Source: Granulicella sp. (lineage in GTDB: Bacteria; Acidobacteriota; Terriglobia; Terriglobales; Acidobacteriaceae). From it: a DNA stretch of 36,731 nucleotides. A model generated the notes under the pieces. The model saw nothing but the letters and a program-made list of their open reading frames with translations, had not been told where the DNA came from and did not search any database. The DNA is taken from the NCBI GenBank assembly GCA_003142215.1, contig PLOT01000174.1, positions 1 through 36,731 on the forward strand. Reading direction: 5' to 3'. Below are positions 1 through 36,731 of the stretch, piece after piece. Each line of letters begins with the position of its first letter. Within the stretch, counting starts at the first letter, position 1. The translations under genes were made by a program, and so were the position numbers.

Positions 1-899
1 GCCGCCTCGATCACCAGCATCCCGTTGGGCAGCACCTCCACCACCTGCCCGCCCAGCGTCGTCGTCAGGCTGGAGTTGCTCGCGCTCGCGCCCTGCGCGT
101 TCAACGCCGACGCGGAGTTCTGGTTCACCAGGTTCTGCAGCGCGTTGCCCGAGTGCAGTGTCCCGATCAGCCCGGAGATCCCCGAGTTCGCACTCGTCGC
201 CCGCGAGTTCTTCACCGTCCCATCGGTCGATGCCGCCAGGTTCTCCGACACCACCACCGAGATCAGATCGTGCGGCCGCATCGCCCGCACATCGGTCGAC
301 ATCCGCGTCAACCGGCCCGATTCCGTCCAGATCGCGCCCGAGGTCGACTGCGCGGCCTTGTTCTCCAGCCGCACGCGCGTCAGATAAGCCTCCAGCGACG
401 AGGCTGCCGGATCGCTGCCCGCGCTCAGAGGTTTCGCGTTCGGTTTGGCCTTCGTCGCCGCAGGCACCACGGTCGCCGCAGGCACCGCAGTCGCCGCGCG
501 CTCCGCAGTCGCCGCGGGCAGCGCGGTTGTTACCGGCACCGTAGCCGCTACGAGAACGATGGGAGCTGTGGACGTCTGCCCCCAGACGCTCGAAGTCATC
601 AGTAGCACCAACAGCACGCCAAACCATCCAACCATGGCTCTCGCCAATCCAACCGGTCTCAATCCATCTGGTCTCAATCCATCCGACCCCATGCCATCTG
701 GCTTCAATTCAGGCCGGGACATCGTCATCCGTCCGGGGGCCGCGCTCTCCTGGGCTGGCAGCTTTACCTGACGATTCTGCTCGACGGCCCGCGACTGCAA
801 GAACAGCCGATGCAATTCCTCTCTCTCTTCCTCCGAGCCGCACTCTTTCAGTGCTGCGTTGTAGGCATCCATCGTCATCGGCCTCAGTCGTATCTTCAT
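1..899 (-). CDS. flgH: Flagellar L-ring protein FlgH, 3' end cut by window edge
   Basis: Minus frame reads ...LENKAAQSTSGAIWTESGRLTRMSTDVRAMRPHDLISVVVSENLAASTDG...GGQVVEVLPNGMLVIEA, FlgH-like. ATG at 899 overlaps the flgA stop (ATGA). Internal ATG near 632 precedes a signal-peptide-like MVGWFGVLLVLLMTSSVWG. Confidence 0.85.
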   Translation of the reverse strand, partial: MKIRLRPMTMDAYNAALKECGSEEEREELHRLFLQSRAVEQNRQVKLPAQESAAPGRMTMSRPELKPDGMGSDGLRPDGLRPVGLARAMVGWFGVLLVLLMTSSVWGQTSTAPIVLVAATVPVTTALPAATAERAATAVPAATVVPAATKAKPNAKPLSAGSDPAASSLEAYLTRVRLENKAAQSTSGAIWTESGRLTRMSTDVRAMRPHDLISVVVSENLAASTDGTVKNSRATSANSGISGLIGTLHSGNALQNLVNQNSASALNAQGASASNSSLTTTLGGQVVEVLPNGMLVIEA

Positions 900-1459
900 C
901 GTTCCATCTCCACGTCCCCGGCTCCGCGCACAATTCCACCGATGCGTTCCACCGTCATGCCCGAGTCCTCGCTCTGCCGCGCGATCTGCACCACCACGCG
1001 CTCCCCGCCGCGCGCCGATTGCTCCACCACGCCGCTCATCTCGATGCGCACCCTCTCATCCTGCGACCAAAGCCTTACGCGATCTCCCGCATGGACCAGC
1101 AATGGCTGCACTGTCAGCGCAACCTCCTTCGTCCCGGCCACTCCATCCCGCGCCGTCGTGCCCGCTCCCGCCGCACTCCCCGCAACCGATCGCGCCGGCC
1201 ACTCCGGGTGAGCGCACGCCTGGCGCATCTCCCAACCCCGTCCAAGCAGCACATCCCACTGCCGGGCCACCACTCGATAACCCTGCGCCCCGCATCCCGC
1301 CTGCACCGCCGCGACAGCCTGAGCCTGCGCGACAGCCGTCCCTGGCCACGCGACCGCGCACCCCGCCTGCAACATTCCCGTCAGTAACATTCCTGTCAGC
1401 AACATTCCCGTCAACAACATTCCCGTCAGCAACGCAGCACTGAACCCGCCTCGCCTCAT
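896..1459 (-). CDS. flgA: Flagella basal body P-ring formation protein FlgA
   Basis: Between flgG and flgH; signal peptide then ...RSVAGSAAGAGTTARDGVAGTKEVALTVQPLLVHAGDRVRLWSQDERVRIEMSGVVEQSARGGERVVVQIARQSEDSG, typical FlgA SAF-like C-terminus. Start MRRGGFSA preferred over the longer ORF start at 1519. Confidence 0.8.
   Translation of the reverse strand: MRRGGFSAALLTGMLLTGMLLTGMLLTGMLQAGCAVAWPGTAVAQAQAVAAVQAGCGAQGYRVVARQWDVLLGRGWEMRQACAHPEWPARSVAGSAAGAGTTARDGVAGTKEVALTVQPLLVHAGDRVRLWSQDERVRIEMSGVVEQSARGGERVVVQIARQSEDSGMTVERIGGIVRGAGDVEMER
1371..1430. repeat. Four tandem 15-bp units (aacattcccgtcagc) inside flgA signal peptide
   Basis: Read directly: 1371-1385, 1386-1400, 1401-1415, 1416-1430; encodes repeated LTGML. 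Confidence 0.95.
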
Positions 1460-1472
1460 CGCCAGCCTCCAA

Positions 1473-2261
1473 TCACCGCACCATGCCGTTGATCTGCGAG
1501 TACATGTCGTCGGCCACATGCACCACCTTCGAGTTGCTCTCGTACGCCCGCTGCGCCAGGATCATGTTGACGAACTCGGCCACCACATCCACGTTCGAGT
1601 TCTCCAGATAGCCCTGCTGCAGCATCCCCATTCCGCTGCTTCCTCCCGGCACGTCCGTGATCGCGTTGCCCGACGACGAGGTCGGCTGTAGCAGGTTTCC
1701 CCCCAGCGAGTTCAGCCCCCCCGGATTGGGGAACGTCGCCAACTGGATCGTCCCCAACTGGCTCGACACCGTCTGCCCCGGCAGCGTCGCCGATACGACG
1801 CCGTACTCCGAGATCGTCACATTCGTCGCATTCGATGGAATCGTCACCGCCGGCAGCAGTTGATTCCCGTTGGCATCCGTCACCACCCCAGCGTTGTTCA
1901 TGTTGAAGTTCCCATCGCGCGTATAGGCGATCGTCCCGTTGGGCAACTGCACCTGGAAGAACCCCGCCCCCTGGATCGCAAGGTCCAGTTGGTTCCCCGT
2001 CTGGGTGAAGTCGCCCTGAGTCATAATCACCTCGCTCGCGGTCGATTTGGTCCCAAGTCCGATCTGCAGTCCCGCAGCGGTCGTCGACGTGCTCGCCGCC
2101 GATCCTGGAGCCACCAGGTTCTGGTAGATCATGTCCTCGAACTGCATCTTGCGACTGCGAAAACCCGATGTCGCCGAGTTCGCCAGATTGTTGGCCACCG
2201 TATCCAGGTTGGCCTGCTGTGCGCTCATCCCGCTTGCCGCCGTGTACAATGCTCGTATCAT
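1473..2261 (-). CDS. flgG: Flagellar distal rod protein FlgG
   Basis: MIRALYTAASGMSAQQANLDTVANNLANSATSGFRSRKMQFEDMIYQ... and C-terminal YLENSNVDVVAEFVNMILAQRAYESNSKVV. Confidence 0.97.
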   Translation of the reverse strand: MIRALYTAASGMSAQQANLDTVANNLANSATSGFRSRKMQFEDMIYQNLVAPGSAASTSTTAAGLQIGLGTKSTASEVIMTQGDFTQTGNQLDLAIQGAGFFQVQLPNGTIAYTRDGNFNMNNAGVVTDANGNQLLPAVTIPSNATNVTISEYGVVSATLPGQTVSSQLGTIQLATFPNPGGLNSLGGNLLQPTSSSGNAITDVPGGSSGMGMLQQGYLENSNVDVVAEFVNMILAQRAYESNSKVVHVADDMYSQINGMVR

Positions 2262-2328
2262 CGCCCGCTCCCTCTTGCTCCGCTTCCCGCTGACCCCTTA
2301 CCCCTTACCCCTTACCCCTGTCTTTCCG

Positions 2329-3093
2329 CTAGACCCGCCCAAGTTCCTCCGTCGCCGTCTTGTCGAAGTCGTTGTAAAACACGCTCAACGCCTTCTGCAT
2401 CATCTCTCCCTGGCGCTGCACCAGGATCAGTTGCATCGTCCCATGCACCGCGTCCAGGTTCGCTCCCTCCAGCGCGCCCTGCTCCACCGGCGCCGACACC
2501 ACCGCCGGCTGCACTCCATCGGGCGCAGCGAACCGGTTTGTCCCCTGCGCCATCAGCTCTGTCCCGGCGGGAAATCCGAAAACGCCAACCTGTCCGGCAA
2601 TCGCGCTCACCCCTGCGCTCGTCACCGAGACGCTCCCGTCCGGCCCCACGTTGATCGTGCCGCTGGGAATCGTGATCGCCTGACCGCCGACGTCCAGCAC
2701 CGGCTCGCCCTCCGCCGTCTGGAGCACTCCCGTATCGGAGCGCAGAAACGCCCCATCCCGCGTATATTGCACGCCCTGGGCCGATTGAATCGCAAAAAAC
2801 CCCGGCCCGTTCAGCGCCATGTCCAGCGGATTGCCCGTCGCCGTCACGGTGCCCTGTCCCAGATCGATCCGGTTTCCGCCCAGCACGCCGAAGTCGTTGA
2901 CCGCGTCGCCCACCTGCGAGGGAGACTCCTCGTTCTCACTGCCCGCCAGAACGCTGCGGAAGTAGTCCCGCTGCGCGCGAAATCCCACCGTCCCGGCGTT
3001 CGCCAGATTGTTGGCTGCCGTATCCAGCGCCTGCGTCCGCGCCAGCAACCCGGTGTATGCGGCATAGAGCCCACTGTCCATGCCGTGGTTCAA
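2329..3093 (-). CDS. flgF: Flagellar proximal rod protein FlgF
   Basis: MDSGLYAAYTGLLARTQALDTAANNLANAGTVGFRAQRDYF...; FlgF-type rod protein. Alternative start at 3081. Confidence 0.9.
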   Translation of the reverse strand: MNHGMDSGLYAAYTGLLARTQALDTAANNLANAGTVGFRAQRDYFRSVLAGSENEESPSQVGDAVNDFGVLGGNRIDLGQGTVTATGNPLDMALNGPGFFAIQSAQGVQYTRDGAFLRSDTGVLQTAEGEPVLDVGGQAITIPSGTINVGPDGSVSVTSAGVSAIAGQVGVFGFPAGTELMAQGTNRFAAPDGVQPAVVSAPVEQGALEGANLDAVHGTMQLILVQRQGEMMQKALSVFYNDFDKTATEELGRV

Positions 3094-3212
3094 TGCACGT
3101 CGCGTGCCAATGAATGGATTGTCAGGTTAGAACGATGCAACGTGTGCGCAACTTTCGATCCGTTGCCGTTGCCTGTCTATTTTGTTTGTCATTCCGCAGC
3201 GCAGCCTATACC

Positions 3213-3258
3213 CCGTCATCCCGACCGGAAAGAATATGAATCCGTCATCCCGACCGGA
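3213..3258. repeat. Two direct copies of CCGTCATCCCGACCGGA
   Basis: Identical 17-mers at 3213-3229 and 3242-3258 in a noncoding spacer. Confidence 0.9.
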
Positions 3259-3510
3259 GGCGGCGTACTTTGCCGCCGCAGTGGAGGGACCCCCGCATTT
3301 CGTCGTTGCCGTTGCCTGTTCTTCGTTGTTGCCAGTCCCTGCTCGTCTGATTCTGCGCAGCCCACGGAAGTCGTCATTCCCCCCACGAGCCGTCATTCTG
3401 GCGCAGCCAGAATCTCCGTATTGGCCCTTGCCCTTGCTCTTGCCGGTCGCCGCCCGCTCCATCCTCATACCACACAGCTCATAGCCCATAGCTCGAACCG
3501 GAATAATCGC

Positions 3511-3602
3511 CGGGTGCCCCATCTTCGCCGCAGTCTCATCGCGGCTAAGGTGGGGCCTTACCGGGTGCCCCATCCATCGCAGTCTTATCGCGATGGGTGG
3601 GA
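3511..3602. repeat. Two REP-like hairpin units, CGGGTGCCCCATC...AGTCTYATC...GGTGGG
   Basis: Stem-loops at 3518-3554 and 3569-3601: different inner stem sequence, shared outer stem and 9-nt loop AGTCT(C/T)ATC. Confidence 0.85.
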
Positions 3603-3763
3603 TTCGACCCCCCGCAAAAACCCCAGCAAATCCCCTTGTCAAGACCCTCGAAGCCCCAAATTCCACCTAACTAACACCAACCAAACCACTTACCCAATAA
3701 AAATAGTTGGCATACTAGTTTCCCTCCACGGCGTATAATTAAATCAGTAAGCAAAACCACCGA

Positions 3764-3788
3764 AAGACCCGGCCAACCGCCGGGCCTT
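3764..3788. terminator. GC-rich hairpin, possible rho-independent terminator
   Basis: AAGACCCGGC-CAACC-GCCGGGCCTT: 10-bp stem with one mismatch; a weak T tract follows on either strand. Confidence 0.4.
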
Positions 3789-3833
3789 CGCATTTAACGC
3801 ACCAGTGGCCAGCGGCCCTCAACCATGACCACG

Positions 3834-3890
3834 AAGTCCAGACTAAGTCCAGACTTAAACCAGACTAAGTCCAGACAAGTCCAGACTTAA
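3834..3890. repeat. Tandem array of ~11-bp units AAGTCCAGACT
   Basis: aagtccagact|aagtccagact|taaaccagact|aagtccagac|aagtccagact|taa; each unit contains the inverted repeat AAGTC-CA-GACTT or a variant. Confidence 0.9.
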
Positions 3891-4228
3891 CATGCCTTTT
3901 TTGAAGACTTTAGTATTTTTTCGCACACAAAGGAAAATCCGCATGACCGAAGCAAACAAAACCACCCGGTTCTTCGCCTTTACTGACCCCTTACCACTGA
4001 CCCCTTACCACTGCCTCTTCGCCTTTTATACGTCTCACGCGCTTAGCGCGAGCTTAACCAGCACGTTTTGAATACTTTACGCTATTACCACCGGGGGGTA
4101 CACGCCATGACTGGCGCAATCGGGACCGCACCGGCCAACCCAGCTTCGCCCTCTGAACCCGCGCCCAAGCGCTTCCAGTGCCGCCGATTGCCCTGCCTGT
4201 GTGCCGTCTGTGAGAGGAAAGCATGAGT

Positions 4229-5194
4229 TCACTGTTCGTATCCCACCGTATAAATGCGGTCCACAACATCTTCCTTCGTCGCGGGAACGCCTCCATCGCG
4301 GGTGCTCATCGCGCCCATCTCCAGCCACATTCGCAGCCAGTAGAACCGATGCACCCGGACCAGCCGCGACGCCCTCGGCTTCAGCTTGCCCAGCGCCAGC
4401 GTTATTTTGCCCGATATGGACTCGATGTCCGGTACCTGTTCGAACGCCGCATCCACAAAGTCGCACTCGCGCAGACGCCGCCACGCTGTCTTCAACTGCC
4501 CTCCGTCGACCAGCCCGCTCTCCACCTTCAGCCCGCTCATGCGCTCCATGGCGAATGCCGCCGAAGCATCCATCTGGTCTTCAAACGCCAGATAAAGGAT
4601 GCGTCCCCCCGCGATCCGAAGCGGCAGCATTCCCACTCTCTTCACCAGTTCCCTGGGCGCAAGCAGGGCCATCGCCGCCGGATCGAATCCCTCCATCGGC
4701 AACACCGGGCAGTTCCACTGCAAACCCAGTGCGCGCGTGACACGTTCTTCCTTCAGCCCGCACTCAGCCACCAGCCAGCTTCCAATCCGGCCGCGTCCTG
4801 CACGCCGCTGCGCATCGAGCGCATGTTGCAATTGCGGCTGGGTGATCAGTCCCTGCGCCAGCAGGACCAGCCCAAGAGGGACCCGATGCAGATGCTGCCG
4901 GTCCTCTTCGGCAACGGCACTGTCCCCCAGCTCCCGCCGTACCGCGGCCTCCACCAAAGTCTGCACGCATTCGGCGCTGCATCCCCAGTGCCCTTCAAAC
5001 ACTGGCCGCCGCCGATCCTTCAACAACCTCAGCCAGCCTCGGGTACACGCCGGATTGCCGCACCCAGCCCGCTCGTTCCCCCATGCCGCAGCCCCATGTA
5101 CGTCACGCTCAGGCGCCGCACCCGCTGCGCCCGATGGCCGGTACACATCCCTCCCGATCTCCATCTTCATACCCAACCGATTCGCCATCGACAC
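4229..5194 (-). CDS. MshEN/GspE N-terminal-domain-like protein with N-terminal Cys4 cluster; no ATPase domain
   Basis: Contains CGNPACTRGWLRLLKDRRRPVFEGHWGCSAEC (CX4C...CX3C), then PLGLVLLAQGLITQPQLQHALDAQ and RIGSWLVAECGLKEERVTRALGLQ, resembling the paired 24-residue MshEN motifs. No Walker A. Confidence 0.75.
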   Translation of the reverse strand: MSMANRLGMKMEIGRDVYRPSGAAGAAPERDVHGAAAWGNERAGCGNPACTRGWLRLLKDRRRPVFEGHWGCSAECVQTLVEAAVRRELGDSAVAEEDRQHLHRVPLGLVLLAQGLITQPQLQHALDAQRRAGRGRIGSWLVAECGLKEERVTRALGLQWNCPVLPMEGFDPAAMALLAPRELVKRVGMLPLRIAGGRILYLAFEDQMDASAAFAMERMSGLKVESGLVDGGQLKTAWRRLRECDFVDAAFEQVPDIESISGKITLALGKLKPRASRLVRVHRFYWLRMWLEMGAMSTRDGGVPATKEDVVDRIYTVGYEQ

Positions 5195-5263
5195 CTCTAT
5201 CCCGGTCCACCGGCCACCTGCGCATCTGCCGGCCGCTCTCTGCCTGCCCCAGCCTCTACCCTC

Positions 5264-5581
5264 CTAGAACAGGCACCGTATGCTCTCCAGCCGCATCTGC
5301 GGTTCCGCCACTTCGGTCACCAACAGGGCAAAGTTGCCATTGACGATCACCACCTCGCCGCGGGCCATAATCCTGTCGCCAACCACCAGGTCCACCGGCT
5401 CTGCGACCTGCCGGTCGAGTTCCAGCACGTCTCCCGGCCCAAAGGCCAGTACCTCCTTCAGCGGCATCTCGCGAGAGCCAAACTGAAGCGTTGCGTCAAG
5501 CTCGATCTCCAGCAAAAGATCTCTCGCGGAAACCGCTGCCGGCTCCTGTTCTCCCGCCTGTTCTGCAATCGGTTCATCCAT
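5264..5581 (-). CDS. fliN: Flagellar motor switch protein FliN
   Basis: LLLEIELDATLQFGSREMPLKEVLAFGPGDVLELDRQVAEPVDLVVGDRIMARGEVVIVNGNFALLVTEV: canonical SpoA/FliN domain. Confidence 0.95.
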   Translation of the reverse strand: MDEPIAEQAGEQEPAAVSARDLLLEIELDATLQFGSREMPLKEVLAFGPGDVLELDRQVAEPVDLVVGDRIMARGEVVIVNGNFALLVTEVAEPQMRLESIRCLF

Positions 5582-5662
5582 CTTCCGTTCCTCCCGTCAG
5601 TTCATCCGTGCCGCAGGGTCAGATCTCGCCCGCTCTTGCGCGGCCTTCCGCCGATGTCTTGT

Positions 5663-6655
5663 CTAATCCATGCCCTGGCGTTGCGCGTCGTCCGTGTGTC
5701 CCTTCACCTGTGCGCCGCGATGTTCTCCGGAACGCACCGGCTGCGCATGAAAGATGGCGAGGCCACCCACCCGGAGCTCTGCCATGGCTTGACGCGGCAA
5801 CGGCAGCCGCAACACAGCGCCCGGCGCCATATCCGCCAAGACCCGCGCGTTCAAGTGCATGGTTGGAAACTGGAGCATAGCGCCAAACTGTGCCTCCTCC
5901 ATCAGGCTGGCCATCCTGGCGCGCGCCTCCGGCGTCCGTCGCCTCGGCCTGTCCCGCTCTGCAATCAGCCTGCGAAGAGTGGTATTCAACACCACCGCGG
6001 GCAGACAAAGATTCAGCGTCCCCTGCGCCTCCGGCATGCGTATCTCAAAGCTCATGCACAGCGTCTTCTCACTGAGCGGCATCAGCCGGGACACCTCCGC
6101 TTCCGGCTCTCTCCGTTCAAGCGCGAACTTCAACCCCACCGGTTGCCACGCGATCTTCAACTCGCGCACCACGATCTCCATCACCGATAGAAGGATGTCT
6201 TCTTCGATGTCCGTCGACTTGCGCAACGGCGCGGACCGGCCCACCCCGCCCAAAAGCAGATCGACCATCGGCGGCGCCATGGCCAGATCCATCTGCAGCA
6301 CACCCAATGCATCCAGCGGGTCCAGCCGCACCGAACACACATAGGCCAGCTCCGGTATCCGTTCCGTGAACTCCGAGTAAACCAGTTGTTCGGCCGAAAC
6401 CAGAGTCGTTCCGAACTCCGTACGCAGCCACGCACCCATGTTATGGGTCAGGTTGCGCGCAAACAGATCGTTCACCGTGCTGATCGCCTGCATCTGTTCC
6501 TGGTTGATCTGGCCCGCGCGATTGAAGTTGTACGCCGCATGTTTTCGCTCCGGCGTCGCCTCCTCCGATAGCGCTGCCACCTCTTCCTTCGCGGTATTTT
6601 CCCGGGACGACGCGAACATCGAGTCGATCTCGCTCTGGTCCAGATGCTTCTCCAT
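5663..6655 (-). CDS. fliM: Flagellar motor switch protein FliM
   Basis: N-terminal LDQSEIDSMF (CheY-binding-type peptide), then RKHAAYNFNRAGQINQEQMQAISTVNDLFARNLTHNMGAWLRTEF... Confidence 0.95.
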   Translation of the reverse strand: MEKHLDQSEIDSMFASSRENTAKEEVAALSEEATPERKHAAYNFNRAGQINQEQMQAISTVNDLFARNLTHNMGAWLRTEFGTTLVSAEQLVYSEFTERIPELAYVCSVRLDPLDALGVLQMDLAMAPPMVDLLLGGVGRSAPLRKSTDIEEDILLSVMEIVVRELKIAWQPVGLKFALERREPEAEVSRLMPLSEKTLCMSFEIRMPEAQGTLNLCLPAVVLNTTLRRLIAERDRPRRRTPEARARMASLMEEAQFGAMLQFPTMHLNARVLADMAPGAVLRLPLPRQAMAELRVGGLAIFHAQPVRSGEHRGAQVKGHTDDAQRQGMD

Positions 6656-6698
6656 CCCATTCCTCCAAATCCTTGTTTACACTCAGCCGTGGTAAATT

Positions 6699-6733
6699 CC
6701 TCGAACCTCGTACCTCGAACCTCGAACCTCGTT
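6699..6733. repeat. Five tandem heptamers CCTCGAA (variants CCTCGTA, CCTCGTT)
   Basis: cctcgaa cctcgta cctcgaa cctcgaa cctcgtt in the flhA-fliM spacer. Confidence 0.95.
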
Positions 6734-6734
6734 C

Positions 6735-8849
6735 CTACCCGATCGTGCCAACGCTCCGCACCCGCACCATGGGAGGAATCTCCGCCGGCGAAAGCACCGT
6801 AACCTTGGGCAGAAAGGGCTCCAACCATCGCCGCATGTGATACCGCGCCGGACTTGGCACTAACAGCACGGGAAGGGCCGAGAGCGGCCCCCCTCCGGTA
6901 AGCTGTTTCACAGATTCCACAATCCGCCGCAAAAAGGCCGCCGGTGCCGGACGCGTGCCATCGCCCAGCAGCCGCGACGCGCTCTCCGGATCGAATGTCC
7001 CGACGATCTCCTGCTCCAGCCCCGACGCCAGCACCAGCACGCGCAGCCCGCCATCCGCATCCAGCAACGGATGCACCAGTGACCGCCCAATCGCCTGGCG
7101 CACCGCCTCCACCAGATACACCGTGCTCTTCGATTGCGCCGCCGCCTCCACCAGCACTTCGAGGATCGCTCCCAGATCGCGGATCGACACCTGCTCCCGC
7201 AGCAGTTGCTGCAACACCTTCTGCACCTCGCCCAGCGTCATCAGCTTGGGCACCAGCTCCTCCACCAGTTTTGGATGACTCTCGTTCATCGCATCCAGCA
7301 GACGCTTCACCTCCTGCCGCCCCAACAACTCCTGGGCATTTCTTCGTATCAACTCGCCAACGTGGGTCGCAATCACCGTAGTCTGGTCCACCACGGAGTA
7401 GCCTGCCGCCAGCGCCTGCTCCTCCAGCCCTGGCGCAATCCAGCGCGCCGCAACGCCGAACGCCGGCTCCTGGGTCGCTGTTCCCGCAATCGGCCGCGCC
7501 TTGGGATCGCTGTTCACCGCCAGTACGCAGTTCTGCTCGGTCTGCCAGCGCCCGATCTCGGTCCCGCGCAGCGACACCACATACTCCCTCGGCTTCAAAC
7601 GCAGATTGTCCGTAATATGCACCGGCGGCACAATGAACCCCAGCTCCGTCGCCAGTTGCCGGCGCAGGCCGCGCACCCGCGTCAACATCTGCCCGCCCTG
7701 CTTCTCGTCCACCAGCGAGATCAGTTGGAACCCGATCTCCAGTGTCAAATCGTCCATCTTCAGCAACCCGGCGAGGTTGTTGCTTGGGGCCAATCCCGCC
7801 GTTGCCGCCCCCCCCGCCGTCTTTCTGCCATCCGGCAGTGCGTCCGCCGCATCCGTTACCGCAGCCTCCTCGGGGACCCGGCGCGCCAGCATCCCCATCG
7901 CGGCCGCCATCAACAGGAAAGCCACCTTCGGCATCCCCGGCACCGCAGCCATCACCACCAGAACCCCGCACACGATCCACAACGAGTTTCGGCGCGCAAA
8001 CAGTTGCGTCTTCAGTTCCGTGTCCAGTTGTCCCGCCGACGACGCCCGCGTCAGCACCATTGCGCCCGCCACCGTCACCAGCAGGCTGGGAATCATCGTC
8101 ACCAGCCCATCGCCCACGGTCAGGATGGTGTATGTCTTCACCGCCGTCATCAGGTCCGTGCCCTGCTGCAGCACGCCGATCGCCAGCCCCGCGACAATAT
8201 TGATCGCCGTAATCAGGATCGTCGCCAGCGAGTCCCTCTGGTTGAACTTCGCCGCGCCGTCCATCGCGCCGTAGAACTCCGCCTCGCGCGCAATCGCCTC
8301 CCGCCGCCTGCGCGCTCCATGCTCATCGATCAGACCCGCGTTCATGTCCGCGTCGATCGCCATCTGCTTGCCCGGCAGCGCATCCAGCGTGAACCGCGCC
8401 GTCACCTCCGCCGTGCGCACCGCGCCGTGGCTGACAACCAGAAATTGAATCGCAATCAACGCCAGAAACAGCACAAATCCGACCACGTAATTGCCGCCCA
8501 CTACAAACTGACCGAACGACTCGATCATGCTGCCCGCGGCGTGCGTTCCCTCGTGCCCATGCAGCAGAATCCTCCGGCTGGATGCGATGTTCAGCGACAG
8601 CCGGAAGAGCGTCAGCAACAGCAGCAACGTCGGGAACACGCTGAAGTCCACCGCCTTGCGCACCTGGATCGCGGTCAGGAAGACGATGATCGAGGCCGTC
8701 ATCGACACCACCAGCAAGATGTCCAGAATGAAGCTCGATACCGGGATCAGCATCACGAAGACCATGCTGATCGCCGCGATTGGCAACATCAGCGCGTTGC
8801 GCTTCGCCTTGGTCCATCCGCTATTGGTTCCCACCGTCTGAGTAGTCAC
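6735..8849 (-). CDS. flhA: Flagellar biosynthesis protein FlhA
   Basis: KAVDFSVFPTLLLLLTLFRLSLNIASSRRIL and VTARFTLDALPGKQMAIDADMNAGLID: FHIPEP family signatures. Confidence 0.98.
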   Translation of the reverse strand: MTTQTVGTNSGWTKAKRNALMLPIAAISMVFVMLIPVSSFILDILLVVSMTASIIVFLTAIQVRKAVDFSVFPTLLLLLTLFRLSLNIASSRRILLHGHEGTHAAGSMIESFGQFVVGGNYVVGFVLFLALIAIQFLVVSHGAVRTAEVTARFTLDALPGKQMAIDADMNAGLIDEHGARRRREAIAREAEFYGAMDGAAKFNQRDSLATILITAINIVAGLAIGVLQQGTDLMTAVKTYTILTVGDGLVTMIPSLLVTVAGAMVLTRASSAGQLDTELKTQLFARRNSLWIVCGVLVVMAAVPGMPKVAFLLMAAAMGMLARRVPEEAAVTDAADALPDGRKTAGGAATAGLAPSNNLAGLLKMDDLTLEIGFQLISLVDEKQGGQMLTRVRGLRRQLATELGFIVPPVHITDNLRLKPREYVVSLRGTEIGRWQTEQNCVLAVNSDPKARPIAGTATQEPAFGVAARWIAPGLEEQALAAGYSVVDQTTVIATHVGELIRRNAQELLGRQEVKRLLDAMNESHPKLVEELVPKLMTLGEVQKVLQQLLREQVSIRDLGAILEVLVEAAAQSKSTVYLVEAVRQAIGRSLVHPLLDADGGLRVLVLASGLEQEIVGTFDPESASRLLGDGTRPAPAAFLRRIVESVKQLTGGGPLSALPVLLVPSPARYHMRRWLEPFLPKVTVLSPAEIPPMVRVRSVGTIG

Positions 8850-9988
8850 ATTCCTCCCCCGCTAACACTTTCCCTGGTCGTTGAGGTCTGCGCCACAGTT
8901 GAAACCGGCTTCTTCGCCTGCTTCGACGCTGCCCTGCGCTCCCGCGCCGCCTTCTCCACCTGCTGCCGGTAGAGGAACGCCAGAATCCCCGCCACCGCCG
9001 CATACAACTCATACGGAATCGCCTGCCCCTCCTCCACGCCCCTGTACAGCGAGCGCGCCAGCGGCGGGTTTTCCACAATCGGTACCCCGGCCCAGCGAGC
9101 CTCTTCGCGGATTCTCAGCGCATGAAGGTTCTGTCCCTTCACCAGCACGGTCGGAGCCAGCATCGACTCGAAGCTGAACTCCAGCGCCACCGCATAGTGC
9201 GTCGGATTGGTAACCACCACACTCGCGCGCGAGATGTCCGCCTTCGCCTTGCGCCGCCGCATCGCATTCTGGATCCGCCGGATCCGCCCCTTCACCTGCG
9301 GATTCCCCATTGTCTCCTTCACCTCGTCGCGCATCTCCTGTTTGGTCATGCGCAACTTCTTGTTCCATGCCATCCGCTCCACCGCGTAGTCCAGCGCGGC
9401 CCAGGCCACCATCACCCACGCCGCCTTTTCCATGAGATCGAAGCAGGCACTCAGCGTCACCGGCAGCCGCGCCACGCTCATCACCGGCATGGGCAGAATG
9501 GACTCCTGCATCGCCTTCACTCCCAGCGCCACCACCGCCGCCGCCGGAATCAGCGACTTCGCCATCCGCGTCATAGACCGCAGACTGAAGATATTTCCCA
9601 GGTTGGTCGCCGGGTTCAACCGTTCCGGCTTGATCGTCAACGCCTCGCCGTTGATCTTCAATCCGCCCGACTGTCCCAATCCCGCCATCAGCGCAGCACT
9701 GAAGCTCGCCGCCAGCACCAGCCCCACTGGCAGAAGCGACGGTGCCAGAATCCTCACTACAGCGCGATCAAGATCCTCCGCCCCCATGTCGCCAAGCCCC
9801 AGCATCAGACTGCGCGCGTACACCTCGTCCCAGCCTGAGAGAAACTGTCTCGCCGAAACACCCAGCACCAGAACACCCGCCAGCATCGACACCGCGCTCA
9901 GCAGTTCGCGGCTATGCACAAAGTCGCCTTTTTTGCGTGCCTTCTCCTTGCGCTGCTCGGTTGCCTTTTCTGTCCCCTTCTCGCTCAT
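8846..9988 (-). CDS. flhB: Flagellar biosynthesis protein FlhB
   Basis: NPTH autocleavage motif (VVTNPTHYAVAL) and an FlhB-like N-terminus EKATEQRKEKARKKGDFVHSREL. Confidence 0.98.
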   Translation of the reverse strand: MSEKGTEKATEQRKEKARKKGDFVHSRELLSAVSMLAGVLVLGVSARQFLSGWDEVYARSLMLGLGDMGAEDLDRAVVRILAPSLLPVGLVLAASFSAALMAGLGQSGGLKINGEALTIKPERLNPATNLGNIFSLRSMTRMAKSLIPAAAVVALGVKAMQESILPMPVMSVARLPVTLSACFDLMEKAAWVMVAWAALDYAVERMAWNKKLRMTKQEMRDEVKETMGNPQVKGRIRRIQNAMRRRKAKADISRASVVVTNPTHYAVALEFSFESMLAPTVLVKGQNLHALRIREEARWAGVPIVENPPLARSLYRGVEEGQAIPYELYAAVAGILAFLYRQQVEKAARERRAASKQAKKPVSTVAQTSTTRESVSGGGM

Positions 9989-10782
9989 GAGGCCACCAGC
10001 TTCGCCGCCTGATCCAGCAGTGCCGTGAAGTGCCGCTCAATCCACCCCGGCCACACCGCCAGCGACCCGATCAGCACCGCGTACGAGACCAGCGTCTTCA
10101 GCGGAATGCTCACCATCATCACCGGCAACTGCGGAGACAGCCTTCCCACCAGCGCCACCACAATCTCCACCGTCAGCGCCGCGGCAATCACAGGTGCGGC
10201 AAGTTGCAGCCCCGCCAGAAATACCCCGCCCATCATCGAAGCCAGCGCCGCGCAAGTCGACGCTTTCATCACCGCCTGGCCCACCGGAACCGCCGCAAAG
10301 CTGCGCATCACCGCCGCCAGCAGCGACCGGTCCAGCCCTGCGCCGATCAGCACCAGCAGCCCCATCCAGTTCAGCATCTGCCCCAGCACCGGCGTCTCGA
10401 TGTTGCTATTCGGATCCATCAAATTCACCAGCGAGAAGCTGAACTCCATCCCCACTACCTGCCCAGCGAACATCAGCGTCTCCAGAATCAGGCTCAGCGC
10501 AAACCCGAACGTCAACCCAACGGCCAGTTCTCCCAGCAGCCCCGCCATGTCCAGTTCCACGCGCGCAAGAGGCAACGTCCCCACCACTGGGGCCAGCAGC
10601 ACGGTCATCGCAATCACGAACCCGGCCTTGATTCGCGGCGCAATCGCAGCCGAAGAGAACAACGGCGCAAAGACCATCAGACCGCTCAGCCGAACCATCA
10701 CCAGCACACCGGCCGACAGGAACTGTGGCCAGTCCGCGATCTCGTGCCCGGTCAGCATCGTTGCCGCATTTGGTATCTGCAC
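9985..10782 (-). CDS. fliR: Flagellar biosynthetic protein FliR
   Basis: RLSGLMVFAPLFSSAAIAPRIKAGFVIAMTVLLAP...GQVVGMEFSFSLVNLMDPNSNIETPVLGQML; overlaps flhB by 4 nt. Confidence 0.97.
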   Translation of the reverse strand: MQIPNAATMLTGHEIADWPQFLSAGVLVMVRLSGLMVFAPLFSSAAIAPRIKAGFVIAMTVLLAPVVGTLPLARVELDMAGLLGELAVGLTFGFALSLILETLMFAGQVVGMEFSFSLVNLMDPNSNIETPVLGQMLNWMGLLVLIGAGLDRSLLAAVMRSFAAVPVGQAVMKASTCAALASMMGGVFLAGLQLAAPVIAAALTVEIVVALVGRLSPQLPVMMVSIPLKTLVSYAVLIGSLAVWPGWIERHFTALLDQAAKLVAS

Positions 10783-10794
10783 GCGTCTTCCCGC

Positions 10795-11064
10795 CTATCC
10801 CAGGTACCGGTGAAAGTCCGACCACAGCTCCACCGTGTAGGTCACCAGACGCCGCACCAGCCACGGCATCGTCACTACAGTCACCGCAAACACCGCAAAC
10901 AGCCGTGGCACTATCGTCAGCGTCTGCTCCTGCACGCTGGTCAGCGTCTGCATCAGACTCAGCACAACGCTGACCACGCACGCCACAATCAGCAACGGAG
11001 CGCATAAAATCATCGCCTGAACTAACACGTTCCGCGCCATCTCCGCCGCCATGTCCGGTCCCAT
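10795..11064 (-). CDS. fliQ: Flagellar biosynthetic protein FliQ
   Basis: C-terminal part of the 445-aa ORF: MGPDMAAEMARNVLVQAMILCAPLLIVACVVSVVLSLMQTLTSVQEQTLTIVPRLFAVFAVTVVTMPWLVRRLVTYT; upstream ORF extension is an fliP shadow. Confidence 0.95.
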   Translation of the reverse strand: MGPDMAAEMARNVLVQAMILCAPLLIVACVVSVVLSLMQTLTSVQEQTLTIVPRLFAVFAVTVVTMPWLVRRLVTYTVELWSDFHRYLG

Positions 11065-11082
11065 ATTCCCTCGCCTTCTGTC

Positions 11083-11107
11083 CCTCGAACCGCGTACCTC
11101 GAACCTG
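11083..11107. repeat. Heptamer repeat CCTCGAA CCGCGTA CCTCGAA CCT
   Basis: 7-bp periodicity in the fliP-fliQ spacer, same family as 6699-6733. Confidence 0.85.
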
Positions 11108-11108
11108 T

Positions 11109-12083
11109 TCAAAAACTCTTTAGCAACGAACCAGCCAGCAGGTTCCATCCGTCCACCATCACAAACAGCAGGATCTTTACCGGCGTCGAGATCACCACCG
11201 GCGGCAACTGCATCATCCCGACCGAGGTGGTAATGCTGGCGATCGCCAGGTCCACCAGCAGGAATGGCAGGAACAGCACCGCACCAATCTGGAACCCGGC
11301 CTTCAGCTCGCTCAGCATGTACGCCGGAACCACCACCTGCATCGGCAGATCCCCGGCCGTCTTCGGTCGCGCGGTCATCCCCGCCGAAGCAAACAGCGCC
11401 AGGTCTTTTTCCCGCGCAAAGCGCAGCATGTACGTCTTCACCGGTGCCGCGCCCAGCTCCAGCGCCTGCTCTCCGGAGATCGTTCCCGCGCGGTACGGGG
11501 CCAACGCCTGCTGCTCGACCTGCACCATCACCGGCTGCATCAGGAACCACGTCATCATCAGTCCCAGGCCCATCAACACCTGGTTCGACGGGGCCGTCTG
11601 CGTCCCCAGCGCCTGGCGCAGGAAGTGGAAGACCACCAGCAACCGGACCATCGGCGTCATCGACAGCAACAGCGCCGGAAGCAGAGTCAGCAGCGTCAGT
11701 CCGATCACGATCGACCAGGGCACGCTCTGCCCCCCATTCAACTGGCTCACAATCGTGTCCAGCCCAAAATTTCCGGCCACTGGCGCAGACGCGGCTGCCG
11801 GAGCCGCAATCGCCGCCGAGGGCTTCTTTGCGCCCGCAACCGGCCCATGCTTCGCAGCCGCCGCCATTCCCGTCCGCGCAGGCTTCACTGTGGCATGAGG
11901 CGACGGCGTGACCCAGAACGACTCCGCTGCCGCACCCGAACCGCCCCCAGAGCCAGACACTGCCTGCTGAATCCACTCGGCCCGCGCCGGCCGCGCCAAC
12001 GCGAGCGCCGCCAACACCGCGGCCACCGCCAACGGCCCGCTCCGTCGCAATCTCATCCACGGCAAACGGCTCAAGAGCTGCAT
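11109..12083 (-). CDS. fliP: Flagellar biosynthetic protein FliP
   Basis: LLSMTPMVRLLVVFHFLRQALGTQTAPSNQVLMGLGLMMTWFLMQPV...; N-terminal signal peptide. Confidence 0.97.
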   Translation of the reverse strand: MQLLSRLPWMRLRRSGPLAVAAVLAALALARPARAEWIQQAVSGSGGGSGAAAESFWVTPSPHATVKPARTGMAAAAKHGPVAGAKKPSAAIAAPAAASAPVAGNFGLDTIVSQLNGGQSVPWSIVIGLTLLTLLPALLLSMTPMVRLLVVFHFLRQALGTQTAPSNQVLMGLGLMMTWFLMQPVMVQVEQQALAPYRAGTISGEQALELGAAPVKTYMLRFAREKDLALFASAGMTARPKTAGDLPMQVVVPAYMLSELKAGFQIGAVLFLPFLLVDLAIASITTSVGMMQLPPVVISTPVKILLFVMVDGWNLLAGSLLKSF

Positions 12084-12487
12084 CGCATTTCCCGTTCCGA
12101 AGATTGCATCGCGACGTTTGCCTCGTCTCCATCCAGCGCCCCGCTCATTGCAACGGATAAATACTTCTCAGATGTCTGAGGTTTTATCTCCGCGATCGAC
12201 TGCACGCCGTCGCCGCCGGCCCCCACCAGATACCGTTGTCCATCGCACACCACCAGCATCAACTGCCGCTTGCCTCCCAGTTGCAGCATCTCAACCAGTT
12301 CCATGCGACGCTTCGCGCGTACCTTGCCCATCCCTGAAAACTTCACCCGCAGGGGCGTTTGAAACCATGCCATGAGCCACGCCGCCAACCCGGTCTCAGG
12401 CCCCCTCGCCCTTCCACCCCGAAGACCCTCACTCACTCTTTCCATCGTCGACTCCTTCAACGTCCGCAGCGGGACATCCAACCGCAT
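12071..12487 (-). CDS. fliO: FliO-like flagellar biosynthetic protein
   Basis: RMELVEMLQLGGKRQLMLVVCDGQRYLVGAGGDGVQSI resembles the FliO core; located directly upstream of fliP. Start could be the internal MERVSEG. Confidence 0.7.
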   Translation of the reverse strand: MRLDVPLRTLKESTMERVSEGLRGGRARGPETGLAAWLMAWFQTPLRVKFSGMGKVRAKRRMELVEMLQLGGKRQLMLVVCDGQRYLVGAGGDGVQSIAEIKPQTSEKYLSVAMSGALDGDEANVAMQSSEREMRCSS

Positions 12488-12499
12488 CCTCAGCCTTTG

Positions 12500-12844
12500 C
12501 TAAGCCAACCTCGTCAGCCGCAGCGCCATGCGCTCGCCCACAGCCTCAAACTCACCCCAACTTAGCTGTAGCGCGCCCGCCTTCATCGGCAATTCTTCGG
12601 TGGCCGCCCATGCGCTCACGATGGTCTGTCCGCAGCGTAGATTGAGCAGATCGCTCACCTTGAATCCGCTCAACGGTATATTCACCGCCAGAATTACCGG
12701 CAGACGCGAGATCATTGGCCACGCGGGATGTGCTTCCATCGCCTGTGTCCCGGACGCCGGCCCAATCGACGGTCCGGCAAGCTGGCCGCCTCGCACGCCC
12801 GCGTTGTTTTCCCGAAGCTCAGAAGCCGATGCCATGATGTACAT
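12500..12844 (-). CDS. FliN/SpoA-domain protein (second FliN-like paralog)
   Basis: LPVILAVNIPLSGFKVSDLLNLRCGQTIVSAWAATEELPMKAGALQLSWGEFEAVGERMALRLTRLA fits the SpoA pattern; placed next to fliO. Confidence 0.7.
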   Translation of the reverse strand: MYIMASASELRENNAGVRGGQLAGPSIGPASGTQAMEAHPAWPMISRLPVILAVNIPLSGFKVSDLLNLRCGQTIVSAWAATEELPMKAGALQLSWGEFEAVGERMALRLTRLA

Positions 12845-13008
12845 GACATCTGCACGAAGAGTGCCAAAGAATCCGCCGGAAAATTAGCGGTCCTTCACCC
12901 AAGGGCCGGCAGCGCAGCCATCGAAGACACAGCGGCGATTGCAGGCCCCATTCATTCAGTCCGCAACCACCGCTCGCGATCGCCGCCATCCTGGCGGATT
13001 CTCTGGAT

Positions 13009-14238
13009 CTAGTGGATCATGTTGATCGTCTCTTGCGTCACCGTATCGAATGTTGTCACCGTCTTCGAGTTCGCCTCAAACGCGCGCTGCGCCACGATCA
13101 GGTTTGCGAACTCCGTCGAGATGTCCACGTTCGATTGCTCCAGCGTGTCGTCCTCGATCGACCCGCGCCCTCCCGCTCCCGGAGCGCCAACGCTGGCCGC
13201 GCCCGATGCCGCCGTCGTCTGATAGTTGTTGCCGCCCTCTACGGTTAGTCCCTCCACATTGGTCACCGATGCGACGGCGATCTGACCGATCGTCACCGTC
13301 TGGCCGTTTGAAAAACCAGCCGAGATTACGCCCGCCGAATCCACCGAGAAACTCTTGTACGAGCCGCTGGCAAAACCGTCCTGCGTGCTCGCCGTTGCCG
13401 TCGATGTCCCGACCGTCTGTCCGATCTGCGGCGCGCCGGTCGAGTTGTACAGGTTCCAGTTGAACGTCATATCGTTCGCGCCGTCCGACAGGCCGGGGAA
13501 GGAGATGCCCGTCACGTTCGCCGCCGGTGTCAGCAGCGCACCCGACGAACTGAACGTCAGCGTGCCTGTATTGTTCACCGGAGTGCCCGTCGCATCGCCC
13601 GCCGGCAACGAGATCGCGTAGCTCCAGGTGTTGTCCGCCGTCTTGGTGAAGTTCACCGTCGCCGCATGACTGGTGCCCAGCGAGTCATACATCGTGATGG
13701 TGGTGGAGAACGTCCCGCCCACCGCCGTCGCGGCATCCAGGTTCGCCGTGATCCCGAAGTTCTCGGTCGCCTGCGCTGCCTGGGTCGCGTCCACCGGGAT
13801 CTGCAAAGTGGTCAGTGGAGTGTTCGTATTGACCACGCCATTGGCCGCCGCATATCCCATTACTCCGGCCCCGGTGGTCGTCTGTAGGTTGCCGCTCTGG
13901 TCCAGTTGGAAGTTCCCGGAACGCGTCAGTTGCTCCAGCCCGCCCTGGTCCACCACAAAGAAGCCGCTGCCGTTCAGCGCCATATCGGTTGAATTCGTCG
14001 TCGTCGACAGCGATCCCTGCGAGAAGTCGGTGTTCGTCCCCGATACCTGCGTTCCAAGCCCTACCTGTAGCGCGTCTCCCGAACCCGTACTCCCGATGTT
14101 CTGGTAGAACAGATCCGAAAAGCTCGTCGTCTGGCCCTTGAACGCCGTCGTGTTCAGGTTCGCCAGGTTGTTGCCGATCGTGTCCAGCGCAACCGAATTC
14201 GCCTCAAGTCCTGTAAGTGCAATCGAAAAAGATGGCAT
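13009..14238 (-). CDS. flgE: Flagellar hook protein FlgE
   Basis: MPSFSIALTGLEANSVALDTIGNNLANLNTTAFKGQTTSFSDLFYQ... and DISTEFANLIVAQRAFEANSKTVTTFDTVTQETINM. Confidence 0.98.
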   Translation of the reverse strand: MPSFSIALTGLEANSVALDTIGNNLANLNTTAFKGQTTSFSDLFYQNIGSTGSGDALQVGLGTQVSGTNTDFSQGSLSTTTNSTDMALNGSGFFVVDQGGLEQLTRSGNFQLDQSGNLQTTTGAGVMGYAAANGVVNTNTPLTTLQIPVDATQAAQATENFGITANLDAATAVGGTFSTTITMYDSLGTSHAATVNFTKTADNTWSYAISLPAGDATGTPVNNTGTLTFSSSGALLTPAANVTGISFPGLSDGANDMTFNWNLYNSTGAPQIGQTVGTSTATASTQDGFASGSYKSFSVDSAGVISAGFSNGQTVTIGQIAVASVTNVEGLTVEGGNNYQTTAASGAASVGAPGAGGRGSIEDDTLEQSNVDISTEFANLIVAQRAFEANSKTVTTFDTVTQETINMIH

Positions 14239-14355
14239 TGCCGTTCTCCTTGTAGTTCCTCAAAAGTAGTTGTTGAATCGTTGCTGGACCGCCTGGTTGG
14301 CAGATCGCCGCGGCACAACGGCCGGACGCACATCTCCTCGCCCGGAAAATGCCCG

Positions 14356-14706
14356 CTATGAGCCTGTCGCCGCACCCGTAGGCGTCACGCCCGCCGCTGT
14401 ATCCAGCGACGTGATGCCACTGTTGATCCCGATCAACTGCTGCAAACTGTTCACGTCCACCATCTGCGTAATGTATGCATTCGGGTCCGTCGGCTGGGTC
14501 GGATCCTGGTTCTTCATCTCCGCCACCAGCAGCGTCAGAAAATCATTTGCCGTAATGGTCGAGCTGTCCGCGGCCGCCGTAGCGGTTGTGGTCGCCGCCG
14601 CGCCGCCGCCCGTTGTCGCCCTCGGCTTTGCCAGCGCACTCGCCACGCTGGTCGCTGAACTCGACATCTGCGTCGCTCCCGTCACGATCTGCTGAATACT
14701 ATTCAT
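14356..14706 (-). CDS. flgD: Short hook-capping protein FlgD
   Basis: ITANDFLTLLVAEMKNQDPTQPTDPNAYITQMVDVNSLQQLIGIN: FlgD N-terminal signature; ORF is only 116 aa. Confidence 0.88.
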   Translation of the reverse strand: MNSIQQIVTGATQMSSSATSVASALAKPRATTGGGAAATTTATAAADSSTITANDFLTLLVAEMKNQDPTQPTDPNAYITQMVDVNSLQQLIGINSGITSLDTAAGVTPTGAATGS

Positions 14707-14772
14707 CGTTGTCCCTTTCCTTTCGAGCCTCTCGTCTATTTCGAACTCAAATCTCGAACCTTCTACCGCCTA

Positions 14773-14793
14773 CCTCGAACCTCGAACCTCGCC
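14773..14793. repeat. Heptamer repeat CCTCGAA CCTCGAA CCTCGCC
   Basis: In the spacer between flgD and fliK; degenerate tcgaac copies extend upstream to ~14739. Confidence 0.85.
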
Positions 14794-14797
14794 CAAC

Positions 14798-16546
14798 CTA
14801 TGCGCTTACGTTCAACCAACTCCCGCTGCCGCCTCCCCGGTACCCTCCCGCCGTTGCAATCCAAGGCATGGCACCGGACAGACCTCCAATCCAACCGCTG
14901 AGACCGGTCGCACCGGCAGCCGATTCGTCCGTCGCAGAACTCACGCTGCCGGAGGCCGGACCGCTCGCATCTCCGTTCTCCAACAACAAACTCCTTTGCG
15001 CCGCCCCAGCTCCATCCCGCGTCCCACGATGCCCCTGCGCATCTCCATCCTGCTGGCTCCCTCCCGGCGGCAAGCTCATCGAACTCGAGTTTTCCGCAAC
15101 CCGATGCACCGCGATCCTGCTCACATTCACCGCCTCCGACTGCAGATAACTCGCCATCTCCGGCACCGCCGCACGCAGCGCCTCATGCGCCGGCGCGCTA
15201 GCCGTCAGCGACGCATTCACAGCACCGCCCGCACCCAGTTCCGCGCGAATCCGCAGCCAGCCATGGGTCCCGTCGAAGACCCCGATGTCCAACCGGCCCG
15301 GCCCGGCAGCCATCACTTGATGCCCCGTGCTCACGGCTCCCTCCGCGGAGCTTGCCGCACCGGATCGCAGCTCTGCTCCCGCCGGCTGCACAGATGCATG
15401 ACCTGGAGCCAACGTCTGAAATGAAGCGCCAGCCATCCCGGTCGAGACCGGCTGCAACACAGTCGAAGCCGATTGCAAACCATCCAGACTCGCACGCCTG
15501 CCAGAATCACTTACGTTCAATGCCGCAACCGTTTGCCCCTTTCCGGGCTTTGTCCCAGGCTCCAGAGATGTCGCCACCGTCTCTTTCCCAGCCGCCGCCT
15601 CTCTTCGTGCCGTCGAGACTTTCCCCGCCGCAGCTACATCTTCCGCCGTTGCAACTTTCCCCGCCGCAGCTACATTTCTCGCCGCTGCAACCTTTCCCGT
15701 TGTCGCCGCAGTGCTTTCACCCGCCGCCTGGGCTGGCTTTGCAACCGTATTCTTCTCCACGGTCCCGGCCATTGAAGGCCAATCCCGCTTCATCCCTGGG
15801 GAAGTAATCTTTTCCTTCAAGCAACTCTTTCCCACCACATCCTTTGTCTGCAAGTCCTCCGAATCCGCATGACCGCCAGATGTAGTGGCAATCGGCATTC
15901 CAACCGTCCGCCCCACTCCCATCTGCGCCATCAACTCCGGCGTCGCAGAGACGGTAGCCTCATTCCCGAGGGCCGCCGCGGGTCCTTCATCCGTTCCGTG
16001 AATTGACCTCGCAACCGCGTTCTTCTCCTTCGTCCCAATCATCGAAGACAAATCCCGCTTCATCCCCAGCGAAGCCGCCTTCAACGGCGCAGACGGATTC
16101 TCGAATGCGGCAGGGGAACTCACTTCCGTCTCGACCTCCGGCCCTGCTTCCACTCCGGCCTCGCTGTCCACCCCGGTCGCCTTGTTGTCCACCGCGGTCT
16201 TTGGCGCAAACTTCAACGCGTCACTTCCCTTCGCCTTACTCAGCGGCTCTTGTTCTGTATTTCCGGCAGACTTTATCTCGACCGTCAATGCGGAACTCTC
16301 TTTGTCCCGCGTGATTGTTCCGGGTGCAACCTCTCCGCTCGCTTTGCTTCGTCGCATTGCATCCGTCGCGTTTGCATTCGACGCGCGCGCATTCGTGGCA
16401 AGCGTGTTCGCGGCGCGCGCAATCATCTCCCCCTGCCACGACAGACCGAAGCTCTTCGGCGCCGGCGATGGATGCGACGCTCCGCTAACCTTCAGCGGCG
16501 GAGCAGCCGATACAGCCTCCAAGCTTCCAATGTGCGCTGCGTGCAT
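14798..16546 (-). CDS. fliK: Hook-length control protein FliK
   Basis: Position between fliJ and flgD; long low-complexity repetitive region, then LDIGVFDGTHGWLRIRAELGAGGAVNASLTASAPAHEALRAAVPEMASYLQSEAVNVSRIAV typical of the FliK C-domain. Start uncertain (MHAAHIGS at 16546 or further upstream). Confidence 0.8.
   Translation of the reverse strand: MHAAHIGSLEAVSAAPPLKVSGASHPSPAPKSFGLSWQGEMIARAANTLATNARASNANATDAMRRSKASGEVAPGTITRDKESSALTVEIKSAGNTEQEPLSKAKGSDALKFAPKTAVDNKATGVDSEAGVEAGPEVETEVSSPAAFENPSAPLKAASLGMKRDLSSMIGTKEKNAVARSIHGTDEGPAAALGNEATVSATPELMAQMGVGRTVGMPIATTSGGHADSEDLQTKDVVGKSCLKEKITSPGMKRDWPSMAGTVEKNTVAKPAQAAGESTAATTGKVAAARNVAAAGKVATAEDVAAAGKVSTARREAAAGKETVATSLEPGTKPGKGQTVAALNVSDSGRRASLDGLQSASTVLQPVSTGMAGASFQTLAPGHASVQPAGAELRSGAASSAEGAVSTGHQVMAAGPGRLDIGVFDGTHGWLRIRAELGAGGAVNASLTASAPAHEALRAAVPEMASYLQSEAVNVSRIAVHRVAENSSSMSLPPGGSQQDGDAQGHRGTRDGAGAAQRSLLLENGDASGPASGSVSSATDESAAGATGLSGWIGGLSGAMPWIATAGGYRGGGSGSWLNVSA
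15584..15691. repeat. Three tandem 36-bp units in fliK
   Basis: 15584-15619, 15620-15655, 15656-15691; units 2 and 3 nearly identical (tttccccgccgcagctacat...). Confidence 0.9.
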
Positions 16547-16752
16547 CTGGCCCGCCTCTCGACACAGAGTGCAAAGCACTTTAGCAGCCAAAGTTTTTGT
16601 CCTGAAACCGTCTCCGATAAGGAGTGGCTCATAATCCACCCCGGCGATCCCGTTACAGGCGATCCCGAACTCTCGGGCACAGACACGCCGTATTCCTAGG
16701 GAAAACAGCCGCATAGACCTTCTCCAGTCGCGGCCCAACATTCTTCGGCAGG

Positions 16753-17196
16753 CTAACGCGCCCTCCTCATGCGCCTGCTCAGAAACCAATCGTCGGACGC
16801 GGCCTGCGCCCTGCGGCCTTCCTCGTTCTCCTCCACCTGCTGTGCGTTCTCGACCAGTTGTTTCACCTGCTCGTGCTCGCGCCGGCTTTCCAGAAACTTC
16901 TCCATCGCCGGCGGCACCTCAACCGCCCGCGTCTCCAGCAGAACGTCCAGCCGTCCCCGGTTCCATCCCGCCACCTCGGTCTGCGCGTCCGCCATCAGCC
17001 ATTCGCCGCGATCGCCGGCGGTCAACGCTCTGCGCGCCGCCAGCCTCGCATCCGCCAGGGTCGTCTCCTGCCTCGCAAGCGCCGCCTCAACCTCTGCCAC
17101 GGAAGCCAGCGCCAGTGCCAGAGTCCCGCGATCGAGGTCCTCGCCCAGCCGCCGTATCGCAAGCAGCCGGTCGAGCCGCCTCGCCTTGCCACTCAC
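16753..17196 (-). CDS. fliJ: Flagellar export protein FliJ
   Basis: Coiled-coil protein RLDRLLAIRRLGEDLDRGTLALALASVAEVEAALARQE...; 4-nt overlap with fliI. Confidence 0.75.
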   Translation of the reverse strand: MSGKARRLDRLLAIRRLGEDLDRGTLALALASVAEVEAALARQETTLADARLAARRALTAGDRGEWLMADAQTEVAGWNRGRLDVLLETRAVEVPPAMEKFLESRREHEQVKQLVENAQQVEENEEGRRAQAASDDWFLSRRMRRAR

Positions 17197-18509
17197 GCGC
17201 CGATCTCCAGCGCCTGTAAGCGCTCAATGCACTCCGTCAGACCCACCCGCTCCCCGGACTTCTGCTCCAGAAACCCGCGCAGAACAGGTCTTGCAGCCAG
17301 CGCCTGGTCCAGCTCCGCATCGGCGCCGGCCTTGTACGCCCCGATGCGCACCAGGTCTTCGCTCCGCGCATACGCCGCCAGAAGCCGCCTCACCAACCCC
17401 GCTTTCCTGAGATGCTCCGCGCTGGTCACCGCCGGCATCAGCCTGCTGATCGAATCCAGAATGTTCACTGCCGGGTACCAACCCTCCGCCGCCATTGCCC
17501 GCGACAGCACCACATGCCCGTCCAGCAAGGAGCGCACCGCATCCACCAGCGGGTCCTGCTGATCGTCGCCCTCCATCAGCACCGTATAGAACGCCGTAAT
17601 GCTGCCATCCTTGAAGTTCCCCGCGCGTTCCACCAGCCGCGCCAGCCGCGAGAACACAGACGGCGTATAGCCCTTGCTCGCCGGAGGCTCGCCGGCCGCC
17701 AGCCCAACCTCGCGCGCGGCCATGGCGTATCGCGTCAGCGAGTCCAGCACCAGCAGCACATGCATGCCGCGCGATGCATAGAACTCCGCCACCGAAGTGG
17801 CCGCCAGCGCCGCCCGCATCCGCAGCAGCGGAGTCTGGTCCGACGTCGACACCAACACCACCGAGCGCTTCCTTCCCTCTTCGCCCAGCGCGTCCTCCAG
17901 GAACTCCTTCACCTCGCGTCCACGTTCGCCCACCAGTCCAACCACCGTCATATCTGCCGCCGTGTTGCGCGTCATCATGCCGATCAGCGTGCTCTTTCCC
18001 ACGCCCGATCCACCAAATATCCCAACCCTCTGCCCGCGGCCCACCGTCAGCACTCCATCCAGAACGCGCACGCCGGTCGATAGCGGCTTCCGGATCGGCT
18101 CCCGTTCCATCGCCTGCGGCACGACCCCGTCCAGAGGCCACGTTTCGCCGGTCCTCAGCGGGGCCAGCCCGTCCAGCGGCCGCCCCAGCGCATCCAGAAC
18201 GCGGCCCGTCATCTGCTCGCTCAACCCCATCTGCGGAACCACGCCCAGTGCCGCCAGCGCATCGCCGTAGCGAATCCCCTGGGTCGCGTCCAGCGGCATA
18301 GCCAGCACATGCGGCCCGCGAAACCCGATCACCTCCACCTCGTGCCGTCCACCCTCCGCATCCACAATCTCGCAGCACTCGCCCACCGAACACAGCGGCC
18401 CGTCGGACTCGATCGTCTGCCCATTCGCCTCCACCACGCGCCCGTGCCATCGCCACGCAGGCCGCACCGCCAATCGCTCAAAGTAGGGCGCAAATGAGAT
18501 CGTCTCCAT
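17193..18509 (-). CDS. fliI: Flagellum-specific ATP synthase FliI
   Basis: Walker A GIFGGSGVGKSTLIGMM, LVLDSLTRYAMAAREVGLAAGEPPASKGYTPSVFSRLARLVERAG. Start METISF at 18509 overlaps the fliH stop. Confidence 0.97.
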   Translation of the reverse strand: METISFAPYFERLAVRPAWRWHGRVVEANGQTIESDGPLCSVGECCEIVDAEGGRHEVEVIGFRGPHVLAMPLDATQGIRYGDALAALGVVPQMGLSEQMTGRVLDALGRPLDGLAPLRTGETWPLDGVVPQAMEREPIRKPLSTGVRVLDGVLTVGRGQRVGIFGGSGVGKSTLIGMMTRNTAADMTVVGLVGERGREVKEFLEDALGEEGRKRSVVLVSTSDQTPLLRMRAALAATSVAEFYASRGMHVLLVLDSLTRYAMAAREVGLAAGEPPASKGYTPSVFSRLARLVERAGNFKDGSITAFYTVLMEGDDQQDPLVDAVRSLLDGHVVLSRAMAAEGWYPAVNILDSISRLMPAVTSAEHLRKAGLVRRLLAAYARSEDLVRIGAYKAGADAELDQALAARPVLRGFLEQKSGERVGLTECIERLQALEIGA

Positions 18510-19360
18510 TACTGGACCGGCCTGTGGTTCAGCAGATCGAAGAACCCCTTCTCTATCTCCTCCAGTTGCACGCTTACACCCAGCTCCACCGTACCCATCT
18601 TTGTATCGAGTACGCACTCTCCCCGCTCCAGCCGCGCGTCCTCCATCACACGTGGCCGTTCCGAAGGCTCCGTCGCTTGAAACACCCGCTTCCAGGCCTC
18701 GACATCCGCCGCCGCAACGCGCAGCACCACGCCGCTCCGGTCCGCCATCTTTTCCAGTGCCACTCGCACCACGCCCGTCAGCAGCAGCGGATCGATCTGC
18801 GCCTCGCGGTGCAGCACCCGCTCCGCAATCCCCAGCGCCAGCTTTACGACCTCCTGCTCAACACCGGAAAAATACCGCTCACGCGCCGCGCCAAACTCCT
18901 TCATTACGCCAACCATGCGCTCCCGCTCACGCGCAACCGACGCCTGCATCTCCGCCTCCATCTCGGCACGCAATGCGCGGCGGCCTTCCCGCTCCCCTTC
19001 CTGCATTCCCTCCAACCGCGCAACTTCGACCGCACTCCGATAGGTTCCATCCTTCCCCACACGATCGAATCCAGCACCCGCGTCGCCATTCTCACACGCA
19101 TCCTTCGACGCATGATTTCCTGTCCGCCGGCCAGCCCCAGGCTCACCCGCCTGCTTCCTTGCCTTCGACCCGAACTGCGACCCCATCGCCTCCACCTCTT
19201 CGCCTGCCAGCGAGAGAAACTCGAACGGCGCAACAATTTTCTCCGGCGCATGAAACGCAGCCATAGCTTCAGCGTTGGCCGCTACGGCCGGGATATATCT
19301 CTGTCTCCCGCCCGTTGCTCCACCCGCTACTCCCCCCTGCGCCTCAGACGGCAAGTTCAT
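18509..19360 (-). CDS. fliH: Flagellar assembly protein FliH
   Basis: YFSGVEQEVVKLALGIAERVLHREAQIDPLLLTGVVRVALEKM: FliH/YscL-like; between fliG and fliI. Confidence 0.88.
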   Translation of the reverse strand: MNLPSEAQGGVAGGATGGRQRYIPAVAANAEAMAAFHAPEKIVAPFEFLSLAGEEVEAMGSQFGSKARKQAGEPGAGRRTGNHASKDACENGDAGAGFDRVGKDGTYRSAVEVARLEGMQEGEREGRRALRAEMEAEMQASVARERERMVGVMKEFGAARERYFSGVEQEVVKLALGIAERVLHREAQIDPLLLTGVVRVALEKMADRSGVVLRVAAADVEAWKRVFQATEPSERPRVMEDARLERGECVLDTKMGTVELGVSVQLEEIEKGFFDLLNHRPVQ

Positions 19361-20432
19361 CGTCAGCCTCGATCTTCAGTGTGATCTTTCCTTCCGATTC
19401 CAGAGTGCGCGCCAGGGTCAGCATCTCCTGCTGAGCGCGCGCCACCTCCTTGGTCCGCACCGGCCCCATCGTCTCCATATCGTCCTTCAACATCTCCACC
19501 GCCCGCGTACTCATCGCCTTGAACAGATGCGCCCTCAGGTTCTCCTTGGATCCCTTCAACGCCAGCGCCAGGACGCGCTTGTCCACGGCAGCCACCAGTT
19601 CGCGAACGCTCACCTCCGGCACGGTCAACAGGTCCTCGAAGGTGAACATCAGGTTGCGAATGCCGATCGCCAGCGTTGGCTCCTCCCGCTCGATTTCTTC
19701 AATAATCCCCTTGCTCGCCTCCTGGTCCAGACGGTTCAACATGTCCGCCACCGCCTTGAATCCCGCATACGATCTCCGTCCGGTTGAGCCCAGCGCCTCC
19801 ATCCGCCGTTGCAGGATCACCCCCACCTTTTGTGCCATCTCGGGCGAGAACTGCCGCATCTCCGCCAGCCGCCGCACCGTCTCCACACGCAACTGCTTGT
19901 CCAGATGCATCAACAGGGTCGAACCGCGCTTCGGGTCCATATGCGCCAGCACCAGCGCCACCGTCTGCGGATGCTCGTTCTCCAAAAACTTGCTTAACTG
20001 CTGTGGGTCCATCTTCTGCACCATGGACAAGTCGCCGCGCGTTTGTTCCCGCATGTTCCGCGCTTCAACCAGCAACTCCGCGGATCGCGCCGGCCCAAAC
20101 GCCTCGGCCAGCAGGCGGCTTGCGTACTCTGGGCCTCCACGCACCATATACTGCTTCGTCTGCAGCAACCCATAAAACTCCGTCAGCACCTGCAGCAGTT
20201 GTTCCGGCGGCACATCGCCAAGCGTGGAAATCTCATTCGTCACCTGCTGTACGTCGGCCTTCGTCAGGCTTTTAAACAAGACCTTGGCCAGATCATCGCC
20301 CACCGCCACCATCAGAATTGCGGCCTTGTGCAGTCCCGACATTCCAGTCGATGCGCCCCCCGGCTGTTCCGGCTGCACCAGCGATACCGGAAGCGTCTCC
20401 CTTGGCGGTGTGACCATTGCGGGCGTTGCCAT
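19344..20432 (-). CDS. fliG: Flagellar motor switch protein FliG
   Basis: LHKAAILMVAVGDDLAKVLFKSLTKADVQQVTNEISTLGDV...ENEHPQTVALVLAHMDPKRGSTLL...; start MATPAM at 20432. Confidence 0.97.
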   Translation of the reverse strand: MATPAMVTPPRETLPVSLVQPEQPGGASTGMSGLHKAAILMVAVGDDLAKVLFKSLTKADVQQVTNEISTLGDVPPEQLLQVLTEFYGLLQTKQYMVRGGPEYASRLLAEAFGPARSAELLVEARNMREQTRGDLSMVQKMDPQQLSKFLENEHPQTVALVLAHMDPKRGSTLLMHLDKQLRVETVRRLAEMRQFSPEMAQKVGVILQRRMEALGSTGRRSYAGFKAVADMLNRLDQEASKGIIEEIEREEPTLAIGIRNLMFTFEDLLTVPEVSVRELVAAVDKRVLALALKGSKENLRAHLFKAMSTRAVEMLKDDMETMGPVRTKEVARAQQEMLTLARTLESEGKITLKIEADDELAV

Positions 20433-22252
20433 CAGTCTCCCTCCTCCGTCGTCTCGCTGATCCACGATTCCAGAAGCCGCGTGCTCTGCGCAGGCTCCCT
20501 GCGAATCTGCGCGGAGACGTGCTCATAGAGTCCCTGCGCATCTATCGCCCGCCCAGAGGCCAGCCCTCCCGATGCACGCCCCGCTATCCCTCCCGCTTCA
20601 GCCCCGCCGTGTCCCGCGGACAAGGCCAGCGGCGGCGTCTGGATGAGCGCCGTCATCATCTGACGCGTCATCGGCTTCAGCACAAACATCACCAGCAGCA
20701 GCCCCAGCACCAGGACGCTCAACGTCTTCATCAGGCCGGGCTGCGCATTCAGCAGCGAACTCGTCTCGTCCATCAACCGCTGCATGGGCGGCCCTTTGAT
20801 CTCCGGCATGTTGGACGAGAAGCCCACGTTCTCAATCACCACTTGGTCCCCCCTCGTGGCGTCGAATCCCACCGCCGCCCGCGCCAGTTGTTCCAACTGC
20901 TGCATCTCCTCCGCGCTGCGCGGCTTCCATACCGCGTGCTCCTGCTTGCCCGTCCCCTCGCTCGACATGCGATCGTTCACCACCACCGCCGCGGTCACCC
21001 GCCGTATCCGTCCCGGCCCCTGCTCAAAGTGCGACTGGTGCCGCGACACCGCATAACTCCCGCTCTCGTCGGTCGCCGTCTCCTCGCCACCCTGCAATCC
21101 GCTCTGCGGATAAACCGCCAGCCCCGCTTCCTTCTGCGTCGCTCCAGCCGTTCCCGCCGTCGCAGAATTCGCCGTCTGCATCAACGGAGGAACCGCCGCG
21201 ACCGCCGCAGCCGCAGCCGCGCCCCCAAGCGTTGCCCGTCCCGCCGCAACGCTGCCCACAGCAGCAGCAGCCGGCGTATTGCTCGCCGTTCCCGGCACAC
21301 CCGACACGCGCGTCTTCTGCCCCACCGTCTGCTCGCTCTTATGCATCGTCAGCGTCGCCACCTGCGCCGGATCGTAGACATCGTCCGTCTTCTCCTCGCT
21401 GCCCTCGTCGTAGCTCACATTCACCGACGCGCGCACGTTGCCGCTTCCCGCCGTCGGCTCCAGCATGGCCACCAGCTTGCCCTCCAGCCCGCGCTGGGCA
21501 TCGTCGGCAACCGCTCCCGGCCCACGCGCATTCAGGTTCAGACGTCCGTCCGCATCCACCAGCGTCACATCCTCCGGGCTCAGGTTCTCCACCGCGCCCG
21601 CCACCAGACTGCGGATCGCCTCCACCTGCTCCGGCGGCATCGACGAGCGCTTCAGTTGCAACACCACCGAAGCCTTCGCCGACTTCGCCTCATCCCCAAA
21701 CAACGAATCCTTGGGCAACACTAGATGAACCCGCGCCGACCGCACCGCTGCGATGGTCCCGATCGTGTGCTCCAGCTCGCCCTCCATCGCCCTCTGATAG
21801 TTCACCTTCTCGTCGAACTCCGACCCCACCCAGTTCGGCTTGTCGAACAACTCAAAGCCCATCCGCCCCGACTGCGGCATCCCCTTCGTCGCAACCTCCA
21901 TCCTTGCCTTGTCCACTTGGTCCGCTCCCACCTCGATGCCGCTCCCATCCTCCGTCATCTGGTATGGAATCCCCGCCGCCGTCAACTCCTGCGCCACCTG
22001 CTGCGTGTCCTTCGCGTCCAGTCCTGAAAACAATACCCGCCAGTCCGTCCGGCCCGTATACCACATCATCCCCGCGCACAGTGCCGCCACCATCAGCAGC
22101 GACGAGACCATCCATCTCCGCCGCCCAGGCGGCATCGCCATGAACCGCCCGCGGACATTGCCCGCCAGCGCACCCGCGCGCTCCAGTGCGCTCCCTTGCG
22201 CAACGCCGCCGACGGGCGCAAGCCCATTGCCCGTTTGTCCCCCGTCAGCCAT
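20432..22252 (-). CDS. fliF: Flagellar MS-ring protein FliF
   Basis: TDWRVLFSGLDAKDTQQVAQELTAAGIPYQMTEDGSGIEVGADQVDKARMEVATKGMPQSGRMGFELFDKPNWVGSEFDEKVNYQRAMEGELEHTI. Confidence 0.98.
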   Translation of the reverse strand: MADGGQTGNGLAPVGGVAQGSALERAGALAGNVRGRFMAMPPGRRRWMVSSLLMVAALCAGMMWYTGRTDWRVLFSGLDAKDTQQVAQELTAAGIPYQMTEDGSGIEVGADQVDKARMEVATKGMPQSGRMGFELFDKPNWVGSEFDEKVNYQRAMEGELEHTIGTIAAVRSARVHLVLPKDSLFGDEAKSAKASVVLQLKRSSMPPEQVEAIRSLVAGAVENLSPEDVTLVDADGRLNLNARGPGAVADDAQRGLEGKLVAMLEPTAGSGNVRASVNVSYDEGSEEKTDDVYDPAQVATLTMHKSEQTVGQKTRVSGVPGTASNTPAAAAVGSVAAGRATLGGAAAAAAVAAVPPLMQTANSATAGTAGATQKEAGLAVYPQSGLQGGEETATDESGSYAVSRHQSHFEQGPGRIRRVTAAVVVNDRMSSEGTGKQEHAVWKPRSAEEMQQLEQLARAAVGFDATRGDQVVIENVGFSSNMPEIKGPPMQRLMDETSSLLNAQPGLMKTLSVLVLGLLLVMFVLKPMTRQMMTALIQTPPLALSAGHGGAEAGGIAGRASGGLASGRAIDAQGLYEHVSAQIRREPAQSTRLLESWISETTEEGD

Positions 22253-22300
22253 TCCGCCACTCCAAATTCACCGGCTCGCCCCGCGTTTCTATCTGCCTGT

Positions 22301-22621
22301 CTAGAACTGCATTGCCATCATCTGCTGGTACGCCCCAACCGCCTTGTTGCGCACCTGCAACGCAAGCTCGAACGCCATGTCCGCCTTCTCGGTCGCAATC
22401 ATCGCATCGTGGATCTCCACTCCCTGCCCGCTCAACAGGCCCGTAACCGCCTGGGACGCCTTCGCATCCAGTTCCGATGTCTGCTCCACCATCGACTGAA
22501 AGATCCCGCTGAACGGAGTCGCCGCACCCGAACCTGTCGCGCTATTCGTCGCGCCCGTTCCCGTCAGCGCCGAAGCCGCGCCCGTTACCGCCGAACCAAT
22601 TCCACTCAACGCACTCACCAC
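22301..22621 (-). CDS. fliE: Flagellar hook-basal body protein FliE
   Basis: GVEIHDAMIATEKADMAFELALQVRNKAVGAYQQMMAMQF C-terminus is canonical FliE. Confidence 0.93.
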   Translation of the reverse strand: MVSALSGIGSAVTGAASALTGTGATNSATGSGAATPFSGIFQSMVEQTSELDAKASQAVTGLLSGQGVEIHDAMIATEKADMAFELALQVRNKAVGAYQQMMAMQF

Positions 22622-22661
22622 ATCGCACCTCCACGCCCATCAATCCCAACCAGCAACCAGC

Positions 22662-23174
22662 TCACTTCAATATCTCCAGCGAAGCCGTCACCATGCCCTT
22701 CTCCGCCTGCACCGCCGTCGCATTCAGTCCATACGACCGCGTCGCTCCCATCAGGTCCACCATCTCGGTCAGCGGATTGATATCCGGATACGCCACATAG
22801 CCATCCGGCCCCGCATCCGGGTGATTGGGATCGTACCGCTCCAGCGGCGCGCTCTGGTCCGTCACCACTCCAGCCACCGCCACGCCTCCGCGCGCAGCCG
22901 TCGATCCCATCCCCGAGGCCAATCCATCGCCCAATCCCAAACTCGATCCCGCCGTCCCCAGCAACGAGCTTCCAATCCCGCCGTTCCCCAGCAAGGACGC
23001 CGCAAACCCATCCCCGCCCGCCTCCTGAAACACCACGTGCTGGCGCCGGTACGGGCCGCCGTCCGAGGTCCGCGTCGTCTCGGCGTTGGCCATATTCGCA
23101 GCCACCACCTCGGCCCTCACCCGTTCCGCCTGTAGCGCCGAAGCGCTGATGTCCATCACCCCAAACAAATTCAT
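22662..23174 (-). CDS. flgC: Flagellar basal-body rod protein FlgC
   Basis: MNLFGVMDISASALQAERVRAEVVAANMANAETTRTSDGGPYRRQHVVF...YPDINPLTEMVDLMGATRSYGLNATAVQAEKGMV. Confidence 0.95.
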   Translation of the reverse strand: MNLFGVMDISASALQAERVRAEVVAANMANAETTRTSDGGPYRRQHVVFQEAGGDGFAASLLGNGGIGSSLLGTAGSSLGLGDGLASGMGSTAARGGVAVAGVVTDQSAPLERYDPNHPDAGPDGYVAYPDINPLTEMVDLMGATRSYGLNATAVQAEKGMVTASLEILK

Positions 23175-23203
23175 CGCAACCTCGCACGCAATAACGACCT
23201 CAC

Positions 23204-23221
23204 AGCTCATAGCTCATAGCT
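23204..23221. repeat. Heptamer repeat AGCTCAT AGCTCAT AGCT
   Basis: In the flgB-flgC spacer; related copy at 3476-3496. Confidence 0.85.
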
Positions 23222-23251
23222 GAAAATCAAACAGCTTTTGCCTTTGCTCCT

Positions 23252-23650
23252 CTACTTACTGTCCGCGTGGATCGCATCCATCACCCGCGTGTACTGGCTC
23301 CGCAGCAGCGAAACCCCGGCGCGAAACTCCAACTGCGCCTTCGCCAACTGCATCCCCTCGCGGTCCATCGACACGTTGTTGCCATCCGGCCGCGCCGTCA
23401 GTCCCTCGACATTCGAGACCTTCACCGCCGTCTCGCTCGCGGCACTCGTGCCCAGCGCCCGCGAGAACTCCTGCGCAAAATCAAATCCCTGGGTCTTGTA
23501 CCCCGGAGTATCGACATTCGCCATATTGGCCGCCGTCAGCTTCATCTGGTCGCTGGCCAGGTCCAGATACTTCTGCAGCGCGTCGCTGGTCGCCGTCGTC
23601 ACCTGCATCGTCTGTGCCTCCAGCACGGATGAAAGCAGTCGCAGTGCCAA
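23252..23650 (-). CDS. flgB: Flagellar basal-body rod protein FlgB
   Basis: LDLASDQMKLTAANMANVDTPGYKTQGFDFAQEF...QLEFRAGVSLLRSQYTRVMDAIHADSK. Start 23650 or MQVTTAT at 23608. Confidence 0.93.
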   Translation of the reverse strand: MALRLLSSVLEAQTMQVTTATSDALQKYLDLASDQMKLTAANMANVDTPGYKTQGFDFAQEFSRALGTSAASETAVKVSNVEGLTARPDGNNVSMDREGMQLAKAQLEFRAGVSLLRSQYTRVMDAIHADSK

Positions 23651-23861
23651 ACAAGAGAGTCCCCCGCTAAGAGCGCTCTCACAATCGCCTCCGCATCAAG
23701 TCAAACCACAGAGCCTGCTCTCTCCCATCCGGCACCCAGCCAGAGATTTCCCGGTGCATCGGTCCAACTTTCATCGTTGCCGGAAGCGGTGGCATTGCTC
23801 CTCGCTGACACCGGTACGTATACTCGACGGCGAACCAGAATCAGGTCTCCGGAGTCCCGCC

Positions 23862-26693
23862 ATGAAAACCACCCTCACACTTCTTCTGTTCCTATTCTTA
23901 GCGCCGGTATTGCTGGCGCAGCGCCCCTGGCAGGAGATTACGGTGCCGACGGTGAGCCAGGCAGCGGCGAACTTCAAGGCGCCGCCGCACGAGTATGGCG
24001 CGATCTCTCCGTTTACCGGGTGGGACGGCCCGGATCCCGTAGCACTCAAGCAGCGGATTACGGCTGATTTGGACCGCATGTCGGCGAATGGGATGTTCGT
24101 TTTCAACCTCGCATCGGGACGCAAGTCTCCGGGCGAACCGCCGTACCTGTCGCCGGGACACATGGACGAAGTGAAGTTTATCGTCCAGGAGGCTGCGAAG
24201 CGGAACATGCGGTTCTGGATTCAGGATGAGTCGAACTACCCGAGCGGCTTCGCGGGCGGCTACATCTCGCAGCGTTACCCGCAGCTTGGCATGCAGGTGA
24301 TGACCGCGGACATCTCGGTGCATGTGGTGACCGGCCAGGTGCTCGAGATGCCCGTGCCTCCGGACACGTTGGCAATCTGGGCGGTGCAGGGCAACCAGAC
24401 GGTGGTCCCGATCCCGATCCCGGCGGACATGCAGTTGAAGTACCAGGCACCTCTCAGTTGTCAGGTAAGGTTTCTGCGGCACATCTACCTCAGCTCGCCA
24501 ACGCGCAACGACAATCGCGCCGACGGGACTCGTGCGAAGAATGCAACCTACTCGCTGATCGATTATCTGGACCCCAAGGCGACCGACGCGTTCCTGCATA
24601 TCACTCATGAGACCTACTACGGCGCGGTGGGAGACCAGTTCGGCAAGATCGTGATGGGCTTCTTTGGCGATGAGCCCGACTACAGCGAGAACAACACCAC
24701 CGGCAGCCCCATTATTCCAGGCAGCAACGGCCTTCCCTGGACGCCTACGCTGCTGGAGCAGTTCAAGGCGCAGAAAGGATACGATCTGACGCCATTTCTT
24801 CCGGCGTGGTTCAACGGCCAGCCAACGGCGCAGTCCAATTTAGCCCGGGCCGATTACTACGACGTGTGGAGCGGCATCTTCCGCAATTCCTTCTTCGGCG
24901 AGCAGGCCAACTGGGCGAAGGCGCACAACGTCGAGTACCTGGTTCACCTGAACCACGAAGAGGCAATGCTCTCGCTGGAGAACAGCGAGGGCGACTACTT
25001 CCGCGACGAGCGATATGTAGGGGTTCCGGGAATCGACAACCTCAACCAGTTGGTCCCCAGCGCAGTGCACCGCTTCGACGCAACCTGGAGTACCAACAAC
25101 AACTTCCCCAAACTGGCGTCGTCCGCGGCGCATCTCTTCGGCAGGCCGCAGGTGTGGGCGGAAGAGGGCGGTGGCACCGGCGTCGACGGCAAGTACCAGA
25201 TGAACTTTCAACTGGTGCGTGGGGTCGACGCACTGCAGATTCGCGCCAACGGGCTGCGCGCCGGTGGTTCTGGCGGTGGCCAGGCGTCCGCGCCACCTCC
25301 GCCGGATACGCCCCAGACCCTTTGGTACGCAAACCGCGCCAGCTATCTGATGGCCATTGGCCGCCCTGCGGCGCAGGTTGGGCTGTACCATCCCGGCAAC
25401 ACCATCTGGCTCGGCGGCGATGCCGCGACCGAGGCCGACCGCAGCACAACCAAGCTCGGCTGGCAACTCTTCGAGCACCAGATCGACTGGGACTACTTCG
25501 ACGAGCAGTCGCTCAGTTCGGTGGCGACGATCGAGAACGGCGGCTTCAAAAACCTCAGTGGGCAGACCTACAAAGCCATCGTCCTGCCGTCGATGACCGT
25601 CATCACCCGCACCGGCCTCGCGCGCTTGCAGGAGTTTGCCAAGGCGGGCGGCAAGGTCATCTTCGTGGGCAAGACGCCGAGTCTGGTCCTGGACAAGACC
25701 TTCATGGATGCGAAGGAGAAGCCGGACCTGAGCTTCGCCACGCTGGTTGAGCCTTCGGGCGACATCACGCCGGCGGTGATCGCGGCGCTGCCCAAGCCGG
25801 ATGTCAAGCTGGATTCCGAATTCCTCCGCCTCACCTACACCCATCGCAAATTTGCCGACGGTGACATGTACTTCTTCTTCAATGAGAGCGACAAACCGGA
25901 GACGCGCACAGCAACCATCCAGGGACACGGCCAGGCGCAGGATTGGGACATGGCGACCGGCGAGATTCATCCCATGACCGCAGCGAAGGCCGAGGAAGAT
26001 TCAGTGCAGATTCCTCTGGTGCTCGGGCCGTATGAGGCAAAGGTGATCGTGGTCGGACCGCGGCCCGCGGGAATCGCCGCCGCCGAGCCGTCCTTTGTGT
26101 CCGGGAAAACACTGGCGGATTTTAACGGAGACTGGAAACTGAATCTGAAGGGCAAGCAGTTGACCACACCCATCAAGCCGTGGGAGGAGCTTGGCGTAAC
26201 ATCCTTCGCTGGCCCGGCAACCTACAGCCTGCAATTCACCGCGCCCGCCAAGCCTGCCGGTAAGCATGTCTATCTGGAGATCGGCGATGTGCATGACTAC
26301 GCGCACGTCACGCTCAACGGAAAAGAGGTAGGCGCACGGTCTTTCCAGCCCTATCGCTGGGATGTGACCAGCGATCTGAAGCCGGGCACGAACGACCTGA
26401 AGATCGAGGTGTATGGAACAGCCAGCCAAGGCCGGGGAGCAGGCGCGCCGCCTGCATCTACGCCACCTGCTGCTGCATCTGCGCCTGGTTCGGCACAGCT
26501 TCCTGCTGGCGGAGGGACGGAACCCGCTGCGGGGTCCAGGCGCCGGCCACAAGCCGGTGCAGCATCGGGAGCGGCTGTTCCGGGGGCTGCCCCGGCCGCG
26601 GGGCCAACTGCTGGAAGCGGAGCAAGCCGTGGCACCCCCTCTGCGCCCGCTACTTCGGGCCTGTTGAGTCCCGTCCGGTTGGTGGCCTACTGA
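23862..26693 (+). CDS. Secreted GH106-like glycosidase (alpha-L-rhamnosidase family)
   Basis: Signal peptide MKTTLTLLLFLFLAPVLLAQ; ...MRFWIQDESNYPSGFAGGYISQRYP...; C-terminal jelly-roll KHVYLEIGDVHDYAHVTLNGKEVGARSFQPYRWDVTSDLKPGTNDLKIEV. Confidence 0.8.
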   Translation: MKTTLTLLLFLFLAPVLLAQRPWQEITVPTVSQAAANFKAPPHEYGAISPFTGWDGPDPVALKQRITADLDRMSANGMFVFNLASGRKSPGEPPYLSPGHMDEVKFIVQEAAKRNMRFWIQDESNYPSGFAGGYISQRYPQLGMQVMTADISVHVVTGQVLEMPVPPDTLAIWAVQGNQTVVPIPIPADMQLKYQAPLSCQVRFLRHIYLSSPTRNDNRADGTRAKNATYSLIDYLDPKATDAFLHITHETYYGAVGDQFGKIVMGFFGDEPDYSENNTTGSPIIPGSNGLPWTPTLLEQFKAQKGYDLTPFLPAWFNGQPTAQSNLARADYYDVWSGIFRNSFFGEQANWAKAHNVEYLVHLNHEEAMLSLENSEGDYFRDERYVGVPGIDNLNQLVPSAVHRFDATWSTNNNFPKLASSAAHLFGRPQVWAEEGGGTGVDGKYQMNFQLVRGVDALQIRANGLRAGGSGGGQASAPPPPDTPQTLWYANRASYLMAIGRPAAQVGLYHPGNTIWLGGDAATEADRSTTKLGWQLFEHQIDWDYFDEQSLSSVATIENGGFKNLSGQTYKAIVLPSMTVITRTGLARLQEFAKAGGKVIFVGKTPSLVLDKTFMDAKEKPDLSFATLVEPSGDITPAVIAALPKPDVKLDSEFLRLTYTHRKFADGDMYFFFNESDKPETRTATIQGHGQAQDWDMATGEIHPMTAAKAEEDSVQIPLVLGPYEAKVIVVGPRPAGIAAAEPSFVSGKTLADFNGDWKLNLKGKQLTTPIKPWEELGVTSFAGPATYSLQFTAPAKPAGKHVYLEIGDVHDYAHVTLNGKEVGARSFQPYRWDVTSDLKPGTNDLKIEVYGTASQGRGAGAPPASTPPAAASAPGSAQLPAGGGTEPAAGSRRRPQAGAASGAAVPGAAPAAGPTAGSGASRGTPSAPATSGLLSPVRLVAY

Positions 26694-26816
26694 TTCCATT
26701 CTGAACCATCGTGGTTGCAAGCGTAGTGTGGTTGCAAGTTTACTTATGAGATCGATCCGAATCGCGGTCACCACAAAAGAGAGGTGCGGGAAGCCCTGAA
26801 GCTGAGTACGGAGTTA

Positions 26817-26834
26817 ACCGCATTCGGTTTTTTG
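26817..26834 (+). terminator. Possible short intrinsic terminator after GH106-like gene
   Basis: AACCG-CATT-CGGTT followed by TTTT. Confidence 0.35.
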
Positions 26835-26905
26835 TACGGCGCTCATGTTTCCGAGCGCTTTCGCCTCTCGGAGAGTCAATAAAGGATAATCATGAGGTTA
26901 CAAAA

Positions 26906-28630
26906 ATGAAACGCACATTCACGCGCCGGGATTTCACAAAGATGACGGCAGCTTCCGCAGTTGCTGTAGGTCTGGCGCGGACACACGCGCAAAGCGCCGC
27001 CGCCCTGCTGTCCCAGAACACGCCGCCGCAGGTGGAAGAGCCCGGCGCGGTGGCCGCCTACGCGCCTGCAAAGGTGGCATCCAATGCCCCGGGCGACCAA
27101 TGGTCCGGCCATGACTCGCCGGCACTGATCGCTGCCGCGCTGGCCAACCTGCCCGCCCTGCCGCCCGGTCCCTTCCAGCCCACATGGGACTCCATCCAGC
27201 AAAACTACAAGGACCCCGACTGGTTCCGCGACGCCAAGTTCGGCATCATGATGCACTGGGGCATCTACTCCGTGCCCGCCCACGCCAGCGAGTGGTATGT
27301 CCGCTACATGTATGGCGGCAATAAGGACGTCATGCAGTGGCACACCGAGCATTACGGGCCGCCCACCAAGTTCGGCTACAAGGACTTTTTGCCGATGTAC
27401 ACCGCGGCCAAGTGGGACCCGGACGCGTGGGCGCAGCTCTTCAAGAAGGCCGGCGCCAAATACGTCCTTGCGCCGGGAGAGCATCACGACGGCTTCTCCA
27501 ACTGGGACAGCGCCATCAATCCGTACAACGCCGTCAACTATGGGCCACACCGCGACCTGGACGGCGACCTCATCAAAGCGGTGCGAAAGATCGGCCTCAA
27601 GACCGGAATCTCCGACCACTCCTTCTTCCACTTCGTCTTTATCCCCGCGCTTGCCGGGAGCGATGAGTACGACCCGAAGTGGGCCGCCTTCTACAACGTC
27701 GCGGACAAGAGCAACGCGGCGCGCATCAAGTTCATGCACGACTGGGTGGCGAAACGCATCGAGACCATCGACAAGTACCAGCCCGACATGCTGTGGTTCG
27801 ACATGAACACCGACCACAACACGGACCCGCTGAAGACGCAGGTCTCCGCCTACTACTTCAACCGCGCGCGGCAATGGGGCAAGCAGGTGGGTATCAGCGC
27901 CAAGCAGGCCGCATGGGTCACCGGCCAGATCATGGATTACGAACGCGAAGGACGCGCGCCCATGGAGCTGGTCGATTGGATCTGGCAGCCCGACGATCCC
28001 ATCACCGACAAGTTTGGCTATGTTACAGAGCAAAAACCGTACAAGCCAGACCAGTTCGTGTGGAAGATCGTCGAGAACAGCAGCAAGAACGGCAATCTGC
28101 TGCTGAACATCTCCCCACGCGCCGATGGCACCATTCCCCAGGAACAACAGGACGTGCTGTTGGCCATCGGCAAGTGGCTCGAAGTGAACGGCGAGGCAAT
28201 CTACTCGACTCGCCCGTGGACAAAGTATGGAGAGGGCCCTGTGGCCGACGCAGCAGCCGCTGCAATGGTCAAGATACGCGCCGCAGGCAACTTTGCAGGC
28301 CGCACAAACGGGCAGAACCTGGGTGGTGCCGGGGTCAGCGGCGGCGGGATCTCGCGCAACGGATATACGCCCGCGGACATCCGCTTCACCACCCATGGCA
28401 ACACGCTCTACGCGACGGTGATGAGCTGGCCGGGCGACGCGCCCGTCACCATCGCCTCGCTGGCCAAGGGCGCGCCGGTGCAGGGAAACGTCAAGAAGGT
28501 CGAATTGCTCGGCCATGCCGGGCCGCTCAAATTTACGCAGGATGCGGATGGGCTGAAGGTGATATTCCCGACGGAAAAGCCCTGCGACTTTGTCTATGCG
28601 CTGAAGATCACCGGACTTAAGCTGAGTTAA
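26906..28630 (+). CDS. GH29 alpha-L-fucosidase-like, Tat signal
   Basis: MKRTFTRRDFTKM twin-arginine leader; WFRDAKFGIMMHWGIYSVPAHASEWY, EHHDGFSNWDS, PDMLWFDMNTD; SD-like GAGG upstream. Confidence 0.88.
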   Translation: MKRTFTRRDFTKMTAASAVAVGLARTHAQSAAALLSQNTPPQVEEPGAVAAYAPAKVASNAPGDQWSGHDSPALIAAALANLPALPPGPFQPTWDSIQQNYKDPDWFRDAKFGIMMHWGIYSVPAHASEWYVRYMYGGNKDVMQWHTEHYGPPTKFGYKDFLPMYTAAKWDPDAWAQLFKKAGAKYVLAPGEHHDGFSNWDSAINPYNAVNYGPHRDLDGDLIKAVRKIGLKTGISDHSFFHFVFIPALAGSDEYDPKWAAFYNVADKSNAARIKFMHDWVAKRIETIDKYQPDMLWFDMNTDHNTDPLKTQVSAYYFNRARQWGKQVGISAKQAAWVTGQIMDYEREGRAPMELVDWIWQPDDPITDKFGYVTEQKPYKPDQFVWKIVENSSKNGNLLLNISPRADGTIPQEQQDVLLAIGKWLEVNGEAIYSTRPWTKYGEGPVADAAAAAMVKIRAAGNFAGRTNGQNLGGAGVSGGGISRNGYTPADIRFTTHGNTLYATVMSWPGDAPVTIASLAKGAPVQGNVKKVELLGHAGPLKFTQDADGLKVIFPTEKPCDFVYALKITGLKLS

Positions 28631-28654
28631 TTCCACGGACTGGAGAGACCCGCC

Positions 28655-30277
28655 ATGAAACGCACATTCACACGCCGCAAATTTCTGGAAACATCCGCGC
28701 TTGCCGCAGCCGCCGGTGGCTGCGCTCCTCTATGGCAATCGCGCGCCCGCGCTCAGGCTGCATCGACGGCTTCCGCCGCGCCCCTTCCGGCGATCGCTCG
28801 CGGCCCGTTCCAGGGCTCCCGCGAATCGCTCAATGCGTACCACATGCCGGATTGGTTTGCCGACGCCAAGTTCGGCATGTGGAACCACTGGGGGCCGCAG
28901 TCCGCGGCCGAGTACGGCGATTGGTATGCGCGGCGAATGTACGTCCAGGGAGAGCCGCAGTACCAGCACCATCTGGAACACTACGGCCACCCCTCGAAGA
29001 CGGGTTTTGTGGACGTCATCAAGTCCTGGAAGGCCGACAAGTTCGACGCGGACTACCTGATGGGCCTGTATCAAAAGGCCGGAGCGAAGTATTACGTCGC
29101 CATGGGTTGCCATCACGACAACTTCGACATGTGGAACTCGAAGTTTCAGCCCCGTTGGAACGCGGCCAACAGCGGTCCGAAGAAGGACATCCTCGGCAGC
29201 TTCGGCAAGGCGGCCCGGCAGCACGGTCTGCGGTTCGGCGTCAGCGAGCACCTCTCCAACAGCTTCTGCTGGTTTGGTACGGCGCACGGCAGCGACAAGA
29301 CCGGTCCGCTGGCCGGCGTTCCCTACGATGGCACCTGGCCGCAGTACGCCGATCTCTACCACAACTACAGCCAGATGCCGAAGGACTTCGTCGACAAGGT
29401 GGTGAATGCGCCCGCCAAGGGAGCGATCGCGATGAGCCGCGAAGGCCCCGATTCGTGGCGCATCAACTACTTCAATCGCATCATGGACGTGGTCTCGCAA
29501 TACGATCCCGATCTGCTGTATACCGACGGCGGCATTCCATTCGGCGATGATGGACTAGCGATCGTCGCACATCTTTACAACACCAGCGCCGCCCACCATG
29601 GCGGCAAAGTCGAGGCGATCTACACCAGTAAGAGCCGGCCCGACGCTGAATCCGGCATGTGCCTGCTCGATGTGGAGCGCGGCGTGGTGGACGGCATCTG
29701 GCCGCGCGCGTGGCAGACGGACACATGCATCGGCAACTGGCACTACGATACGCGCGCCCGGTACAAGACCCCTAAACGCGTGATCGACATGCTGGTGGAC
29801 ATCGTCAGCCGCAACGGCAATCTGCTCCTCAACTTTCCGCTGCCCAACAGCGGCATGCCTGACGATAAGGAGATGGCCATCCTGGAGAGCATCACCGCGT
29901 GGATGGCGGCCAACAGCGAAGGAATATACGCAACCCGGCCATATAAGATCTTCGGTGCCGGGCCAGGCGCGGAGTTCAAGCCGCCGGCCGGCGCGCAGTT
30001 CAACGAGAACACCCGCCAGGACCTCACCGCCGAGGACGTTCGCTACACCATCAAGGGCAAGACGCTCTACGCGTTCGTGATGGGCTGGCCGGGCAAGGAA
30101 GCGGTGATCCCATCGCTGGCAACCACGGCCAAGCAGGGCGTTGGCAGAATCCAGAACGTGGAACTCCTCGGAGCGGGCAAGATGAAGTTCACCCAGAATG
30201 AAACCGCATTGACGGTACAGCTCCCGGAAAAGCAACCCAGTGAACATGCCATCGCGTTCAAGATCATGGGCGCGTGA
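28655..30277 (+). CDS. GH29 alpha-L-fucosidase-like, Tat signal (divergent subfamily)
   Basis: MKRTFTRRKFLET leader; WFADAKFGMWNHWGPQSAAEYGDWYARRMY, GCHHDNFDMWNSKFQPRWNAANSGPKKDI, DPDLLYTDGGIPFGD. Confidence 0.88.
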   Translation: MKRTFTRRKFLETSALAAAAGGCAPLWQSRARAQAASTASAAPLPAIARGPFQGSRESLNAYHMPDWFADAKFGMWNHWGPQSAAEYGDWYARRMYVQGEPQYQHHLEHYGHPSKTGFVDVIKSWKADKFDADYLMGLYQKAGAKYYVAMGCHHDNFDMWNSKFQPRWNAANSGPKKDILGSFGKAARQHGLRFGVSEHLSNSFCWFGTAHGSDKTGPLAGVPYDGTWPQYADLYHNYSQMPKDFVDKVVNAPAKGAIAMSREGPDSWRINYFNRIMDVVSQYDPDLLYTDGGIPFGDDGLAIVAHLYNTSAAHHGGKVEAIYTSKSRPDAESGMCLLDVERGVVDGIWPRAWQTDTCIGNWHYDTRARYKTPKRVIDMLVDIVSRNGNLLLNFPLPNSGMPDDKEMAILESITAWMAANSEGIYATRPYKIFGAGPGAEFKPPAGAQFNENTRQDLTAEDVRYTIKGKTLYAFVMGWPGKEAVIPSLATTAKQGVGRIQNVELLGAGKMKFTQNETALTVQLPEKQPSEHAIAFKIMGA

Positions 30278-30308
30278 GACAGAACCGGCACACCCGTAAG
30301 ATCGCCGC

Positions 30309-30671
30309 AACCGCGATCCCACCCGCGGCGGCGGCGCAACCACCCTCAATGAGATCGCTCGGCACGCCAATGTTGGCATCATTATTGACCAGCGTTCCAT
30401 CCCCATACGGGAGTCTGTCAAAGGCGCCTGCGAAGTTCTCGGCCTCGATCCGCTGTATGTTGCCAACGAAGGGAAGTTGCTTGCTTTCGTTGTGCCAAAG
30501 ATGGCGGAAGCCGTGCTCGACCGAATGCGCCAGCATCCGCTTGGCTGCGACGCCGCCGTCATCGGCGAGGTGGTTGACACTCACCCCGGCATGGTCCTGA
30601 TGAAGACAGAGATCGGCGGCACGCGTGTCCTCGACGTCATGTTCGGCGAGCAGCTTCCCCGCATCTGCTGA
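30309..30671 (+). pseudogene. hypE: C-terminal fragment of hydrogenase maturation factor HypE
   Basis: Frame reads NRDPTRGGGATTLNEIARHANVGIIIDQRSIPIRESVKGACEVLGLDPLYVANEGKLLAFVVPKMAEAVLDRMRQHPLGCDAAVIGEVVDTHPGMVLMKTEIGGTRVLDVMFGEQLPRIC*; N-terminal part absent, upstream in-frame stop. Confidence 0.88.
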
Positions 30672-30879
30672 TCGCCGGTGCGATCGGCTTCATGCCGTCG
30701 AAGGATGCCCTACAGCCGAGGTGTGTTCTTTGAAATACTCCGGATATTCGCGGTGCAGCTATCTTCCCTTTGAGGCCCTGGACTCCGGCGATCCCCAGGC
30801 GAAGATCATCGCCTTCCTCGACAGGATTCGCCGGACCTTCGCAGCGTAGTTTCCCCGCCCCCGAGAAGTTGGCCCCCGC

Positions 30880-33573
30880 CTACTTCTCCGCGGGCCCCTG
30901 CAATTGCTGGGGCCAGAAGGGTGCAATGCCATCAGTCACGACCACAGGCTTCGACGCAATCTGTATCTGCGCGGAATTCAAACCATCCCGCTTGGCCGTG
31001 ACAGTGATGGTCCCAGCCGTCAGGGTCGAGCGCACCGCGACGCGGTTGATGCCGCACTCGGTATTGAGGTAAAGGTTGTTGGTCGAATCGAGCTTGCCGC
31101 TGTTGTAGCCTCCGCGCCAAATGCCGGGGCCGGCACATGTGAAGTCGACGCGTGCGTCGTCTGTGGGGCAACGCTGGCCCTTGCCGTCCATGGCCTCGAA
31201 GTCGATGAGCGCGATGTCCTCACCATCGGCCTGCAGGCCGTGCGGGCCGAGGATGGGGGTGAGACGGATGGCTACCGCTGGGCCTGCCGTCGTTATCTCC
31301 TGCTGGGCGGCGATCTTGTCACCGTTCTTGCCGATGGCCTTGATGCTGCCGGGGGCGAAGGCGATGTCGGGGAAGGCGAAGACCCAGTTGTTGTCGGGTT
31401 TGGAGTTGACGCCGGCGGATTTGCCGTTGACGAAGAGCTCGACCGACTCGGTGTTGGCGACGACGTAGACGGTTTTGACGGTCTTGGAGCCGTCGGGCTG
31501 GGTGGCTGGGTAGGTCCAGTGGCCGAGGATGTGCAGGTCGGGCTGCTCGCTCTGGATGACGCGGTGGGCGTAGTAAATCTCCTTGGGCAGTCGCATGGCA
31601 TCCACCTTGCCGCTGACGCGGCAGACTTCGGTGGAGTCCTGGCGGCCGTCGGCGTCCTCGTCGGTGAAGTAGATGGAGCAGTAGGCGGACCAGCGGGAGT
31701 GCGCCGGGTCAGTATTGGAGATGCGGTTACTCCAATAGTCCCAGTAACGCTTGACGCCGGCGACTGCAAAGCTCTCCGAGGTGTACTGATAGGTATCGTT
31801 CGGTCCCTTTTTGAAGCCGTAGTACGGCGGCGAGTCGATGTCCCAGAAGCGGCGGGCGCCTTCGTCGCGGAAGTCCTCGGACTCAATGATGGGCGCATGG
31901 TCGCGCCGTTCGGCCGAGTAGGCGCGGAACATCGCCTTCGGGCCGTTCAGCGTTTCCACTCCTCTGTCCTGGGCCATCATCACGCCGTAATACTCCGCAA
32001 TGGGGGTTGTAGCCGTATTGATCGCGGTGTTGGCGTCGCCACGCGCGCCCATGGCGCGACCGCCGTCAGGATCCCATTGCTTGCGCAGATCGACCATTTG
32101 CTGCATCTGGCCGGGCGCAACCATGGTGTTGCCCGCCTCCCAAAAGAAGATGCTGGGGTTGTTGCGGAAGTAGACGATCGAATTGCGCATCACCTCGACG
32201 CGCTGGTCCCATTGGCGTCCCGTGACATCGCGCTCGCTGTCGCCGGCCGGACAGACCTGGACGATGCCGAAACGCGCGAAGGAATCCGCATCCACCTTCT
32301 GCGGCGAAATGTGCATCCAGCGCATGTAGTTGCCGTGGCAGTCGCGGATGAGCTTGGCGGTGTAGTCGTGCATCCAGTCGGGATAGCCTGCGCCGACACC
32401 AGCCCATTCATCGGCCGAGCGCTGGGAAAATCCCTTGAGATAGACGAACTTCTCGTTGATGTAGAGGCCGCCCGTGCCCGCGCCACCCTTGAACTCGGCC
32501 TTGCGGAAGCCGGTCTCGATGCGGTTGACATCGACCGCCTTTCCGTTGACCTTGAGGATGCTGTAGACATCGTAGAGGTAGGGGTCTTCGACGCTCCAGA
32601 AGCGCGCGTTGGCGAGGGGACCGGTGGCGGACATGACGCTTTTTTCGCCGTCCACCATGTCGACGGGGTCGCCATCGAACTGCGCGCAAACGCGTCCGTT
32701 GTGGTCGACGATGACGGCTGAGAGGCCCACCGTCGCACGGTCGCCCGAGGTGTTGTGGACCTCGGCATCGACGGTGACGCCGGCGGTCTTCTTCGCGATG
32801 TTGAAGTTGCCGGCGTGGATGTAGACGCCCTGGCTCTCCAGGCCGTAGTAGAGCGGCAGCGTCTGGTGGATCTTGCCCGTAACATGCAGCCAGACATGGC
32901 GGTTGATGCCGCCGTAGTTGGGGTTGAAGTTGTTCCCGCTCCACTGATAGCTGGTTCCCACGCAGGGGGTGCCATCGGCGTTCTTTGGGTTGGCCATGCA
33001 GAAGGCGCGTTCCTTGTAGGCGGTGGTGTTGTCCACTTTGACCGCCAGCACGTTCCCCTGTGCGCCGAGATGCACTGCGTCCGTAATGTCGATGCCATAG
33101 GCGGTGATGCCGTTCTCATACAGGCCGACCTGCTTGCCGTTGAGGAAGATGTCTCCAGCCTGGCGCATGCCTTCGAACTCGAGGAAGACGCGGTTGCCGG
33201 TAAGCGCGGCAGGGAGCTTGAAGTGCTTGCGATACCAGGAGAGTCCTTTGTACGTACCCATGTCGCCGCCGCCGTGGGAGATGAGCTTGCGGAAGGAATC
33301 GACATCATTGAAGCTGTGGGGTGTCGCAATTGTGGTCCACTTGGAGTCGTCGAAGGCGGGAACTTCGGCGCCGGAGACATCTTCACGGATGAACTTCCAG
33401 TCGTAATTGAAGTTCAGCGTAGAGCGTGGGGATTTGGGAGGAGTATATGGCCCGTTCGCGGACTGGGCTGCGGCGAATGCTGGATAGGCCCGGCCTAGCA
33501 CAACCGGCAATCCCAAAGCCATGAACGTGCTATTCCCAATGAACTTGCGGCGAGTGACTTTGCGAGATGACAT
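30880..33573 (-). CDS. GH2-family glycosidase (beta-galactosidase-like), Tat signal
   Basis: MSSRKVTRRKFIGNS leader; LNFNYDWKFIREDV...FDDSKWTTIATPHSFN...YRKHFKLP...VFLEFEGMRQAGDIFLNGKQVGLYENGITAYGIDITD; C-terminal VELFVNGKSAG domain. ORF-track N-terminal extension to 33759 rejected. Confidence 0.9.
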   Translation of the reverse strand: MSSRKVTRRKFIGNSTFMALGLPVVLGRAYPAFAAAQSANGPYTPPKSPRSTLNFNYDWKFIREDVSGAEVPAFDDSKWTTIATPHSFNDVDSFRKLISHGGGDMGTYKGLSWYRKHFKLPAALTGNRVFLEFEGMRQAGDIFLNGKQVGLYENGITAYGIDITDAVHLGAQGNVLAVKVDNTTAYKERAFCMANPKNADGTPCVGTSYQWSGNNFNPNYGGINRHVWLHVTGKIHQTLPLYYGLESQGVYIHAGNFNIAKKTAGVTVDAEVHNTSGDRATVGLSAVIVDHNGRVCAQFDGDPVDMVDGEKSVMSATGPLANARFWSVEDPYLYDVYSILKVNGKAVDVNRIETGFRKAEFKGGAGTGGLYINEKFVYLKGFSQRSADEWAGVGAGYPDWMHDYTAKLIRDCHGNYMRWMHISPQKVDADSFARFGIVQVCPAGDSERDVTGRQWDQRVEVMRNSIVYFRNNPSIFFWEAGNTMVAPGQMQQMVDLRKQWDPDGGRAMGARGDANTAINTATTPIAEYYGVMMAQDRGVETLNGPKAMFRAYSAERRDHAPIIESEDFRDEGARRFWDIDSPPYYGFKKGPNDTYQYTSESFAVAGVKRYWDYWSNRISNTDPAHSRWSAYCSIYFTDEDADGRQDSTEVCRVSGKVDAMRLPKEIYYAHRVIQSEQPDLHILGHWTYPATQPDGSKTVKTVYVVANTESVELFVNGKSAGVNSKPDNNWVFAFPDIAFAPGSIKAIGKNGDKIAAQQEITTAGPAVAIRLTPILGPHGLQADGEDIALIDFEAMDGKGQRCPTDDARVDFTCAGPGIWRGGYNSGKLDSTNNLYLNTECGINRVAVRSTLTAGTITVTAKRDGLNSAQIQIASKPVVVTDGIAPFWPQQLQGPAEK

Positions 33574-33742
33574 ATGGCTTAGGCACCTTTCGGGTTTCGG
33601 GTCCGCGGGGGGCGGTGGTTGGGACCGGGGCAACAGGAGCGCCGGGACGGCCACTGCCGGGCGCGGCCGGGTAGGCGTTGCTGCCGTCGTTGAGTTCCAG
33701 GCGGACGTATGGTCTGCCCGATCTGTTGTACCAGTTCGTTTG

Positions 33743-34392
33743 TTAGTGTAGCGCAGCAATCCCTGAGTTCGGATAGTCGAAGCAGCAGCCGGAGTTGAAG
33801 TGCTGGCCGTTAATGACCCATTACTGTCCCTCCGCCTGGTCGTCTACTGCGGTGCCCTTGGCGTCGTCCACGCGGAGGCCCATGCCCGGCTCGATGAAGA
33901 CGCCGTACGCATTGTGGCCCATGACCGTCATCGGTGCCATGTCGGCGACCGGGAGGTTGTCGTAGCCACCCATGCCGCACCACTGAATCCGCCGCGGGAC
34001 GGCTGGGTGAGGTGGTTGTGCTTACCGGATTGGTCGTAGATGGTGGTGATCCAGCAGTATGTATTGGCGCAGAACGCGTCCTAAGCGGACGCGTTGGCGT
34101 AACCACCCGCATCCGACCTCTTGGGCTGAACGACGCCGATGTCCAGTGTCTTGCGGTCCGACTGGCGCAGGACCTGGTAGAGTGGGCCGTTGTACGAGGC
34201 CTACAGCGCGCGCGTGGTGCTGTGGGCGGCCACGCAGGGGTCACCAGCGGCGGCGTAGATGTCACATGGGCCTTGCGGCCTGTGCGGAGGGACATTGCGT
34301 CCCGCCCCGGCCTGGGCTGCCATCGTCAAATTTGCGCCAATCAGCGTGAGCGGCAGTGCGAGCATTGGCACAAGATTGATTCTTGTTTTCAT
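33743..34392 (-). pseudogene. Degraded GH54-type alpha-L-arabinofuranosidase B (N-terminal part of catalytic domain)
   Basis: Minus strand: MKTRINLV...AAQAGAGRNVPPHRPQGPCDIYAAAGDPCVAAHSTTRAL*ASYNGPLYQVLRQSDRKTLDIGVVQPKRSDAGGYANASA*DAFCANTYCWITTIYDQSGKHNHLTQPSRGGFSG/frameshift/CGMGGYDNLPVADMAPMTVMGHNAYGVFIEPGMGLRVDDAKGTAVDDQAEGQ*WVINGQHFNSGCCFDYPNSG. Confidence 0.85.
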
Positions 34393-34727
34393 GTTTATCC
34401 TATTTGCCTTGGCGGCCTTCTTTTGGCATCTGGAATTCTCACGGTTGCGGGGATGGTTTGCAAGTAAATCGAAGCGCATAGGCAATATCGACGCCAAGAC
34501 TGTAGGTGAAAAATATCTGCCCATCTGCGACATGCAGATCCAGTAAAACGCTTCCTGGCCACGTCTGGCTCTTCATCGATCCAATGCTCTCGGAGCGAAA
34601 ATTTCAATTATTTTCGTCGCCTTGCCGCGAAAACTGGCTCGATCTTCCACTACTTGTAGTAGTCGTTTTTAGTTGACCTCTCGACCCACATAGCCGGGGT
34701 CTTGATCTAACCTGAGTTGCTGAAAAC

Positions 34728-34931
34728 ATGGAGATATATCCAGCATCCCCGATTGTCCGTGCTCCATCCCGTGCGGCGCAGTATGTCCGCATATCGACAG
34801 AACATCAACAGTATTCACCCCAAAACCAACTCGACGTGATCCGGCAGTATGCTTCCGGCCGCAACATGGAAATCGTGAAGGTGTACCCGGATCACGGACG
34901 GAGTGGACTTGATCGGCCCCGGTATTATTGA
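34728..34931 (+). pseudogene. Truncated serine recombinase/resolvase N-terminus
   Basis: RAAQYVRISTEHQQYSPQNQLDVIRQYASGRNMEIVKVYPDHGRSGL: resolvase N-terminal signature; ORF stops after 67 aa. Confidence 0.8.
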
Positions 34932-35024
34932 GCCAACCTGAGGTTAGTCTTCGGCAAGACCCGGGCCTGAAGCGGGCTCACGGGATCGGGCATCTCAGTT
35001 TCTTGAATTGTTCTCCTCTTTGAC

Positions 35025-36731
35025 TTAGCGATAGTGATAGAACGTAACGCGCATCACGGACGGCGGCTGGGGTGTGTTCCCCGCTCCTGTGCCACGGCCG
35101 CCTCTGCCTTGGACGCCCAGCGGTATCTGGGAGCCGGGCAGGTTTTTGTTGGCTTCGGCGGAGACGTCGTAGCCGCGGCCCATGATATCGTCGCCGTTGA
35201 CGCGGCGTTGCATGACCCAGATGCCGTTCTTGAATGCGCCGCGCTCCATGATGGCGGGCGCAGCGACCCTGGAGTTGGGGATGTTGTTCGGCGATACAAC
35301 GAACGGGAACGATGCGTTGGTCGCGAAGTAATACTCATCCGGGGCGGTGTTGACAATAAGCACGAAAGGCTTGTCGAGGAAGGACAGCCCAACAATGGCG
35401 CCGCGTCCCTCACCCTGAGGTGCAGCCTGGGCACCTCCAGCAGCTCCGTCGCGTCCTTGACCCTGAGGCGTAGCTTGGGCAGCTTCACCCGCTGCGCCGC
35501 CACGAGCGCCAGTCACGGGGGTGAAATCGAAGATATATCGGCCCATCGCGACCTTCCCGGGATTCTGCCCCGGTTCAAGCTCGATCAGTTTGATCGCATC
35601 TGGCTTGCCTTGCGCCTCGGCAATCGCGCCCGAGATCGAGTTCATGAACGCATACGACCGCACGAACGGGTCTTCAGAGGTCACGTTCCGGCTACCGTCA
35701 ACGCCGAAGGGGGAGAAGCACAGGAGCTTGAGTTGCGTGAACCCCATCCACGCGTTGTTGGCGTTCAGTCCGGTTTCGGGATTCCAGGCGGGGTTGCCGT
35801 TGCGCGAGTAGGTCTTGATGATTCCGGCGTAATCCGGCAGGTAGATGTCAGGCGCCAGGATGTCGATCGCCGGGCCCCCTGCCCGCCAGATGTCATGCAC
35901 CAGCGGCTCGGGTCCGCCGCTGGGGTAGTCGCCCGCGCCGATGTCGGCGGGCTGCACGAGCCACGTGTTGACATACATCGGGATCGGATATTCCATCTTG
36001 CCCTGCGCCGCCACGTAGCCGATGTAGCGGGAGTAGTTCCACGCCATGAAAATCTCATCCGTGTGGTTGAAAAGCTCGGCACCGGCCGGACGCTTCGAAC
36101 GATTGGGGCTGTTGGGTACCGGTGGATCATCCGCCGGACGCTGAACATTCTTGCCGAAAACTTGTTCCCAGGTGCCGCCGGTCTTGTCGCCTGCGGCGTC
36201 CCAAATCTTCTTCAGCTCCGGCAGCAAGTGGTCCTTGTTCTTCTGAAGATAGTCGGTCAGTTCCTTCGGGACCGGGCCGGCAAAGGCGGCATTGGCGGCG
36301 GGGTCGAAGTCCCTGGTGGTTCCCATGGTGCCGACTTCATTTTCGACCTGAAATGCGATAACAGTGTGGGTCTTGTCCACCTCGCGGATGTGTTTCATGA
36401 CGGCGGCGAAGGCCCTGGCGTCGGCGTTACGATTGTTTTCGCTCAGCGTGGAGAGGATCTCAAGGGTCTTGCCCTGGGCGTTGACCACGCGCGGGAAGCG
36501 ATCCTGGTTGGCCTTGACCCATAGAGGCGGGAAGTGCGACAAGCCGTTCTTCCAACTGGCCATCCAGAGCAAGACGAGCCGCACATTGTTGGCGCGTGCG
36601 GCTTCAATCTGATAGTCGATCATCGAGAAGTCGAACTTGCCTTCTTCGGGTTCAACCAGGTCCCAGGAAACGACCGTAAGGACGGTGTTGAAATTGGCCT
36701 GCGCCAGCCGCGCGATGGTGGCCTTGGTGGC
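35025..36731 (-). CDS. GH35/GH42-like beta-galactosidase family protein, 5' end beyond window
   Basis: MIDYQIEAARANNVRLVLLWMASWKNGLSHFPPLWVKANQDRFPRVVNAQGK...THTVIAFQVENEVGTMG; frame remains open to the window edge (...FNTVLTVVSWDLVEPEEGKFDFSMIDYQ). Confidence 0.8.
   Translation of the reverse strand, partial: ATKATIARLAQANFNTVLTVVSWDLVEPEEGKFDFSMIDYQIEAARANNVRLVLLWMASWKNGLSHFPPLWVKANQDRFPRVVNAQGKTLEILSTLSENNRNADARAFAAVMKHIREVDKTHTVIAFQVENEVGTMGTTRDFDPAANAAFAGPVPKELTDYLQKNKDHLLPELKKIWDAAGDKTGGTWEQVFGKNVQRPADDPPVPNSPNRSKRPAGAELFNHTDEIFMAWNYSRYIGYVAAQGKMEYPIPMYVNTWLVQPADIGAGDYPSGGPEPLVHDIWRAGGPAIDILAPDIYLPDYAGIIKTYSRNGNPAWNPETGLNANNAWMGFTQLKLLCFSPFGVDGSRNVTSEDPFVRSYAFMNSISGAIAEAQGKPDAIKLIELEPGQNPGKVAMGRYIFDFTPVTGARGGAAGEAAQATPQGQGRDGAAGGAQAAPQGEGRGAIVGLSFLDKPFVLIVNTAPDEYYFATNASFPFVVSPNNIPNSRVAAPAIMERGAFKNGIWVMQRRVNGDDIMGRGYDVSAEANKNLPGSQIPLGVQGRGGRGTGAGNTPQPPSVMRVTFYHYR
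35407..35502. repeat. In-frame 48-bp tandem duplication in the GH35/42-like gene
   Basis: Copies 35407-35454 and 35455-35502, both built around ccctgagg(t/c)g(c/t)agc(c/t)tgggca; encode GAAGEAAQATPQGQGRD / GAAGGAQAAPQGEGRG. Confidence 0.8.

Follow-up and report, generated by a model that had tools for sequence, protein, structure and literature searches.

c-di-GMP receptors of the MshEN type are known chiefly from pilus and secretion ATPases, together with a small number of other proteins. The MshEN (GSPII) proteins MshE, PilB and PilF are encoded in pil or gsp operons. Outside the traffic ATPases, an MshEN domain is present in E. coli NfrB, a membrane glycosyltransferase for exopolysaccharide, and in PA3740 of Pseudomonas aeruginosa and FrgA of Myxococcus xanthus, which combine it with uncharacterised domains and have been linked to surface motility, flagellar operon linkage not being stated in that report (PMC5013675). 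At the flagellum, the YcgR/PilZ brake is a c-di-GMP receptor dedicated to the motor, and YcgR interacts with MotA and FliG (PMC10140304).

Here we describe a gene in a 36,731-nt stretch of DNA from Granulicella sp. (contig PLOT01000174.1; the window), which encodes a protein of 319-321 residues that we call X, together with its homolog family. X resembles MshE, PilB and PilF in predicted fold, in sequence and in a two-motif pocket, and the structures closest to it are c-di-GMP-bound; it differs from them in lacking an ATPase, in having a Cys4 module before the MshEN domain and an extra domain after it, in an Arg-to-Pro change in most members, and in its place beside fliN. With NfrB it shares an MshEN domain on a protein that is not a traffic ATPase, and the NCBIfam NfrB model aligns to X only over the MshEN part, whereas X is flagellar and has no detected enzyme domain. 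X can be likened to PA3740 and FrgA by description, although X lies in flagellar clusters. With YcgR the likeness is a proposed analogy of function only; the YcgR fold is unrelated to X and a PilZ domain is absent from X in Pfam and NCBIfam searches. A published description of the X family was not found in the open-access literature, most subscription journals lying outside the scope of the search. We propose, with a probability of roughly 0.6, that X serves the flagellum of Acidobacteriota as a dedicated c-di-GMP receptor, which is produced alongside FliN and works at the switch or export base.

Gene X and its flagellar neighbourhood

A preliminary description of the window had placed an open reading frame at positions 4229-5194, separated from fliN by 69 nt, and this frame indeed exists, on the minus strand and downstream of fliN. 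We prefer the ATG at 5188 as its start (coding sequence 4229..5188, minus strand; 319 aa) to the alternative GTG at 5194 (5194..4229, minus strand; 321 aa); judged from the sequence, in which GAGGTG precedes the ATG, the former appears likelier, and residue numbers given below are those of the 319-aa form. The constant neighbour of X, fliN (5264..5581, minus strand; Pfam FliMN_C, 5e-22), is accompanied by fliM (5663..6655, minus strand; Pfam FliM, 4.6e-35), and downstream of X lie an flgF-like rod gene (2329..3093) and flgG (1473..2261), both on the minus strand and both with Pfam rod domains. The flagellar genes around X are fliF, fliG, fliH, fliI, fliO, flhB, flhA, fliR, fliM, a second FliN-like gene, flgF, flgG and an flgA-like gene. 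The second FliN-like gene is located upstream of fliO in the same cluster (12500-12844; FliMN_C, 8.8e-8). The ~1.1 kb between X and flgF (3094-4228) holds no evident gene; it contains short direct repeats and, at 3834-3890, an array of CCAGACTAAGT with an 11-nt period. In the closest relative (L002), flgF starts 48 nt past X. As for enzymes of the ligand, five GGDEF matches were found in the source genome, which is 84% complete, along with one PilZ match within a 132-residue frame.

Linkage to fliN and co-occurrence with the flagellum

We collected ~95 distinct full-length X homologs from several classes of Acidobacteriota. Homologs at 46-59% identity were present in 26 of 36 same-genus relatives, one of them a Granulicella MAG, on which the name of the phylum rests, and diverged full-length homologs occurred in further families and classes. 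All but one belong to flagellar clusters, and X follows fliN in each case in which that gene is seen on the contig (~95 loci, in related genomes, so that the counts are not independent). Because homologs were found by similarity and their surroundings were checked afterwards, this linkage is measured rather than assumed. fliN was directly upstream of X in 30 of the 30 loci examined first and likewise in every additional locus of the same class, these having been fetched on the presence of X; at loci from other classes it was upstream within ~2 kb in 18 of 20. One locus (L175) begins too near its contig end to show fliN and contains flgF and flgG. Loss of flagellar linkage among homologs had been named in advance as a possible refutation, and the linkage is instead kept across the phylum. 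In one locus of another class (L156), an HDOD gene (3659-4579) and a DUF2802-like gene lie between fliN and X. The single homolog without flagellar neighbours (L174, 4846-5670; fliM is elsewhere in its genome) is a 274-residue Cys4 plus MshEN protein with near-canonical RLG/KLG motifs, next to secD/secF-like and tatD-like genes and with an HD-domain gene nearby, and may represent a non-flagellar branch of the family.

With X starts placed at the conserved ATG, 25 of the 30 loci show the same overlap of exactly 13 nt between the X start and the fliN stop, and two others an overlap of 4 nt, while a gap separates the genes in L002, L030 and the window (75 nt from ATG 5188). At the position where relatives start X, the window (within 5189-5263) has a GTG and then an in-frame stop, and the X start has thus probably moved downstream in this genome. 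A FliN-X fusion was considered, as the two are in frame across the fliN TAG in the window genome, and was rejected because relatives use another frame with overlap. In two loci a sigma-28-like gene rather than fliM precedes fliN, and the fliN-X pair is kept; this gene stands between flhA and fliN at 5164-6030 in L072 and at 2676-3662 in L122. In genome G176 the sole FliM match is ~80 kb distant. From the overlap, and from the persistence of the pair where the cluster lacks fliM, we infer that FliN is the closest partner of X; that X contacts FliN or its neighbours has, in our estimate, about even odds.

One alternative is that X does sense c-di-GMP, with its target in flagellar export or in the building of the rod (FlhA, FliH/FliI, FlgF), and so gates the number of flagella rather than their rotation. 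In favour of this, many lineages have X placed with fliN on one side and the rod genes flgF/flgG on the other, and the MshEN domains of PilB and PilF are parts of assembly ATPases and can work by way of partners. However, the tightest link of X is the one to fliN, with its 13-nt overlap and its retention where fliM is outside the cluster, and many relatives of the window have no flgF within 1.5 kb of X. We consider this alternative somewhat unlikely; it overlaps our proposal, since X is still a receptor in both.

The distribution of X was profiled in one set of 396 genomes of Acidobacteriota. Full-length X was found in 56 genomes, and FliM was above its cut-off in all 56 of these; a further 47 genomes had FliM without X, and X occurred in none of the 293 that lacked FliM (Fisher p = 8e-40 for co-occurrence, a value that ignores shared ancestry). 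More telling than this p-value is the recurrent joint absence of X and FliM: 7 of the 10 same-genus relatives without full-length X also lacked FliM (some of these genomes are incomplete), and in the remaining 3 (G020, G027 and G031) the sole FliM was a second one of greater divergence, encoded in a cluster without X. Because every genome with X has FliM and 47 genomes have FliM alone, we conclude that X is dedicated to the flagellum and not essential to it, a dedication that is well supported computationally. No degenerate X was found in the flagellar clusters lacking it. In several relatives, a second, X-less flagellar cluster has an HDOD gene in the place after fliN (L035, 4290-5000; L038, 8084-8845; L039, 3936-4634). 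Genome G031 carries an in-frame chimeric ORF (L036, 463-1803; L201, 5990-7306) in which the front of a sigma-54 activator is joined at DLYY-WLRLWLE to approximately the last 50 residues of X; by its sequence it looks like a deletion scar, misassembly being the alternative.

The MshEN domain and its predicted ligand pocket

A phmmer search with the single X protein matched PilF (7e-19), PilB (9e-9) and MshE (5e-6), and a profile of the X family strengthened the matches to PilF (2e-40) and MshE (5e-16); by these sequence comparisons, the homology of X to MshEN is far above chance. The NCBIfam model NF053729 (c-di-GMP_motif) matched residues 104-156 of X at 43.9 bits (curated cut-off 38) and all 67 of the 67 members scanned, while the Pfam MshEN model (PF05157) left X of the window below its cut-off (20.6 vs 23.1 bits). 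The AlphaFold2 model of X (pLDDT 86.6, pTM 0.83) is confident save for ~40 N-terminal residues. Foldseek matched it at a probability of 1.00 to the N-domains of MshE, PilF, PilB and XpsE, and its top matches were c-di-GMP-bound structures, namely PilF-GSPIIB (3e-8) and MshE (5htl_B, target TM 0.71). The preliminary description had proposed an MshEN-like segment and had set a model without that fold as a possible refuter; the model has the fold, and the predicted MshEN fold of X is well supported computationally. Its C-terminal alpha/beta subdomain (residues 158-240; 4469..4717, minus strand) is delimited by phmmer and profile matches to PilB/PilF and by Foldseek alignments of ~140 columns. The absence of an ATPase, likewise described earlier, is borne out by Pfam and NCBIfam searches, in which neither T2SSE nor any other ATPase matched X outside the MshEN part. 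X had no match in a viral fold library. A tree of X and PilB MshEN domains was set aside because PilB was not monophyletic and a GspE-like sequence fell among X with support of 0.02.

Motif 1 (residues 104-127, PLGLVLLAQGLITQPQLQHALDAQ; 4808..4879, minus strand; within the NF053729 match) fits all constrained positions except the leading R, which is P, as had been noted. Motif 2 (residues 134-157, RIGSWLVAECGLKEERVTRALGLQ; 4718..4789, minus strand) was also correctly called degenerate: the helix-turn Gly is C, the next residue is G and two Leu are I and V, with R, G and Q kept. The spacer is 6 residues in X, the length originally given, and 5 or 6 among relatives. In an alignment of 99 sequences, in which a few genomes are present twice, the 12 ligand-motif positions defined by MshE contact numbering (PMC5013675) had a mean entropy of 0.63 bits, compared with 2.16 bits elsewhere in that region (p = 3e-6). 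G106 and Q157 are invariant (99 of 99), and G136 is present in 97 of 99. Motif-1 position 1 is Pro in 78 of the 99 and R or K in 17. Most contact positions of the two 24-residue motifs are kept under strong constraint, but the branch of the window has the R-to-P change and a shifted motif-2 turn.

These two changes raise the possibility that X is a structural or assembly adaptor of the flagellum built on an MshEN scaffold, in which c-di-GMP binding was lost and motif residues were kept for the fold or a protein interface. Members of the fold that do not bind c-di-GMP exist, XpsE and GSPII-A (PMC5013675, PMC12002112); in GSPII-A it is the packing of the subdomains that keeps a near-consensus motif from binding (PMC12002112). 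The fixed linkage to fliN, too, would suit a structural partner. However, conservation in X is centred on the ligand-contacting residues and includes both Gln and both Gly, positions partly lost in XpsE and GSPII-A, and members from other classes have near-canonical R/K-LG motifs. In addition, Pro at motif-1 position 1 falls within the relaxed search motif (PMC5013675). GSPII-C of PilF has P335 at position 1 of the middle of its three motifs, so that any adjacent pair includes a Pro, and it binds c-di-GMP with a KD like that of MshEN; GSPII-B of PilF with the K167L substitution binds c-di-GMP more tightly than the wild type (PMC11731258). The R-to-P change in X therefore need not abolish binding. 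We regard an adaptor without ligand as distinctly unlikely, and the conservation of the predicted pocket makes it quite probable that X binds c-di-GMP.

Flanking modules and the proposed role of X

The CX4C...CX3C cluster of the preliminary description is present in X as CGNPAC and CSAEC. This Cys4 module (residues 43-74; 4967..5062, minus strand) has C43, C48, C70 and C74 conserved in 96, 99, 98 and 99 of the 99 aligned members, and its exact pattern is carried by 95 of 99 members and, among 856 other long ORFs, by 4. The label of zinc ribbon comes from the preliminary description; this region is not covered by any Pfam or NCBIfam model, those of zinc-binding families included. The C-terminal domain (residues 241-319; 4232..4468, minus strand) is marked by W284-x-R286, with W in all 99 members and R in 96 of them, and is predicted to form one helix and three or four strands; neither the full model nor a separate model of the domain gave a significant match to known structures in this part. 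A truncated PilB was considered because the C-terminal domain is like the PilB N2 segment by eye, and was rejected on an hhalign E-value of 0.05 at 1% probability and the lack of a significant PDB match. The Cys4 and C-terminal modules would, by inference, be the partner-binding parts of X. That X instead regulates transcription or translation of flagellar genes, with the conserved Cys4 module contacting nucleic acid, is very improbable, as Pfam and NCBIfam returned no DNA-binding family and translation overlapping that of a structural gene is more what one expects of a stoichiometric partner.

In the receptor that we propose, c-di-GMP would bind across the two 24-residue motifs and change the packing of the four-helix subdomain against the rest of X. 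The most speculative parts are those that follow: overlapping translation may keep X in step with FliN; X may be placed in the C-ring, at its FliN layer, or higher up at the export apparatus, held by the Cys4 module, the C-terminal module or both; and at high c-di-GMP X might slow or bias the motor or hold back assembly, in the manner of YcgR with an unrelated receptor domain. By analogy, a YcgR-like brake is hypothesised as one of several possible outputs of X. The wider proposition is tentative, and we give it somewhat less than an even chance: in much of the phylum, c-di-GMP would control the flagellar switch or export base by way of an MshEN protein that is co-translated with FliN and forms an independent counterpart to the PilZ brake.

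If true, it would constitute a second, unrelated c-di-GMP route to the flagellum, in a phylum in which motility has received little study. X offers a definite gene, and predicted residues of its pocket, for deletion, mutation and assay in culturable soil bacteria, and it might let soil Acidobacteriota adjust their swimming by a previously undescribed route.
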